Positions 1 to 64,000 of a DNA stretch of 64,000 nt are shown here, piece by piece (the stretch's first letter is position 1; each line of letters opens with the position of its first letter). Origin of the DNA: Bacteroidia bacterium (GTDB taxonomy: Bacteria; Bacteroidota; Bacteroidia; CAILMK01; JBBDIG01); contig JBBDIG010000017.1 of the NCBI GenBank assembly GCA_040880525.1, positions 62,001-126,000 of the forward strand, in the 5' to 3' direction. Made by a program: the position numbers and the translations under genes. The notes beneath the pieces are model-generated. The model was given only the letters and a program-made list of their open reading frames with translations. It did not search any database and was not told the origin of the DNA.

Positions 1-2791
1 CCTTTTGTGTAGCGAGGAACTCAACCTGATTCATAACCTCCTGGATCAGTTCCTGAAATGGAACTTTGCTCTGCTTAAGCTGCACTTTGGCTTCCTCAAA
101 TTTCTGGACATCAAGAATATTCAGGACCAGGTTCAACATTTGGCGCCCGGCCTGGTAAATGTGCTCGGCTGTTTTGGTGGAAGGAAATTTCCGGGCGCTC
201 ACCAGCACCGCATTCAGCGGGTTTTTCAGGTCATGCACCACCATTTCCATCATGCTTTCTTTAAATTTCTGTAGCTGCTTCAGTTCCACATAAGCCTGTT
301 GTAATTCGCTGGTGCGTTCACTCACTTTCATTTCCAGCAGGCGTTTATCGCGTTGCAGCTTTATCAACCTGAACCGGAATACAAGGCTGATAAGCCCCAC
401 CAGAACCAGGAAACTGAGCAGGTAAAACCACCACGTCTGCCAGAACGGAGGATGGATCGTGAAGGTCAGCGCCTCAGGTAATTCATTCCAGATCCCATCA
501 TTATTCATTGCCTTCACCTTGAAGATATAGTTGCCGGGCGGAATATTCGGATACGTGGCAAAATTCTCTTTTACCGGAGGTGACCACTCTTCTTCAAGGC
601 CTTCCAGCTTATACCGGAATCTTACTTTTTCCGGAATATGGAAGCTAAGCCCGTCAAACAAAAACGTGAAGTGATTCTGTCCGTGCTTAAATTCTTCCTG
701 TTTACCTATATCATAAGGCTTCCTGTGTACTAAAACCTGGTTTATCTTAATTTGTGGAACGGCCAGATTTGTTCTGTCTTCAGAGGGGTCATATTTTATC
801 AGCCCCTTGATGGTCCCGATCCATACATTATTCCTGCTGTCCCTGTAAATAGCGTTTTGATTGCACTCCAGGCCAATAAAGCCTTCGGCCCGCCCGAATT
901 GTTTGATCTCCGGCTCTGCGGTATTCAGGCTTTTATAGGTGATTTTATTAATTCCGCGATTGGTCCCAGCTATCAGGTACTTACCATCTTCAATGAAGAT
1001 CAGTGAAATCACGGAATTATCTGTAAGGCCTTCTTCCGTAGTGATGTGCCTGATTTTTGGCAGGTTGCCATTTCTCAGTTTGGTGATCTCCTTTTGCGGA
1101 ATGAGATTAATCCCACCGCCATAAGTTCCGATGAGTAGATCGCCCTCCGGATTTTCAGCCAACGTAAAGCACATATTTTGGCTGAGCCCGTTCTCTTCCG
1201 TAATCTTTATAAACGAATCAGGCTGCTGAAGAAAAGCTTTGCGAGGTGAAGTGATCAGACCTTTATTGGATGCAAACCATATATGATCTTCACGGTCAAT
1301 ATGAATGTCAAGAAACTGATGCCGCGAAAGATGCAGCCCCTGCAATTCTTTCGGTTCCTTATCTCCTTCCCCTTCCTTGCGTTTAGTAAGATCAATAAGC
1401 TGCCCCTCCCGGAAAATGGAAATGCCGGCATTCGTGGCAAACCAGATGATCCCGTCAGAATCCTCCCAAATTTTGTTGACCACGTTATTGCTGATACCTT
1501 CTTCCTCAGCCAATATCCGGGAGTGCCCGTTTTCCTTTAGCAGCAATCCCTCTCCAGTTCCTATCCATAGGCGTCTGCGGCTATCTTTGAGGATGCTCCA
1601 AACGTGCTTGGCAGGGAGTTCATCAGTGATATTCTCAACAAATTTGAGTTGGTTTCCATCTGTTTTAAACAACGTAATTCCTTCCAGCGTACCTACATAG
1701 AGGTGATCATTGTCTGCTTCAATTGCGAATACTTTGTCATTGATCAGTCCTTGATCATGACCTGTATACGAGAAACGCCCGGTGCCATATTTCATAGCAC
1801 CTCCTCCGTTAGTTCCGAGCCAGATACTTCCTTCGGAATCGCAGTGCAGTGACCATATATAGTTATTGCTTAACCCATTTTTTTCATTGAAAACTTCGAC
1901 CACGGGCGGAAGGCCAATGCTATTGCTTTTCCTGATTCGAATGGCGCCACCGCCATAGGTTCCGCCCCAGATATTGCCTTCAGCATCTTCGGCCAGCGAC
2001 ACAATGCTTTTGTGAGGCAACTCGTCATTTACCGGGAGCGGGGTGAATTCGTAATCTTTTGGATCATTAAGATCAATGACTGCCATGCCGCCACCATAGG
2101 TTCCCAACCACAGGTTATTTTGCTTATCTACATGCAGGCTTACCACCCTGTCATCCGGAAGTCCATTGGCTGTGGTGAAAGTCACAAGATCACCTGTCAG
2201 TGGATTGTATTTGCACAGTCCCTTCCATGTACCCACCCATACTTCGTTTTCATTTACAGGAAGAACCGTATACGCCCGGTCAGTCGGGAAACCTTGCTGT
2301 TCATCAAGCACTTTGAAGGTATCATTTGAATAGACCACGAGCCCTGAACCGTTCGTAGCGATATATACATGGTTTTTGTCGCCATTAATATCGAATATGA
2401 AATCTTTCGGAAACCGCTTATTGGCAGTATTCAAAATTTCGGTGTAAAACGTATCGCGAAATTCTCCTCCACGGGAAAGAATGGTGATCCCTCCGCCATA
2501 GGTTCCGGCCCATATCCTCCCACGATGATCCTCATACACCGCTCTTACCTGGTTTCCGCTCAGTCCTTCTTTTACCGTGTAGCTGCTGAATTCCTTGCCG
2601 TTGAACCGGTTCAGTCCGCCATAAGTCGCAAACCACAAGTACCCGTCCCGGTCCTGCATTATATCCAGTACCTGGCTCTGCTCCAGCCCTTCTTCTACCG
2701 AGTAGTTCCTGAAATTATGTACCTGCGCAACTGCACTAAATGAGAAAATTACAATGGCAAGCGTCAGAAATCCTGATTTCACGTGTACCAT
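1..2791 (-). CDS. Two-propeller (HTCS-like) sensor histidine kinase, 3' end outside window
   Basis: The frame is open from ATG at 2791 to base 1, giving 930 residues with no stop, so the C-terminus lies beyond the window. A signal peptide (about 1-23, ending VAQ) is followed by about 14 repeats of the Reg_prop type, such as YLWFATYGGLNRF, NLWLGTYGGGMAV and NVWIGTIKGLIKY. These fit two seven-bladed periplasmic propellers. Next come a Y_Y_Y-type domain (SFHIPEKVRFRYKLEGLEEE), a membrane segment near 783-807, a coiled linker and a HisKA box, VVHDLKNPLNAVL, with the likely phospho-acceptor at His853. This is the architecture of Bacteroidota hybrid two-component or large sensor kinases. Whether a receiver and AraC domain follow cannot be seen. 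The start abuts the stop of the TPR gene, so the two are probably co-translated. The ligand is unknown; the neighbouring genes are surface proteins rather than SusCD or glycosidases. Confidence 0.9.
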   Translation of the reverse strand, partial: MVHVKSGFLTLAIVIFSFSAVAQVHNFRNYSVEEGLEQSQVLDIMQDRDGYLWFATYGGLNRFNGKEFSSYTVKEGLSGNQVRAVYEDHRGRIWAGTYGGGITILSRGGEFRDTFYTEILNTANKRFPKDFIFDINGDKNHVYIATNGSGLVVYSNDTFKVLDEQQGFPTDRAYTVLPVNENEVWVGTWKGLCKYNPLTGDLVTFTTANGLPDDRVVSLHVDKQNNLWLGTYGGGMAVIDLNDPKDYEFTPLPVNDELPHKSIVSLAEDAEGNIWGGTYGGGAIRIRKSNSIGLPPVVEVFNEKNGLSNNYIWSLHCDSEGSIWLGTNGGGAMKYGTGRFSYTGHDQGLINDKVFAIEADNDHLYVGTLEGITLFKTDGNQLKFVENITDELPAKHVWSILKDSRRRLWIGTGEGLLLKENGHSRILAEEEGISNNVVNKIWEDSDGIIWFATNAGISIFREGQLIDLTKRKEGEGDKEPKELQGLHLSRHQFLDIHIDREDHIWFASNKGLITSPRKAFLQQPDSFIKITEENGLSQNMCFTLAENPEGDLLIGTYGGGINLIPQKEITKLRNGNLPKIRHITTEEGLTDNSVISLIFIEDGKYLIAGTNRGINKITYKSLNTAEPEIKQFGRAEGFIGLECNQNAIYRDSRNNVWIGTIKGLIKYDPSEDRTNLAVPQIKINQVLVHRKPYDIGKQEEFKHGQNHFTFLFDGLSFHIPEKVRFRYKLEGLEEEWSPPVKENFATYPNIPPGNYIFKVKAMNNDGIWNELPEALTFTIHPPFWQTWWFYLLSFLVLVGLISLVFRFRLIKLQRDKRLLEMKVSERTSELQQAYVELKQLQKFKESMMEMVVHDLKNPLNAVLVSARKFPSTKTAEHIYQAGRQMLNLVLNILDVQKFEEAKVQLKQSKVPFQELIQEVMNQVEFLATQK

Positions 2792-3496
2792 TTAAAACAA
2801 GCTGAATTTTGTTGAAGCTAGATTTCCGTTTGCGAGGGTAAAATCTGGTGCTATTTCCAGCGCCTTTATAAAGTATTGTTTGCTTTCTTTCCGGTTGCGC
2901 TGGTTCAGTAATGCATGGCCTTTCAGGTTGAATGCAGCAGCTTTGACCGGCACCTGCTGACGAACTATCTCTCCGTCCCTGCCGGTAAAGGAAATGCTCA
3001 CTGTCTTTGATTCAGCCGCCTTGCTGCTGGTGATCTTTTCTATGGATTGCGTAAAGGCCTCCAACTGATTTAGCAGCAGTTGCACCTGTGCCATTTCATA
3101 CAGATATAGCACTTCACTGGTATTTTGATACAACATTTCGAAATGATACAACGCCAGCGAATTAAAGCCAAGTTGCTTATTGGAATAGGCAAGGATCTCT
3201 GTTGATGCGTTGTCCTCGAAATTGTATGTTTTAAACTTTTGCGCCAGTTTCACACATTGGTTATAATCACCATTCTGATAGCACAGTTTCAGGAGCGCTG
3301 CGAAATAAGGCTGCCGGGGCGTCAGCGCCAGTAACTGGATGAGCTGAATTTTAGCGGCTTCATAGTCCTCCATCTCTGCTGCAAGTTGATAGCCTTTGAT
3401 GAGGTGCTGAACACTTGCTTCGGAAGTCGGCTGTGCACAGAGCAATGAATTCCCGCAAAGCAGGAGGAGAAGGACATAGGTTTTGATGAAATACAT
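2792..3496 (-). CDS. Secreted/periplasmic TPR protein
   Basis: The 234-residue product has a hydrophobic signal peptide (about 1-21, ending LLCAQ) and then helical repeats. TPR-like units are seen in the first third (DYEAAKIQLIQLLALTPRQP, DYNQCVKLAQKF) and a clear terminal unit lies near 195-225 (RKESKQYFIKALEIAPDF). No enzymatic motif is seen, so it is probably a protein-interaction adaptor at the periplasmic face. It sits 14 bp after the T9SS cargo gene, and its stop is immediately followed by the sensor kinase ATG. This suggests one transcript and possibly coupling between a surface structure and the kinase. The exact role is unknown. Confidence 0.8.
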   Translation of the reverse strand: MYFIKTYVLLLLLCGNSLLCAQPTSEASVQHLIKGYQLAAEMEDYEAAKIQLIQLLALTPRQPYFAALLKLCYQNGDYNQCVKLAQKFKTYNFEDNASTEILAYSNKQLGFNSLALYHFEMLYQNTSEVLYLYEMAQVQLLLNQLEAFTQSIEKITSSKAAESKTVSISFTGRDGEIVRQQVPVKAAAFNLKGHALLNQRNRKESKQYFIKALEIAPDFTLANGNLASTKFSLF

Positions 3497-3510
3497 GGAT
3501 AGGAGAAAAT

Positions 3511-4914
3511 TTAGTGGACAACAAGTTTGCAGGAGAACTGAGAGACTGACGATGTCACATTTATGAAGAGAAGTTCACCGGGAGCGGCATTTAGTCTTTT
3601 CATATCTATTTCAACGAGGGCCGTTGCAACGGAAGCTTCATGCAGAATTACCTTTCCCTGGCTGTTGAAAATGGTGATAACAGCCGCATCTTCAGCAGGC
3701 AACTGCAGGTACAGCCGTTGCGCATCGTGCGAAATGGGATTGGGATAAATTGAAAAAGCCTGAGACAGATCATTGCCAAAGTGAATACTTATAATATCCG
3801 AATAGGTTCCGTGTCCGGAACTATCCTTTTGCAGGAGACGATAATAATTTATACCGGCCAATGGCGAAACATCCATGTATTCATAAGTGCTGGTATGGTG
3901 TGCAGTACCCTTTCCTTTCATTGTTCCGATTTCTGAAAACTGCACTCCGTCAGCCGATCGCTGAATAATGAAATGATCATTGTTGTGTTCTGAAGCCGTT
4001 TGCCATTCAAGCCTTACCGCCTGTTTCAGCTTTTCTCCGCTGAAAGACAGCAACTCCACAGGCAACGGAGCGGAGGCTGAAGTACTAGTGAAACCGTAAT
4101 AGTAAAGAGAAGTCCGATCCGTGAACTCCATTGTATTTGTGCTGGTGTTCAGCGTAGCCGGAATTTTTGCCCAACCCGTACTGCCACTCGTGGATTCGTG
4201 CAACTCCAGCAGATTTTCGTCCCCTTCAATTTCGCTGTCAAAATAATGCAAAATGACATCAGCCTCAAGCGCGCTGTTCACCTCTGGAGTTATTTGTACA
4301 ATTCTCTCGGCCAGACCTGTGGTGGTATAGTGCCGGATAAAGTCCACAGCACCCGGATTGGTTTGCCCTTTAAAGTTTACGTCAATGCCCAGTCCGCCCA
4401 CATTTATGTAGGATTGTTCATTTACGAAATGTTGGTTACCGAGGTAAATGAATCCGCTGTCTCCATATATCCTTCTGGTCTCGGCTTCGCCTGTCAGCAG
4501 TCCGGTGGAATCAAGGCTGATGGAATAGCCATTGATGTTCAGCATACCGTTGATCAACCTAAGTGTATCCTTTACCACGATGTGTGTTGTGAGCATGACG
4601 CTGTCCGGGACATTGATCTCCAGGTTGCTAAATGTAATGGAGTTGCTTCCGCCTATTATAGCAAGGTCAGGGGAGTACACCACTGTATTTCCGTCCAGGT
4701 CAGCACTACCTTCATTGGTTACGGAACCCTCAATCGTCCAGTCACCTTCACCGGTTATCGTTCCTTCATTGGACAGTCCTGATACTTTAATATCAGAGGT
4801 TTCCCCCGCAGTAAATACACCCATGTTAGTCATTTCCTGACCATGAGTTGCCGTGAAGGCAAACCATGAGCAAAGGATGATACAGGTTTTTATAATTAAT
4901 TTAATTGCTTCCAT
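3511..4914 (-). CDS. Secreted protein with T9SS C-terminal sorting domain
   Basis: The 467-residue product has a signal peptide (about 1-25, ending THGQ). A beta-rich N-terminal part carries repeated short motifs with spaced Asn/Gly (SNEGTITGEG, SVTNEGSADLDG) and reads like a passenger or adhesin stalk. The last roughly 80 residues form a type-A T9SS sorting domain, starting SIYPNPISHDAQ and ending CKLVVH. The protein is therefore expected to cross the outer membrane by T9SS and be attached to the cell surface. Its start overlaps the upstream fibre-like gene by 19 bp, indicating translational coupling. No catalytic motif was recognised. Confidence 0.85.
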   Translation of the reverse strand: MEAIKLIIKTCIILCSWFAFTATHGQEMTNMGVFTAGETSDIKVSGLSNEGTITGEGDWTIEGSVTNEGSADLDGNTVVYSPDLAIIGGSNSITFSNLEINVPDSVMLTTHIVVKDTLRLINGMLNINGYSISLDSTGLLTGEAETRRIYGDSGFIYLGNQHFVNEQSYINVGGLGIDVNFKGQTNPGAVDFIRHYTTTGLAERIVQITPEVNSALEADVILHYFDSEIEGDENLLELHESTSGSTGWAKIPATLNTSTNTMEFTDRTSLYYYGFTSTSASAPLPVELLSFSGEKLKQAVRLEWQTASEHNNDHFIIQRSADGVQFSEIGTMKGKGTAHHTSTYEYMDVSPLAGINYYRLLQKDSSGHGTYSDIISIHFGNDLSQAFSIYPNPISHDAQRLYLQLPAEDAAVITIFNSQGKVILHEASVATALVEIDMKRLNAAPGELLFINVTSSVSQFSCKLVVH

Positions 4915-5720
4915 ATCAGTCCATTATGAATATACAAGAGATTTAAAGTAGTATCAAAAAGGAGCTCTCCTTTTTTAGGATTGAGGTATAACAGGATTTG
5001 CGTACTGCTAAGTCTTGGTACAATCATAGGCTCGCTTGAATTACTGAGGTCCAGAATGCCCTGGGGGCTGGATGTATTAATGCCGATTTCATCATCTTCT
5101 GAATCCACGTAAAAGACACCATTGTCAACATCCAGGTCTGCGTTTACAATATCCAAAGCTGAAGTATTGGTAAAGTTATCCAAGATGATCCTATCCGTAA
5201 GTTGCCCGCTGCTATCCTGCGTTTGGAAGATCATGGATTCGTTGCTGCTGCCGGATTCCAGGGAAATTTCCATGTCGGAGGCTGAAGTGGTTTTAAGAGC
5301 ATTGAACCGGTTAGTACCGGCAGAATCAAATTCAAATACCAATACAGGGGGATTGGCATCATTCCACACCTGAAGCCTGGATCCGGAAACTGAAAAAGAA
5401 AACTTGTCGGTACTATTGCCAATGCTGAACAGTTTATCTGGCAGGGTCCCGATCCCCACTCCTCCCTGAGACTGGAGGATTATATTTCCATTGTTGTTGC
5501 CTGCGGTTGTCAGAACGAGACCACCTGAAGTATCCACACCGAAGGTAGCAGAGTCCTGTCCGCTGGCTGAAGCAATCGTAAGTTGCGGGAATTGTGCATC
5601 AACTATATGCAACGGACTCTTCGGATTAGTGGTCCCAATTCCTGTTTGGGCATAGATGCTTACCAATGCGCAACAAAATATTGCACTAAGCGAGACAAAT
5701 ATTTTAGAATAGTAATTCAT
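4896..5720 (-). CDS. Tail-fibre-like surface protein, copy 2
   Basis: The 274-residue product has a signal peptide ending about residue 24 (SIYAQ), followed at once by the Bacteroidota fibre signature TGIGTTNPKSPLHI. The middle is low-complexity beta sequence. A second fibre motif (IGINTSSPQGILDL) precedes a C-terminal head-like module (KGELLFDTTLNLLYIHNG..W). It is a clear paralogue of the gene just upstream, with the same motifs in the same order (RLQVWNDANPPVLVFE versus RLQIWNDANPPVLVFE). It lies 8 bp from that gene and overlaps the following T9SS cargo gene. It probably forms an extracellular trimeric fibre, but this is inferred from family likeness only. No T9SS sorting domain is visible. 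Confidence 0.8.
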   Translation of the reverse strand: MNYYSKIFVSLSAIFCCALVSIYAQTGIGTTNPKSPLHIVDAQFPQLTIASASGQDSATFGVDTSGGLVLTTAGNNNGNIILQSQGGVGIGTLPDKLFSIGNSTDKFSFSVSGSRLQVWNDANPPVLVFEFDSAGTNRFNALKTTSASDMEISLESGSSNESMIFQTQDSSGQLTDRIILDNFTNTSALDIVNADLDVDNGVFYVDSEDDEIGINTSSPQGILDLSNSSEPMIVPRLSSTQILLYLNPKKGELLFDTTLNLLYIHNGLIWKQLN

Positions 5721-5728
5721 ATTCTTAA

Positions 5729-6550
5729 TTAATCAAGTTGTTTCCAGGTAGATCCATCGTATAGATAAAGGTGATCATCGGTCACATCATACACTATTGA
5801 TCCTTCCTGAGGATTTGAATAACCGGTTCGCTGGACGGTGCTCATCCTGGGCATCAGGATTCCGCTTGTAGTGCTGCGAACATCCAGTACCGACTTAGGA
5901 TCGTCCGTTCCGATACCTATACGATCGTTATCAGAATCCACATAGAAAACGCCATTGTCCACATCAAGGTCAGCATTTACAATATCTACTTTGGCCTGGT
6001 CCTCATAGTTGCTTATGATCATACGGTCCGTTTCGGAACCGGATCCATCCTGCGTTTGCAGCCGAATGCTCTCATTGGGGCTGCCTGATTCGAGGGAGAA
6101 GTTCATGTCTTGCTGGCTCGTGCTCGTTAATCCACCATTGGTATCAAGGCCTGCTGAGTCAATTTCAAAAACCAGCACGGGAGGATTGGCATCGTTCCAA
6201 ATCTGGAGCCTGGAGCCGTCTACATTAAAAGAGAAGCGGTCGGTATCATTACCCAGTGAAAGCAGCATTTGCAATTCCGGAATAGTACCGATACCGACAG
6301 CACCTTTTGGCCGGAAAATTATATTTCCGGTATTGATGCCCTTTGTTTCGATATTCAAATCGCCCACACCGTTTACGCCAAACAGGGATGAATCCACGCC
6401 CGGGGCAGAAGTGATCACAAGCTGTGGGAAAATGCTATCTACTATATGAAGAGCAGATTGCGGGTCCGTGGTTCCGATACCCACTTGCGCATGTACCCCA
6501 CTTGTGAACATCAGGCAGAGGAACAATATATATTTTGAAGTATCTTTCAT
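5729..6550 (-). CDS. Tail-fibre-like surface protein, copy 1
   Basis: The 273-residue product is the first gene of the five-gene minus-strand run. A signal peptide (about 1-21, ending GVHAQ) is followed by VGIGTTDPQSALHI, then a beta-rich centre, the motif DNDRIGIGTDDPKSVLDV, and a C-terminal module ending YDVTDDHLYLYDGSTWKQLD. That ending is typical of Bacteroidota fibre or tail-collar-like proteins. Roughly half its positions match copy 2, and the blocks around the central IWNDANPPVLVFE and DIVNADLDVDNGVFYVDS are almost identical, so this is a tandem duplication. Export by Sec is predicted; how it reaches the surface is not shown. Confidence 0.8.
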   Translation of the reverse strand: MKDTSKYILFLCLMFTSGVHAQVGIGTTDPQSALHIVDSIFPQLVITSAPGVDSSLFGVNGVGDLNIETKGINTGNIIFRPKGAVGIGTIPELQMLLSLGNDTDRFSFNVDGSRLQIWNDANPPVLVFEIDSAGLDTNGGLTSTSQQDMNFSLESGSPNESIRLQTQDGSGSETDRMIISNYEDQAKVDIVNADLDVDNGVFYVDSDNDRIGIGTDDPKSVLDVRSTTSGILMPRMSTVQRTGYSNPQEGSIVYDVTDDHLYLYDGSTWKQLD

Positions 6551-6936
6551 TGCACTGCGTATTTATCCGGTATTTTAAGGAGCTGTAAAATTATATCGAA
6601 AGGAAACCCGGAAATAGTAAATAGCTACATAAATATAACACGTGAAAGATTGCACAGGGCGAAAACATAAAGTGCGACCTCAATTAATAGTCCGGCTTAT
6701 GCGCTCAGCAGTGGTTTCTGAGCACAAAATTCTTTTACTGAAGCAGATAAAATGATTGGATAAAACCCTGGCGGGAATCACAAAAAAGATATTTTTCAAA
6801 CTCCCTGGCGGCCTTTTGTCTTCGTAAAAGCCAGAAACCTTACAGCGGTTTGAATTCAGGCTATCGGTATGTCCAGGCCAAAAACACCATAACAGTTCCT
6901 GATTTTCTGACATGCTCCTGTCAGCTCATAATGTTT
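6551..6936. other. Intergenic region without a supported gene
   Basis: This is 386 bp between the surface-protein operon and the 3' end of lipB, both on the minus strand. The operon promoter should lie here. Near-matches to the TAnnTTTG box exist (for example TATGTTTT), but none has a convincing TTG partner. A short perfect hairpin, CTGACA/TGTCAG, at about 6909-6926 lies just past lipB but has no U-tract. The longest minus frame here has no family-like features. Confidence 0.5.
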
Positions 6937-7650
6937 TTAAACGGCCGGTTCGCTGATCAGCTCAGCATGGAACAGATTCGCAAAATGGTGCTTCACCACA
7001 GCTTTTACCTCAGCCATATTGAGAGGTTTGCCTAGTTCCTTCGCCATAGAAGTGACATCCTTATCCTTGATGCCGCAGGGAATAATATGATTAAAATAGC
7101 TTAAGTCCGTATTAATATTAAAAGCCCAGCCATGCATAGTAATCCAGCGGCTGCATCGTACACCTATCGCGCAAATTTTTCGTGCATGGAATTCATCATC
7201 CGGTTCCAGCCACACACCCGTGTAGCCTGGGTATCGCCCCGCCACTATACCGTATTCAGCCAGGGTAAGGATCATCGTTTCTTCCAGAAGCCGGAGATAC
7301 TTATGTATATCAGTAAAAAAATTTTCCAGGTCCATCACCGGGTAGCCTACAAGCTGTCCCGGCCCATGAAAAGTTATATCGCCACCCCTGTTAATCTTAA
7401 AAAATTCAACACCCTTTTCTTTCTGTTGCTCTTCGTTTAATAATACATTATTAATATCTCCACTTTTTCCCAGAGTATAAACCGGAGGATGCTCACAAAA
7501 AAGTAAATAGTTTTTCGTTAGCTTTTCATATCCTGGTGTATTTCTATTCTGAATTTTTTGATCAACTATATTTTTAAAATAATATTCCTGAAGATCCCAT
7601 GCTTCTTTATACCGGATTTTTTCTAAATCCCTGAAAATAATTTTATTCAT
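6937..7650 (-). CDS. lipB: Octanoyltransferase LipB
   Basis: LipB moves the octanoyl group from octanoyl-ACP to the lipoyl domains of 2-oxoacid dehydrogenases and GcvH, the first step of endogenous lipoate synthesis. The 237-residue product contains the family core GGDITFHGPGQLVGYP (about 89-104), the catalytic Lys in RKICAIG (Lys158) and the catalytic Cys in HIIPCGIKDKDVT (Cys192). The ATG at 7650 is preferred because the product then begins at the normal family start; an ATG at 7716 would add 22 atypical residues. The sequence just upstream reads AAATTTGCACT directly before the ATG, so the transcript may have almost no leader. It is divergent from the Snf2 genes. Confidence 0.95.
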   Translation of the reverse strand: MNKIIFRDLEKIRYKEAWDLQEYYFKNIVDQKIQNRNTPGYEKLTKNYLLFCEHPPVYTLGKSGDINNVLLNEEQQKEKGVEFFKINRGGDITFHGPGQLVGYPVMDLENFFTDIHKYLRLLEETMILTLAEYGIVAGRYPGYTGVWLEPDDEFHARKICAIGVRCSRWITMHGWAFNINTDLSYFNHIIPCGIKDKDVTSMAKELGKPLNMAEVKAVVKHHFANLFHAELISEPAV

Positions 7651-7810
7651 AGTGCAAATTTCGGATTTTCTGAAAAGAAGCATGATAGCCCCCGTTAACG
7701 CTGGATGCAGCTTCATGGCAGAATCTATAAGATCCTCTCGGAGTGCTATTATTTATTTGCCCCTGTTCAAAATTATACAGAAATTAGCCGGTTGAAATAA
7801 AAGGCTTCCT

Positions 7811-8893
7811 GTGATTGAAGAAGAAGAAGTAAAAACGAAAGAGCAGCATTACGAATTAATGTTTCTCTTGTTCAATGATGAAAATCTAGGTTGGCTGGCC
7901 GATCCTTATGCTGTGCTGACAGACGAAGATGGCGAACACAGCTATGATTGCCACCGGCTATATCCTAATACCGTAAGCGATTACGATATTGAAATGACGG
8001 ATTGGCATAAGGAAATCTTTGAATATTGGAGCGCCACTACCATTGCACAACTTGAACAAAAATTTGTAGTAAAAGGCAGGGGTAAACCTAAAACCCTTGA
8101 ACAAGTGCTTCTGGATAAAACCTTGAAATTGCAGGTTCGTGATTTCCTGGACCGGAAGCTGGCCCGCATGCTGGAAATGATCCACGACTACACACTTGAA
8201 GAAGGTAACCTTCAACGCGACAGACGATTTCCACAAAACCTCCTGTTTCTTCAGGAAAAGCGATCCGATAAGTTTACCAAGAATCCGCTTACTATGGCCA
8301 CCTCCAGGTTGGATGCCGTATTTAAATTTGAACGGACAGGAGATGAAATTCTCTACACCCTCACGCCAAAAACCGGGGGAAAGGAAGTGAATCTGATGCA
8401 AAAGCAAGTTTATGTAATTACTGCAGAGCCGGGTTGGATCATCATTGGAAATAAGCTCTTACGAACAGCCGGCAGCCTTACAGGAAAGAATTTTCTCCCA
8501 TTTTTAAAGACTGAAGTAATTACTATTCCTAAACGGCTTGAAAAAGATTACTTCAAAAAATTCATTTTAAAAACAATGAAAAGCAGCCAGGTAGAAGCGG
8601 AAGGTTTTGAGGTAGCTGAACAAAGTGCAAAACCAATCCCTGTGCTGAAAATGGGTGAGAATTTTCTGCAAAATTCTCCGGCTATGATCCTGACGTTCCG
8701 CTACGGTGACCAGGAATTTTATTGCCATGACAAGCGGGAAAGCCATATCAGAATGGTGGTCAGTGACAATGATGATATTAAAGTGCAGAAAACCTTGCGA
8801 GACATGAAATGGGAGAACGAACAGCAGGAAAAGCTGACGAACATTGGAATGGAATATTTAGGAGAAGGTTTTTGGCAACCTGCACTGGACTGA
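7811..8893 (+). CDS. N-terminal part of a Bacteroidota Snf2-family protein (split gene)
   Basis: The 360-residue product starts at GTG 7811 and carries no helicase motif. It resembles the N-terminal accessory region that precedes the Snf2-associated and helicase domains in Bacteroidota Snf2 proteins of about 950-1000 residues, ending with the typical segment GMEYLGEGFWQPAL. It stops at TGA 8891-8893. The helicase half starts 58 bp later in another frame, and the spacer has stops in all three frames. The sum of the two products (about 1036 residues) is near that of a single-chain relative. Either the gene has been split into two cooperating proteins or the original gene is broken. Confidence 0.65.
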   Translation: MIEEEEVKTKEQHYELMFLLFNDENLGWLADPYAVLTDEDGEHSYDCHRLYPNTVSDYDIEMTDWHKEIFEYWSATTIAQLEQKFVVKGRGKPKTLEQVLLDKTLKLQVRDFLDRKLARMLEMIHDYTLEEGNLQRDRRFPQNLLFLQEKRSDKFTKNPLTMATSRLDAVFKFERTGDEILYTLTPKTGGKEVNLMQKQVYVITAEPGWIIIGNKLLRTAGSLTGKNFLPFLKTEVITIPKRLEKDYFKKFILKTMKSSQVEAEGFEVAEQSAKPIPVLKMGENFLQNSPAMILTFRYGDQEFYCHDKRESHIRMVVSDNDDIKVQKTLRDMKWENEQQEKLTNIGMEYLGEGFWQPALD

Positions 8894-8951
8894 GGAATGA
8901 TTTGGATAATTGAAATTGCGACTGGCTCTGCCCGAAACGCTATAGAAAAGA

Positions 8952-10982
8952 ATGATAAAAGAATTGGAACGGGAAAAAATAAAACGGCTGGATCAGTATG
9001 AACTGATAGACTGGCTGAGAAAGAAAACATCGGTTTTAACAAAAGCTGGGTTTGAAATTGAACAACCGGTTTTGTCCGGAAAGCAGGTGAGCCTGGAAAT
9101 ACCTAAAATTAAAATGAAGGTAGATACCACGGACAATGACTGGCTGGACATTGAGGCCGTGGTAAAAATCGGAAAATTCAATATTCCTTTTATTAAATTC
9201 AGAGACCACATCCTGAACGGCAACCGTGTATTTGAATTGCCTGATGAAACCATCACAATTCTTCCGGAGGAATGGTTTGCTCAATACAAAGAAGTATTCC
9301 AACTGAGCGATGAGGAGGACGGGAAGCTTTGGCTGGCCAAAAGCCAGGCAGGTCTGTTGAACCTGAAAACCAACGGACTGAAAGAACATGAGCAGGAAGA
9401 CTTTACGCATTCTATAGAACAACCGAAAGCGCTGCAGGCCACGCTACGCCATTACCAGCTCGAAGGACTGAACTGGATGAACCATCTGCGGGAGCAGAGG
9501 CTGGGAGGTTGCCTGGCTGATGAAATGGGATTGGGCAAAACCCTTCAATCCATTGCCCTTTTGCTACACGTCAAGGAATGCCAGACGCAGGAAGAACCCA
9601 TGGCAGCCTACTCTGATATTGGCGAAACGGGATACCAGGATGATCCGCAGCTCGACCTCTTCAGCATATACAAGCGGGATCTCGCCCGAATCAAAAGGTT
9701 GCGGGCATTGATCGTTATGCCTCTTTCTCTCATCCACAACTGGGAGCATGAAATTGCCCGTTTCGTTCCGGGAATGAAGGTGTACAAACATGCCGGCCTC
9801 GACAGGACGCGCAACAGCAGCGTTTTTAATCTCTTTGATGTTATTCTTACCACATACGCCACGCTCAGAAACGACATTGACATCTTTGCGCATTTTGGTT
9901 TTAATTACCTGATCCTTGATGAAAGTCAGCATATTAAAAACCCAAAGTCAAAAACTTATAAAGCCATCACTGAAGTAGAAGCGCAACACCGCCTGGTACT
10001 CACGGGCACGCCCATCGAAAATTCGATCAGCGATCTCTGGGCACAAATGAATTTTGTAAACCCCGGCATGTTGGGGAGTTATCATTATTTTAAAAATGAA
10101 TTTATATATCCGGTTGAGAAAGAACGGGATGAGAAAAAGCGGGAGAAGCTCAGAAAACTTATTTCTCCCTTCATCCTGAGGCGCAGGATCCGCGATGTTG
10201 CGCAGGAACTCCCCGAACGCAACGAGCAGGTTTTCTACACGGAAATGGAGACACGGCAGAAAAAGCTGTACGAAGAAGAGAAGTCGCGCGCACGCAACCA
10301 GATCCTGGAAAACATCCGGAAGTTTGGGAAAGCGAAGAGCAATATTCTCATCCTTAAGAGCCTGAGCCGGCTGCGCCAAATCGCCAACCACCCTGCACTC
10401 GTAAATTTTGACGAGGATGAACTGGACCTCAATGGGGTCAAAACCAACTATGATGAAGAAGATTTTCTTTATGCTTCAGGGAAGTTTCAGGACGTGACCA
10501 ACCAATTGGATCAGATCATCAGTGAGGGCCATAAAGTCCTGATGTTCTCGCAGTTTGTAAAGCACCTGGATATTTATAAGGAGTGGCTGCAGGATGAAGG
10601 CCTGAAATATAGCTACCTCATTGGCAAGCGAAACCGTAAAGAACGGGAGAAAGCAATTGATCAGTTTCAGACGGATCCCGAAACGCAGGTTTTCCTGATC
10701 TCATTAAAGGCAGGCGGCACTGGCCTCAATCTCACCGCAGCGAGCTATGTTTTTATGCTGGATCCCTGGTGGAACCCGGCCACTGAGAACCAAGCCATCA
10801 GCCGGGCCCATCGCATTGGGCAGGACAAAAATGTATTTGCCTACCGCTTTATTACTGTGGATACGGTAGAGGAAAAGATCATGAAGCTGCAGGAAAGGAA
10901 AAAAGAACTGGCAAGCGACTTGTTGCCGGACCAAGGCGGCTTCCAACTCACGGAAGAAGAAGTGGGATATTTATTTACCTGA
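8952..10982 (+). CDS. Snf2-family DEAD/DEAH helicase-like ATPase
   Basis: The 676-residue product is a double-stranded DNA translocase of the Snf2/RapA class. Residues 1-120 match the bacterial Snf2-associated region (ITILPEEWFAQYKEVF). The helicase core follows: motif I DEMGLGKT at about 190-197, a DESQ motif II in LILDESQHIKN, motif III LTGTPIENS, and a C-terminal helicase domain with SLKAGGTGLNLT and AISRAHRIGQ. All core motifs are intact, so ATPase activity is plausible. The ATG at 8952 lies just past the spacer that separates it from its N-terminal partner. The cellular role of these proteins in Bacteroidota is not established; transcription recycling or chromatin-like remodelling is only an analogy. 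Confidence 0.9.
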   Translation: MIKELEREKIKRLDQYELIDWLRKKTSVLTKAGFEIEQPVLSGKQVSLEIPKIKMKVDTTDNDWLDIEAVVKIGKFNIPFIKFRDHILNGNRVFELPDETITILPEEWFAQYKEVFQLSDEEDGKLWLAKSQAGLLNLKTNGLKEHEQEDFTHSIEQPKALQATLRHYQLEGLNWMNHLREQRLGGCLADEMGLGKTLQSIALLLHVKECQTQEEPMAAYSDIGETGYQDDPQLDLFSIYKRDLARIKRLRALIVMPLSLIHNWEHEIARFVPGMKVYKHAGLDRTRNSSVFNLFDVILTTYATLRNDIDIFAHFGFNYLILDESQHIKNPKSKTYKAITEVEAQHRLVLTGTPIENSISDLWAQMNFVNPGMLGSYHYFKNEFIYPVEKERDEKKREKLRKLISPFILRRRIRDVAQELPERNEQVFYTEMETRQKKLYEEEKSRARNQILENIRKFGKAKSNILILKSLSRLRQIANHPALVNFDEDELDLNGVKTNYDEEDFLYASGKFQDVTNQLDQIISEGHKVLMFSQFVKHLDIYKEWLQDEGLKYSYLIGKRNRKEREKAIDQFQTDPETQVFLISLKAGGTGLNLTAASYVFMLDPWWNPATENQAISRAHRIGQDKNVFAYRFITVDTVEEKIMKLQERKKELASDLLPDQGGFQLTEEEVGYLFT

Positions 10983-11024
10983 TCGCGCAAGCATTTCCCG
11001 GTTCTATAATCCCGCGATTTTTCA
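10982..11024 (+). terminator. Possible terminator of the Snf2 gene
   Basis: The arms ATCGCG and CGCGAT enclose a long loop of about 26 nt and are followed by a short T-tract, just after the helicase stop. The loop length makes this a weak candidate. Confidence 0.35.
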
Positions 11025-11217
11025 CAGCCAGAAACCGGAAGCTGGTTGGCTTGGAAATCCGCTAAACCATTGCGCCACGCAGATACAAAATACCACATTC
11101 AGGACATAAAATATCCGATTTGCATTTTTTGCGGACTTCCTTCAACCTATCCATATTCATAATTGTAATTATTAAAGATTATGAGTTTGAAATAAACCTG
11201 CAAAACCGCTCTCCCAA

Positions 11218-13431
11218 ATGAAGAAACTACTGATTGTATCGAACAGGTTGCCCATAAAAGTTGGCAGCGATGGAAATAATTATATAATAAATAGAAGTGA
11301 AGGAGGACTTGCCACCGGCCTATCATCTCTTAATAATGAGATGGAGACGGAATGGGTGGGCTGGCCGGGAATTGCCACCACCACCAAAAAAGAGGAACGT
11401 GAGGTATCCGAAAAAATGGGCGATAGCTATCATGCTGTTTTCATGTCCAGGTCAGAAGTAAAGAATTATTACCAGGGGTTTAGCAATGAAACCATCTGGC
11501 CTCTTTTTCACTGCTTTACAGGTTTTGTTGATTATGATAAAGCATATTGGGAATCCTATAAAAAGGTGAACCAGCGGTTCTGCGATAAAGTGGCCGAGGT
11601 AGCCAGCGAAGGAGATATTATCTGGGTGCAGGACTATCACCTGATGTTATTACCGGAAATGCTGCGTCAAAGACTTCCAAATAATCCAATCGGTTTTTTC
11701 CTGCATATACCCTTTCCATCCTACGAGTTGTTCAGGACCCTCCCGTGGCGAAATGAAATTCTGGAAGGTTTGCTAGGCGCTGACCTGGTAGGATTCCATA
11801 CCTATGAATATATGCGCCACTTCGCAAGTGTAGTTTCCCGGATTTTAAGCCATAAATGCAATTTGGGTGAAATAAGAACACGAACGCACTCATGTTTTAT
11901 TGATGCTTTCCCGATGGGGATTAACTACGATAAGTTTCATAATTCTTCTCAGGATCAAGCTGTTAATGGGCAGATACGGGAGTTCAAGGCAAGATTCGGA
12001 GGCTTCAGGCTCATCCTTTCTGTTGACCGGCTGGACTATACAAAAGGCATCCTGGAGCGGCTCCGGGCATTCGGAGCACTGTTCTCAAAATATCCTGAGC
12101 TCAAGGAAAAAGTATCGCTGGTGATGGTAACCGTGCCTTCCCGATACAACGTAGAATCCTACAAAAACCTGAAAGAACAAATAGATGAACAGGTTGGGCA
12201 TATTAACGGGAAGTTCTCCACCCTTTCCTGGACGCCCGTTCATTATTTCTACCGTTCCATTCCTTTTGAGCACCTGACGGCTTTATATAATCTGTCCGAC
12301 ATCGGGCTTGTAACACCTCTGCGAGATGGGATGAACCTTGTGGCGAAGGAATACATTGCCAGCAAGCAAAACCAGCGCGGGGTATTGATATTGAGCGAAT
12401 TGGCAGGATCGGCCAGTGAACTTACCGATGCCATAATGGTGAATCCTAATAACGAAGAGGATATTGTGGCCGCTTTATATGATGCGCTCAATATGCCGGA
12501 AGATGAACAGAAAAGAAGAATTGAAAAAATGCAGGCGCATATCAAAAAGAATTCGGTGGAAAAATGGGCTCAGGATTTTACCGGTAGCCTTTGCGCAATT
12601 GCAGATAAAAGACACCAAAGAGCCAGGAGCATCATAAACGGCCAGGTAACTAAAACCATTGCAGCAGCTTTTACAAGGGCCCGCAAGCCACGGATTATCC
12701 TGGGCTATGACGGAACGCTGGTTCCGTTTGATGAAAACCCGGCAATGGCTGAGCCTACACCTGACATATTGAGAATCATTGAAGAACTTCAGCAAAAATG
12801 TGATCTCATTATAACGAGTGGCCGCGACTTTTCCAGCCTGGAGCAATGGTTTGGCAAAACCGGGGCAGATCTGGTTGCCGAACATGGCATCTGGTTTAAA
12901 ACCAACAATGAATGGTACAAACATGCTGAAATGGATACATCCTGGAAAGATGAAGTAGATTCGCTCCTGCAACAGTTTATATTAAAAACGCCCGGTTCTT
13001 TTATCGAAAATAAAACCTGTTCATTAGCATTTCATTACAGGAAAACAAACCAGTTCCTTGCGGAGATGCATATTCCCTACATTATAAAGGCCCTTTCTGC
13101 AGTCTGCGTGAAACACAGGCTGGAATTATTACAGGGAAATAAGGTGCTGGAAGTACGTATTTCTGGCATCAGCAAAGCCACTACTGTACGCAGCCTGCTG
13201 AATAATGATCAGCATGATTTCCTGATGGCCATTGGAGATGATGATACGGATGAGGACGTTTTCGGGGTATTGCCTTCCCACGCCTATACTATTAAAGTAG
13301 GAGATGATGAAAGCATCGCCCGGTACCGGATAGAAAATGAATTAAAAGTAAAATCGCTTCTCAACGAATTAATAAAGGTTAAAAAACAGCGAAAATCTCC
13401 AGGTCAAAAATCCGGGGTTTTGACCCATTAA
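11218..13431 (+). CDS. otsA-otsB fusion: Fused trehalose-6-phosphate synthase / trehalose-phosphatase; phosphatase nucleophile missing
   Basis: The 737-residue fusion is expected to make trehalose-6-P from UDP-glucose and glucose-6-P, then dephosphorylate it. The GT20 domain (about 1-465) keeps its signatures: SNRLP, SEGGLATGL, WVQDYHLMLLPE, HIPFPSYELFR, SVDRLDYTKGI and TPLRDGMNLVAKEY. The HAD phosphatase domain (about 485-720) keeps IITSGRD, AEHGIW and GDDDTDEDVF. However, motif I, normally DYDGT, reads GYDGT: codon 496 (12703-12705) is GGC, not GAC. That residue is the phosphorylated nucleophile, so the phosphatase half should be inactive. An mscS gene follows 7 bp after the stop, suggesting an osmotic-stress operon. 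Bifunctional fusions are usual in Bacteroidota; the lost Asp is the odd point. Confidence 0.93.
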   Translation: MKKLLIVSNRLPIKVGSDGNNYIINRSEGGLATGLSSLNNEMETEWVGWPGIATTTKKEEREVSEKMGDSYHAVFMSRSEVKNYYQGFSNETIWPLFHCFTGFVDYDKAYWESYKKVNQRFCDKVAEVASEGDIIWVQDYHLMLLPEMLRQRLPNNPIGFFLHIPFPSYELFRTLPWRNEILEGLLGADLVGFHTYEYMRHFASVVSRILSHKCNLGEIRTRTHSCFIDAFPMGINYDKFHNSSQDQAVNGQIREFKARFGGFRLILSVDRLDYTKGILERLRAFGALFSKYPELKEKVSLVMVTVPSRYNVESYKNLKEQIDEQVGHINGKFSTLSWTPVHYFYRSIPFEHLTALYNLSDIGLVTPLRDGMNLVAKEYIASKQNQRGVLILSELAGSASELTDAIMVNPNNEEDIVAALYDALNMPEDEQKRRIEKMQAHIKKNSVEKWAQDFTGSLCAIADKRHQRARSIINGQVTKTIAAAFTRARKPRIILGYDGTLVPFDENPAMAEPTPDILRIIEELQQKCDLIITSGRDFSSLEQWFGKTGADLVAEHGIWFKTNNEWYKHAEMDTSWKDEVDSLLQQFILKTPGSFIENKTCSLAFHYRKTNQFLAEMHIPYIIKALSAVCVKHRLELLQGNKVLEVRISGISKATTVRSLLNNDQHDFLMAIGDDDTDEDVFGVLPSHAYTIKVGDDESIARYRIENELKVKSLLNELIKVKKQRKSPGQKSGVLTH

Positions 13432-13438
13432 TATAAGC

Positions 13439-14530
13439 ATGCGAATGGTCGGAGAAGTTTGGGTAAATATTGCTATAGTAGCAGGGGCCATTATTGTCGC
13501 TCTCCTCCTTCATTATGTGCTGTTTCGTTTTCTGCAAAAAAGCCGAATTTTCCATGAGCGGGAAAAAGTCCTCATGTTTTGGCAGCAGCTATACAGCCCG
13601 GCCAGGGTGCTCATGGTGCTGCTATCAATCTTTATTGTTTACAGAACTGTAGATGCTTTTACCCTTCCTGTTTCCTCCACGATTCGTCATCTGCTATCCA
13701 TCGTATTTATTCTTGTCGTTGCCTGGCTTACTATTAAATTAATTCGAGCCGGACGAATCATATTGATGCGGCAGTATGACCTGCAGTCCGCAGATAATCT
13801 GGCGGCCAGAAAAGCCTATACCCAGATTTACATGATCGAGAATATCCTCCATTTCCTGGTAGGTGTTTTAACGATCGGTATTATTCTGATGACATTTCCG
13901 CAGGTGAGGGAGGTGGGCGTGAGCCTTCTTACCTCGGCAGGGATTGCCGGCATTATCCTGGGTTTTGCCGCGCAAAAACTTATTGCCACCATCCTGGCGG
14001 GAATCCAGATCGCCCTTACACAGCCATTCAGAATTGATGACGTGGTGATTGTAGAAAGGGAATGGGGCCGGATAGAGGAGATCAACCTTACTTATGTGGT
14101 CGTCAAAATATGGGATGAACGAAGGCTCGTAGTTCCTACCATATACTTTATTGAAAACCCCTTTCAGAACTGGACGCGTACCAGCGCGGAAATTTTGGGA
14201 ACTGTCTATATCCTTACCGATTATCGTTTCCCGGTAAGTGCGCTACGGCAGGAACAAACTCGGCTCCTCCAGACTACAGATCTCTGGGATAAACGCGTGA
14301 ACGTGTTGCAAGTAACGGATGCAAAGGAAAAAACAATGGAACTCAGGGTATTGGTGAGCGCCAGCGATGCTTCTTCGGCCTGGGATCTTAGAGTATTCCT
14401 CAGAGAAAAGCTTATTGAATTTATTCAGAAAAATTACCCGGAAAGCCTGCCGCTAACAAGGGTTGAAATGAATGACCCTTCCGGCAAAAAAGAGGATAAA
14501 GCAAAAAAACCAGGCCCCGTGAACTTTTAA
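13439..14530 (+). CDS. MscS-family mechanosensitive channel
   Basis: The 363-residue inner-membrane channel should release solutes on hypo-osmotic shock. Hydrophobic segments occur near residues 7-30, 55-70, 80-100 and 130-150. They are followed by a glycine/alanine-rich pore helix (GIAGIILGFAAQKLIATIL) and the conserved cytoplasmic beta domain beginning PFRIDDVV. The C-terminal alpha/beta domain ends in a Lys-rich tail. The start lies 7 bp after the trehalose synthase gene, so both are probably on one transcript, coupling compatible-solute synthesis to emergency release. Which MscS subfamily it belongs to is uncertain. Confidence 0.92.
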   Translation: MRMVGEVWVNIAIVAGAIIVALLLHYVLFRFLQKSRIFHEREKVLMFWQQLYSPARVLMVLLSIFIVYRTVDAFTLPVSSTIRHLLSIVFILVVAWLTIKLIRAGRIILMRQYDLQSADNLAARKAYTQIYMIENILHFLVGVLTIGIILMTFPQVREVGVSLLTSAGIAGIILGFAAQKLIATILAGIQIALTQPFRIDDVVIVEREWGRIEEINLTYVVVKIWDERRLVVPTIYFIENPFQNWTRTSAEILGTVYILTDYRFPVSALRQEQTRLLQTTDLWDKRVNVLQVTDAKEKTMELRVLVSASDASSAWDLRVFLREKLIEFIQKNYPESLPLTRVEMNDPSGKKEDKAKKPGPVNF

Positions 14531-14675
14531 TAAAAATGCTCTCGTATTTCAATAACTCCTGTTTCCAGGTTAAAATAAAATATTCAGTGCCAATATTTTT
14601 ATTCTCTGGAATTAAACTCAATCCAAAATATTTATATTCAAAAAACGGAGTAAAAAATAAATGCCTGAATGCTTC

Positions 14676-16232
14676 TCAAATTACAAATTCAATCCCCTGC
14701 GCCAGAGGTAATTCCTTGCTCCAGTTAATGGTATTGGTTTGCCTGCGCATGTAGCTCTTCCAGGAATCGGAACCGGATTCGCGGCCTCCACCGGTGTTTT
14801 TTTCACCCCCGAAAGCCCCGCCAATTTCTGCTCCTGAGGTGCCGATATTCACGTTTGCAATACCACAGTCGGAACCACGGGAAGACAGAAACAGCTCGGC
14901 TTCCTGCATACTATTCGTAAAGATTGCGGATGAAAGTCCCTGCGGCACATCGTTATGGATTCGGATCGCCTCCTCAAGTTGCGAATACTTCATAAGGTAG
15001 AGAAGCGGAGCAAATGTCTCCTCACAGACGATTTTGAAACCCGGATCCGCTTCGGCTATGCACGGACTGACGAAGCATCCGGAGGCATACTTTTCGCCTT
15101 CGAGTTTTTCGCCTTCGCGGGCAATAATTCCACCTTCGGCCTTTACTTTTTCTATGGCATCAAGGTACATCTTTACCGCGTCCTGATCAATTAAAGGCCC
15201 AACGAGCGTCCCGAGATCGAGCGGATGGCCAATGCGCAATTGCTGGTAAGCATGTACCAGTTTCTCACGCACTTCGTCATAAATACTGTCGTGTATAATG
15301 AGCCTGCGCGTGGAAGTGCAGCGCTGGCCGGCCGTTCCCACAGCTCCGAAAACAATTCCTTTAAGAGCCAGTTCCAGATTTGCATTGGGACTAATGATAA
15401 TGCCGTTATTGCCTCCCAGTTCCAGCAGGGTTTTGCCAAGCCGCCCGGCCACTACCTGGCCCACTTTGCGCCCCATCCCCACCGAGCCTGTAGCTGAAAC
15501 AAGCACCACATTTTCATCGGCTGCCAGGGCCTGGCCGATTTTAGCATCTCCAATCGCCAGGTTGAATATTCCCTCCGGAAGCTCATTTTTCTTCAGCACC
15601 TGCGCAATGATATTCTGCACCGCTACAGCACAAAGCGGAGTTTTTTCAGAAGGCTTCCATATCATTACGTTTCCACAAACTGCGGCCAAAAAAGCGTTCC
15701 ATGAATAAACGGCTACGGGAAAATTGAATGCGCTGATAATACCCACGATCCCCAGCGGATGCCATTGTTCGTACATGCGATGATCAGTGCGCTCTGAATG
15801 CATGGTAAGTCCGTAGAGCTGGCGCGAAAGGCCCACGGCAAAATCACAGATGTCAATCATTTCCTGCACCTCACCCATACCTTCTTCGTATATCTTGCCC
15901 ATTTCATAGCTCACCAGTATGCCCAGGTGATGCTTGTATTCCCTGAGCCTGTTGCCAATTTGCCGCACAATTTCTCCGCGCCTGGGTGCCGGGAGTGCCC
16001 GCCAACCCGGGAAAGCCTTTCTGGCTTCAGCAATAATCTCCTCGTACTGTACAGCATCGCAAGCCGAAACCCTGGCAATGATATGCCCGTCAGCAGGCGA
16101 CAAGCTCTGGATCTCCTGTGCGCTGCTTCCTTTCAGCCATCTTTGGCCGGTGCCGGCTCCTGAATTCTCTGTGGAAATTCCGAGTGCCTTCAGGCTCTCC
16201 TTTATCTGTTTGTCATAAGGCCGATGTGTCAT
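14676..16232 (-). CDS. Aldehyde dehydrogenase, ALDH7 (alpha-aminoadipate semialdehyde) type
   Basis: The 518-residue product is an NAD(P)-dependent dehydrogenase. Seen are the cofactor-binding region (SAFNFPVAVYSWN, WKPSEKTPL), SATGSVGMG, the general-base Glu in LLELGGNNG and the catalytic Cys in GTAGQRCTSTRRL. The TAGQRCTSTRRL context and N-terminal layout match the antiquitin/ALDH7A1 group, which oxidises alpha-aminoadipate semialdehyde in lysine catabolism. Substrate assignment is by likeness only, and betaine aldehyde or other aldehydes are possible. No lysine-degradation gene lies nearby. A TATTTTTG promoter box lies 35 bp upstream. Confidence 0.88.
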   Translation of the reverse strand: MTHRPYDKQIKESLKALGISTENSGAGTGQRWLKGSSAQEIQSLSPADGHIIARVSACDAVQYEEIIAEARKAFPGWRALPAPRRGEIVRQIGNRLREYKHHLGILVSYEMGKIYEEGMGEVQEMIDICDFAVGLSRQLYGLTMHSERTDHRMYEQWHPLGIVGIISAFNFPVAVYSWNAFLAAVCGNVMIWKPSEKTPLCAVAVQNIIAQVLKKNELPEGIFNLAIGDAKIGQALAADENVVLVSATGSVGMGRKVGQVVAGRLGKTLLELGGNNGIIISPNANLELALKGIVFGAVGTAGQRCTSTRRLIIHDSIYDEVREKLVHAYQQLRIGHPLDLGTLVGPLIDQDAVKMYLDAIEKVKAEGGIIAREGEKLEGEKYASGCFVSPCIAEADPGFKIVCEETFAPLLYLMKYSQLEEAIRIHNDVPQGLSSAIFTNSMQEAELFLSSRGSDCGIANVNIGTSGAEIGGAFGGEKNTGGGRESGSDSWKSYMRRQTNTINWSKELPLAQGIEFVI

Positions 16233-16266
16233 ACTGGTATTTTATAATTAATGTAAAATTTGAATT

Positions 16267-16274
16267 CAAAAATA
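16267..16274 (-). promoter_or_regulatory. Promoter -7 box for the aldehyde dehydrogenase gene
   Basis: The minus strand reads TATTTTTG, a full match to the Bacteroidota TAnnTTTG box, 35 bp before the ATG. No TTG was seen at the usual -33 distance, so support is partial. Confidence 0.45.
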
Positions 16275-16364
16275 GAAGGATTCTAAAGACTAATGTGGCC
16301 GGGCTAATACGGAAGCTCCCCTGCCCTATGCTGCCACCTGTTGCTTTTCGGGTAAAACATTTCC

Positions 16365-16403
16365 AAAAAAAAGAGGGATGCAGCATTAGTTACCACATCC
16401 CTC
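16365..16403 (-). terminator. Rho-independent terminator after the PorE-like gene
   Basis: The minus strand shows an 8-bp stem (GAGGGATG/CATCCCTC) that extends through flanking A/T pairs, followed by an uninterrupted run of eight T. It lies 26 bp beyond the stop of the PorE-like gene. Confidence 0.85.
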
Positions 16404-16428
16404 TTTCACCGAATTTTACAACTGATGG

Positions 16429-18606
16429 TTATTCCGGATACCTGGAACTACCACCGGGTTTATTTTCCTTTTCAGGACTTGGCTCTCCAGGACTTGCGCC
16501 TTCAGGTGCCGGACCTTCCGGATTTTCCTGTTCCTCAAGCAGTCTTTTTTTCTCTTCTTCCAGGCGTTTTTTCTCTGCATTGATTATATCCTCCTCACTT
16601 CCAAGATTTGGATCTTCAAGTTCTCCGCTTTCCACCATTTTATTTACGGTTTCGCTGTTCTTGGTTTCAGGATTATAATCCGTTGCTAAAATCCTAAAGG
16701 TAGTCCGCCTGTTGGCCTGGTGTTCAGCTTCAGTACAACCCAGGCCTGCTCCTGCTCCATCCTCGCAAGCACATTCATTCGCAAGCTGGGTTTCACCATA
16801 GCCTTTGGCAAATAATCTTTGCCTGTCAATGCCATTCCTCACCAAATAGTCCACAGCAGAGTCTGCCCTTCTTCTAGAGAGATCCTCATTGTATGCCATT
16901 GTGTTCCGGCAATCTGTATGTGATCCCATTTCAACAACGAGATATGGATTTCTGCTTAACAAATCAACAACGGAGTCCAAGACACTGGCGGCATCAGGTC
17001 TGATGAACGCTTTGTCCAAATCGTAAAAAATACCGCTAATGGTAATAACGGTGATGTACGGATCGAGATATAGATCCTGATATAGATCGGTGCTTACCCT
17101 CAGCCCGACAGTGGTTTGAAATTCTTCTTTGCTGTTAAAGTATTGTTGCTTTTTCGCCATGACCTGATAATCCGACTCAGCATCCAATGTAAACTCATAG
17201 CTTCCACTTTCGTCTGTAGTATCGTATTGTGGCTCATCGCTGGTGCTGCTGATGAGTGTAACGATTGCATTGGGAATCACTTCTTCTGTTTTCAGGTCCT
17301 TAACCTGTCCGCTCAATGTAAATATGAGTGGGTTCAGGATAAAAGAATAAATATCATCGCCACGGCTCCGGGGTCTGTTAGAGGTAAAAAATCCTTCATT
17401 ACCCGACTCATTAATAGTAATTCCAAAATCATCACCACCTGAATTCAATGGTGAACGCAGGTTTTCAGGTTCCGTCCAGTCGGTTCCGGTTCCGTAACTT
17501 CTGAAAATATCCAGGCCGCCCATTCCCAGGTGATAATCAGAAGAGAAATACAGGACGGTATCCTCGCGGTGATAAGGAAAGAATTCATCCCCGGGGGTAT
17601 TTATGGTAGGGCCTAAGTTCACGGGATCACTCCAGGTACGTCCTCTTTTAACATAAAAGCTCACCCAGATATCATGTCCGCCCAGTCCGCCTTCCCTGTT
17701 GCTGGCAAAGAACAGCTTGCTCTCGTCTGCTGAAAGAAAAGGCTGGCCATATCTATCAAGGAGATTTGAATCAGCACAAAAAGGTAAGGGGCCTTCTACG
17801 TTCCAATCTTTGCCTCGTTTTCTGGCTTCATAGATCCGGCAGGTGGAATCTTTTCCATTGGCACCATTGCATTGCGTGTAATACATCACCGACCCGCGCT
17901 CATTAAAAGCGGGTGTACCTTCATTGAAGTTTGTATTTACGTCTCCGGTGAGGGCTGCAGGATTTGCCCAGCGGTCGAACCTGCGGCTCCTGGCTTTATC
18001 CATAGAATATATATCGCTGTACCCCATGCCGGTCCATCCGTAGGTTTTATTTCCCTGAGATTCAGGTCTGTCAGAACTAAAGTAGATTGTGCGGTCACTT
18101 TTATAATACATGGGCGCAAAATCATTATCACTGCTATTGGCAAACCTGAAATTCTCTACCTCATAGCGGGAACCCTCCTCAATCCACTTCAGCGCAAGCT
18201 CACATGCCCTGATCTCGAAATCGGCTAATGTATCACTGGGAGCAGCTTTCTTGTAATTCTGAAATGAGACGATGGCATCCTCATACTTTTCCAGTTGCTT
18301 CAGCATCCGGCCATGGTAGTAATGTGCGATGGGATCAGGATAGCCGATGCGGATCGCTTTCTTATACTGAATTTCTGCCTGGCGATATTCATCTGCACGC
18401 CTGTAGCTCTCTGCAGTTAAAAACGCTACTTCCTGTTTATCCTCTCGGTTGTACTCTTTATTGCTGTATAACCTCTTGTACATTTCAGCAGCTACAGCAT
18501 ACTCACTTTGTTTGTACGCTTTATCCGCTTCTTCGCGGGAAGCTTTACAGGAAATCAATGCAATGGTGAAAATTATTGGGGTAAGGTAATGCAGGTATTT
18601 TCTCAT
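16429..18606 (-). CDS. porE-like: PorE-like OmpA-family lipoprotein (T9SS anchor)
   Basis: The 725-residue lipoprotein has a lipobox ending LISC (Cys20). Domain order: TPR region (about 25-150; EYAVAAEMYKRLY, EYRQAEIQYKKAI), a PD40/WD40 propeller with repeated IYFSSDRPESQG, LFFASNREGGLGGHDIW and LYFSSDYHLGMGGLDI blades (about 170-420), a carboxypeptidase-regulatory-like beta domain (LSGQVKDLKTEEVIPNA), and an OmpA peptidoglycan-binding domain (VVEMGSHTDCR, LSRRRADSAVDYL). This TPR-propeller-CRD-OmpA order is that of PorE, which anchors the T9SS trans-envelope complex to peptidoglycan. The acidic Pro/Glu-rich tail (about 665-725) is extra. Other OmpA/PD40 proteins of Bacteroidota share parts of this layout, so PorE is the best but not the only reading. 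The presence of T9SS cargo genes in the window fits. Confidence 0.82.
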   Translation of the reverse strand: MRKYLHYLTPIIFTIALISCKASREEADKAYKQSEYAVAAEMYKRLYSNKEYNREDKQEVAFLTAESYRRADEYRQAEIQYKKAIRIGYPDPIAHYYHGRMLKQLEKYEDAIVSFQNYKKAAPSDTLADFEIRACELALKWIEEGSRYEVENFRFANSSDNDFAPMYYKSDRTIYFSSDRPESQGNKTYGWTGMGYSDIYSMDKARSRRFDRWANPAALTGDVNTNFNEGTPAFNERGSVMYYTQCNGANGKDSTCRIYEARKRGKDWNVEGPLPFCADSNLLDRYGQPFLSADESKLFFASNREGGLGGHDIWVSFYVKRGRTWSDPVNLGPTINTPGDEFFPYHREDTVLYFSSDYHLGMGGLDIFRSYGTGTDWTEPENLRSPLNSGGDDFGITINESGNEGFFTSNRPRSRGDDIYSFILNPLIFTLSGQVKDLKTEEVIPNAIVTLISSTSDEPQYDTTDESGSYEFTLDAESDYQVMAKKQQYFNSKEEFQTTVGLRVSTDLYQDLYLDPYITVITISGIFYDLDKAFIRPDAASVLDSVVDLLSRNPYLVVEMGSHTDCRNTMAYNEDLSRRRADSAVDYLVRNGIDRQRLFAKGYGETQLANECACEDGAGAGLGCTEAEHQANRRTTFRILATDYNPETKNSETVNKMVESGELEDPNLGSEEDIINAEKKRLEEEKKRLLEEQENPEGPAPEGASPGEPSPEKENKPGGSSRYPE

Positions 18607-18676
18607 TAGGTCTCGATTTGTGCGGACTAAGATAGGCTGATTTTTAAATTCTGTTAAAAAAAGACTTAATTTACGG

Positions 18677-20869
18677 TTAACGCAAAAATAACAATTCGCG
18701 GTACTTAGGTAAGGGCCAAAGCTTGTCCTCTACCATGATCTCAAGCTTATCCGCATGATAACGAATGTTATCCATGAACGGCTTTACTATATGACAGTAA
18801 GCCAAAGCCTTTTCACGCGGATCTTCCAGTTCATTTGCTTTCTTCCGCTCGTTAACCATTTTCTTCACGTTTTCTTTAATTAATGAAACATTAGTGGATA
18901 TTTTCTTAATTGTATTCAGAACCGCTTCTGCTTCATCTTCCAATCCTATTTTCCTTAGTCCAAGCTGATTTTTAATTAATACATTCTGATAACGGATCGC
19001 TGCAGGAACAATATGCGTAAGAGCGAGCTCTCCTGTTAAGCGGGATTCTATTTGCGTCCGTTTCGTATAAATATCCAAAGTAATTTCATGCCGGGCTTTT
19101 ATTTCCCGCTCGGTTAAAATGCGGTTCCCAATAAAAACTTCTTTGGTTTTATCTGATAAATAGGCATCTAAAGCCTCCGGAGTTGTTTTTACGTTTGCTA
19201 ATCCACGTTTTTCAGCTTCGGCTACCCACTCCTCACTGTAGTTATTTCCCTCAAACCTCACTGATTTTGATTCCGCATTATACTTTTTCAGGATCTGTAG
19301 AATAGCCATTTCTTTGGCCTCTCCCCCTTCAATGAGCTGGTCAACCTCTACTTTGAAGCACTTCAACTGGTGGGCAACAATGGCATTCAAAACCGTCATA
19401 GGTGAAGCCACATTTGCAGACGATCCTACGGCACGGAACTCAAATTTATTTCCGGTGAATGCAAAAGGCGATGTACGGTTCCTGTCAGTATTATCCCTGC
19501 GAATGTTTGGAATTTTAGGAATATCCATCTTAAAGCTAGCCTCGCCATTACCGGCATCCTCAATAAAGTGTTCCTTTTCCTGTTCCAACTGATCCAACAC
19601 CCGCGTGAGTTCAGATCCCATGAACATGGAGATAATTGCCGGAGGCGCTTCATTGGCTCCAAGCCGATGATCATTTCCGCTTCCGGCTATGCTTGCCCGA
19701 AGCAATGGTGCGTGATCGTGAACGGCCTTGGTGACATTAAGAAGGAAAGTAAGAAACTGAAGATTACGAATAGATGTGCTGCCGGGCGAAAGCAGATTGA
19801 CCCCGGTATCAGTGCTGAGCGACCAATTGTTGTGCTTTCCTGAGCCATTCACGCCTTCAAAAGGCTTCTCGTGTAAAAGACATATAAAGTGATTCCTGCG
19901 GGAAATTTTGTCCAGAATATCCATCAGCAGCGCATTATGATCTACCGCAATGTTTACCTCTTCAAACAAGGGGGCACATTCAAACTGGCCGGGAGCAACT
20001 TCATTATGTCGAGTTTTCAGGGGAATACCGAGTTGAATGGCCTCACGCTCCAACTCCACCATAAAGGCATTTACGCGCTCCGGAATAGATCCGAAATAAT
20101 GATCCTCGAGTTGCTGGCCTTTTGCAGGAGCATGGCCGAAAAGTGTGCGACCCGTCAGCATCAAGTCAGGCCGGGCGAATACCATCGCTGAATCTACCAG
20201 AAAATATTCCTGCTCCACTCCCAATGTTGCGATCACCTTTTTTACCTCCGGATCAAAGTAGCGGCATACGTCCACGGCTGCTTTATCCAGGTTATGAAGC
20301 GCCCGAAGCAGGGGAGCTTTATAGTCTAGTGCCTCTCCGGTGTAGGAAACGAAAATGGTGGGAATGCAAAGCGTTACACCAGCGCGCGTTTTCATCAGAA
20401 ATGCCGGGGAACTGGGATCCCAGGCTGTGTAACCTCTTGCCTCAAAAGTATTCCTTATGCCGCCACTGGGAAAGCTTGATGCGTCAGGTTCCTGTTGTAT
20501 CAGCGCATTGCCCGTAAATGCCTCAATAGCTTCTCCATCTTTGAGATCAAAAAATGAATCGTGTTTCTCTGCCGTCAATCCCGTAAGGGGCTGAAACCAG
20601 TGGGTGTAATGAGTGGTATCGCGTTCCATGGCCCAGGTTTTCATGGCAGTGGCCACGGCATCAGCAACCTGCGGATCTATGCTTGTACCCTCATGAATAG
20701 CGGATAACAAATCATTATAGGTTTCTCCTGACATATATTTCTTCATCGCCTTTAAGGAGAAAACCTGGCTATTGTACAGTTCTGAGATCTTTCGCTTGTC
20801 AGTCCCATTTGTACTTGGTTCCGCATTCTGTTCTATGGTATGCAGGGCTCTGAAACGCATCTCTAACAT
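18677..20869 (-). CDS. glnN: Glutamine synthetase type III
   Basis: The enzyme makes glutamine from glutamate, ammonia and ATP. The 730-residue length is that of the GSIII class, much longer than GSI. Catalytic blocks are intact: GVEQEYF (217-223), RHNEVAPGQFECAP (287-300) and NGSGKHNNWS (341-350), which contribute metal, glutamate and ATP ligands. The N-terminal GSIII-specific domain and the helical C-terminal extension are both present. ATG 20869 is taken; ATG 20860 (MRFRALH) is also possible. It stands alone, with the PorE-like gene downstream after a 70-bp gap. Upstream is A/T-rich, and no NtcA- or GlnR-type site was recognised. Confidence 0.96.
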   Translation of the reverse strand: MLEMRFRALHTIEQNAEPSTNGTDKRKISELYNSQVFSLKAMKKYMSGETYNDLLSAIHEGTSIDPQVADAVATAMKTWAMERDTTHYTHWFQPLTGLTAEKHDSFFDLKDGEAIEAFTGNALIQQEPDASSFPSGGIRNTFEARGYTAWDPSSPAFLMKTRAGVTLCIPTIFVSYTGEALDYKAPLLRALHNLDKAAVDVCRYFDPEVKKVIATLGVEQEYFLVDSAMVFARPDLMLTGRTLFGHAPAKGQQLEDHYFGSIPERVNAFMVELEREAIQLGIPLKTRHNEVAPGQFECAPLFEEVNIAVDHNALLMDILDKISRRNHFICLLHEKPFEGVNGSGKHNNWSLSTDTGVNLLSPGSTSIRNLQFLTFLLNVTKAVHDHAPLLRASIAGSGNDHRLGANEAPPAIISMFMGSELTRVLDQLEQEKEHFIEDAGNGEASFKMDIPKIPNIRRDNTDRNRTSPFAFTGNKFEFRAVGSSANVASPMTVLNAIVAHQLKCFKVEVDQLIEGGEAKEMAILQILKKYNAESKSVRFEGNNYSEEWVAEAEKRGLANVKTTPEALDAYLSDKTKEVFIGNRILTEREIKARHEITLDIYTKRTQIESRLTGELALTHIVPAAIRYQNVLIKNQLGLRKIGLEDEAEAVLNTIKKISTNVSLIKENVKKMVNERKKANELEDPREKALAYCHIVKPFMDNIRYHADKLEIMVEDKLWPLPKYRELLFLR

Positions 20870-21010
20870 AATTTAAATGATAATTAATATGGAGAAAAAA
20901 TGGCTGTAAAATTACACCAAAGGCTGTCAATTCCTGATTTTCCTGGCAAGGATTGTTTTCAGTCTGTTGCCAAAAAGATAAAGAAAGTTCGTCCTCTCTG
21001 ATCCTCTGCG

Positions 21011-21469
21011 TTATAGCTCTGATGTTTTGCGTTGAAAGAAGATGTAATCTGTAGCCAGAGGTTCCGTTCCACTTTGACGCAGGAGGAGATTGATCTGCCC
21101 ACGGTGATAGGCCCCATGCAAAAGCAAATGATCCAGGATTTCCCTTAGTGTGGAGCCATAGCGCTCTCCTTTAGAGTTGGTATAAATGACTGATCGTTCC
21201 AGATCATTCTCACTGACTTCCACCAGCAACCGGCTCCAGTCGCTGTAAACCCGCAGAAAATCCTTCCGGGTTTGCACAAGGTCCTGATCGGGCCAGATGG
21301 CAACCTTTGTACTGTCCCCGGCAGCACGTTTATGCCACACTGCCAGGGCACTTGCTATATGCGCGAAAATTTCTATGGCTCGTCCCGTTATATTTTCAGC
21401 AGCAGCAAAATCCAGCAGTTTAAGATTTATATTTTGATCATAATCAAAAAGATGGGGGTACTCTCTCAT
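21011..21469 (-). CDS. DinB-fold metal-dependent protein
   Basis: The 152-residue product has the four-helix DinB/YfiT pattern. The expected metal triad is visible: a His in helix 2 (IFAHIASALAVW) and an HxxxH pair late in the chain (LLLHGAYHRGQINLLLRQSG). The start is set at ATG 21469 (MREYPHLF), because the longer frame begins at TTG. Relatives act as thiol-dependent transferases or have no known substrate, so only the fold is assigned. It is separated from the upstream DUF502 gene by 184 bp. Confidence 0.85.
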   Translation of the reverse strand: MREYPHLFDYDQNINLKLLDFAAAENITGRAIEIFAHIASALAVWHKRAAGDSTKVAIWPDQDLVQTRKDFLRVYSDWSRLLVEVSENDLERSVIYTNSKGERYGSTLREILDHLLLHGAYHRGQINLLLRQSGTEPLATDYIFFQRKTSEL

Positions 21470-21653
21470 GCAAATCAAAGGTGTGGTTTGAACCGGTTGT
21501 GAAGAACTCCGCAGGTTCCTGACCGGCTCATGTTTTCAAATAATTTATGCTATAGAGAGAAGATTTAAAAAGACTACATTTGAAATAGTTCCCCGGTGTA
21601 GACCTTATCAGGTTGGATTTTAATTTCCTCCAGATTTTTCCAACTTGTTCATC

Positions 21654-22292
21654 TTACCGGGGAATTTTTCTCTCAGACTCCTCCTCCACTATTTCCTTCT
21701 CAGCACCAAAACCTGTTACTCCTCCTGAAACAATAAATTTCATTGTTTCCGTGCTGTTTGCATCCAGTTTCTTGATTTTTTCAACGGGCACAACGAATAG
21801 ATTTCCGGAAAAATTATAGGAATGGGGAAAATAAACGGCCACATAGCCTTTTACATTCAACACGTCTAAATTTTCACGGGTTAAAAATCCCAGTTTACAA
21901 ACTCCGTTTGATGTCATTTCTACCATCACCGGAACCTTGAATTTCTTTTTGTCTCCGATGAATGCTTCCGTCAAATCCTTAATAGACGTATAAATAATAT
22001 TCACCAGCGGCATTCTGTTCATGATTTGGTCAATCAGCCTCAGCAGGCTATCCGGGAGAAAGATCGTAACCAGATATCCGATCAGGGTAATAATGCCCAC
22101 CACCAGCATCAGGCCCAGGCCCGGTATGCTAACCGGGATCAGGTTATCCAAAAATTGAATTGTGGCTACAATTACATAAATGGTAACTGCGATGGGAAAC
22201 AGGAAAAGAAGCCCCCGTAGAAAATAATCAAGGAATACCCTTACCTGTGATCTATCACGCTTTGCCGGTAACATCTGGTGCTCATTCTTCAT
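21654..22292 (-). CDS. DUF502 family membrane protein
   Basis: The 212-residue product has two strong membrane spans (about 22-48, LLFLFPIAVTIYVIVATIQF; and about 58-80, GLGLMLVVGIITLIGYLVTI) with the typical DUF502 loop (NLIPVSIPGLG) and the PLVNIIYTSIKDLTEAF motif. It is followed by a soluble beta domain that ends in a Glu/Lys/Arg tail. The family is widespread but its function is not established. It starts 30 bp after purD on the same strand, so it is probably co-transcribed with it. Confidence 0.85.
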   Translation of the reverse strand: MKNEHQMLPAKRDRSQVRVFLDYFLRGLLFLFPIAVTIYVIVATIQFLDNLIPVSIPGLGLMLVVGIITLIGYLVTIFLPDSLLRLIDQIMNRMPLVNIIYTSIKDLTEAFIGDKKKFKVPVMVEMTSNGVCKLGFLTRENLDVLNVKGYVAVYFPHSYNFSGNLFVVPVEKIKKLDANSTETMKFIVSGGVTGFGAEKEIVEEESERKIPR

Positions 22293-22322
22293 ATTAAAAA
22301 ATAATGTGCTTTCTTTTAATCA

Positions 22323-23600
22323 TTAATTCAAAAGATCATTCCCTATATCTTCCCGGTATTCCTTGTTTGCAAAGTCAATTTTATTTGCTTCGCGATAAGC
22401 CATCTTGCGGGCTTCTTCAAGCGTATCGGCTAAGGCAGTAATGGAAAGAACGCGGCCTCCATTAGTTATCACTTTATCTTCAAAATTTTTGGTTCCGGCA
22501 TGAAATACCAGGCAATCCTCGCATTTTTCCAGCCCTGAGATCACCTTTCCTTTTTCATAGCTTGCGGGATATCCTCCGGAAACCAGCATTACGGTAATGG
22601 CATTGCGGGGATCAACTTCGAGAGATTGGGATTTCAGAGCGCCTCTTGCCGTATCAAAAATGGCGGATAAAAGATCTGACTTGATCCGGGGCACCACCAC
22701 CTCCGCTTCCGGGTCTCCTAATCGAACGTTGTATTCTATAACGAAAGGCCGGCCCTCTACCTCCATCAACCCAAAGTAGAGGAATCCGCGGTAGTGCATT
22801 CTCTCCCTGCGAATTCCCTCAAGTGTTGGACGCACTATCTGATCTTCTATCCTTTGCATCAACGCTGCATCCGCAAACGGCACCGGAGATACAGCGCCCA
22901 TCCCACCGGTATTCGGGCCTTTGTCGCCCGCAAGCAGCCGTTTATAATCTTTGGCGGTGGGCATCATCACATACTCCTTCCCATCCGTCAGCACGAAAAC
23001 AGAAAGCTCTCTGCCGCTCAGGAACTGCTCTATTACCACCTTGTTACCTGCCTGCCCAAACTTCTTTTCTTCCAGTATATTTATCAGTTCCTGTCGTGCT
23101 TCCTCCCCCGTTTCAGGAATGATGACGCCTTTCCCTCCTGCCAGTCCATCCACCTTTATGACCACCGGCAGCTCGTGCCCATCTATATATTCCAGCGCTT
23201 GCTGCAGTTCGTAGCTCTGAAATTCACGGAATTCGGCCGTTGGAATATTGTATTTCTGCATGAAATGTTTTGCGAAACTTTTGCTGCTCTCCAGGCGGGC
23301 GGCTGCTTGGTCAGGACCAAAAACCGGAATATTTTTCAACGCCTCATTTTCTCTGAAATAATCCACAAGCCCTTCTGCCAGGGGCTGTTCCGGTCCGGAG
23401 ATTACCAGCGCTATATTGTACTCTTTCACCGCTGCAGCAATCGCTTCAAAATCAGTGGCCTCAAAATCCAGGTTGACACCGGATGAATTGGTTCCGGCAT
23501 TTCCGGGCGCAATGTAGAGCTGGCCGCAATCCGCACTCTGCAAAATCTTCCAGGCGAGCGCATGTTCCCGGCCACCTGCGCCAAGTAATAATATATTCAT
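22323..23600 (-). CDS. purD: Phosphoribosylamine-glycine ligase
   Basis: PurD joins phosphoribosylamine and glycine with ATP, step two of purine synthesis. The 425-residue length is normal. The N-domain begins MNILLLGAGGREHALAWK. The ATP-grasp centre includes PVVIKVDGLAGGKGV and GPNTGGMGAVSP, and the metal-binding region reads FVIEYNVRLGDPEAEVV. The start is fixed by the family N-terminus. A perfect TACCTTTGC promoter box lies 18 bp upstream. DUF502 follows. Confidence 0.97.
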   Translation of the reverse strand: MNILLLGAGGREHALAWKILQSADCGQLYIAPGNAGTNSSGVNLDFEATDFEAIAAAVKEYNIALVISGPEQPLAEGLVDYFRENEALKNIPVFGPDQAAARLESSKSFAKHFMQKYNIPTAEFREFQSYELQQALEYIDGHELPVVIKVDGLAGGKGVIIPETGEEARQELINILEEKKFGQAGNKVVIEQFLSGRELSVFVLTDGKEYVMMPTAKDYKRLLAGDKGPNTGGMGAVSPVPFADAALMQRIEDQIVRPTLEGIRRERMHYRGFLYFGLMEVEGRPFVIEYNVRLGDPEAEVVVPRIKSDLLSAIFDTARGALKSQSLEVDPRNAITVMLVSGGYPASYEKGKVISGLEKCEDCLVFHAGTKNFEDKVITNGGRVLSITALADTLEEARKMAYREANKIDFANKEYREDIGNDLLN

Positions 23601-23618
23601 TCAAGAAAATTTGTAGCA

Positions 23619-23627
23619 GCAAAGGTA
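23619..23627 (-). promoter_or_regulatory. Promoter -7 box for purD
   Basis: The minus strand reads TACCTTTGC, matching TAnnTTTG, and predicts a start site about 10-15 nt before the purD ATG. No clear TTG at -33. Confidence 0.5.
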
Positions 23628-23765
23628 GGGGCCACACCCATGAAATACCCGTAGGAGTACCAGTTTACCCATATCAGCATTCTCCGTCCTGAAGAGCCTG
23701 ATCATATAAAGTAAACCAAGTAATTGGAAAATCAATAATCTAATGAGAATAATGATGAAGCTATC

Positions 23766-23865
23766 TACAATAGTTCGTCTGAAAACTCAGACTATCAGAA
23801 TAAGCTATTTACTGGTAAGCCTTGCGGATTGGAACAGGCGGCAATTTTCTGAATAGACTATTGTA
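23766..23865. repeat. 100-bp element bounded by inverted repeats
   Basis: TACAATAGT (23766-23774) and its perfect inverse ACTATTGTA (23857-23865) bound 100 bp just downstream of the M43 protease gene. The inverted similarity continues imperfectly inward (TCTGAAAA against TTTTCTGA). Internal hairpin GTCTGA/TCAGAC lies near 23777-23792. No coding capacity. It could be a small miniature-transposon relic or a structured 3' region. Confidence 0.4.
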
Positions 23866-23874
23866 TTCATTAAT

Positions 23875-25113
23875 TTAATAAACCACAATTTTTACCGTCT
23901 TTGCTATTCCGCCATATAGTGCCTTGACTACATATAACCCGGAAGAAAGGGTTCCTAGTGAGATCTTTTGTTGTGCAATAAGGATTTCAGGAAAAGTCCG
24001 CTCTCCTAACAGCTTTCCCTGTACATTATAAACCATCACAGTAACTGATTCGCGGTCATCAAAAAGTGCATTCAGTATGAGGGATTGGTCATCCTGGCGA
24101 TAATAGATATCAAGTTCATCTTCCGTTACCTCACTATAATCAATGAAATCTTCCTGGCAGCCGCTTTCCACCAGGTTCGTAAAAGTCGTAAGTTCCGGAC
24201 GGTAGGTAAAGATGGCATCGCGCATCGCTTTCTTTTGCCCTGCGGTAAATACATTCATGCAGTCATCTGTGCTATAGTCCATGAAATTGGCCGTCTGCCT
24301 CACAAAACCGCATTGTTCAGGTTCGGGACAGAGGGGTGGCGAGGCAAAGAACTGCCCGGAGCATAAAGGCGTATCATCAATTCCATCATCATCATCGCAT
24401 CCTCCTTCACCGCTTTGATCGCTACCCCAGGGATGGGGCAGATTGAAGTAATGGCCAACTTCATGGCTCATGGTATGGCCTAACCTATAGATAGGGCTGT
24501 GGGGCGTATTTCTGCCCACAAACCTGTACACCATAACTACTCCATCAAAAGGCTGGTTGGCGGCCTGGCTGGCATAATAGGAATAACCCTGAGTACGGCT
24601 ATTTCCATCAATGGAGCGAACGATCCAGATATTCAGGTACCGCTCCACCGGCCAACGGCTAAGATCTTTTGTCAGCATTTCTTCTTCGGTAAGCAAATCG
24701 GTCAGCGGACTTTTGACGCGTACAACGCCATTTGAGGGATTGCCATTAGGATCAATGCTGGCGAGGCAAAATCGGATGCGCGCATCGGCTCCGGCAGGAT
24801 CGTCATTGGCTCCGCCACCATAGCGTCCATAATCCTCGTTCAGTACCTCAATTTGATTCTGCAACAGCGAATCGTGCAAGTTTTCCTGCCCATCCTCATG
24901 TATCACATGAAAAACCACCGGCACCAATACCATTTGATTTTTATCCTCAGTTTTAAATGACGGGGTAGTAAAATGGGGAAACATTCCCCGCTCTTCCAGC
25001 CGTTCAGACATTTCTGGCGTCATGCAATGGCGCTGGCCATCCGCCACCTGAGCTCCGGACTGATGCCAGGGAAAGATCATTAAAAAAATCAGTATAAAAA
25101 GAATTCGATACAA
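23875..25113 (-). CDS. Secreted M43 (pappalysin-like) metalloprotease with T9SS sorting domain
   Basis: The 412-residue product begins at TTG 25113; no ATG precedes the signal peptide (MYRILFILIFLMIFPWH...AQ). The zinc motif HEVGHYFNLPH lies at 217-227 (His217, Glu218, His221, His227) with the family Asn in place of the metzincin Gly. A Met-turn NFMDYS (Met278) is followed by the typical DDCMNVFTAGQ. The last 85 residues are a T9SS sorting domain (ESVTVMVYNVQGKLL ... KTVKIVVY). It should be a cell-surface or released endopeptidase; its substrate is unknown. It starts 18 bp after the SPOR gene, at the end of the secA-deoC-SPOR run. Confidence 0.9.
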   Translation of the reverse strand: MYRILFILIFLMIFPWHQSGAQVADGQRHCMTPEMSERLEERGMFPHFTTPSFKTEDKNQMVLVPVVFHVIHEDGQENLHDSLLQNQIEVLNEDYGRYGGGANDDPAGADARIRFCLASIDPNGNPSNGVVRVKSPLTDLLTEEEMLTKDLSRWPVERYLNIWIVRSIDGNSRTQGYSYYASQAANQPFDGVVMVYRFVGRNTPHSPIYRLGHTMSHEVGHYFNLPHPWGSDQSGEGGCDDDDGIDDTPLCSGQFFASPPLCPEPEQCGFVRQTANFMDYSTDDCMNVFTAGQKKAMRDAIFTYRPELTTFTNLVESGCQEDFIDYSEVTEDELDIYYRQDDQSLILNALFDDRESVTVMVYNVQGKLLGERTFPEILIAQQKISLGTLSSGLYVVKALYGGIAKTVKIVVY

Positions 25114-25131
25114 AAGATGTTGAATTTAAAA

Positions 25132-25566
25132 TTAACGGCTGCTCCGGAGCGGAGGAAACTGCACCTTTTTATCAGCTACCACAATAGCACCGGGATATTC
25201 TTCCCTCACATCCCTGAGCATCCTTTGCGCTTCGAACCTGTCACGGAAATCCCCCACACGAATGGTGAAGTAGGGTTTTTCATAATTTATATACGCTTCC
25301 TCGTCCGAAAACTCTTTCAGGAATTCCGTTCGGGCTTTCATTGCTTCATCCTTGCTGGTTCCGAAATAGATCTGCAGGCGATAACCTGACATTCCTTCCT
25401 TTCTCTCGTTTTCCATTAATCGTTGCGATAAAAGCGAATCTAGCTGGTCAGAGCTGTGAATATCCACCCAGCCCTCCACCGGGCTTATTTCCTCGCAAAG
25501 TTCAATTTGTGCAGCTACCACGGCAGGTATACCAGTAAGTATGGTCAGTATCAGCAGGATTTTCAT
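25132..25566 (-). CDS. SPOR-domain protein
   Basis: The 144-residue product has a signal peptide (about 1-19, ending VVAAQ) and a C-terminal SPOR domain (about 60-140; LQIYFGTSKDEAMKART, YFTIRVGDFRDRFEAQRML). SPOR domains bind denuded peptidoglycan at division sites, so a periplasmic wall-binding role is likely. It starts inside the last codons of deoC (4-bp ATGA overlap), showing translational coupling. Confidence 0.88.
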   Translation of the reverse strand: MKILLILTILTGIPAVVAAQIELCEEISPVEGWVDIHSSDQLDSLLSQRLMENERKEGMSGYRLQIYFGTSKDEAMKARTEFLKEFSDEEAYINYEKPYFTIRVGDFRDRFEAQRMLRDVREEYPGAIVVADKKVQFPPLRSSR

Positions 25567-26234
25567 CTCTCAATTAATTTAACACCTGAAGATGTACCGA
25601 TCCGGCTTGCTCCTGCTTCCATCATCTGCATTGCCGTTTCTGCATCATTTATTCCTCCCGATGCTTTGATCCCAATGGAAGCCGGCAAAATTTCCCGTAT
25701 CATTTTCACTTTCTCGACAGATGCACCGGGGCCATTGAAGCCGGTTGACGTTTTTACAAAATCAACCTCGGCAACAGTGCAGATATTACAGGCTTTAATT
25801 ATTTCCTCATCCGTAAGGAGGCCGGTTTCAATAATCACCTTGACCAGAATATTATTTATGCGGCATAGCGTAGTAATGCTTTGAATATCATCCCTCACCT
25901 GTGCTTCATTCCCGGATTTCAGAGCAGCAATGTTCATGACCATGTCAATCTCATCCACCTTGTCATTAATAGCCTTTTTGCAGTCTTCAGCTTTGCCGTT
26001 TATGCTGGAGTACCCCATTGGAAAGCCTACCACAGTGACCACTTTTACCTTGCTCTTTCCCAAAGTTTTTTTGGCATGCTTCACAAAATACTGCGGTACG
26101 CATACTGCGTAAAATTTATACTTGATGGCTTCTTTGCAAAGCTGTGTTATTTCGTCCTGGCTGGTATCAGGCCTCAGCAGCGTGTGTTCTATCACTGAAG
26201 CAAGAGTTACCACCGGGTTAAGCATTTTTTCCAT
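25563..26234 (-). CDS. deoC: Deoxyribose-phosphate aldolase
   Basis: DeoC cleaves 2-deoxyribose-5-phosphate to glyceraldehyde-3-phosphate and acetaldehyde in nucleoside salvage. The product is about 223 residues. Seen are VCVPQYFVKHA, VVTVVGFPMGYSS, the catalytic region EIDMVMNIAALKSG, the Schiff-base Lys in EVDFVKTSTGF and the phosphate loop IKASGGINDAETA. ATG 26234 (MEKMLNP) is chosen; the frame is open further but only from a TTG inside secA. It overlaps the secA 3' end by 17 bp and the SPOR gene by 4 bp. Confidence 0.95.
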   Translation of the reverse strand: MEKMLNPVVTLASVIEHTLLRPDTSQDEITQLCKEAIKYKFYAVCVPQYFVKHAKKTLGKSKVKVVTVVGFPMGYSSINGKAEDCKKAINDKVDEIDMVMNIAALKSGNEAQVRDDIQSITTLCRINNILVKVIIETGLLTDEEIIKACNICTVAEVDFVKTSTGFNGPGASVEKVKMIREILPASIGIKASGGINDAETAMQMMEAGASRIGTSSGVKLIER

Positions 26235-29200
26235 GACAGTGCTTGTATTTTTTTCCGCTTCCGCAAGGGCAAGGGTCATTCCGTCCCACTTTATCAGCAA
26301 CCCTTACCGGCTCCGCTTTTTGGTTTTCACGCTGGCCATTTTCTTTGGCTGCCACCACGCCTTCTGCCCGGCTTGTCTGCATCTGGCTCATATCAGCTTT
26401 CTGCCGTACGCGGGCTTCTCTCACCTGATCGGGATCAGGCTGTGGCAATTTACCCAGGAAAAGCATTGAAAGCACCTCCTTGTTCACCCTCGTTACCATT
26501 TCCTGGAAGAGTTTAAAAGATTCCATTTTATAAATGATCAATGGATCTTTCTGCTCATATACTGCCGCCTGCACACTCTGTTTCAGATCATCCAGTTCAC
26601 GGAGGTGTTCTTTCCATGCCTCGTCTATCATTGCAAGCGTGGCCATTTTCTCAAAGGCCCTGATGAGGCTTTTCCCATTCGTTTCCAGCGCCTTCTTCAA
26701 GTTTGCCACTACCTGCAGATAGCGGGTTCCATCACTGAAAGGCACAACAATATTTTCCACGGTTTCTCCACGCGTTTGATGCACTTTTTTAAGTACGGGC
26801 AAGGCTGTTTCAACGATCACATCATTCTTGTGCTTATACTCCCTTTGCAGGAAAAGATGGAGTTTCTCAGATATTTCTCTGGCATCTTTCTCTACAAATT
26901 CCGTTTCAGTAAATGGGCTTTGCACAGCCAGCAATCTCATCAACTCGAGGTTGAAACCCTGGAAATCGGCTGTGGCCTGGTACGTAATTACCAGTTCCTC
27001 ACAAAGATCGGTGAGCATGTTGTCAAGGTCTACCGAAAGCCGTTCTCCATAAAGTGCATGCCTTCTGCGTTTGTAAATAACCTCACGTTGTGAGTTCATC
27101 ACATCATCATATTCCAGAAGGCGCTTCCTGATACCAAAGTTGTTCTCTTCCACCTTTCGCTGCGCCCGTTCGATGGATTTGGTGATCATGCTGTGCTGGA
27201 TCTCCTCTCCTTCTTTCAATCCGAGGCGGTCCATGAATTTTGCGATCCGGGCACTGCCAAAAAGCCGCATCAGGTTATCTTCGAGAGATACGTAAAACTG
27301 AGAAGATCCGGGATCTCCCTGGCGTCCTGCCCGTCCGCGCAACTGCCTGTCTACGCGCCTGCTTTCATGGCGTTCAGTACCGATAATGGCTAAACCACCA
27401 GCTTCCTTCACCCCCTCCCGGAGTTTAATGTCTGTACCCCGGCCAGCCATGTTGGTGGCAATTGTCACATTTCCAGCTTTTCCGGCCTCGGCAACAATTT
27501 CTGCCTCACGCTGGTGTTGCTTGGCATTCAGAACATTATGCTTAATGCCCCGCATTTTCATCATCCGGCTCAGCAATTCTGAGATCTCTACTGAAGTTGT
27601 CCCTACCAGAATAGGACGTCCCTGGTTTACAAGCTCCTGTATTTCTTCAATTACACCATTAAATTTTTCCCGTACAGTTTTAAACACTAAATCCTCCCGG
27701 TCATCCCGAACGATAGGGCGGTTGGTGGGAATCACCACAACGTCAAGCTTATAGATCTGCCAGAACTCACCGGCTTCCGTCTCAGCCGTACCGGTCATTC
27801 CACAGAGTTTGTGGTACATCCTGAAATAGTTTTGCAGGGTTACAGTGGCGAATGTCTGGGTACTGGCTTCCACCTTTACATTCTCCTTTGCCTCAATTGC
27901 CTGGTGCAGCCCGTCAGAATACCTCCGGCCTTCCATCACCCGGCCTGTCTGTTCATCTACAATTTTTATTTTATTATCAGCTAAAATATATTCCACATCA
28001 TTCTCGAAAAGGGTATAAGCCTTTACAAGCTGATTGATGGTGTGTATGCGTTCTGACTTTATGGCAAAATCCCGCATCAGTTCATCCTTGCGATGGATCT
28101 TCTCCTCATCCGGTACATCAGCCTTCTCAATATCCGCCAGGTAGGTCCCCACATCAGGAAGGATAAAAAATTCAGGATCCTCTCCCTGGGCTGTGATCAG
28201 GTCCGTTCCTTTTTCTGCCAGCTCAATGGAGTTATTTTTTTCATCAATTACAAAATAAAGAACCTCATCCACTTTATGCATTTCCTTGCTTTGGTCCTGC
28301 ATATAAAAATTCTCGGTTTTCTGAAGAAGGGCTTTAACACCATGCTCACTCAGAAATTTGATCAATGCTTTATTTTTGGGTAATCCACGGTATGCCCGGA
28401 GCAATAAGAAACCGGCTTCCTTTTCGTCACCCTCTTTGTACTTCACCTTTGCGTCAGCCAATACTTTTGACAGCAGATCACGCTGCGCTTTGAGCAACCT
28501 CTCTACCCGTGGTTTCAGTTCGTAAAAACGCTTCTGATCCTCATCGCTTCCTTTGGACGGGCCAGAGATAATGAGCGGAGTTCGTGCATCATCTATCAGT
28601 ACAGAATCCACCTCATCCACCATCGCGTAATGAGGCTTGCGCTGCACCATGTCTTCAGGATCGCGTGCCATATTGTCGCGGAGGTAATCGAAGCCAAACT
28701 CGTTGTTGGTGCCATAAGTAATGCCTGCCTGGTAAGCTTTTCTGCGGGCTTCGGAATTTGGGCGGTGGTATTCAATGCAATCCACTGTAATACCGAGAAA
28801 TTCGAAGATGGGAGCATTCCATTCGCAGTCCCTCCTTGCCAGGTAATCATTCACCGTTACCAGATGGACGCCCTGGCCGGACAAAGCATTCAGATAGGCC
28901 GGAAGTGTGGATACGAGCGTCTTACCCTCACCAGTAGCCATTTCTGCGATCTTGCCCTGATGAAGCACGATACCACCAACAAGCTGCACATCGTAATGCA
29001 CCATGTCCCAGATAATCTCATTTCCGGCAGCCTTCCACCGGTTAATGAATACGGCCTTATCTCCGTTGATGATAATATGATCACGATTGGGTCTTGCCGC
29101 CAGATCGCGGTCGAGCTGCGTTGCGGCAACCTCCATCTTCTCGTTTTCCTTGAATCTACGGGCGGTTTCTTTAACTACAGCAAATGCTTCCGGCAAAAGC

Positions 29201-29529
29201 TCATTGAGCACGACCTCCAATTCTTCATCACGCTTTGCCGTCAGCGTATCAATTCTCTTATAGATTTCATCTTTTTCAGAAGCTTCGAGTTCTTCATTGG
29301 TTTCCGTCTCCTCTTTCAGTGCAGCTACTTCGTCATCTATTTCTTTAAGAAATTCAGCGATCCGGGCTTTGAAGATGGTCGTTTTCTCCCTCAGTTCATC
29401 ATGGCTGAGATCTTTCAGCGTGTCATAGTATTCGTTGATGTGGGCTACTTCGGGCTGTAACTTTTTTATATCTCTTCCAGATTTATTGCCAAATATTTTA
29501 GCAACCGTTTTATTTACAAAATCAAGCAT
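26218..29529 (-). CDS. secA: Protein translocase ATPase SecA
   Basis: SecA drives preproteins through SecYEG. The 1103-residue length, longer than the E. coli protein, is usual in Bacteroidota because of insertions. Nucleotide-binding sites are intact: MATGEGKTLVSTLPAYL (Walker A), YAMVDEVDSVLIDDARTPL (DEAD-like), and ATNMAGRGTDIKL and GRAGRQGDPG in NBD2. The C-terminus has the zinc SEC-C motif CPCGSGKKYKHCHGK. ATG 29529 is used; the frame can be read from a TTG two codons earlier. It heads the secA-deoC-SPOR-M43 run and has its own promoter box. Confidence 0.98.
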   Translation of the reverse strand: MLDFVNKTVAKIFGNKSGRDIKKLQPEVAHINEYYDTLKDLSHDELREKTTIFKARIAEFLKEIDDEVAALKEETETNEELEASEKDEIYKRIDTLTAKRDEELEVVLNELLPEAFAVVKETARRFKENEKMEVAATQLDRDLAARPNRDHIIINGDKAVFINRWKAAGNEIIWDMVHYDVQLVGGIVLHQGKIAEMATGEGKTLVSTLPAYLNALSGQGVHLVTVNDYLARRDCEWNAPIFEFLGITVDCIEYHRPNSEARRKAYQAGITYGTNNEFGFDYLRDNMARDPEDMVQRKPHYAMVDEVDSVLIDDARTPLIISGPSKGSDEDQKRFYELKPRVERLLKAQRDLLSKVLADAKVKYKEGDEKEAGFLLLRAYRGLPKNKALIKFLSEHGVKALLQKTENFYMQDQSKEMHKVDEVLYFVIDEKNNSIELAEKGTDLITAQGEDPEFFILPDVGTYLADIEKADVPDEEKIHRKDELMRDFAIKSERIHTINQLVKAYTLFENDVEYILADNKIKIVDEQTGRVMEGRRYSDGLHQAIEAKENVKVEASTQTFATVTLQNYFRMYHKLCGMTGTAETEAGEFWQIYKLDVVVIPTNRPIVRDDREDLVFKTVREKFNGVIEEIQELVNQGRPILVGTTSVEISELLSRMMKMRGIKHNVLNAKQHQREAEIVAEAGKAGNVTIATNMAGRGTDIKLREGVKEAGGLAIIGTERHESRRVDRQLRGRAGRQGDPGSSQFYVSLEDNLMRLFGSARIAKFMDRLGLKEGEEIQHSMITKSIERAQRKVEENNFGIRKRLLEYDDVMNSQREVIYKRRRHALYGERLSVDLDNMLTDLCEELVITYQATADFQGFNLELMRLLAVQSPFTETEFVEKDAREISEKLHLFLQREYKHKNDVIVETALPVLKKVHQTRGETVENIVVPFSDGTRYLQVVANLKKALETNGKSLIRAFEKMATLAMIDEAWKEHLRELDDLKQSVQAAVYEQKDPLIIYKMESFKLFQEMVTRVNKEVLSMLFLGKLPQPDPDQVREARVRQKADMSQMQTSRAEGVVAAKENGQRENQKAEPVRVADKVGRNDPCPCGSGKKYKHCHGKNA

Positions 29530-29606
29530 ATTCAAAATTGAAAAAAGTGTGGAAAATCAAGCCCTGTGGGCGTTTGAGGCGCGTTGACGCAATAATATTG
29601 CCGGGG

Positions 29607-29615
29607 GCAAAAGTA
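29607..29615 (-). promoter_or_regulatory. Promoter -7 box for secA
   Basis: The minus strand reads TACTTTTGC, a full TAnnTTTG match about 78 bp before the secA ATG. No clear -33 TTG. Confidence 0.5.
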
Positions 29616-29669
29616 GTGAAAAGGTGGCAGGACACCATTCAGCGCCTGCCAGCTACCGGCTATCTCAGG

Positions 29670-29727
29670 CCTGCCCTTTGTGCCTGAAATTAAGGGCAGG
29701 TGAATGCTTTTTTGCAGGAGCACCTGC
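29670..29727. other. Two mutually exclusive hairpins upstream of secA
   Basis: Stem A pairs CCTGCCCTT (29670-29678) with AAGGGCAGG (29692-29700). Stem B pairs GCAGGTG (29696-29702) with CACCTGC (29721-29727). They share 29696-29700, so only one can form. They lie between the terminator of the upstream gene and the secA promoter box. Confidence 0.45.
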
Positions 29728-29750
29728 TTTCCTTACAGCGGGAGTGAAAA

Positions 29751-29784
29751 ACAAAGGCCGAAGCAATTTGAGCTGCTTCAGCCT
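29751..29784 (-). terminator. Terminator of the T9SS propeller protein gene
   Basis: The minus strand forms an 11-bp stem (AGGCTGAAGCA with TGCTTCGGCCT, one G-U pair) around an 8-nt loop, followed by TTTGTTTTT. It lies about 40 bp past the stop. Confidence 0.85.
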
Positions 29785-29824
29785 CTGTTTAAAAATCCTT
29801 TTGATATGCAGGTAATAAATCTTG

Positions 29825-32020
29825 TTACTTGCCGGTTCTCACGATTCTGTAGGAGGACACCTTTTGCCCATCTCTTATTTCCAGTATGTAAATCCCTTCA
29901 GCAAAATTAGCAAGGGATATTTCGCCTTTTGCACTTTCCTCATCGTTGCGCAGGATTTTGCCGGTGAGTTCACGACCCTGCAAATCTCTCAGGGTGGCCT
30001 GGTACATTGTGCCCCCGGTATTGGGTATTTCAATCTGCACAAAGTCTGTAGCCGGATTTGGGAATAACCTGATTTTCAGGTCTTGTTGGTTTTGAACGAT
30101 GCCTACTCCATCTTCAATTGTTACATTGAGGCGGGCTGTATCGCCTTCGCAATTATTGTCATTGGTCTCTACCACCCTGATGCTGCCGGACGTATGTTGA
30201 TCACTCCACGCCACTTCTACCACGTTACTGTTGCCACCGCTGATTTGGCTTCCATTGGTTATTATCCATTCAAAAGAAGATCCCGTGGTTTGAGAAACGG
30301 AATATTGAATTGGATCTAACGAAGCTACAGTGGTAGCGCCTACAATAGTTTTGACGGCAGGAGCGGTATATACAGCGAAAGCGGGGCCTTCATCTGAGAG
30401 CACAGGGGCAGAAGAGTTCACCCGGATCTTATAACCTGAGCCGGCTGCCAAAGCAAATGGTAACTGCAGTACTTCATTGAGGTCAGTGGTTCCTGCAAAT
30501 TGTCCCAGCGAGGTGGGGGAAGCAAATGATCCTGACGCATCTGAAAGTTCAAAGCTATATTGATTGCCTGCGTCCAGAGAGGATGTAGCGGTAACCGAAA
30601 CTGCTATTTCGCTTCCGGCACATACTCCTGTTGATGCATACGAAAGGGCAATCTGCGGCCCGGACGTGGTCGTGATTTCAGCTATAAAGATATCTAACTG
30701 GCCAGCGGCATTCTTGGTAATATTATCGAAGTTGGATGTAGCACTAAAGCCTCCGACCTGAAAAACTTTTCCTGTGGCATCCTCGACAACTCCAAGTCCA
30801 AATTGATTATTTGTGCTGCCTTCTACCAAAAGGGAATAATCGAAGTTATTATTCTTATAGGCCATCAGGAATCCATCTTGCATGCCACTGGTGTTAAGGG
30901 TTTGCGAGCCGGCTACAAGGCTATTATCAAAATTTCCTGAAACATACATATTATTTCCTTTGACAAATAAATTTCTGCCAAACACAGTGCCTGCCCCCCT
31001 GATCTCCTTATGCGATACCAAACCATACGTAGAGGATGAAGAATTGTAGTTGAGCTCAGTAATAAACGTATTTAAGGTACCTAAACTCGTTATTGCGACC
31101 CCGGTGGCCAAATCAACTGTTCCTCCATATCTGCCGAGGGCATAAACGCGTCCATTGGCAAAATGAAGATCAGTTACATTAGCGCCACTACCGGTTGAGT
31201 TGCCGTCATATACGAACCCTTGTAGAAATGAACCGGTGGAGGAATAGGCTGCGATATAACCGGAGAAATCGCCATCCGCATTATAAGTGGATGATGTGCT
31301 AGTAATTTGAATACTGCCAGCAAAAGAACCCCCCACGTGTACAACTCCATTGTTATCTACCACCAGATCAGTTGCTATTTCATCATCGAAGCTGGCCGTG
31401 GTTGAAAACCAGGTATTTGAATGCCCGTTGAATTGCGTCATTAGCACAAATGCATCGCGATCATTGCCAAAATCAATTGACCCGCATATATACACACGAT
31501 TATCACTACTGATGGCGATTGCTGTTGCCTCGCTGGGCTGCGAGAGGTTACCTATCTCTGCAGTTTCAGCAGTCCCTGAAGCTGTGTATTTTGCAGCGAA
31601 AAAATCCTTAAGGCCATCATCGTTTACAAAATTATAACTTTGAGTTGGTGAATACATGACTGCACTCCCCGTATAATAACCGGCCAGGTAGCAGTTTCCG
31701 GACTGATCCAGTTGGAGGTCACTGACAAGCTCATCGCCCGATCCTCCGATCTGCCTAACCCAGAGGTAAGCTCCGGCAGGCGAAATCTTGGCAACGAAAA
31801 TATCCAGGCCGCCATAGCTGGTAAGGGTTGTTGAACCAAATTGCACGGAGCCGGAGAACATACCGGCTACAAAGCGATTGTTGCTCGCATCTGTCTGAAT
31901 GCTGGTGGCATAGTCATTACCGGACGCACCGGCTGTCATCACATCTACATATTGCTGGGCATTCAAAGCATTGAATGACATAAAAAGCAACACTAAAAGA
32001 CAAGTTGTAATTTTTTTCAT
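29825..32020 (-). CDS. Secreted beta-propeller (SBBP-like) protein with T9SS sorting domain
   Basis: The 731-residue product has a signal peptide (about 1-21, ending ALNAQ). It is followed by roughly 400 residues of repeats of the SBBP/propeller kind (YLAGYYTGSAVMYS, VYICGSIDFGNDRDAF, VHVGGSFAGSIQI, VYALGRYGGTVDLA). Ig/PKD-like beta domains (about 460-640) come next, and a T9SS sorting domain (RLFPNPATDFVQIEIP ... SSYRIV) ends the chain. It is predicted to be surface-exposed or released. No catalytic motif; substrate- or partner-binding is a guess. It stands alone with its own promoter and terminator. Confidence 0.87.
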   Translation of the reverse strand: MKKITTCLLVLLFMSFNALNAQQYVDVMTAGASGNDYATSIQTDASNNRFVAGMFSGSVQFGSTTLTSYGGLDIFVAKISPAGAYLWVRQIGGSGDELVSDLQLDQSGNCYLAGYYTGSAVMYSPTQSYNFVNDDGLKDFFAAKYTASGTAETAEIGNLSQPSEATAIAISSDNRVYICGSIDFGNDRDAFVLMTQFNGHSNTWFSTTASFDDEIATDLVVDNNGVVHVGGSFAGSIQITSTSSTYNADGDFSGYIAAYSSTGSFLQGFVYDGNSTGSGANVTDLHFANGRVYALGRYGGTVDLATGVAITSLGTLNTFITELNYNSSSSTYGLVSHKEIRGAGTVFGRNLFVKGNNMYVSGNFDNSLVAGSQTLNTSGMQDGFLMAYKNNNFDYSLLVEGSTNNQFGLGVVEDATGKVFQVGGFSATSNFDNITKNAAGQLDIFIAEITTTSGPQIALSYASTGVCAGSEIAVSVTATSSLDAGNQYSFELSDASGSFASPTSLGQFAGTTDLNEVLQLPFALAAGSGYKIRVNSSAPVLSDEGPAFAVYTAPAVKTIVGATTVASLDPIQYSVSQTTGSSFEWIITNGSQISGGNSNVVEVAWSDQHTSGSIRVVETNDNNCEGDTARLNVTIEDGVGIVQNQQDLKIRLFPNPATDFVQIEIPNTGGTMYQATLRDLQGRELTGKILRNDEESAKGEISLANFAEGIYILEIRDGQKVSSYRIVRTGK

Positions 32021-32050
32021 AATAATATTTTTCAGGATTTAAACTAAGTA

Positions 32051-32084
32051 CAAATTTACAATAACGTCTATTGCATATCTACAA
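32051..32084 (-). promoter_or_regulatory. Promoter for the T9SS propeller protein gene
   Basis: The -7 box TAAATTTG (32051-32058) matches the consensus exactly. A TTG lies at 32082-32084, 23 nt upstream, at the upper end of spacings reported for Flavobacterium promoters. The leader would be about 25 nt. Confidence 0.6.
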
Positions 32085-32252
32085 GAAGGCTAATTATTTA
32101 AGATATGAAATGCCCGCGCCAATGAGACGTGGTTTTCAGATACATAGCCGGATTGTAATATGGTGAATTATTTTGTCAACTAAGGTATGAATAGGGAGAC
32201 GCGATGGCCGGAAATGCAAAAGATATTATTGGATTTCGAAATGAAAGTATAT

Positions 32253-32549
32253 CTATTTTTCTTTCTTTACTATTATAAAAATATCCTCAATATCCTTTTT
32301 CATTAAATATTTTTCGCGGGCAAATTTTTCCAGTTTCGCTTCATCACTGAAAAGTTCCTCCTTCATTGCCTTTGTTTCTTCAATTTTCTCCAGATAGTAC
32401 GCCTTGTCCTGCCTCAACTGGTAGTGGTGCCATTCGGCTTCTATCCGCTCGAAGATGTTATTGCGATCGAAAAATACAAGCCAGACCAACATAAAGATCG
32501 CTACTAAAAGATACTTATTCCGAAGCAGCAGAAGATGTTTCCTTTTCAT
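32253..32549 (-). CDS. DivIC/FtsB-like septum formation initiator
   Basis: The 98-residue product has a short basic cytoplasmic start (MKRKHLLLL), one membrane span (about 12-28, YLLVAIFMLVWLVFF) and a periplasmic coiled coil (about 35-65) with the family ending KLEKFAREKYLMKKDIEDIF. FtsB/DivIC proteins form a complex with FtsL and FtsQ/DivIB in the divisome. ATG 32549 is chosen because the longer frame from 32591 would overlap eno. It follows eno by 10 bp. Confidence 0.87.
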   Translation of the reverse strand: MKRKHLLLLRNKYLLVAIFMLVWLVFFDRNNIFERIEAEWHHYQLRQDKAYYLEKIEETKAMKEELFSDEAKLEKFAREKYLMKKDIEDIFIIVKKEK

Positions 32550-32559
32550 AACAACGTTT

Positions 32560-33846
32560 TTACTTTCGCAAAAATGAGAAGCTTTTGCCATAATAACGCG
32601 CTTCGTCCCCTAACGTTTCCTCAATGCGCAAAAGCTGGTTGTATTTTGCAACACGGTCTGTACGTGAGGCAGAGCCGGTTTTTATCTGTCCGCAATTCAA
32701 GGCTACTGCCAGGTCGGCTATAAATGTGTCCTCTGTTTCGCCACTTCGATGGCTGATCACCGGGCTAAAGGAATGCCGGCTGGCCAGATTAACGGCATCT
32801 ATCGTTTCGGTGAGCGTACCTATCTGGTTCAGTTTAATAAGTATGGAGTTTGCTGATTTTTCATCCAGGCCCCGTTGCAGGCGCTCAGTATTTGTCACGA
32901 AAAGATCATCGCCCACCAACTGCACCTTACTGCCAATCCGCTCTGTGAGTTTACGCCAGCCTTCCCAATCGTCCTCGCCCAGGGCATCCTCAATGGAAGC
33001 AATCGGATACTTATTCACCCAGCGTTCCCAATACTCAATCATCTCTTCACTGGAGAGCTTTTGCTGGCTACTCTTGTAGAATTTATATTTTTTTCGATCC
33101 ACCATTTCCGTGGCGGCTGCGTCCAATGCAATAAATATATCCTCTCCAGGCTTATATCCAGCTTTTTCAATCGCCTTCAATACAAACTCAATCGCTTCTT
33201 CATTGCTTTCGATGCCAGGCGCAAATCCTCCTTCATCGCCTACATTGGTGGTGTATCCTTTATTTTGCAGCTCTTTTTTAAGTTGGTGAAAAACCTCCGT
33301 TCCCATGCGTAGGGCATGGTAAAAATTGTCAGCCTTTATCGGCATGATCATAAATTCCTGAAAATCAATTTTATTGTCAGCGTGCTTGCCGCCATTCAGA
33401 ATGTTCATCATGGGGATTGGCATCAGGCTCGCGCCAACTCCGCCCAGGTAACGAAATAGCGGCATTCCACTTTCTTCAGCAGCAGCCCGCGCTACAGCGA
33501 GTGAAATACCGAGGATGGCATTGGCCCCCATCTTCGCTTTATTGCTGCTCCCGTCAATATCTATCATAGCCCGGTCAATTGCGGCCTGCTCAAACACTGA
33601 ATGACCGATTAACTCAGGAGCCAGTTTTTCCTCAATATTCTTGAGCGCCTTCATTACGCTTTTGCCACCATAGTAGTCCTTTTTGCCATCACGCAATTCC
33701 ACAGCTTCATATCGTCCCGTAGATGCTCCGGAAGGTACAGCCGCGCGCCCTAAAACACCGTTAGTAGTTATTACGTCCACCTCCACTGTCGGGTTTCCTC
33801 TTGAATCAAGAATTTGCCGTGCACCTATATTTAAAATTGTGCTCAT
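32560..33846 (-). CDS. eno: Enolase
   Basis: Enolase interconverts 2-phosphoglycerate and phosphoenolpyruvate. The 428-residue length is standard. Seen are the N-terminal [17 protein letters not shown], the catalytic Glu region [18 protein letters not shown], metal ligands in [20 protein letters not shown] and [10 protein letters not shown], and the signature [17 protein letters not shown] with Lys in [16 protein letters not shown]. It lies between carA and the divIC-like gene on one strand, a conserved Bacteroidota neighbourhood. Confidence 0.98.
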
Positions 33847-33892
33847 GATTAATTTTTAAAACAACACTAATATTTAAATGAAAGATTGACTG

Positions 33893-35017
33893 TCAGGTTT
33901 CAAACTCCTGGACCTTTTGGCCCTGCATCAACGATACGAACTGGTCAAACAGGTATTCAGAATCGTGAGGGCCGGGAGAGGTTTCAGGATGGTACTGAAC
34001 GGTGAAAGCATTTTTAGAATTATGGTGCATACCTTCGATTGTTTGATCATTAAGATTAACATGGGTGATGGTTACCTCGCTTGCCAGCTTTATTGCGTCC
34101 GGCACCACGCCAAAGCCGTGGTTTTGTGAAGTGATCTCACATTTTCCGGTAACCACGTTTTTCACCGGATGGTTGATGCCCCTGTGGCCATTATGCATTT
34201 TAAAAGTGGGTATTCCCATGGCACAAGCAAAAAGCTGATGGCCGAGGCAAATACCAAACATTGGCCTGTCATTGTCCAGTATTTTTTTCACGGTTTTAAT
34301 AGCATAATCCATGGCCGCGGGATCTCCGGGACCGTTTGAAATGAAGTAGCCGTCAGGTTGCCATTTATCCATTTCTTCAAATGAAGTTTTAGCCGGAAAT
34401 ATCTTTAAATAGCAATCGCGCATGGCAAGGTGTCGAAGAATATTTTTCTTGACCCCCAGGTCGAGTACAGCGACTTTCCTCTTACTCTTTTCATTCCCCA
34501 AAAAATAGGGTTCTTTTGTGCTTACCTCAGAAGAAAGCTCAAGCCCCTCCATTGAGGGTACTTTTTTTAATTTTGCTTTTAATAATTCTATGTCCAGAAT
34601 TTCAGAAGAAATAATGGCATTCATGGCTCCCTTATCGCGAATATGCAATACAAGGGCACGTGTATCTACTTCGGAAATGCATACAAGATTATTTGCAAGA
34701 AAATAATTCTGGATAGATTCATCAGCTTGTTTCCGGGAATAAAGATTTGTGAAATTCCTGCACACGAGGGCATTTATCTTCATGCCTTCCGATTCGCTTT
34801 CCTCATAACGAACGCCATAGTTCCCGATATGTACATTGGTGGTGACCATTATCTGCCCAAAATATGACGGATCAGTAAAAATCTCCTGGTATCCCGTCAT
34901 CCCGGTGTTGAAGCAAATTTCACCAGTAGCGGTCCCTATTTTTCCTGCCGATTTTCCCGGATATACAGTTCCATCTTCAAGAACTAAAACAGCGGGCTTT
35001 TTTTCTAAATATTTCAT
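33893..35017 (-). CDS. carA: Carbamoyl-phosphate synthase small subunit
   Basis: CarA hydrolyses glutamine to feed ammonia to CarB for arginine and pyrimidine synthesis. The product is 374 residues from ATG 35017 (MKYLEKKPAVLVLEDGT), which fits the family start. The ATG at 35044 would lie directly on the U-tract of the upstream terminator. The glutaminase triad is intact: Cys in FGICLGHQLFA, and His and Glu in VQYHPETSPGPHD. The N-domain has CFNTGMTGYQEIFTDPSY. carB is not in the window. The position after rplQ and before eno is common in this phylum. Confidence 0.96.
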   Translation of the reverse strand: MKYLEKKPAVLVLEDGTVYPGKSAGKIGTATGEICFNTGMTGYQEIFTDPSYFGQIMVTTNVHIGNYGVRYEESESEGMKINALVCRNFTNLYSRKQADESIQNYFLANNLVCISEVDTRALVLHIRDKGAMNAIISSEILDIELLKAKLKKVPSMEGLELSSEVSTKEPYFLGNEKSKRKVAVLDLGVKKNILRHLAMRDCYLKIFPAKTSFEEMDKWQPDGYFISNGPGDPAAMDYAIKTVKKILDNDRPMFGICLGHQLFACAMGIPTFKMHNGHRGINHPVKNVVTGKCEITSQNHGFGVVPDAIKLASEVTITHVNLNDQTIEGMHHNSKNAFTVQYHPETSPGPHDSEYLFDQFVSLMQGQKVQEFET

Positions 35018-35044
35018 ATTTGATTTTACCTCGTCAAATTTCAT

Positions 35045-35080
35045 AAAAAAAGGATAAAGCGACCGGCACCTTATCCTTTT
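35045..35080 (-). terminator. Terminator after rplQ, abutting carA
   Basis: On the minus strand a 10-bp stem (AAAAGGATAA/TTATCCTTTT) with a 13-nt loop runs straight into a seven-T tract. The tract ends at the first possible ATG of carA. It may end the ribosomal transcript or attenuate carA. Confidence 0.8.
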
Positions 35081-35110
35081 CTATCATTACATCAGAGGAA
35101 CAACAATGCA

Positions 35111-35740
35111 TTATTCCTTTTTATTATCCTCCTTATCAGCATCCTTTTTTTCTTTCTCTGTAGCTTCGGCAGATGTTGGATGCTCATCTGCTTCATTCTT
35201 CTCAGCTTCAGTTACCGGACTTTCTGCAGTCTCTCCTTTCGGCTCTGCGGCTGAAACGGTCGTCTCCTCTTTCTTTTCAGTCAATGGAGTAGTTTCAGCT
35301 CCGGCTTCACCTGATGATTTCTTTCCACCTCTTCTTCTGCGCTTCTTGCGACCGCCACTTGCTTTTTCAGCCAGCATTGTTTCATTGTAATCCACCAGCT
35401 CCATCATTGCCATTTCCGCATTGTCGCCCAACCTGTTTCCAAGTTTTATAATTCTTGTATACCCTCCCGGCCGGTCCGCTATTTTCGCTCCTATTTCATC
35501 AAAAAGCTCCGTTACAGAATGTTTGTCCTGCAAATAGCTAAAGACGATTCTCCGGTTATGGGTTGTATTTTCCTTTCCTTTGGTGAGCAGCGGCTCCACA
35601 TATACGCGCAATGCCTTTGCTTTCGCTACCGTGGTAGTAATGCGTTTGTGCCGGATGAGCGAACTCGCCATGTTGGAGAGCATAGCTTTCCGGTGCTGCG
35701 ATTTACGCCCAAGGTGATTTACTTTCCTCCCGTGTCTCAT
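35111..35740 (-). CDS. rplQ: Ribosomal protein bL17 with long charged tail
   Basis: The core (about 1-121) is typical: [59 protein letters not shown] tail of about 88 residues follows, first basic ([13 protein letters not shown]), then rich in Glu, Lys, Thr and Ala. Such tails are seen in Bacteroidota bL17 and are absent from the E. coli protein. It lies 5 bp after rpoA and is the last gene of the ribosomal run. Confidence 0.97.
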
Positions 35741-35745
35741 TGCTC

Positions 35746-36738
35746 TTAGTCTTCGTCAAGGTTATATTTGGTAATCTCCATCCCAAAGGTGAGGTTCTTA
35801 TCACGTACAAGTTCCTCAAGCTCCCCAAGTGATTTCTTACCGAAGTTGCGGAACTTCAGCAGATCCGCTACATCATATTTCACAAGGTCACATAGTGTCT
35901 TGATCTCGGCTGCACGAAGACAGTTGAATGCTCTTACAGACAGGTCCAGATCAGTGAGTGGGGTCTTCAGCAGTTTGCGCATGTGCAGGAATTTCTCATC
36001 TACCTGACTTTCCTCTTTTTTCATTTCGCTATCAAGCGTAATGTTTGTATCAGAGAAAAGCATAAAATGCTGGATAAGTATCTTGGCTGCCTGCTTTAGC
36101 GCTTCTTCAGGATGAACCGAGCCATCCGTGCTGACTTCCATTACCAGCCGTTCATAGTCAGTAGCCTGGCCTACACGTGTCATCTCCACGTTGAACTTAA
36201 CTCTTTTAATAGGCGTGAAAATAGAATCAATAGGGATCAGCCCTATTGGCGCCTCTTTTGGTTTATTCTCTTCTGCTGAAATGTAGCCTCGTCCTTTTTG
36301 CAGGATCAGTTCCATTTCCAGCTTTACTGAAGGCTCCATGTGGCAAATCACGAGTTCAGGATTAAGTACCTGAAAATTACTGGAAGATTTCCCGATATCA
36401 CCGGCCTTCAGCGTGTTCTGTCCGCTAATCGACACGAATATTTTTTCTTCCTCATCTCCAGGTGTGATGCGTTTACACCGCACCTGTTTGAGGTTGAGAA
36501 CAAATTCAGTGACGTCTTCAATTACGCCAGTTATAGTAGAAAATTCATGGTCTACGCCATTTATCTTCACGGCCGTGATGGCATATCCCTCTAATGAAGA
36601 AAGCAATGTTCTTCTGAGGGCGTTGCCGATGGTTACGCCATACCCTTTTTCAAGGGGAGAAAACTCAAATACGCCCAAAAAGTCTGATGCTTTTTGCATC
36701 ACTACTTTATCAGGCTTTTGAAATGTTAATGCTGACAT
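35746..36738 (-). CDS. rpoA: RNA polymerase subunit alpha
   Basis: The 330-residue product has the assembly domain ([20 protein letters not shown]), the insert domain and a C-terminal domain with two helix-hairpin-helix units ([38 protein letters not shown]) that contacts UP elements and regulators. It is in the usual place between rpsD and rplQ. Confidence 0.98.
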
Positions 36739-36771
36739 GAATATTTACTTTGACCGTATAAAGGAAAAGGA

Positions 36772-37377
36772 TTATTTAGAATACAACTCAACAATAAGTT
36801 GTTCTTTGATATTCTCAGGAATTGCTTCCCGTTCAGGGTAATCCATAAACTTGCCCTGTTTTGCTGCGCCATCCCACTCTAGCCATTGAAAATTCTTATG
36901 GCGTCCTTGCAGTGATTCATCTATTGCCTCCAGAGATTTTGACTTCTCCCTGACAGCGACAATGTCACCGGGACGGAGTTGAAATGAAGGGATATTGACA
37001 ATCTGGCCATTCACAGTGATATGTTTGTGAGATACCAATTGTCGTGCAGCGGCCCTTGACTTAGCAATACCAAATCTAAATACAGTATTGTCAAGACGGG
37101 CTTCCAAAAATTTCAACAGGTTCTCACCTGTGATACCTTTTTTATGTGAGGCTTTTTCAAACAGGTTGCGGAACTGACGTTCCAGCAAGCCATAGGTGTA
37201 CTTAGCCTTTTGTTTTTCAGCCAACTGGACAGAATATTCAGAAGACTTGGAACGCCTCCTGGACTGGCCATGCTGTCCTGGTGGGTAAGGTTTTCTTTCC
37301 AAAGCACTGTCGTGACCAAAAATCGGTTCACGAAATTTTCTGGCTATTTTGGAAGTTGGGCCGGTATATCTTGCCAT
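36772..37377 (-). CDS. rpsD: Ribosomal protein uS4
   Basis: The 201-residue primary 16S rRNA binder starts [18 protein letters not shown]. The S4 RNA-binding domain is clear ([38 protein letters not shown]). The N-terminal region lacks the four-Cys zinc knot, so it is the zinc-free form. In other bacteria it can repress the alpha operon. Confidence 0.97.
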
Positions 37378-37420
37378 TATTACTTATGGTTATTCTTAAA
37401 CGTTTTCAAAAGATCCTGTA

Positions 37421-37816
37421 TTAGACCCTTCTTCTTTTTGGAGGCCGGCAGCCATTATGAGGAATGGGCGTCAGGTCATGGATGGCAGTAACTTCAATAC
37501 CCTCATTATTGACGGTTCTGATTGCTGCTTCGCGTCCTGAGCCAGGTCCTCTTACAAATACTTCTGCCTTTCTCATTCCAAGACTATGCGCCACCTTAGC
37601 ACATTCAGTAGCCGCTACCTGCGCAGCATAAGGAGTGTTCTTCTTGGAGCCACGAAACCCATTCTTACCTGCTGAAGACCATGAGATAACCTGGCCTGAA
37701 GAATTGGTTATTGAGATAATAATATTATTAAAAGTAGCCTGAATGAATACCTTTCCTACTGGCTCTACATTTACCTTTCTCTTTTTGGCGGCTGTCTTTG
37801 TCGTTTTCTTTGCCAT
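37421..37816 (-). CDS. rpsK: Ribosomal protein uS11
   Basis: The 131-residue product forms part of the 30S platform. Signature: [53 protein letters not shown] and the C-terminal [14 protein letters not shown]. It lies 6 bp after rpsM. Confidence 0.97.
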
Positions 37817-37822
37817 TATGCT

Positions 37823-38203
37823 TTACTTTTTAACCGCTTTCTTTTTACCAGCCACCGTTTTCTTTCTTCCCTTTCGAGTTCGGGCATTGGTTTGTGTTTT
37901 TTGACCTCTTACCGGTAATCCCTTCCGGTGGCGCAGCCCCCTATAACTACCAATATCCATCAGTCGTTTAATATTGGTTTGGACTTCAGCCCGCAGTTCA
38001 CCTTCAGTTTTAAAGTTTTCACTGAGATTTTTACGAATGTTGGCCAATTCTTCATCATCCCAGTCTTTCACTTTTTTGTTAAAGTCTACTCCAGACTTTT
38101 CCAAGACCTTCTGAGCGGATGTAGGACCAATTCCGTAAATATAAGTGAGACCAATAATACCTCTCTTCTCTTTTGGCAGGTCTATACCGGCAATTCTCGC
38201 CAT
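37823..38203 (-). CDS. rpsM: Ribosomal protein uS13
   Basis: The 126-residue 30S head protein begins [20 protein letters not shown]. It carries the HhH region ([14 protein letters not shown]) and the basic tail motif [20 protein letters not shown], which contacts tRNA and the 50S bridge. It is 14 bp after rpmJ. Confidence 0.97.
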
Positions 38204-38217
38204 AGTGTTTATTTAAA

Positions 38218-38334
38218 TTATCCCTGACGCTGCTTAAAGCGAGGGTTTTTCTTATTGATTACGTACACACGGCCTTTGCGTCTTACGATCTTGCATTCGG
38301 CACTTCTTTTCTTAACTGAAACTCGAACTTTCAT
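38218..38334 (-). CDS. rpmJ: Ribosomal protein bL36, zinc-free form
   Basis: The 38-residue product begins [20 protein letters not shown] and ends NPRFKQRQG. Only one of the usual three Cys remains, and the His is Phe, so it should not bind zinc. It sits between infA (4 bp upstream) and rpsM, its normal position. Confidence 0.95.
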
Positions 38335-38338
38335 CGGT

Positions 38339-38557
38339 CTACTTGTATCTATAGGTTATTCTACCCTTTGAAAGATCATAAGGCGACATTTCCACCTTTA
38401 CCTTATCTCCGGGAAGAATTCGAATGTAATGCATGCGCATCTTTCCTGATATGTGCGCCAGAATTTGATGGCCATTTTCAAGTTCAACTCTGAACATTGC
38501 GTTCGGCAATGCTTCAACGACTACTCCATCCTGAACTATCGTTGACTGTTTGACCAT
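38339..38557 (-). CDS. infA: Translation initiation factor IF-1
   Basis: The 72-residue OB-fold protein ([52 protein letters not shown]) binds the 30S A site during initiation. It directly follows secY by 54 bp; no map gene lies between. Confidence 0.97.
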
Positions 38558-38611
38558 TCCAAAATTTTTTCGGGCTGCAAAATTATCAAATTATTAATCA
38601 AATCCAAGCTA

Positions 38612-39970
38612 TTACACAGATGCTCCAAGTGAGGTACGGCCTTTTAACCTTCCTGTTTTCATAAGTCCGTCATAATGACGCATCAAAAGGTGACTTTCAA
38701 TTTGCTGCAAAGTATCCAGAATTACCGCCACCATGATCAGCAGACTGGTTCCGCCAAAGAAATGAGAGAACTGTGTGTTCACTCCAATGGATGCCGCAAT
38801 AGCAGGAAAAATTGCTACAAGAGCGAGGAAAAAGGAACCAGGTAATGTAATCCGGCTCATGATGGTATCTATGAAATCAGCAGTGGCTTTCCCCGGTTTC
38901 ACCCCGGGGACGAATCCCCCATTCCGCTTCAAGTCATCCGCTATCTGGTTAGAATTCACTGTAACCGCAGTATAGAAGAATGTGAAAAGAATGATCAATA
39001 TCCCAAACACGATATTATAAGGCACGGAAGTAAAATCAGTGAATGCTGCTCCTATTCCCCGCCACATATCAGAATCTTCAAAGAAGGCGGCAAAGGTTGC
39101 CGGTAAAAACATCAATGCCTGAGCAAAGATAATTGGCATCACCCCTGAAGCATTGACCTTTAGGGGAATATACTGTCTTACCCCTCCAAACTGTCTGCTT
39201 CCGGCAACTCTCTTTACATATTGCACGGGTATTCTCCGGGTTCCCTGAACCAGCAGCACTGTAGCAAGAATCACAAGAAGCAATGCTACGATCTCCACCA
39301 GAAAGATCACCAAACCACCACCGGCCTGAGCAAGACGCTGTTCAAACTCAGCAAGCAGCGCTCTCGGCAGATTAGCAATAATTCCGATCATTATGATCAA
39401 TGAAATACCATTTCCAATACCGCGATCCGTAATTTTTTCACCAAGCCACATCACGAACATAGTTCCCGTTACCAGTATAATGGTATTGGTCAACATGAAC
39501 ATGAAATAAGAAAACCCGGTGAAGTTGTAGATAAATGCCGATTCCGGAACCTGACTCTGAAGATTGATAAGGTAACTAACGGCCTGCACAGCGGTAATTG
39601 CAATTGTCAGCACACGGGTGATCTGGTTTATTTTATTACGACCAGACTGGCCTTCCTTCTGCAATTTCTGGAAATAAGGAACTGCGATTCCCAAAAGCTG
39701 AATGATGATGGAAGCTGAAATGTAGGGCATGATTCCCAACGCAAAAATGGATGCCCTTGAAAAGGCACCCCCTGCAAACATGTTAATCATTCCTAACAGA
39801 CCTTCCTGTGCCTGGCTCGTGTAACGCTGCAATGCAGCAGGGTCTACGCCCGGCAATACAATAAAGGATCCTAACCGATATATTAAAATAAAACCGAGTG
39901 TATAAAGGATTCTAACCCTTAGCTCTTCTATTTTGAAGATATTCTTAATGGTCTCAATAAATCCCTTCAT
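38612..39970 (-). CDS. secY: Protein translocase channel SecY
   Basis: The 452-residue product has ten predicted membrane helices. Family blocks: RILYTLGFILIYRLGSFIVL (helix 1), the plug region around GGAFSRASIFALGIMPYISA, LGEKITDRGIGNGISLIIM, and the cytosolic loop that meets SecA (NGGFVPGVKPGKATADFI). It follows rplO by 5 bp, as in most spc operons. Confidence 0.98.
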   Translation of the reverse strand: MKGFIETIKNIFKIEELRVRILYTLGFILIYRLGSFIVLPGVDPAALQRYTSQAQEGLLGMINMFAGGAFSRASIFALGIMPYISASIIIQLLGIAVPYFQKLQKEGQSGRNKINQITRVLTIAITAVQAVSYLINLQSQVPESAFIYNFTGFSYFMFMLTNTIILVTGTMFVMWLGEKITDRGIGNGISLIIMIGIIANLPRALLAEFEQRLAQAGGGLVIFLVEIVALLLVILATVLLVQGTRRIPVQYVKRVAGSRQFGGVRQYIPLKVNASGVMPIIFAQALMFLPATFAAFFEDSDMWRGIGAAFTDFTSVPYNIVFGILIILFTFFYTAVTVNSNQIADDLKRNGGFVPGVKPGKATADFIDTIMSRITLPGSFFLALVAIFPAIAASIGVNTQFSHFFGGTSLLIMVAVILDTLQQIESHLLMRHYDGLMKTGRLKGRTSLGASV

Positions 39971-39975
39971 TCCGG

Positions 39976-40422
39976 TTAAATATTAATGGCTTCTCCGCCT
40001 TTATCTTCGATTGCCGACTTAGCAGTTTTTGAAAATTTATGGGCTTTCACCTGGATCTTAGCGGATAGCTCTCCCCGGCCCAAAACTTTAATTTTTTCTC
40101 TTTTAGAAACCAATCCGTGTTTCTTAAATGTATCAAAATCAAATGAGGTGATCTTATGCTCATCTGCCAGTCCCTGAAGTATATCCAGGTTCACCGGAAC
40201 ATATTCCACACGGTTGATATTCTTAAAGCCGAATTTAGGTACCCTCCGTTGTAACGGCATCTGGCCTCCTTCAAAACCGGCTTTGCTAGAATAACCCGAT
40301 CTTGATTGCGCTCCCTTATGGCCTCTGGTAGAAGTTCCACCATGACCCGAACCCTGGCCCCGGCCAATCCTTTTTCTTTTCTTGACAGAACCTGCTGCCG
40401 GTTTCAAATTACTTAAATCCAT
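39976..40422 (-). CDS. rplO: Ribosomal protein uL15
   Basis: The 148-residue product has the Gly/Arg-rich N-terminal extension (RGQGSGHGGTSTRGHKGAQS) and GGQMPLQRRVPKFGF. It lies 3 bp after rpmD in normal spc order. Confidence 0.97.
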   Translation of the reverse strand: MDLSNLKPAAGSVKKRKRIGRGQGSGHGGTSTRGHKGAQSRSGYSSKAGFEGGQMPLQRRVPKFGFKNINRVEYVPVNLDILQGLADEHKITSFDFDTFKKHGLVSKREKIKVLGRGELSAKIQVKAHKFSKTAKSAIEDKGGEAINI

Positions 40423-40425
40423 GGC

Positions 40426-40605
40426 TTATGCTTCTTCAACTTTTACAAGATGTAATACCTTTCGGATCATTCCTTTTATCTGGGGTGTATCCTCATGTTG
40501 CACTGAATGATTAATTCGTCTTAATCCCAGAGCCTCAATTGTCTTTTTCTGATTCTCAGGTCTGTCTATAATGCTTTTAATCTGAGTAACTTTAATCTTT
40601 GCCAT
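40426..40605 (-). CDS. rpmD: Ribosomal protein uL30
   Basis: The 59-residue product ([20 protein letters not shown] ... [14 protein letters not shown]) includes the family segment [14 protein letters not shown]. It fills the gap between rpsE and rplO, the usual position. Confidence 0.95.
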
Positions 40606-40613
40606 CGTGATTC

Positions 40614-41135
40614 TTAACCGTTGAATACTGTTCCGAGAGACACCCCGCGAAGATTGGCAATGGTATAAGCATCCCTAATCTGGGTGAGGGCCTTTACCGT
40701 AGCCTTTACTACGTTGTGAGGATTTGAAGAGCCTTTTGATTTTGCTAATACATCATGAATTCCAGCGCTCTCAAGGACTGCCCGCATCGCTCCACCTGCG
40801 ATAACACCAGTTCCTGGTGCTGCCGGTTTCAAAAAAACAAGTGCTCCTCCATACCGCGCCTCCTGTGCATGATATACCGTTCCGCTATTAACAGAAACCT
40901 TTATCAGATTTTTCTTAGCATCATTAACGCCTTTAGTAATGGCCTCAGTAACCTCACGAGCTTTTCCCAAACCATATCCGACTATGCCATCTCCATTGCC
41001 TACCACTACCATGGCTGAAAAACTAAATGTTCTTCCTCCCTTAGTTACCTTGGCTACCCGATTAATGCTCACCACCTTTTCGGTGAGTTCAATCTCACTG
41101 GTCTTTATTCTCTTTACGTTTCTGTCCATAGTCAT
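40614..41135 (-). CDS. rpsE: Ribosomal protein uS5
   Basis: The 173-residue product shows the double-stranded RNA-binding-like domain ([20 protein letters not shown]) and the C-domain ([34 protein letters not shown]). It helps decoding fidelity. ATG 41129 is an equally good start. Confidence 0.97.
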
Positions 41136-41143
41136 AAAAATTC

Positions 41144-41506
41144 TCAGATTGTAATTCCACCCTCCCGGGCACCTTCGGCCAACGCCTTAATGCGGCCATG
41201 ATACAAATAGCCATTCCGGTCGAATGCTACTTTTGAGATATTGCTGTCTTTTACTTTGGTGGCCAATAATTTACCGACCATCCTGGCTTGTTCAATTCGC
41301 CCCTTGTATTGTCCCTGTACCTCGGCTTCTTTTGAAGATGCTGAGGCCAGTGTATGTCCCTGTTCGTCATCAATTACCTGGGCATAAATTTCCTTATTAC
41401 TTCGGTAGACGGTCAGGCGCGGACGCTCCGATGTTCCATACACCTTTTTGCGAATTCCCCGCTTAATTCTGTCCCTTCTGCTTATTTTCTTTTCTAACCT
41501 GTTCAT
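41144..41506 (-). CDS. rplR: Ribosomal protein uL18
   Basis: The 120-residue 5S rRNA-binding protein has [40 protein letters not shown] and the C-terminal GAREGGITI. Standard spc position. Confidence 0.97.
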
Positions 41507-41515
41507 TGTTGCCGT

Positions 41516-42070
41516 TTATTTACCAGCCGTTTTTCCAGCCTTTCTGCGAATCTGCTCGCCTGCAAAGCGAATCCCTTTTCCTTTGTAAGGCTCAGGTTTA
41601 CGGAATGAACGGATTTTAGCAGCCACCTGGCCAATCAACTCCTTATCAATACTTTGGAGTATAATAGTGGGACTTTTTCCCTTTTGCGTCTCGGTAACTA
41701 CTTTTACTTCATCCGGAAGCTGAAATAATATATCATGCGAATAACCCACAGATAATTCAAGCAACTGGCCGGTATTGGAGGCTTTATAGCCCACACCTAC
41801 CAGTTCCTGCTTTATTTCATAACCCTCTGAAACGCCATGTACCATATTCGCAATGAGCGCCCGCGTAAGTCCGTGAATTGCCTTATGTCTCTTCTGCTCA
41901 GTAGGCCGCTCTACATGCAGCGTACCGTCTTCAAGCCGGAACTTCATATCGGGGTCAAACTTACGAATGAGTTCGCCTTTTGGACCCTTTACTTTAATCT
42001 CGTTGTTTGAACCCAGATTTACTTCCACCTTCTCGGGAAGTGCTACGGGTGCCTTACCTATTCTTGACAT
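41516..42070 (-). CDS. rplF: Ribosomal protein uL6
   Basis: The 184-residue product (MSRIGKAPVALPEKVEV, IKVKGPKGELIRKF, RKPEPYKGKGIRFAGEQIRR) has the two repeated L6 domains near the factor-binding site. Standard position. Confidence 0.97.
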   Translation of the reverse strand: MSRIGKAPVALPEKVEVNLGSNNEIKVKGPKGELIRKFDPDMKFRLEDGTLHVERPTEQKRHKAIHGLTRALIANMVHGVSEGYEIKQELVGVGYKASNTGQLLELSVGYSHDILFQLPDEVKVVTETQKGKSPTIILQSIDKELIGQVAAKIRSFRKPEPYKGKGIRFAGEQIRRKAGKTAGK

Positions 42071-42094
42071 GCGGCTTTTGCTCTTTACAAATAA

Positions 42095-42493
42095 TTAGTA
42101 AACGTAGCAGAGGACTTCTCCACCTACATTCTCTTTACGCGCTTGCTTATCAGTCATCACTCCGTGGGAGGTAGAAATAATGGCAATTCCCAATCCGTTG
42201 ATTACCCGTGGCAAGTCATCTGCTCCCTTGTATTGTCTCAAACCTGAACGGCTAATCCGTTTTAGATTTTTAATAGAAGACGTACCAGTTGCACTATCAT
42301 ATTTCAGCGCAATCTTAATCATTCCCTGAGGGCCGTTTTTATCCTCAAATTTATAATTGAGAATATAGCCCTGTTCGTATAAAATTTTGGTCAATTCCTT
42401 CTTCAAACCGGAAGAAGGAATATCAACCACGCGTTTCTTAGCTTTAATTGAATTCCTGATACGGGTCAGAAAATCTGCAATTGGATCTATCAT
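42095..42493 (-). CDS. rpsH: Ribosomal protein uS8
   Basis: The 132-residue product ([40 protein letters not shown]) binds the 16S central domain. It follows rpsN by 21 bp. In E. coli S8 represses the spc operon; no matching mRNA site was identified here. Confidence 0.97.
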
Positions 42494-42514
42494 TTCTCTG
42501 CTCAGCTATTATTG

Positions 42515-42784
42515 TTACCAACTGGCTTTTTTCAAACCAGGAATCTTCCCTTCATGCGCCATATCCCTAAAGACAATCCGGCAAATACCGAATTTCCGCA
42601 TATATGCTCTTGGCCGGCCAGTCAGGGCACAGCGATTTCTCAAACGTACTGGCGAGGAATTACGCGGAAGTTTGTCCAGTGCCTCCCAATTGCCCTCAGC
42701 TTTTAACTTCTTTCTTCGTTCAGCATACTGATCCACCATTTTCTGGCGCTTCCTGTTTCTTACTACGACCGACAATTTAGCCAT
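42515..42784 (-). CDS. rpsN: Ribosomal protein uS14, zinc-free form
   Basis: The 89-residue product is the long form without the CxxC...CxxC zinc site ([20 protein letters not shown] keeps only isolated Cys). It ends GLKKASW as expected. Confidence 0.97.
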
Positions 42785-42789
42785 TGCTG

Positions 42790-43347
42790 CTAATTAGTTT
42801 GTGTTTTAAAAGGCATTCCTAATTCCTTCAACAAAATATATCCTTCCTGATCCGTATCAGCCGAAGTTACAAAGGTGATGTCCATACCATTGATCCGGTT
42901 GACTTTATCAATATCCACTTCGGGAAAAATAATATGCTCGGTAATGCCCATTGTATAATTGCCACGACCATCAAATCCCTTATCGCTGATGCCGCGAAAA
43001 TCCCGCACCCGTGGTAATGCTATGTTGATTAATCTTTCAAGAAACTGATACATAGTGGTACCCCTGAGCGTTACCCTGGCGCCTATCGGCATTCCCTCCC
43101 TCAGCTTAAAGTTGGAAATTGACTTACGGGCAAATGTAGGTACCGCCTTCTGGCCAGCGATCAATGTCATTTCATTTACTGCTGAATCCACAATTTTCTT
43201 ATCGGCCACAGCCGCACCCAACCCCTGGTTAAGAACGATCTTCTCCAGTTTAGGCACCTGCATCCGGTTCTGGTACTTCATTTTATCTATGAGTACAGGA
43301 ATTACCTGCTCTTCATATTTTATTCTATAGGTAGGTTTAACTTCCAT
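42790..43347 (-). CDS. rplE: Ribosomal protein uL5
   Basis: The 185-residue 5S rRNA-binding protein contains [32 protein letters not shown] and [16 protein letters not shown]. Its ATG overlaps the rplX stop by one base (TAATG), implying re-initiation coupling. Confidence 0.97.
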
Positions 43348-43688
43348 TACTTAATTGCCTCCCCTGATTTTTTTGCGTAGCGTACCAATTTGTCTTTTTC
43401 TAACCTTCTTCCCACTCTTGTAGGCTCTCCGGATTTAGGATCAAGCAGTGCAACGTTTGAAATGTGGATTGGAGCTTCCTTTTTTAAAATTCCGCCATCC
43501 GGATGCTTTGCGCTGGGTTTAGTATGACGCTTAATGACATTGACGCCCTCAACGAAAATTTTTCCTTCTTTCACCAGCACTTCCAGCACCTTTCCTTCGG
43601 TACCCTTGTCATTTCCGGAAATTACTCTTACCTGATCATTTCTCCTGATCTTCCATTTAGGCTGGGTTTGCTTTTTTGCTTTGCTCAT
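43347..43688 (-). CDS. rplX: Ribosomal protein uL24
   Basis: The 113-residue assembly initiator has the KOW motif ([20 protein letters not shown]) and [11 protein letters not shown]. Overlaps rplE by one base. Confidence 0.97.
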
Positions 43689-43694
43689 ATCTGT

Positions 43695-44063
43695 TTACAA
43701 TACTTCAGGCGCCAGTGAAACAATCTTCATAAACTTACGATCTCTTAATTCTCTGGCCACGGGACCAAATATCCGCGTTGCTCTTGGTTCATCGTTTTGC
43801 GTCAAAAGAACACAGGCATTTTCATCAAACCGGATATAAGAACCGTCCTGCCTGCGCACCTCCTTCCGAACTCTCACTATAACTGCCCTGGAAACCGCAC
43901 CTTTTTTCAAACCTCCAGAAGGTATTGCCGACTTCACTGATACTACGATCTTGTCTCCAACGGAAGCGTAACGTTTGCCGCTACCACCAAGTACCCTGAT
44001 ACAAAGGACTTCTTTGGCTCCGCTATTATCGGCAACTTTCAGACGTGATTCTTGCTGGATCAT
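43695..44063 (-). CDS. rplN: Ribosomal protein uL14
   Basis: The 122-residue product ([60 protein letters not shown]) is highly conserved and lies 1 bp after rpsQ. Confidence 0.98.
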
Positions 44064-44064
44064 T

Positions 44065-44319
44065 TTATTTAGCCCTTTCTACAATTTCTACCAATCTCCA
44101 AGTCTTATTCTTACTGAGAGGCCGGGTTTCCATTATATTCACAATGTCACCCTCATTACACTCATTCTTCTCATCGTGCGCATAAAACTTGGAAGTCTTC
44201 TTTACAAACTTTCCATACAGTGGATGCTTCACCTTCCTCTCCACGGCCACCGTAATGGATTTCTCCATTTTATTTGACAGTACTTTTCCTGTCATTTCCT
44301 TTCGCGAACCTCTATCCAT
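44065..44319 (-). CDS. rpsQ: Ribosomal protein uS17
   Basis: The 84-residue OB-fold protein has [38 protein letters not shown] and the C-terminal [16 protein letters not shown]. It is 8 bp after rpmC. Confidence 0.97.
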
Positions 44320-44327
44320 TGGTGTAT

Positions 44328-44534
44328 TTACTGCTTTACTTGTTTCTTTAATTGCCGCGCACGGAGTTCCGTTTTATAACGTGCAATCATTCGCTTTGTG
44401 AAAGAGAGCTTTTTAGGATTATCAAGTGGATGAACGGCATGCGTCAGACCCATCTTGGTCAGGCTTAATTGCTCTTCAACAATATATTCCTGAATTTCCT
44501 TATCGGTTAATTCTTTGATATCTTCTTTCTTCAT
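44328..44534 (-). CDS. rpmC: Ribosomal protein uL29
   Basis: The 68-residue helical protein ([40 protein letters not shown]) sits at the exit tunnel. ATG 44534 is used; the preceding codon is GTG. Unusually it is separated from rplP by 262 bp, and a promoter box lies upstream, so it starts a second transcription unit. Confidence 0.95.
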
Positions 44535-44637
44535 CACACCAGCTTATGCTGAAAATTAAACTGCCCTTCCCCTATCGTTCATTCAGATAATCTGAGATTT
44601 TCTCCAAAAGAAGATTATCCGGTCAAAAATGAGGAGT

Positions 44638-44646
44638 GCAAAGGTA
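44638..44646 (-). promoter_or_regulatory. Internal promoter -7 box before rpmC
   Basis: The minus strand reads TACCTTTGC followed by ACTCCTC, the same string as at the rpsL promoter (TACCTTTGCACTCC). A T-run (TTTTTCC) replaces a strict TTG at about -33. The predicted leader is about 95-100 nt. Confidence 0.6.
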
Positions 44647-44735
44647 AATAACTTACCTGCTCTTCGGAAAAATTTGTTAATTAATTTTTTATGCTTCAAA
44701 ACGCCCGGAGACAGCGTCCTTTCTACATGCTTCGC

Positions 44736-44771
44736 AAAAAAACCGGCCCAGGGCATTCACCTTTCACCGGG
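44736..44771 (-). terminator. Possible terminator/attenuator after rplP
   Basis: On the minus strand CCGG arms (44767-44770 and 44743-44746), with an alternative CCCGG/CTGGG pairing, precede seven T. The stem is short and imperfect, so termination may be partial. Confidence 0.45.
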
Positions 44772-44796
44772 TAAGATGTACTAAGATAAATGGCCT

Positions 44797-45219
44797 CTAA
44801 TCGGCCAGATAATCTCTACGTACAATGAACTTGGTAACACAGGGTAATTTTTGCGCTCCAAGACGCAATGCTTCCCTGGCTTCCGATTCTTTCACACCGT
44901 CAAGTTCAAAAAGCATTTTGCCAGGCCGGCAGGCTGCGACCCAATACTCTGGGCTACCCTTCCCTTTCCCCATACGAACCTCTGCCGGTTTCTTCGTCAT
45001 AGGTTTATCAGGAAAAATTCTGATATAAACCTTTCCTTCACGTTTCACGAACCTGGTCATGGCAACACGTGCGGCTTCTATCTGGCGGGAAGTAATGAAT
45101 ACCGGTTCCAGGCATTTTATCCCGAAGGACCCGAATTCAATCTCTGCTCCTTTTGTGGCCAAACCCTTAATTCTGCCTTTCTGGGTTTTGCGATATTTTG
45201 TCTTCTTTGGCTGTAACAT
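44797..45219 (-). CDS. rplP: Ribosomal protein uL16
   Basis: The 140-residue product ([60 protein letters not shown]) lies near the peptidyl-transferase centre. It is 23 bp after rpsC and is followed by the unusual gap before rpmC. Confidence 0.98.
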
Positions 45220-45242
45220 TATTTCTTACTTATTACGGCTTT

Positions 45243-45983
45243 CTAATTTTTTCTTCTTCTGCCTCTTCCACCACTCATTCTTTTGGGCATCTTCTCACGT
45301 CCGCCATCTCGCTCAGTTCCACGGCTTCCTGCACCAACATTAAGCGAAAGATCACGTCTTCCATAAACTTCACCTTTGCAAATCCAAACCTTGACTCCAA
45401 TTTTTCCATAAACTGTATTGGATTCTGCCAGTGCGTAATCTATGTCGCTACGGAAGGTGTGCAACGGAATTCTTCCTTCCTTATATTCTTCTGAGCGGGC
45501 CATTTCAGCTCCGCCCAATCTTCCTGAACATTTGATTTTCACGCCTTCGGCCCCCATTCTCATAGTACTGGCGATAGACATCTTCATCGCCCTACGGAAA
45601 GAAATTCTGGCACGCAACTGCGAAGCGATATTCTCAGCTACCAGCCTTGCCTCCATTTCAGGTCGCTTAATTTCATAGATGTTGATCTGAACATCCTTCT
45701 TCGTGATCTTCTTAAGTTCCTCACGAAGTTTATCAACTTCACTTCCACCTTTACCGATAACAATACCCGGACGGGAGGTATGAATGGTCACGGTGACACG
45801 CTTTAATGTACGTTCTATGACGATCCGTGCTAAACCACCTTTGGGTATCCGTGCATGAATATACTTTCGGATCTTATCATCCTCAAGAAGCTTTTCTGCG
45901 TAATCCTTATCGCCATACCAATTGGACTCCCATCCTCTGATATAGCCCAGGCGCAATGAAATCGGGTTGACTTTTTGTCCCAT
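45243..45983 (-). CDS. rpsC: Ribosomal protein uS3
   Basis: The 246-residue product has the KH domain ([20 protein letters not shown]) and the C-domain ([37 protein letters not shown]). A Gly/Arg/Lys tail ends it. Lies at the mRNA entry site. Confidence 0.98.
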
Positions 45984-46002
45984 ACTTTACTCTTATCGGT
46001 AA

Positions 46003-46404
46003 TTAACTTTCTGTTTCTTCGCTTATTTCTTCCACTTCGGCCACCTCTGAGGTTTCACTTACCAACCCGTCAACAGTGATCGTAATGTGATTATATCTTT
46101 TCCTGATTCGATGGGCACGGCCCTGTGGCGCAGGTTGAATGCGTTTCAAAACGCGGCCTCCATCTACAGTTATCGTTTTTACTGTCAGCCCACTCTCTTC
46201 TATTGATAATTCCTCGTTCTTTTCCTGCCAGTTAGCAATCGCAGAGAGCAGCACCTTTTCCATCTCTTTAGCATAGGCCTTTTTAGGATGAAGTTTCAGT
46301 GTATACAGCGCCTTCTCAACGGGAAGTCCACGAATGATGTCAGCCAGAAGCCGCATCTTCCGGGGAGAATGAGGTGAGTTGATATATTTAGATACTGCTT
46401 CCAT
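46003..46404 (-). CDS. rplV: Ribosomal protein uL22
   Basis: The 133-residue product (SPRKMRLLADIIRGLPVEKA; RIQPAPQGRAHRIRKRYNHI) has the tunnel-lining hairpin and an acidic C-terminal extension of about 20 residues (SEVAEVEEISEETES) absent from E. coli L22. Confidence 0.97.
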   Translation of the reverse strand: MEAVSKYINSPHSPRKMRLLADIIRGLPVEKALYTLKLHPKKAYAKEMEKVLLSAIANWQEKNEELSIEESGLTVKTITVDGGRVLKRIQPAPQGRAHRIRKRYNHITITVDGLVSETSEVAEVEEISEETES

Positions 46405-46409
46405 TCTTC

Positions 46410-46685
46410 TTATCTTTTAGAACCCTTTTTAGCTGCATGACCCCGGAAAGTACGGGTAGTTGCAAATTCGCCCAATTTATGGCCAACCATATTTTCGGTA
46501 ACATATACCGGTATAAATTTATTACCATTATGAACAGCGATGGTATGGCCAACAAATTCCGGGGTGATCATTGATCTTCTTGACCAGGTCTTGATTACGG
46601 ATTTTTTGCCGCCTTCATTCATTGCCTCTATCTTCCTTTCCAATTTATAGAAGACATAAGGTCCTTTTTTAATCGATCTGCTCAT
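46410..46685 (-). CDS. rpsS: Ribosomal protein uS19
   Basis: The 91-residue product ([51 protein letters not shown]) binds 16S rRNA with S13. 3 bp after rplB. Confidence 0.98.
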
Positions 46686-46688
46686 TGG

Positions 46689-47513
46689 TTATTTTTTCCT
46701 TCTGTCAATGATATACTTGTTTGAATGCTTTTTAGGCTTACGGGTCTTTTTGCCTTTTGCATAAAGTCCGGTGCGTGAACGGGGATGACCTCCCGAGGCC
46801 TTGCCTTCTCCACCACCCATCGGGTGATCCACCGGATTCATAGCTACACCTCTCACCCTCGGACGTCTGCCGTGCCACCTGTTCCGGCCGGCCTTTCCCA
46901 TAATGATAAGTGAGTGGTCAGCATTTGATACTGAACCTACCGTTGCCATGCATTCTACCAGAACCATCCTGCTTTCACCAGATGGCATCTTGAGCGTTGC
47001 ATACCGGCCTTCCCGTGCTACAAGCTGAGCATAAGATCCGGCACTTCTGGCAATAATTCCACCTGCCTGCGGGCGTAATTCGATATTATGAATTATGGTT
47101 CCTAATGGCAGGCTTTTGAGCTTTGTGGCATTTCCCAACTCAGGAGCCACTGCATCGCCAGAAATAATTTGCTGCCCTACTTTCAAACCTTCAGGCGCAA
47201 TGATATATCTCTTTTCGCCATCCACATAATTCAGCAGGGCAATAAATGCCGTACGATTAGGATCGTATTCAACCGTGGCAACCTTTGCCGGTATATCCTT
47301 TTTATCCCGCTTAAAGTCTACGATCCGGTAAAGACGTTTGTGGCCTCCCCCCAATTGTCTCACGGTCATTTTGCCCGTATTGTTCCGGCCACCACTCCTC
47401 ATGATTGAGGTAGTAAGGCTCTTCTCAGGTTTATCGGTGGTAACTTCCTTGTAGGAATTCAGGATCGCGAATCGCTGTCCTGCGGTTACCGGTTTAAGTC
47501 TTCTAACCGCCAT
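46689..47513 (-). CDS. rplB: Ribosomal protein uL2
   Basis: The 274-residue product has [37 protein letters not shown], and the catalytic-centre loop [20 protein letters not shown]. Full length, normal place. Confidence 0.98.
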
Positions 47514-47523
47514 TTCTTATTGC

Positions 47524-47814
47524 TTACACTTCACTGTAAAAATCTATTTCCTGACCTTCTTTCAGAGCGACAATGGCTTTCTTGAAATCACGCCTGCGGC
47601 CAGAAATTATATTCCGCTTAGTGTATTTCTGCTTTGTCTTTCCGGCATAGATCATTGTGCGGATATCCGTCACTTTAACATCATAAAGTTTTTCAATCTC
47701 CGCCTTAATCTCTGGTTTGGTAGCCTTTTTATCTACGATAAATCCATATTGGTTTAGACGTTCTCCCAAACTTGTGAATTTTTCTGTAATCAGAGGCTTT
47801 CTAATGATATTCAT
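47524..47814 (-). CDS. rplW: Ribosomal protein uL23
   Basis: The 96-residue product (IIRKPLITEKFTSLGERLNQ, DIRTMIYAGKTKQKYTKRNI) is a docking site for SRP and trigger factor. The start overlaps the rplD stop by 4 bp. Confidence 0.97.
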   Translation of the reverse strand: MNIIRKPLITEKFTSLGERLNQYGFIVDKKATKPEIKAEIEKLYDVKVTDIRTMIYAGKTKQKYTKRNIISGRRRDFKKAIVALKEGQEIDFYSEV

Positions 47815-48446
47815 TTCCCTCTATTAAAAGTTTCGCTCAATTTATTTACTGAACTTTCCATCAGCACCAGGGTATTGCAGTTCATCAATGCGTAAGTATT
47901 CACTTTATCAGCCGTAGAAATGAGTGTATTCGGCAGATTGCGCGCTGACAACATGATATTCCGGTCCTCTGCTTTCAGCACCATCAACGTCTTTTTATCA
48001 GAAATCTGAAGGCGCGTCAATAATTCCGAGAAGGACTTTGTTTTCGGTGCATCAAATTGGAAATCCTCCAGCACCAAAAGTTGGTTGTTTTTTGCCTTGT
48101 ATGATAAAGCAGATTTTCTGGCCAACTGTTTCACCTTTTTATTCAGCTTAATTTCATAATCCCGAGGACGGGGACCAAAAGCCCTGCCTCCTCCCCGGAA
48201 AATCGGATTCTTGATATCTCCAACCCGGGCCGCACCAGTGCCTTTTTGCTTGCGCAGTTTTTTCGTTGAACCTTTTACAAAGGATCTTTCCTTAGTACTG
48301 TGCGTTCCCTGACGTTTGTTCGCCAGAATTCGCTTTACATCCAGGTAGATCGCGTGATCATTCGGCTCAAGACCGAATACATCTTCAGGAAGATTAAGCT
48401 TTTTGCCCGTCTTCTCCCCATTTGAGTTGATTATTTCAAGTTCCAT
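47811..48446 (-). CDS. rplD: Ribosomal protein uL4
   Basis: The 211-residue product has the tunnel loop (RKQKGTGAARVGDIKNPIFR; GGGRAFGPRPRDYEIKLNKK). In E. coli L4 represses the S10 operon; no leader homology was detected. Confidence 0.97.
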   Translation of the reverse strand: MELEIINSNGEKTGKKLNLPEDVFGLEPNDHAIYLDVKRILANKRQGTHSTKERSFVKGSTKKLRKQKGTGAARVGDIKNPIFRGGGRAFGPRPRDYEIKLNKKVKQLARKSALSYKAKNNQLLVLEDFQFDAPKTKSFSELLTRLQISDKKTLMVLKAEDRNIMLSARNLPNTLISTADKVNTYALMNCNTLVLMESSVNKLSETFNRGK

Positions 48447-48464
48447 CTTATCCGCTTCCCGGTA

Positions 48465-49082
48465 TTATCTTTCAATTCTAATGATTGCTCCTATTGCTCC
48501 TGGAACTGCTCCTTTAAGCATGATGAGATTCTTTTCAGGAAGTATTCTCACTACCCTCAGATTTTGCATCATTACCCTGGAATTTCCTGTTTGGCCAGCC
48601 ATGCGCATTCCTTTAAAAACACGTGAAGGAAATGATGAAGCGCCCAAAGATCCCGGTGCCCTCTGCCGGTTATGCTGACCGTGCGTAGCACCTCCTACTC
48701 CTGCAAAACCATGGCGTTTTACCACGCCCTGGAATCCTTTTCCTTTGGAAACTCCCACCACGTCAACGAATTCTCCCTCCTCGAAGATGTCTACTTTCAA
48801 TTCATCCCCAGGATTCAATTCTTTTTCAAAATCCCGTATTTCCATCAATTTCCTTTTGGGAGTAGTTCCGGAAGCTTTGAAATGGCCTCTCAACGCACTA
48901 GTTGTGTGCTTTTCCTTTTTTTCGCCATAGCCTATCTGAACAGCCGAGTATCCATCCCTGTCCGAAGTCTTTACTTGCGTAATAACACATGGACCGGCTT
49001 CAATTACAGTTACCGGGATGTGGCGGCCCTCCTCATCAAAGAGGCTGGTCATTCCTATTTTTCTACCTAAAATTCCAAGCAT
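48465..49082 (-). CDS. rplC: Ribosomal protein uL3
   Basis: The 205-residue product ([60 protein letters not shown]) initiates 50S assembly. Confidence 0.98.
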
Positions 49083-49089
49083 GGCTTTA

Positions 49090-49395
49090 TCACACCTTTA
49101 TTTCTACGTCCACACCACTGGGAAGTTCCAGTTTCATAAGTGCGTCCACGGTTTTTGAACTACTACTGAAAATATCAATCAGGCGCTTATGAGAGCAAAG
49201 TTGAAATTGCTCTCTTGACTCCTTGTTTACGTGAGGAGACCGAAGCACTGTATAGATTTTCTTTTCTGATGGCAAAGGAATGGGGCCACTTACCACGGCA
49301 CCCGTTGTCTTTACTGTTTTTACGATCTTCTCCGCTGATTTATCCACCAGGTTGTAGTCGTAAGACTTTAATTTAATTCTGATTTTCTGACTCAT
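49090..49395 (-). CDS. rpsJ: Ribosomal protein uS10
   Basis: The 101-residue product ([60 protein letters not shown]) also serves NusB-dependent antitermination. It directly follows fusA; no tuf gene lies between. Confidence 0.98.
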
Positions 49396-49404
49396 TTCCA
49401 GTTA

Positions 49405-51519
49405 TTAAACTTTTTCGGCCTGACCTTTTAATTTGGTTAATACCTCATCGGATATACCTTGTGGAACAGGATCATAATGGGAGAATACCACAGTAGAAAC
49501 TCCTCGTCCGGAAGTGATGGTTCTTAATGCCGTTACATATCCAAAGAGTTCGGAAAGTGGAACCTTGGCTTTTATTACCTGGGCGTCTCCGCGAGAGTCA
49601 ATACCTTCTAGCTGGCCGCGTCTCCTGTTAAGGTCGCCCATTACATCACCCATATATTCTTCAGGTGTAACTACTTCTACACTCATTATAGGCTCAAGCA
49701 AAATGGGGCCGGCCTTACGGCAGGATTCCCGGTATGCCATCTTAGCGCACATTTCAAATGAAATAGCATCTGAGTCAACTGCGTGAAAAGAACCGTCAAA
49801 CAGGCGTACTTTCATTGAATCCACTTCATATCCTGCAAGAACACCGTTTTCCATGGCTTGATTGAAGCCTTTCTGAATAGACGGAATAAATTCCCTGGGA
49901 ATTGAACCTCCAACGATCTCATTCACAAACTGCAATCCCAACTCGCCTGCATCTGCCGGGCCTACTTCAACGGAAATATCCGCGAACTTACCCCGGCCAC
50001 CTGTTTGCTTTTTGTAAACCTCACGATGCGTAATTGATTTGGTAATTGCTTCTTTATATGCAACTTGTGGGGCTCCCTGATTGCAATCCACTTTAAACTC
50101 ACGTTTAAGTCGGTCCACAATAATCTCCAGGTGAAGCTCGCCCATTCCGCGAATCACGGTTTGACCGGTTTCATCATCAGTATGCACCCTGAATGTAGGA
50201 TCCTCTTCAGACAACTTCGCGAGTGCTACACCCAGTTTATCAACATCAGCCTGAGTTTTGGGCTCAATGGCGATTCCAATTACAGGTTCCGGGAATTCGA
50301 TATTTTCCAGGATAATAGGCTTCTTTTCATAACAGAGCGTATCTCCCGTTTTTATGTCTTTAAATCCTACTGCTGCACCGATTTCGCCTGCCGCGATATT
50401 GTCAATTGGATTTTGCTTGTTAGCGTGCATCTGAAAAATCCGCGAAATGCGCTCCTTTTTATTGGTACGCATATTTTGGACATAAGAACCTGCATCCAGA
50501 TTTCCGGAATACACCCTGAAAAACGCCAGGCGCCCTACATAAGGGTCTGTCATGATCTTAAATGCAAGCGCTGAAAAAGGCTCATTGATATCAGGCTTTC
50601 TGATTTCTTCAGCTTCAGTATCAGGATTTACTCCAACAATAGGAGGCATATCCAAAGGAGAAGGAAGATACCTGACCACTGCATTCAGCAGGGCTTGAAC
50701 CCCTTTATTTTTAAAGGCAGAGCCACACATCATTGGCGTAATGGCCAAGTCAATGGTCGCTTTACGAATCGCATGAACTAATTCATCTTCAGAGATCGAA
50801 TCCGGATCCTCAAAAAATTTCTCCAGCAGTTTGTCATCATATTCGGCTACTGATTCAATCAGTTTTTCGCGCCATTCATTAGACAACTCTACCATATCTT
50901 CAGGAATGTCAATGCTTTCATACTTCATCCCGAAGCCTTCTTCATCCCAGATAATGGCTTTCATTGTGAGGAGATCCACAACACCTTTAAACTCTGCTTC
51001 AGCACCGATAGGAATTGTCAATGGAACCGGCTTAGCTCCAAGTTTGGTTCGTACCTGATTTACAACGCTGAAAAAATCAGCCCCGGCCCGATCCATTTTA
51101 TTTACGAATCCCAGTCGGGGAACTTTGTATTTAGTGGCCTGGCGCCAAACGGTCTCGCTCTGAGGCTCTACACCACCTACAGCACAAAACAAAGCGATTG
51201 CTCCGTCAAGAACGCGCAATGATCTTTCTACTTCAACGGTAAAATCCACGTGGCCTGGAGTATCAATGATATTAATAATGTGGTTCTCATTATTAAACAT
51301 CCAATAAGTTTTGGTGGAAGCCGAGGTAATGGTGATTCCACGCTCCTGCTCCTGCACCATCCAGTCCATGGTAGCGGTTCCTTCATGCACTTCACCTATT
51401 TTATAATTAATCCCGGTGTAGTACAAAATACGCTCAGTCGTGGTGGTTTTACCGGCATCTATGTGTGCCATGATGCCAATATTCCTTAATAACCTAAGAT
51501 CCTTATTTTCGAGTGCCAT
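49405..51519 (-). CDS. fusA: Elongation factor G
   Basis: The 704-residue translocation GTPase has intact G motifs: [19 protein letters not shown], the switch I region [39 protein letters not shown]. Domain IV ([15 protein letters not shown]) and domain V ([17 protein letters not shown]) are complete. Located between rpsG (8 bp) and rpsJ. Confidence 0.98.
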
Positions 51520-51527
51520 TATTTCTT

Positions 51528-51995
51528 TTAAAATCTAAAATGGGAGAATGCACGGTTTGCGTCCGCCATTCTGTGAGTATCTTCTTTTTTCTTCACAGCG
51601 GCCCCTTCTCCATTTGCAGCCGCCATAATCTCAGCCGCCAGTTTATCAGCCAGGGACTTTCCACTTCTTTTCCTGGTGTAGAAAATCAACCACCTCATGC
51701 CAAGTGCTGTTTTCCGGCCTGCTCTCACTTCCATAGGGATCTGGAAGGTGGCTCCTCCTACTCTCCGGCTTTTCACTTCAACTGACGGTGTAATATTGGT
51801 GAGGGCTTTTTTCCAAATCTCCAGCCCGTTTTCCTTGGTTTTACCTTCCACAATGTCCAGCGCATCATATACCACTTTATATGCAGTGCTCTTTTTGCCG
51901 TCCAGCATCAGGTTGTTTACAAACTTTGCAAGCACCTCATCCTTATAGCGTGGATCCGGGGTAAGACGAAGTTTTTTAGGTTTAGCTTTTCTCAT
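51528..51995 (-). CDS. rpsG: Ribosomal protein uS7
   Basis: The 155-residue product ([58 protein letters not shown]) nucleates the 30S head. 17 bp after rpsL. Confidence 0.98.
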
Positions 51996-52012
51996 TGTCT
52001 GTGATCAGAAAA

Positions 52013-52387
52013 TTATTTCTTCGGCCGTTTGGTGCCGTATTTACTTCTTCCTTGTTTACGGTTGTCAACGCCTGCCGTATCCAGCGCGCCACGTATAATG
52101 TGGTAGCGAACTCCAGGCAAGTCTTTTACCCTGCCTCCCCTGATCAGCACAATAGAGTGCTCCTGAAGATTATGGCCTTCACCAGGAATATATACGTTCA
52201 CTTCCTTTGAATTAGTAAGGCGTACTCTTGCCACTTTCCTCATTGCCGAATTCGGCTTCTTCGGTGTTGTTGTATAAACCCGGGTGCAAACGCCCCGTTT
52301 TTGTGGGCAGGAATCAAGCGCAGGAGATTTACTCTTCTTTTTAATTTGCTTTCTTCCTTTCCGGATTAACTGTTGAATCGTAGGCAT
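52013..52387 (-). CDS. rpsL: Ribosomal protein uS12
   Basis: The 124-residue decoding-centre protein begins [15 protein letters not shown]. The Lys residues where streptomycin-resistance changes occur are wild type ([11 protein letters not shown] and [13 protein letters not shown]). It is the first gene of the ribosomal run and has a good promoter. Confidence 0.98.
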
Positions 52388-52425
52388 ATCTTAATGTTTC
52401 TACATTACCCCTCGAATAAGGGAGT

Positions 52426-52457
52426 GCAAAGGTATAGGATTGGTATACCATTCACAA
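52426..52457 (-). promoter_or_regulatory. Main promoter of the rpsL-rpsG-fusA run
   Basis: -7 box TACCTTTGC (52426-52434) and -33 box TTG inside TTTTTGTG (52455-52457), spaced 20 nt, both match the Bacteroidota consensus. The leader to rpsL would be about 35 nt. Confidence 0.75.
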
Positions 52458-52534
52458 AAAATGTTTCTGAATTTTTATAGACGTAAGGGGCCGTTTGAAA
52501 CACCGTTTTCATAAGGCATCCGGAATATAAAACC

Positions 52535-53659
52535 TTACTTCTGCCGCTGTTGCGGATTAACGTTGTTCTCCACCTTCCGGGCACGCAGGCTTCTTATTAA
52601 AATGAATATCCCGATTATAATAAAAGGGATGCTCAGTAACTGACCCATATTCAGGGCCATTTGCTCCTCAAAACCCACTTGCGGTGCTTTAAAGAATTCC
52701 ACCACAAAACGCACACTAAAGAGAAGTGACAGGAATAATCCAAATAAAGAACCTACCGGGGTTCGTGACATCATCTTTAAATACAACCCTCCAAGAAGCA
52801 AGAAAATGAGCAAATAACTCAGGCCCTCGTAAAGCTGAGAAGGATGACGTGGAATGCCGTTCGCTATAAAACTTGCATGAAGGGTTCCATCCGGACTTTG
52901 AGCAATCTGTGGATTCAGCGACTCCGGCAACTGCACATTTTCCCAAATCTCTTCGTAGCTGTTAAAAAGGCTGCGCAATTGAGTATTGACAAATAAACCG
53001 GCCTGGTCAGCCTCCATCCGGCTTTCTGTTGTAAAGATAATCCTGTATTCCAGGCCAGCTAATGATAATGCCTCTGTTGCGGTATCAGACCCCGGATGGG
53101 CATTTACTTCCACATCTTCTATGTATTCCGGATAAGCTGCCTCCAATCTGCTTTCACTTGGCTTGGCGTATACAAATCCATAGGAAACGTCAGTTGGTTT
53201 GCCATAGACTTCTGAATTCATAAGATTGCCTGCACGAATAAAAAAACCGGCTAATGCCACTGTGATCACAAGCCTGTCAAGTATCCAGAGGAAAGAATGG
53301 GAATGGAATTTTTTTACTGAATAATATACTGCCAGCAAGATACCTATTGCAGCACCATGACTGGCAAGGCCGCCTTCCCATACATATAAGATCTCGATGG
53401 GATTGTCCAGATAATAATCGGGCTGATAAAAGAGCACATGGCCCAATCTTGCTCCTGCCACCGCTCCAATGATAATGTTCATAGAGAGCTTATCCAACTG
53501 TTCGATCTTAACGTCTTCCCATTTGTAGAAACGGGCCATTAATACGTAGCCTAAGAAAAACGACAAGGCCCAGGAAAGCCCATACCAACGTGGGGTTACC
53601 GGTCCAATTGTGAAAATCTCCGGGGCTACGTCCCAGATTATAAACGATAAGAAGTGCAT
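52535..53659 (-). CDS. lgt: Prolipoprotein diacylglyceryl transferase
   Basis: Lgt adds diacylglycerol to the lipobox Cys of prolipoproteins in the inner membrane. The 374-residue chain keeps the key regions: VWEGGLASHGAAIG (with the conserved His), the signature FFIRAGNLMNSEVYGKP, and IPRHPSQLYEGL. Membrane helices are clear. About 100 extra residues (about 167-268, TATEALSLAGLEYRIIF ...) lie between the signature and the PRHPSQLYE motif, forming a large periplasmic insertion. ATG 53659 is used; the codon before is GTG. It ends the ruvB-to-lgt run. Confidence 0.95.
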   Translation of the reverse strand: MHFLSFIIWDVAPEIFTIGPVTPRWYGLSWALSFFLGYVLMARFYKWEDVKIEQLDKLSMNIIIGAVAGARLGHVLFYQPDYYLDNPIEILYVWEGGLASHGAAIGILLAVYYSVKKFHSHSFLWILDRLVITVALAGFFIRAGNLMNSEVYGKPTDVSYGFVYAKPSESRLEAAYPEYIEDVEVNAHPGSDTATEALSLAGLEYRIIFTTESRMEADQAGLFVNTQLRSLFNSYEEIWENVQLPESLNPQIAQSPDGTLHASFIANGIPRHPSQLYEGLSYLLIFLLLGGLYLKMMSRTPVGSLFGLFLSLLFSVRFVVEFFKAPQVGFEEQMALNMGQLLSIPFIIIGIFILIRSLRARKVENNVNPQQRQK

Positions 53660-53677
53660 CACGGGATGAAAACGCTT

Positions 53678-54208
53678 TTAGTTATTGGGAGAGTTGGCAG
53701 CATTGGGTTGTTCTTCACCCGCAGGAGTATCGGCAGGATCCGGAGGTGAATGCATTTCTGGCCGGGACACACGAAGGGCTTCATCTAAACGTTTACGATA
53801 GTCCTCAAGCAGCATTCGCTGGTCAGCCAAAAATTGACTCCATTTTTCACGCACCTCTTCTTCTCCCTCTGACTCAGTAAGTATTTTGAAAAACTGATCG
53901 CTTATCGTAGAATACATTTCAGTCAGTTCGCGCTGTGTTTCTGACATCATTGTGAAATGCCAGCCCCCGGCTGGGTTTGCCGCACCGGGATTATGCATCA
54001 CCTCCTGCCCTAAATGATGCTGATGCTCCCTTGCCTGGTTGAGAAGGTCCAAATATTCGGCTGCCAGATCCCGCCTTTCATTGTTTATTTCCTGTACCCA
54101 TTCCTGATTAAAGGATGCATTGCCACAAGCGGAAAAAAGAAATGTAAATAATATAACAACAAAGCCGGAAACGCTCCGGAACAGCTTGAAAAAAGAATTC
54201 AACTTCAT
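53678..54208 (-). CDS. Small putative lipoprotein, function unknown
   Basis: The 176-residue product from ATG 54208 has a lipobox ending LFSAC (Cys28), a charged helical region (NNERRDLAAEYLDLLNQARE, WSQFLADQRMLLEDYRKRLD) and a Pro/Ala/Asn-rich tail. No family was recognised. It lies 18 bp before lgt. A role as a helical periplasmic or outer-membrane lipoprotein is all that can be said. Confidence 0.7.
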   Translation of the reverse strand: MKLNSFFKLFRSVSGFVVILFTFLFSACGNASFNQEWVQEINNERRDLAAEYLDLLNQAREHQHHLGQEVMHNPGAANPAGGWHFTMMSETQRELTEMYSTISDQFFKILTESEGEEEVREKWSQFLADQRMLLEDYRKRLDEALRVSRPEMHSPPDPADTPAGEEQPNAANSPNN

Positions 54209-54278
54209 AGGATTGTAAAATTTGAGCAAAGATAGAAGAATTGACTTTCCTGATATGGGTTCGGGAGCCTTAGCCAGA

Positions 54279-55484
54279 CTAGCGGTAGAGCCACGTCTGC
54301 GGATTCATTTTTTCAAAGTTCTTCCAAATTTCAAAATGCAGTTCCGAAGCACCTGTTTTTGGATTGTAATTGACCACACCCAAGGTCTGTTTAGTCTTTA
54401 CCTGATCACCGGGCTTTACCACCACCTGCGCGAGATTACCATATACCGTGAAGTAGTCGCCATGCTTCATCATCACGGCTGTACCTTGCCCCGGCAAACG
54501 AATGACTCTTACCACTTCGCCATTAAATACTGCCCTGGCCAGCGCTCCTTTACTGGTTTGAAAATCCACACCATTATTATAGGTTTTGACGCCCGGCAAA
54601 TCAGGATGGCTGTGCTCGCCAAATGTTTGTGAAATAAAGCCCTTTTCCACTGGCCATGGAAGCTTCGCCTTATTGGTGGTAAAATCTGCCGAAAGTTTAG
54701 CTGCCTCAGGCGTAAGGGCATAAGAGGTACCCGCAGTACCGCTTTTGGCACGTGAAGCTTTTATTTCAGCTTCTATGATATCCTTTATCGCTTTATCAAG
54801 ACTGGCTTTGGCTGCCTGTTCTTCGCGCAACTGTCGCTGCAATTCCTGGTTTTTACTCTTCAACTGGCTCACCAGACTTCCTTTGCTGCTCTTATCTTGC
54901 TCCAGTTCCTGCTTCTCGTCAGTCTGTTTTGCAAGCAAACTTCTTTTATCTGCAATCTGAGCCTGCAGGTCATCCATCCTGAAACTGAGCGCTTCCTGCG
55001 TTTCCTTGATCAATTCAATTTGCTTCTTCCGGTATTCTGTAAAATACTGAAGAAATTTCAATCGCTGGTAGGCTGCATTAAATGATTCAGCCGAGAAGAT
55101 AAAGACAAGCTCATTGTAGGCACTGTGATTTTTATATGCGTAATAAACCAGCTTGGCGTACTCCTCCTTGAGTTGCAGAAGATCGCGCTCCATTGCGTCT
55201 ACTACTCCCTGGGTTTCGCGGATATTTTCATTCAGAATTCCAATTTCGCTGCTGATGGCCTGGATCAGTTCCTCACGACTCCGAATTTGCTCATTCAGCA
55301 CGCCCAGGTATTTCACCGTTTGCCGCTGCTGCTGAGTAGTTTCGTTGATAAGCTTCTTGGTAAACTCAATTTGCTCCTCTGCCTTTTTGCGCTTTTCCTC
55401 TAGCTGACTGCGGTTCTGGCCCGGCAGCACCTGGGGAAGTACAAACAGCAGAAACAAGAAGAGCAGGCTACTTTTTGCGATCAT
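54279..55484 (-). CDS. EnvC-like murein hydrolase activator with degenerate LytM domain
   Basis: The 401-residue product from ATG 55484 has a signal peptide (about 1-22), a long coiled coil (about 25-235) and a C-terminal LytM/M23 domain (about 275-395). Active-site residues are incomplete: the HxxxD His is Asn303 (NNGVD, Asp307 kept), the catalytic YxHL His is Asn350 (VYGNL), and the HxH pair is ExH (ELHFE, His383 kept). It should therefore not cut peptidoglycan itself but could activate an amidase, as E. coli EnvC does. The start overlaps the DUF4292 gene by 17 bp. No amidase is nearby. Confidence 0.85.
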   Translation of the reverse strand: MIAKSSLLFLFLLFVLPQVLPGQNRSQLEEKRKKAEEQIEFTKKLINETTQQQRQTVKYLGVLNEQIRSREELIQAISSEIGILNENIRETQGVVDAMERDLLQLKEEYAKLVYYAYKNHSAYNELVFIFSAESFNAAYQRLKFLQYFTEYRKKQIELIKETQEALSFRMDDLQAQIADKRSLLAKQTDEKQELEQDKSSKGSLVSQLKSKNQELQRQLREEQAAKASLDKAIKDIIEAEIKASRAKSGTAGTSYALTPEAAKLSADFTTNKAKLPWPVEKGFISQTFGEHSHPDLPGVKTYNNGVDFQTSKGALARAVFNGEVVRVIRLPGQGTAVMMKHGDYFTVYGNLAQVVVKPGDQVKTKQTLGVVNYNPKTGASELHFEIWKNFEKMNPQTWLYR

Positions 55485-56244
55485 AACTGGCTGGTATGCT
55501 ATAGGGCATATCCTGGGACTCATTGATTATATACCGCGTAAAATTAATATCCAATGATAAATCCTGCGGTTCATCCAAAACTAATCTAATTCCTTGTGGA
55601 AAATGCTTACCCCCTATTTCCTTAAAATTGGAATAATGAAGATCAAACTTTTGATTATTCGGCTGATCTTCATAGTGAATTCTTGAGGGACGAAAAATTG
55701 AAGGGAGCAGCCACAACATTTCACTTCCACGCTGACTGTGGTTCGTAAGCAGTATCAGACCATTCTCCGCCTGTGCGTCAAATTTGCGCGACACGGGGAC
55801 AATGGAATTTCCCAAAATTAAATCCTGCAGAAGGGCGAACGTCAATTCCGGAACGCCCGTAAATTTTCTGATTTCATCAAAGTTCAACACCTGGTATTCC
55901 TTATTAATGCGATCCAATACCAGCGCACTGTCAGGGGAGATAACGATCCGGGCAATTTCAATCCCGAATAGTGGAGTAACCGACATCCAAAGCATGCTGT
56001 CCTGCTGCATTCGCAGGTTTACAGTGGCACTTATATTCTGGTCTTCATCCTTAAAACTGATTTTGCACCGCCCGGAAAGCCATTCAAATCCTGCCCTGTT
56101 CTCATCCAGTTCTCCCATTAAAAATTTTGTATTGAGATAATTTCGGGGAACTCCCGCAACTTCTTTTTTTGACCGGCAGGAACTCATCATTAAGCAGGAA
56201 ACCAGAAAAAAAAGCAGGATGGCAGGAAGGCGAAGACTATTCAT
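55468..56244 (-). CDS. DUF4292 lipoprotein
   Basis: The 258-residue product has a lipobox ending MSSC (Cys23) and a beta-rich domain with segments typical of DUF4292 (WLSGRCKISFKDEDQNISAT, SMLWMSVTPLFGIEIARIVI, SPDSALVLDRINKEYQVLNF). The pattern of an incomplete beta-barrel lipoprotein resembles LolA/LolB folds, which is only a hypothesis here. It overlaps the TPR gene upstream by 8 bp and the EnvC-like gene downstream, in a gene order shared with other Bacteroidota. Confidence 0.82.
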   Translation of the reverse strand: MNSLRLPAILLFFLVSCLMMSSCRSKKEVAGVPRNYLNTKFLMGELDENRAGFEWLSGRCKISFKDEDQNISATVNLRMQQDSMLWMSVTPLFGIEIARIVISPDSALVLDRINKEYQVLNFDEIRKFTGVPELTFALLQDLILGNSIVPVSRKFDAQAENGLILLTNHSQRGSEMLWLLPSIFRPSRIHYEDQPNNQKFDLHYSNFKEIGGKHFPQGIRLVLDEPQDLSLDINFTRYIINESQDMPYSIPASYDRKK

Positions 56245-57982
56245 AGAGGCGCTTCTCCTTTATCTTCTTTTCCAGGTTTACAGAATCTGAGCCGCTGGCC
56301 AGCGCCTTCTGCCATTGCTCTACGGCCTTGCCGGTTTCACCCAGTTGAAAAAGAACGTCTCCATAATGTTCCAGCACTTCAGCGCTTTCGGGACTTTTTT
56401 GAAGGGCTTGCTCAATGTAGGTTTTGGCCTCAGCATAGTTGCCGAGTTTATATAATATCCAGCCGTAAGTATCCAGATAAGATGCATTTCCGGGTTCCAG
56501 AGAAAGTGAACGTTTGCTCATTTCCTGCGCCTCTTCCAGCCTTTCTCCCCGAAGGGACAGGTAATAAGCATAATTATTCAGCGCCACCGCATTATCAGGA
56601 TTGAGATCGAGCGCCTTTTCAAACTGCTCATCTGATGCTTTATAATTTTCCTGGCGATAATAGGCTTCCGCAAGGTTTGCATGAAACTGTCCCTGCAGGT
56701 TGGGGTTTCCTACGGTGATTGAGAGACCCGTTTCCAATACCGAAACAGCTTCCTTATAATCTTCCAGTTGCAAATTGGCCACTCCTTCAAAAAAGTACAG
56801 AATTGGCTGATTAGGGAAATATTCCTGCGCTGTACGACTTTCTGATTTCATCGCCTCCCAGTCACTCAGCTCCGATTCGATGAAGAGCAATTGCTGCCAA
56901 ACGGCAAATACATTTTGCTGCAACTCCACGCTTTGGCGGTACTGTTTCCGGGCCTCCTTCTTCTGATTGTCGCGGTATAACAAATCACCATACAGGGCAT
57001 GTGCTTTAGCTTCTCCGGGGTGGGCCTCTATCAGCATTTCCGCCAGGGTAAACGCTTCCTCTTTATTTTCATTCGTAAACCCCTGCATTAGGTAGTTTCC
57101 GTAAATAATCTCCACCTTCTGGTCTATATCCACCTCCGGATTATTAAAAGCCTGCTTCAGATAATACGCTGCTCTTTCATAGTTTCTTTGGCTGCGGTAG
57201 TATTCTGCCAGTGCCATTTGCACCTTTCCGTTGGTTGAATCTATTTCGGCCATTTGCTCCAGCACTTCAAAAGCCTTTTCATGATAGCCGTTCACCTGGT
57301 AAACGTCAGCAAGGATCTTGTAATACCTGAGATCCTGTGGTGACTGGTCTATCAGTTTCCGGATTTCTTTTGCCGCCTTCTCCACTTCGTTTTGCCGCAA
57401 GTATATTTTGTGCTTTTGCAAAACGACTATCTCATTCACGCCCAGTTGTTTCTCCATGCGTTCATAGACCTCAAGCGCCTTTTGAGGCTGGTTGGCAAAT
57501 AGATACATATTTGCCATGCTGTTATAATATTCAGCATTTTCCGGTTCAAGGCCAGTGAGTTTGCCATACACACCCGCAGCCCCCAAAAAATTCTTTTGCT
57601 GTTCGAGTATTTGGGCTTTGATGATATAATACCATTTATTATCCGGCTCGTATTTTATCGCCTGATCAACATGGCCGAGGGCCTCATCCATCCGCGACAT
57701 TGAAAAATAGGCTCGCGCCAGTTCATAATTGGCAGGTGCATGAGTTTCATCAATATTCAGTGCCTTCTCAAAATTCTCGGCAGCTTTATCAGCATTTCCC
57801 ACCATGCTCTGTTTGGTGCCTTCATAATAATAGTTGTCAAACTCAAGCTGCTTCAGAAAGTCCGTGTCCTTCTTTGCCGGAACCGTGGAAGGCGTACCCT
57901 GTGCCAGCCGCTCTCTTTTGCAGGAGGTAGATAGCAGCACTAAACAGGACAGGACTACCAGTGGGAATTTTAATTTTATCAA
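56237..57982 (-). CDS. TPR-repeat lipoprotein
   Basis: The 581-residue product starts at TTG 57982, since no ATG precedes the lipobox (LLSTSC, Cys21). It consists almost entirely of TPR units (for example ADKAAENFEKALNIDETHAP, RMDEALGHVDQAIKYEPDN, ASDEQFEKALDLNPDNAVAL, NYAEAKTYIEQALQKSPESA), about 12 in total. It probably scaffolds an envelope complex. Stop and start with the next gene overlap by 8 bp. Confidence 0.87.
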   Translation of the reverse strand: MIKLKFPLVVLSCLVLLSTSCKRERLAQGTPSTVPAKKDTDFLKQLEFDNYYYEGTKQSMVGNADKAAENFEKALNIDETHAPANYELARAYFSMSRMDEALGHVDQAIKYEPDNKWYYIIKAQILEQQKNFLGAAGVYGKLTGLEPENAEYYNSMANMYLFANQPQKALEVYERMEKQLGVNEIVVLQKHKIYLRQNEVEKAAKEIRKLIDQSPQDLRYYKILADVYQVNGYHEKAFEVLEQMAEIDSTNGKVQMALAEYYRSQRNYERAAYYLKQAFNNPEVDIDQKVEIIYGNYLMQGFTNENKEEAFTLAEMLIEAHPGEAKAHALYGDLLYRDNQKKEARKQYRQSVELQQNVFAVWQQLLFIESELSDWEAMKSESRTAQEYFPNQPILYFFEGVANLQLEDYKEAVSVLETGLSITVGNPNLQGQFHANLAEAYYRQENYKASDEQFEKALDLNPDNAVALNNYAYYLSLRGERLEEAQEMSKRSLSLEPGNASYLDTYGWILYKLGNYAEAKTYIEQALQKSPESAEVLEHYGDVLFQLGETGKAVEQWQKALASGSDSVNLEKKIKEKRLYE

Positions 57983-57986
57983 AAGA

Positions 57987-58991
57987 TTATAATTTTAATT
58001 TCGAGAAATCACCGATGCTCACATCGTGTGAACCCTCTTCATATTCAACATGGCTGCCAATCATAGAGTTGGCCAGGTTTGAATTAATGATCTGGCTGTC
58101 ATTCATAATGATGCTGTTCTTAACGACAGAAGATTCAATGAGCGTATGAGGCCCTACAGAAACTGACGGCCCTACAACGGAGTTAGAAATTTTTGCCCCG
58201 GAAGCGATATAACAGGGTTTCAGGATAATGGAATTGCTGATCTCCGCATTTTCAGAAATAAGTTCTTCATCACGGATCATTTCCAGCACCTCGCGGTTTG
58301 TATCCACAGTCGCGTCCTTATTGCCGCAATCCAGCCACTTTTTCACTGTCAGCGCCTTCAGTTTCAGTCCCTTGTTCTTCATATTTTCCAGCGCATTGGT
58401 AAGCTGGAATTCTCCTTTATCCTTAATATCATTATCAATAAGATACTGAAGTTCGCTCCGCAGCATCTCCCCATCCTTGAAGTAATAAATACCAATAATC
58501 GCAAGGTTTGAGATGTGCTCCTTGGGTTTCTCAACAAATCTGTGGATCAACCCATTCGCATCCGTTTGCACCACCCCGAAAGATGAAGGGTTCTCCACTT
58601 CCTTGGTCCAGATGCTTCCATCCTGTTCAGGGTCCAGCTTGATGTCCGCATTAAATAAAGTATCGGCAAAGGCCACCACCAGGTTTCCTGAAAGCGATGG
58701 GCCTGCGCAAAGAATGGCATGTCCTGTTCCGAGCGGTTCATCCTGGTAATAAATGCTGCTTCGGGCTCCAATTCCGGCAGCAATGTCCGCCAGGTCTTGC
58801 TCTACCTTTTGTCCAAAGTCACCAATCACGTAGGCAACTTCCTCAATTTTTTCGTCCACCATTCCGGCAATATCTTCTACCAGTCGTTGCACAATGGGTT
58901 TTCCGGCTATAGGTATTAAAGGTTTGGGTGTGGTGAGGGTATGCGGGCGCATTCTTTTTCCCATGCCCGCCATCGGCACAATGATTTTCAT
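57987..58991 (-). CDS. Sugar-phosphate nucleotidyltransferase
   Basis: The 334-residue product has the nucleotidyltransferase start MAGMGKRMRPHTLTTPKPLI (pyrophosphorylase signature), QDEPLGTGHAI, a metal Asp in VVAFADTLF, and a left-handed beta-helix tail (ISNSIILKPCYIASGAKISN). It makes an NDP-sugar, probably from glucose-1-phosphate or a related sugar phosphate. The exact substrate is not set by sequence. It lies 4 bp before the TPR gene. Confidence 0.88.
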   Translation of the reverse strand: MKIIVPMAGMGKRMRPHTLTTPKPLIPIAGKPIVQRLVEDIAGMVDEKIEEVAYVIGDFGQKVEQDLADIAAGIGARSSIYYQDEPLGTGHAILCAGPSLSGNLVVAFADTLFNADIKLDPEQDGSIWTKEVENPSSFGVVQTDANGLIHRFVEKPKEHISNLAIIGIYYFKDGEMLRSELQYLIDNDIKDKGEFQLTNALENMKNKGLKLKALTVKKWLDCGNKDATVDTNREVLEMIRDEELISENAEISNSIILKPCYIASGAKISNSVVGPSVSVGPHTLIESSVVKNSIIMNDSQIINSNLANSMIGSHVEYEEGSHDVSIGDFSKLKL

Positions 58992-59085
58992 CTATTTATT
59001 AATGATTTTCCCAATTCGATTTTTTGAAATCAGGTAAGGTTGAGGTTAAATTAAAAATTCAGTTTTATTCAAGCTCCTGCTTATG

Positions 59086-59607
59086 TTATTTTTCTCCGGT
59101 ATGGCCATAGCCGCCATCCCCCCGTATAGTAGCGGAAATATCATCCACGGGCTGCCATTCCACCCTTTCGTGTTTGGCCACGATCATTTGGGCAATGCGC
59201 TGTCCGCTCTCAATCTCCACGCGCTCGCGGGATAAGTTTACAAGGAGCACCCGGATCTCGCCACGGTAGTCGGCATCAATGGTTCCAGGGCTGTTGAGCA
59301 CCGTTACGCCACTTCGTGCTGCCAGTCCGCTTCGGGGCCTTATCTGCGCTTCAAATCCTGGTGGAAGTTCAATGTAAAGGCCGGTGGGGATCACCTGGCG
59401 CTCCATCGGCTCAAGTGCTATGCTTTGCTTCAGGTCAGCCCGCAGGTCCATGCCGGCAGCAAGGGCGCTTTGGTAGGCCGGCAATTCATGCTGCGAACGG
59501 TTAATGATTTTGATATCCAATAGAAGGGGCCTTTTTTCGGGTGCAAATTTAGCAGAAAAAAGTGGGTCGGGAAGTGGCTGAACTATTTGAAAGTTTGCCG
59601 TCTGCAT
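59086..59607 (-). CDS. dut: dUTP diphosphatase
   Basis: The enzyme hydrolyses dUTP to dUMP. The 173-residue product has all five motifs: AGMDLRADL (51-59), [22 protein letters not shown] (108-118), [10 protein letters not shown] and the C-terminal [10 protein letters not shown] (162-171). In motif V, Phe is Tyr and Ser is His compared with the usual form. The ~28 N-terminal residues are longer than usual; a TTG start near residue 30 is possible. Confidence 0.94.
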
Positions 59608-59764
59608 TAATTTGTTATTAAATATTAAATCTGTATCAACAGCATTTTAATAATTAATTTAAATTTTTAGCAAAACGATTATAAACTGCTCTGCTCTATT
59701 CTTTGAAAACCCGGAATCCCTCCGCACCAATTCATATAAAAGCCAGGCGTTCATCAACCTTCCT

Positions 59765-60793
59765 TTAAAACAGCCCACCTTCCGTATTTCTGTAAACCTT
59801 GCCCATGTGCGTGTAGGCGCGCTCCGTAGCCTGCCGTCCTCGAGGCGTGCGTTTTATAAAGCCCTCCATAATGAGATAAGGTTCATACACTTCCTCAATG
59901 GTGCCGGGTTCTTCGCCCACGGCAGTGGCAATGGTGCTGAGGCCAACCGGGCCACCTTTGAATTTCTCCACAATTGCCTCCAGGATCTTGTTGTCCATTT
60001 GATCCAGACCATGATCATCCACATTCAGTGCTTCCAGTGCGTATTTGGCAATCTCCATTGTGATGGTTCCATCTCCTTTGATCTGGGCAAAATCCCGTAC
60101 ACGCCTGAGCAACGCATTGGCAATCCGGGGTGTTCCGCGGCTTCTCCGGGCAATTTCTTTAGCCGCGTCCTTGTTGAGGATCACGTTCAGGATGGCTGCC
60201 GAGCGCTTAATGATATGTTCCAGCAATTCGTGGTTGTAATAGTCAAGCCGGGACGTTATCCCGAAGCGGGCGCGCAAAGGTTCGGTGAGCAATCCACTCC
60301 TGGTGGTTGCCCCCACAAGTGTGAAAGGATTGAGCTTTAACTGCACGGAGCGGGCGCTGGGGCCACTTTCCAGCATAATGTCAATTTTATAATCCTCCAT
60401 CGCAGAGTAGAGGTATTCCTCAACAACGGGGCTGAGGCGGTGGATTTCATCAATAAAGAGGATGTCCCTTTCTTCGAGGTTTGTGAGCAGGCCGGCCAAG
60501 TTGCCAGGCTTGTCGAGAACCGGCCCGCTAGTAACTTTGATGCCTGCCTCAAGTTCATTGGCAATGATAAAGGCAAGCGTGGTTTTGCCTAATCCTGGTG
60601 GGCCGTGCAGCAACACATGGTCCAGCGCTTCGCCCCGCTGGTTGGCAGCCTGTACAAATATCAGGAGGTTCTCTACCAGTTGCTTTTGCCCCTGAAAATC
60701 ATGGAATGACCGGGGCCTGAGTTCCTGTTCAGCTTCTTTTTCCACTTCCGAAATCGTATTGAGCGGGCGGCTATTTTCTTCGTCTTCCATCAT
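59765..60793 (-). CDS. ruvB: Holliday junction helicase subunit RuvB
   Basis: RuvB is the AAA+ motor for branch migration. The 342-residue product has [19 protein letters not shown] (Walker A), [20 protein letters not shown] (Walker B), [18 protein letters not shown] (sensor 1/Arg finger region) and the winged-helix end ([20 protein letters not shown]). ruvA and ruvC are not adjacent. The ATG follows a CTTTGCTGCA string, suggesting a very short leader. Confidence 0.97.
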
Positions 60794-60851
60794 TGCAGCA
60801 AAGATTGGTAGATATAAGGAGATAATGAAGCGGGACTTTTAGATGCGGCTA

Positions 60852-60886
60852 TTGACAATGATTCAGCAGTGATTCCATAAATTTGC
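60852..60886 (+). promoter_or_regulatory. Promoter of tRNA-Met
   Basis: TAAATTTGC (60878-60886) matches the -7 consensus and TTG lies at 60852-60854 (23-nt spacing). The tRNA starts 16 nt past the box. Confidence 0.6.
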
Positions 60887-60901
60887 ACACCGAAAAAAAA
60901 T

Positions 60902-60975
60902 GGCGAGGTAGCTCAGGCGGTTAGAGCGCAGGATTCATAACCCTGAGGTCGGGAGTTCGATTCTCCCCCTCGCTA
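60902..60975 (+). tRNA. tRNA-Met (anticodon CAU)
   Basis: The 74-nt cloverleaf has acceptor arms GGCGAGG/CCTCGCT (G1-U72 wobble), a D arm, anticodon CAT at 60936-60938 and a T arm GGGAG-TTCGATT-CTCCC. CCA is not encoded. The body resembles elongator Met; initiator or lysidine-modified Ile is less likely but cannot be excluded. Confidence 0.93.
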
Positions 60976-60982
60976 CTAATGG

Positions 60983-61012
60983 AAAAAGGGATGTGTAACG
61001 CATCCCTTTTTT
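60983..61012 (+). terminator. Terminator of tRNA-Met
   Basis: An 11-bp stem (AAAAAGGGATG/CATCCCTTTTT) with a 7-nt loop ends in a T-run, 8 nt after the tRNA. Confidence 0.88.
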
Positions 61013-61173
61013 GTTTTACCGGCATCTCCTTCCGGAACTAAGGAATTTCAAAAATACCAGCTAATGCTTCCCGGTTCAAGGCCGGAAACTCCTGAGGCAA
61101 GAAATTGAGTTTGGTCTCTTAGCAGGCTCATTTGTAAAATTCTTGCTCCGGCACCATGCCACATTCAGGATGT

Positions 61174-61181
61174 TATTTTTG
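61174..61181 (+). promoter_or_regulatory. Promoter -7 box for queG
   Basis: TATTTTTG matches TAnnTTTG 27 bp before the ATG. No -33 TTG at the usual distance. Confidence 0.45.
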
Positions 61182-61208
61182 AACTATTAAAATTTCCTGA
61201 AAATTCAA

Positions 61209-62129
61209 ATGTCTGCTTCCAATACCGAAATTGTTAAACGCATTGCCGTAAATCTTGGCTTTAGCTACTGCGGCATTGCCAGGGCTGCCCCGCTGGATGA
61301 TGAAGCGCGGAAGCTCGAACAATGGCTGAAGCAGGGACAGCACGGGGAGATGGCCTATATGGAGCGTCATTTCGATATGCGTATTGATCCGCGAAAACTG
61401 GTGCCGGGCGCACGCTCAGTGATCTCCCTTTTGTACAACTACTTTCCTGTAACCACGCAACCCGCTGATGCAGAAGTTAAGATCAGCAAATATGCCTATG
61501 GCCGTGACTACCACAAGGTGATCCGCAAAAAACTGAAGCAATTCCTGCTGCAATTGAGGCAGCAGATTGGTGATGTGCATGGCCGTGGATTCGTGGATTC
61601 TGCCCCGGTAATGGACAAAGCCTGGGCACAGCGGGCTGGCACCGGATGGCTGGGGAAACATACCAATCTCATTAACAAACAGCAGGGAAGTTTTTTCTTT
61701 ATCGCGAATCTCATCACCGATCTGGAGTTGCAACCTGACCCGCCTGTGCGCGACTACTGCGGCACCTGCACACGCTGCATTGATGCCTGCCCCACTGATG
61801 CCATCACGCCTTATTCGGTGGATGCCAACCGCTGCATTTCGTATCTCACCATTGAACTGAAAGATCGTATCCCCGATCACTTTAAAGATAAAATGGAGGA
61901 TTGGGCTTTTGGCTGCGACATCTGTCAGGACGTCTGTCCCTGGAACCGTTTCTCAAAGCCGCATCAGGAACCGGACTTTAAAATGAAACCTGAAATTGCC
62001 GCCTGGAATATTAAAGAATGGGAAGAAATGACCGAACATATTTTCGATAAAGCATTTGAAGGTTCGCCCATTAAAAGGACCAAATTCTCCGGCATGAAAA
62101 GAAATATTAGTTTTTTAAAAAAACAATAA
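61209..62129 (+). CDS. queG: Epoxyqueuosine reductase
   Basis: QueG reduces epoxyqueuosine to queuosine in tRNA using cobalamin and two 4Fe-4S clusters. The 306-residue product has both ferredoxin motifs, CGTCTRCIDACPTDAI and CDICQDVCPWN, plus the N-terminal GFSYCGIARAAPLDDEA and KISKYAYGRDYHKVIRKKL. It lacks the C-terminal HEAT region of the E. coli enzyme, a common shorter form. A tRNA gene lies upstream, though Met tRNA is not a queuosine target. Confidence 0.94.
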   Translation: MSASNTEIVKRIAVNLGFSYCGIARAAPLDDEARKLEQWLKQGQHGEMAYMERHFDMRIDPRKLVPGARSVISLLYNYFPVTTQPADAEVKISKYAYGRDYHKVIRKKLKQFLLQLRQQIGDVHGRGFVDSAPVMDKAWAQRAGTGWLGKHTNLINKQQGSFFFIANLITDLELQPDPPVRDYCGTCTRCIDACPTDAITPYSVDANRCISYLTIELKDRIPDHFKDKMEDWAFGCDICQDVCPWNRFSKPHQEPDFKMKPEIAAWNIKEWEEMTEHIFDKAFEGSPIKRTKFSGMKRNISFLKKQ

Positions 62130-62308
62130 ACCATAGGATACTATAAACTAGTAATAGTATTATGTAAGCTGATGTAAGCTATTCTATTTATAATTAAAAT
62201 AAATGCGTTTTCTATTCTTTAAAAAATATTCCAGAATCTGAGGATTCTTGTTGGCGAAAACTAATAAATATTCTATAATATTGCTTATTAAATCAAACAA
62301 ACAATAAG

Positions 62309-62737
62309 ATGAAAAACCTGAATGTTTATCTCAATTTTCCAGGCAATTGCGAGGAAGCGCTTAACTTTTACAAGGATTGCTTCAAAGGCAACATAAAGTC
62401 GAAGCAAACTTATGGCGATGCGCCTCCGGATCCCGGCATGAAAATCCCTTCCGGACATAAAGACAAGATCCTTCATTCTGAATTGGAGGCGGATGGGATC
62501 TATTTCATGGCTTGCGATGCGATGCCCGGCCAGGATAGCGTTACGTTTGGTAACAATGTTTCGCTAAGTATAAACCTTGACGATGAAACAGAGCAAACCC
62601 GCATTTTTGATGCGCTCTTAAAAGGTGGGACGCAAATCATGCCGCTCGAAAATACATTTTGGGGCGCCCGCTTCGGAATGCTAAAAGACAAGTTCGGGAT
62701 CAACTGGATGCTGAATTGCCAGAAAGAAGAGAAATAG
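62309..62737 (+). CDS. VOC-fold protein, PhnB-like
   Basis: The 142-residue product has the PhnB/VOC pattern (LNVYLNFPGNCEEALNFYKD at the start, LHSELEADGIYFMACDAMPG, FWGARFGMLKDKFGINWML at the end). Such proteins are glyoxalase-like dimers of unknown substrate, though one branch resembles 3-demethylubiquinone methyltransferases. It stands alone and has a strong terminator. Confidence 0.85.
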   Translation: MKNLNVYLNFPGNCEEALNFYKDCFKGNIKSKQTYGDAPPDPGMKIPSGHKDKILHSELEADGIYFMACDAMPGQDSVTFGNNVSLSINLDDETEQTRIFDALLKGGTQIMPLENTFWGARFGMLKDKFGINWMLNCQKEEK

Positions 62738-62773
62738 CAATAATTCTTTCCAAAGGTTAATTCTGCTTTGATG

Positions 62774-62815
62774 GGCAGGATCCGGGTATTCCGGGTCCTG
62801 CCGATTTCATTTTAA
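62774..62815 (+). terminator. Terminator of the VOC gene
   Basis: A 12-bp stem (GGCAGGATCCGG/CCGGGTCCTGCC, one G-U) with a 5-nt loop, followed by an interrupted T-rich run (GATTTCATTTT). Confidence 0.75.
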
Positions 62816-62859
62816 CAATGGAAAGTTAAAGGATAAAAGAGTTTCCTTTTTTAAATGCC

Positions 62860-63168
62860 TTATTTTTTATTTTCATCCTTAAACGCAAGCCCTTTCTCTT
62901 CTAAAGCCTTCCTTAATACCGGCATACTTGCTTTTCCCATTCCGTGAAGTTTTAATATTTCTTTCTCTGTATGAGCAGATAGCTTTTCCAGCGTATCTAT
63001 TCCCTTATAATGCAAGAGCGCGCTTCTGGCGGGTGAAGAAAGCCGGGCAAGAAAGCCTTCAGAAGGCTTTTTCTCTTTTTCACAAGTTGGACAGGTGGGA
63101 CAATCGGTACTCTTGTAATATTTATGTCCATTCTTACAAGTTCTTAATGTTCCTTTTGTTGTTCCCAT
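62860..63168 (-). CDS. Zinc-ribbon protein with RNA polymerase alpha-CTD-like domain
   Basis: The 102-residue product has an N-terminal zinc-ribbon-like cluster (Cys11, His15, Cys23, Cys26, Cys29) and a C-terminal helix-hairpin-helix domain (about 42-97). That domain aligns with the alpha-CTD of rpoA in this window (ARSALLHYKGIDTLEKLSAH against [40 protein letters not shown] against [20 protein letters not shown]). It lacks the rest of RNA polymerase alpha. DNA binding or a regulator role is inferred. It is a single gene, convergent with the VOC gene. Confidence 0.75.
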   Translation of the reverse strand: MGTTKGTLRTCKNGHKYYKSTDCPTCPTCEKEKKPSEGFLARLSSPARSALLHYKGIDTLEKLSAHTEKEILKLHGMGKASMPVLRKALEEKGLAFKDENKK

Positions 63169-63224
63169 TTTTTTGACGCCAAATCCTTTTTGATCCTTAT
63201 TTTATCCTGCCTCGCCCTTTTTGG

Positions 63225-64000
63225 TTATTTTATAAGAGAAAGTTTATGAGTGGTTATGTTTCCTTCCGTCCTGAATACCAGAAGATATACACCCTGCTCT
63301 AAATCAGAGCCATCATCAGATTTTGCTTTCCAGGTGATATTGTGTTCTCCATTGGTAAAATGATTATCGGCAAGTGTGCGGACCGTGCGACCAGTCATAT
63401 CCAAAACCTCAATCTTCACGTGCATAGGTTTCTTTAGCTGATACCTGATATCGAGTTGATCAGAAAAAGGATTGGGACCCGACCATACCCGAACTCCTCC
63501 ATCAGTGAGGTTCTTTGTAATCCCTGTTCCCTCTTCCGTTGTGATTTTGAATATATCACCTCCTCTTTCTGCGATGTAAAGTTCACCATCCACACCTTCG
63601 CCAAACGTAGTGAAGCTATTGGTAGTTTTCGATCCCTGGTCAGTGGTATCCCAACCACCGGCACCATCCGGATATAGTGTCCACAATCTTCCGGAACACA
63701 GATCGGTAAACAAGTAGTGGCCTGTCAGGTCAGGGAAGTCAGAGCCGCGATATATTTATCCTCCCAAAATGGCACACCCATAAGTTGCGTTGTTAGGATA
63801 TTCAAATACGGGGAAGTCATAGTCGCCCATGCTGCCGCAGTCCTGGGGCTCAAAGGAGTGATCTCCTTCATAGCAATCCCAGCCCCAGTTCATTCCACCA
63901 GGGCCGCCAGCCGCTTCAAAATTGATCTCCTCCCAGTCATCCTGGCCCACATCAGGAAGCCACATATCTCCCGTTTGCCGGTCAAAACTAAAACGGAAAG
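63225..64000 (-). pseudogene. PQQ-dependent sugar (sorbosone) dehydrogenase with T9SS sorting domain, in-frame stop
   Basis: The minus-strand frame enters at the right edge reading FRFSFDRQTGDMW and continues through the family block VGQDDWEEINFEAAGGPGGM and FPVFEYPNNATYGCAILGG. It then meets TAA (63756-63758) where relatives have Tyr (GGYIYRG). The same frame continues with IYRGSDFPDLTGHYLFTDL and on to a T9SS sorting domain ending 63225 (ITTHKLSLIK). One base change (TAT or TAC to TAA) explains it. It may be a true pseudogene, a sequencing error, or two fragments; the sorting domain would be lost from the product. The 5' end is outside the window. Confidence 0.85.

Follow-up and report, generated by a model that had tools for sequence, protein, structure and literature searches.

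Can a trehalose-6-phosphate (T6P) synthase fused to a trehalose-phosphate phosphatase (TPP) domain still act as a trehalose maker when the phosphatase half lacks its nucleophile? Bacterial fusions of a T6P synthase (TPS) with a TPP are commonly interpreted as bifunctional enzymes of trehalose synthesis. The window (the whole stretch of 64,000 nucleotides analysed here) encodes such a fusion, in which Gly takes the place of the nucleophilic Asp of HAD motif I. The fusion gene, its domains and motif residues, and the gene that follows it are:

11218..13431, + strand: TPS-TPP fusion gene (OtsA-OtsB type), 737 aa, with GT20 then Trehalose_PPase in the same ORF
11224..12591, + strand: GT20 trehalose-6-phosphate synthase domain, residues 3-458 (PF00982, E 1.3e-162, 542 bits)
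12700..13290, + strand: trehalose-phosphatase (HAD) domain, residues 495-691 (PF02358, E 2.2e-41, 142 bits)
12703..12705, + strand: codon 496, GGC; Gly replaces the motif I nucleophile Asp (translation and alignment)
12709..12711, + strand: Asp498 (GAC), motif I general acid/base, kept (alignment)
12817..12819, + strand: Ser534 (SGRD), motif II, kept (alignment)
13174..13179, + strand: Lys653 (motif III), kept; the adjacent conserved Gly654 is Ala (alignment)
13237..13251, + strand: motif IV Asp674...Asp678 (GDDDTDED), kept (alignment)
13439..14530, + strand: MscS-type mechanosensitive channel gene, starting 7 bases downstream of the fusion gene

The GT20 half keeps all columns that are invariant in 25 fused proteins, including R10, G29, G30, Y85, H163, R271, K276, D370 and E378. 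This bears out an earlier reading of the locus, made without database searches (the sequence-only reading), which had described the GT20 motifs as intact. In a structure comparison, the GT20 fold was matched by Candida Tps1 (5hut) with a TM(target) of 0.94.

Motif I of the phosphatase half reads ILGYDGTLV, with GYDGT instead of DYDGT. Translation and alignment confirmed the exchange of Asp for Gly at codon 496 (GGC) that the sequence-only reading had reported. Its companion claim, that the other HAD motifs are intact, also held: T500 is kept along with D498, S534, K653, D674 and D678, and residue 496 is the only HAD motif residue altered. In the TPP of Brugia malayi, Asp213 is the nucleophile and the D213A variant has no detectable activity (PMC4081830). 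Because Asp496 is replaced by Gly, loss of TPP activity is expected, and by analogy with D213A the phosphatase half of the window fusion should be dead. The earlier claim that the fusion does not dephosphorylate T6P is, to this extent, well supported by homology. The domain is predicted to be folded even without its nucleophile, with AF2 block-mean pLDDT values of ~79-93 across residues 495-691, a prediction that has no bearing on its activity.

To place the substitution among related proteins, 103 fused TPS-TPP relatives were gathered from public genomes and a class-level sample. Asp occupies alignment column 496 in 101 of these proteins; the other two are the window protein (Gly) and L087 of genome G041 (Asn). 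When three TPPs from the PDB were aligned to the domain, two had the Asp of FDYDGT at this position and one, 5dx9, had Asn (LFNYDGT), apparently a crystallised mutant. Seeming nucleophile losses in the Phycisphaerae TPPs L068 and L078 and in L076 were rejected as BLAST gap artefacts, the translations reading VATDFDGT, VASDFDGT and LGLDVDGT, respectively. The sequence-only reading was right about codon 496 but missed two further departures in the window TPP, W605F and G654A, the latter beside the motif III Lys. Both fall at columns with a conservation of 94% or more, and the median number of such departures among the relatives is zero. No close relative was found with which to confirm the base: the window genome is the sole member of its taxonomic family, the other 11 genomes sampled from the order lack the window protein, and even the most similar fusions share just 46-48% identity with it.

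A genome-wide search of the window genome (G000; 60 contigs, 98.4% complete) found one GT20 domain, that of the fusion protein, and two TPP domains only. The second TPP domain lies on contig 57 (G000:C57), separate from the fusion, in a protein of 505 aa with an N-terminal HAD domain of the beta-PGM type (PF00702) followed by a TPP domain (PF02358). In this HAD-TPP protein every TPP motif is intact (LDYDGT, SGRD, GDDVTDED), and a GH65 gene directly follows its gene. The search for a separate otsB, which the sequence-only reading had proposed as a check, thus turned up a second motif-complete TPP.

The best solved relatives of the HAD-TPP protein are a trehalose-phosphate phosphatase, 5gvx, for the TPP part (E 4.5e-54) and a beta-phosphoglucomutase, 8h5s, for the HAD part. 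The 5gvx structure, which we take to be M. tuberculosis OtsB2, matches the TPP domain and part of the HAD domain. For the GH65 protein, the best solved match was an entry named trehalose-6-phosphate hydrolase, followed by kojibiose phosphorylase. In many other genomes, a HAD-TPP protein is the sole detected TPP. The same HAD-TPP-GH65 layout occurs in M. tuberculosis OtsB1 (Rv2006), whereas in the window genome the GH65 enzyme has a gene of its own. OtsB1, a much larger OtsB homologue of 1327 aa, shows no TPP activity (PMC11046441), and complete motifs are therefore no proof that the HAD-TPP protein is active.

We propose that the window fusion is a T6P synthase with a pseudophosphatase TPP domain and that the HAD-TPP protein dephosphorylates T6P in trans, a reading to which we assign a probability of roughly two in three. 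The GT20 half would make T6P. The TPP half would be folded but, because Asp496 is Gly, would form no phospho-aspartate intermediate. The separate 505-aa protein would then remove the phosphate from T6P, and the GH65 enzyme and the HAD domain would probably recycle the trehalose unit to glucose-6-phosphate. The second phosphatase would have come first, leaving the fused domain free to lose catalysis, and the dead domain may still serve the synthase in a structural or regulatory capacity. Of this account, the substitution, the intact second TPP, the gene neighbourhoods and the recurrence described below were observed directly; the lost activity, the complementation in trans, the sequence of events, any scaffold function and the substrate of GH65 are inferred.

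The association recurs in other genomes. A comparable HAD-TPP pair occurs in only three of the 395 genomes from the same class (G000, G041 and G311), each of which carries a fused TPS-TPP with an altered motif I. The clearest case is the G041 fusion (L087), with NHDNS as motif I, SNM in motif II and GND in motif IV (D496N, T500S, G535N, R536M, D674N and others); the HAD-TPP and GH65 genes of this genome adjoin each other, away from the fusion. G311 has two fusions, one normal and a second copy with T500A and D675N. Two further cases came from the public set: L050 of G731 (D678N, R536C, H556D, H606C, R608G), in a genome with a TPP/GH65 module, and L047 of G733 (S534A, E645T), where the module lies beside the fusion and is truncated at the end of the contig. 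G1033 (L272/L273), which came from a sample centred on G731, is a counterexample to a strict one-phosphatase rule: both its fusion and its HAD-TPP/GH65 pair are intact.

Forty-four further genomes whose fusions are intact lack HAD-TPP; one of them encodes an additional TPP, in a frame as long as a fusion. In the sample centred on G731, 42 fusions occurred in genomes without HAD-TPP, 40 of them intact (one with Thr for Ser534, an accepted motif II residue) and two damaged (G1046 and G1174). Overall, the fused TPP is damaged at core motif residues in 5/6 genomes with HAD-TPP/GH65 and in 2/~128 without (Fisher p 3.7e-7, uncorrected), in a test that ignores phylogeny and shared ancestry, on samples that may overlap, and with core residues that are a textbook set but were drawn up once the first deviants were known. 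With the count limited to the six residues described as catalytic in B. malayi TPP, the result was 4/6 against 2/128 (p 1.7e-5), and counting nucleophile loss alone gave a weak association (2/6 against 1/128, p 0.005). Some of the changes, such as T500A and D678N, may leave activity.

The two damaged fusions in genomes without HAD-TPP differ in kind. In G1046 (L311, C28:6300-9000), the general acid is replaced (D498V, DYVGT) and there is no second PF02358 match; either a base error or a further loss may explain this. In G1174 (L312, C1:1-5500), the TPS carries a degenerate TPP with LEAEG as motif I and motif IV lost. The fusion lies on a 4.39 Mb contig, and the ~4.4 Mb genome has no other PF02358 match and no obvious replacement TPP.

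In a tree of the TPS domains, the window protein, the G041 protein and the deviant G311 copy fall apart, separated by well-supported branches that require two origins or more. A single shared origin for the three was rejected on these branches, although G000 and G041, which lie near each other, may share one loss. The G731 and G733 proteins are placed elsewhere again. A broader generalisation, which we hold tentatively and at somewhat less than even odds, is that in several bacterial lineages the presence of the HAD-TPP/GH65 module was repeatedly followed by loss of catalysis in the fused TPP, which would have been retained to scaffold or regulate the synthase, in parallel with the eukaryotic combination of TPS-pseudoTPP and separate TPP.

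This recurrence also bears on whether the substitution is real. A sequencing or assembly error would need only a single A>G base to hide a true Asp codon in an ordinary bifunctional TPS-TPP; every other motif residue is intact, and the window TPP is otherwise near normal, unlike that of G041. However, G000 belongs to the small set of genomes with HAD-TPP/GH65, where fused TPPs are usually damaged, and W605F and G654A are two more departures at conserved TPP columns. We consider an error unlikely.

The sequence-only reading had suggested that T6P might build up and be regulatory, unless another OtsB exists, and that reservation turns out to apply. The build-up idea is weakened, since a second motif-complete TPP is encoded in G000 and build-up is for that reason not the default expectation. 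The dead half could still let T6P accumulate as a signal, with HAD-TPP/GH65 as a separate disposal route used under other conditions: the fusion and HAD-TPP genes lie on different contigs and are probably controlled separately, the adjoining GH65 gene gives HAD-TPP a degradative-looking context, and in G1174 the fused TPP is dead although PF02358 is matched nowhere else. Besides the intact TPP in G000, we count against this that we know of no T6P sensor in the window's organism. T6P accumulation is also toxic in M. tuberculosis (PMC5148154), and a signalling role of this kind seems quite improbable to us.

Plain decay, in which a redundant TPP domain drifts with no scaffold or regulatory role, would agree with the presence of a second TPP in G000 and with the branch lengths. 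The end branch of the window TPP is somewhat longer than that of the TPS domain, with a ratio of 1.70 where the median is 1.19 (rank 17 of 92), a slight sign of relaxed constraint. Yet of 34 highly conserved TPP columns, the window protein retains 31 and the G041 protein still 20, both proteins being full-length and in frame. We see little chance that drift alone accounts for this pattern, although decay may be recent. That the Gly496 protein retains phosphatase activity, with water or another residue serving as nucleophile, or has changed specificity, is hardly to be expected: its general acid and its Mg- and phosphate-binding residues are all kept, but motif I offers no visible alternative carboxylate and B. 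malayi D213A is inactive as far as detectable (PMC4081830).

For our preferred reading, a synthase with a pseudophosphatase half complemented in trans, the analogy with inactive plant TPP domains drawn by the sequence-only reading is apt. It extends to yeast and is strengthened by the recurrent association across genomes. What is said here of plant class I TPS is partly general background. In plants and yeast, a dead TPP half is kept on the synthase alongside a separate TPP, and the window fusion resembles plant class I TPS and yeast Tps3/Tsl1 in joining TPS to a TPP with an incomplete catalytic set and, on our reading, in leaving the dephosphorylation of T6P to a separate TPP (PMC3634074, PMC1769515). 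In contrast to these, the window case is bacterial, the losses are probably independent, and the partner phosphatase is of the HAD-TPP type, its gene lying next to one for GH65. We found no report of this bacterial pattern, a dead fused TPP with HAD-TPP/GH65, in the literature searched, which was covered in part.

Among bacterial proteins, the closest in form is the TPS-TPP fusion of the Cytophaga hutchinsonii type (cited in PMC3634074), with the same domain order, length, GT20 motifs and most TPP motifs; the window protein differs in the Gly at the motif I nucleophile, and its genome in having a separate TPP. If phosphatase-half loss is indeed recurrent and tied to a second phosphatase gene, domain-based annotation would misassign activity to such fusions. 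They would also form a small natural bacterial set for studying why a T6P synthase keeps a dead TPP half, a question shared with the plant and yeast fusions.

The MscS gene at 13439-14530 is a probable operon partner of the fusion gene. The same arrangement is found in G041, where an MscS gene (L087 3734-4813) right after the fusion encodes a protein 54% identical to that of the window. A TPS-TPP fusion also occurs with a mechanosensitive channel in the msc-gt-tpsp operon of Thermoproteus tenax, where the TPP is active (PMC3634074). In contrast to that operon, the window has no GT4 partner gene, its MscS gene is downstream and its protein is longer.

The HAD-TPP module itself varies in form. 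In G311 (L198 9361-10890), its HAD and TPP parts are encoded by adjacent separate genes instead of a single protein.
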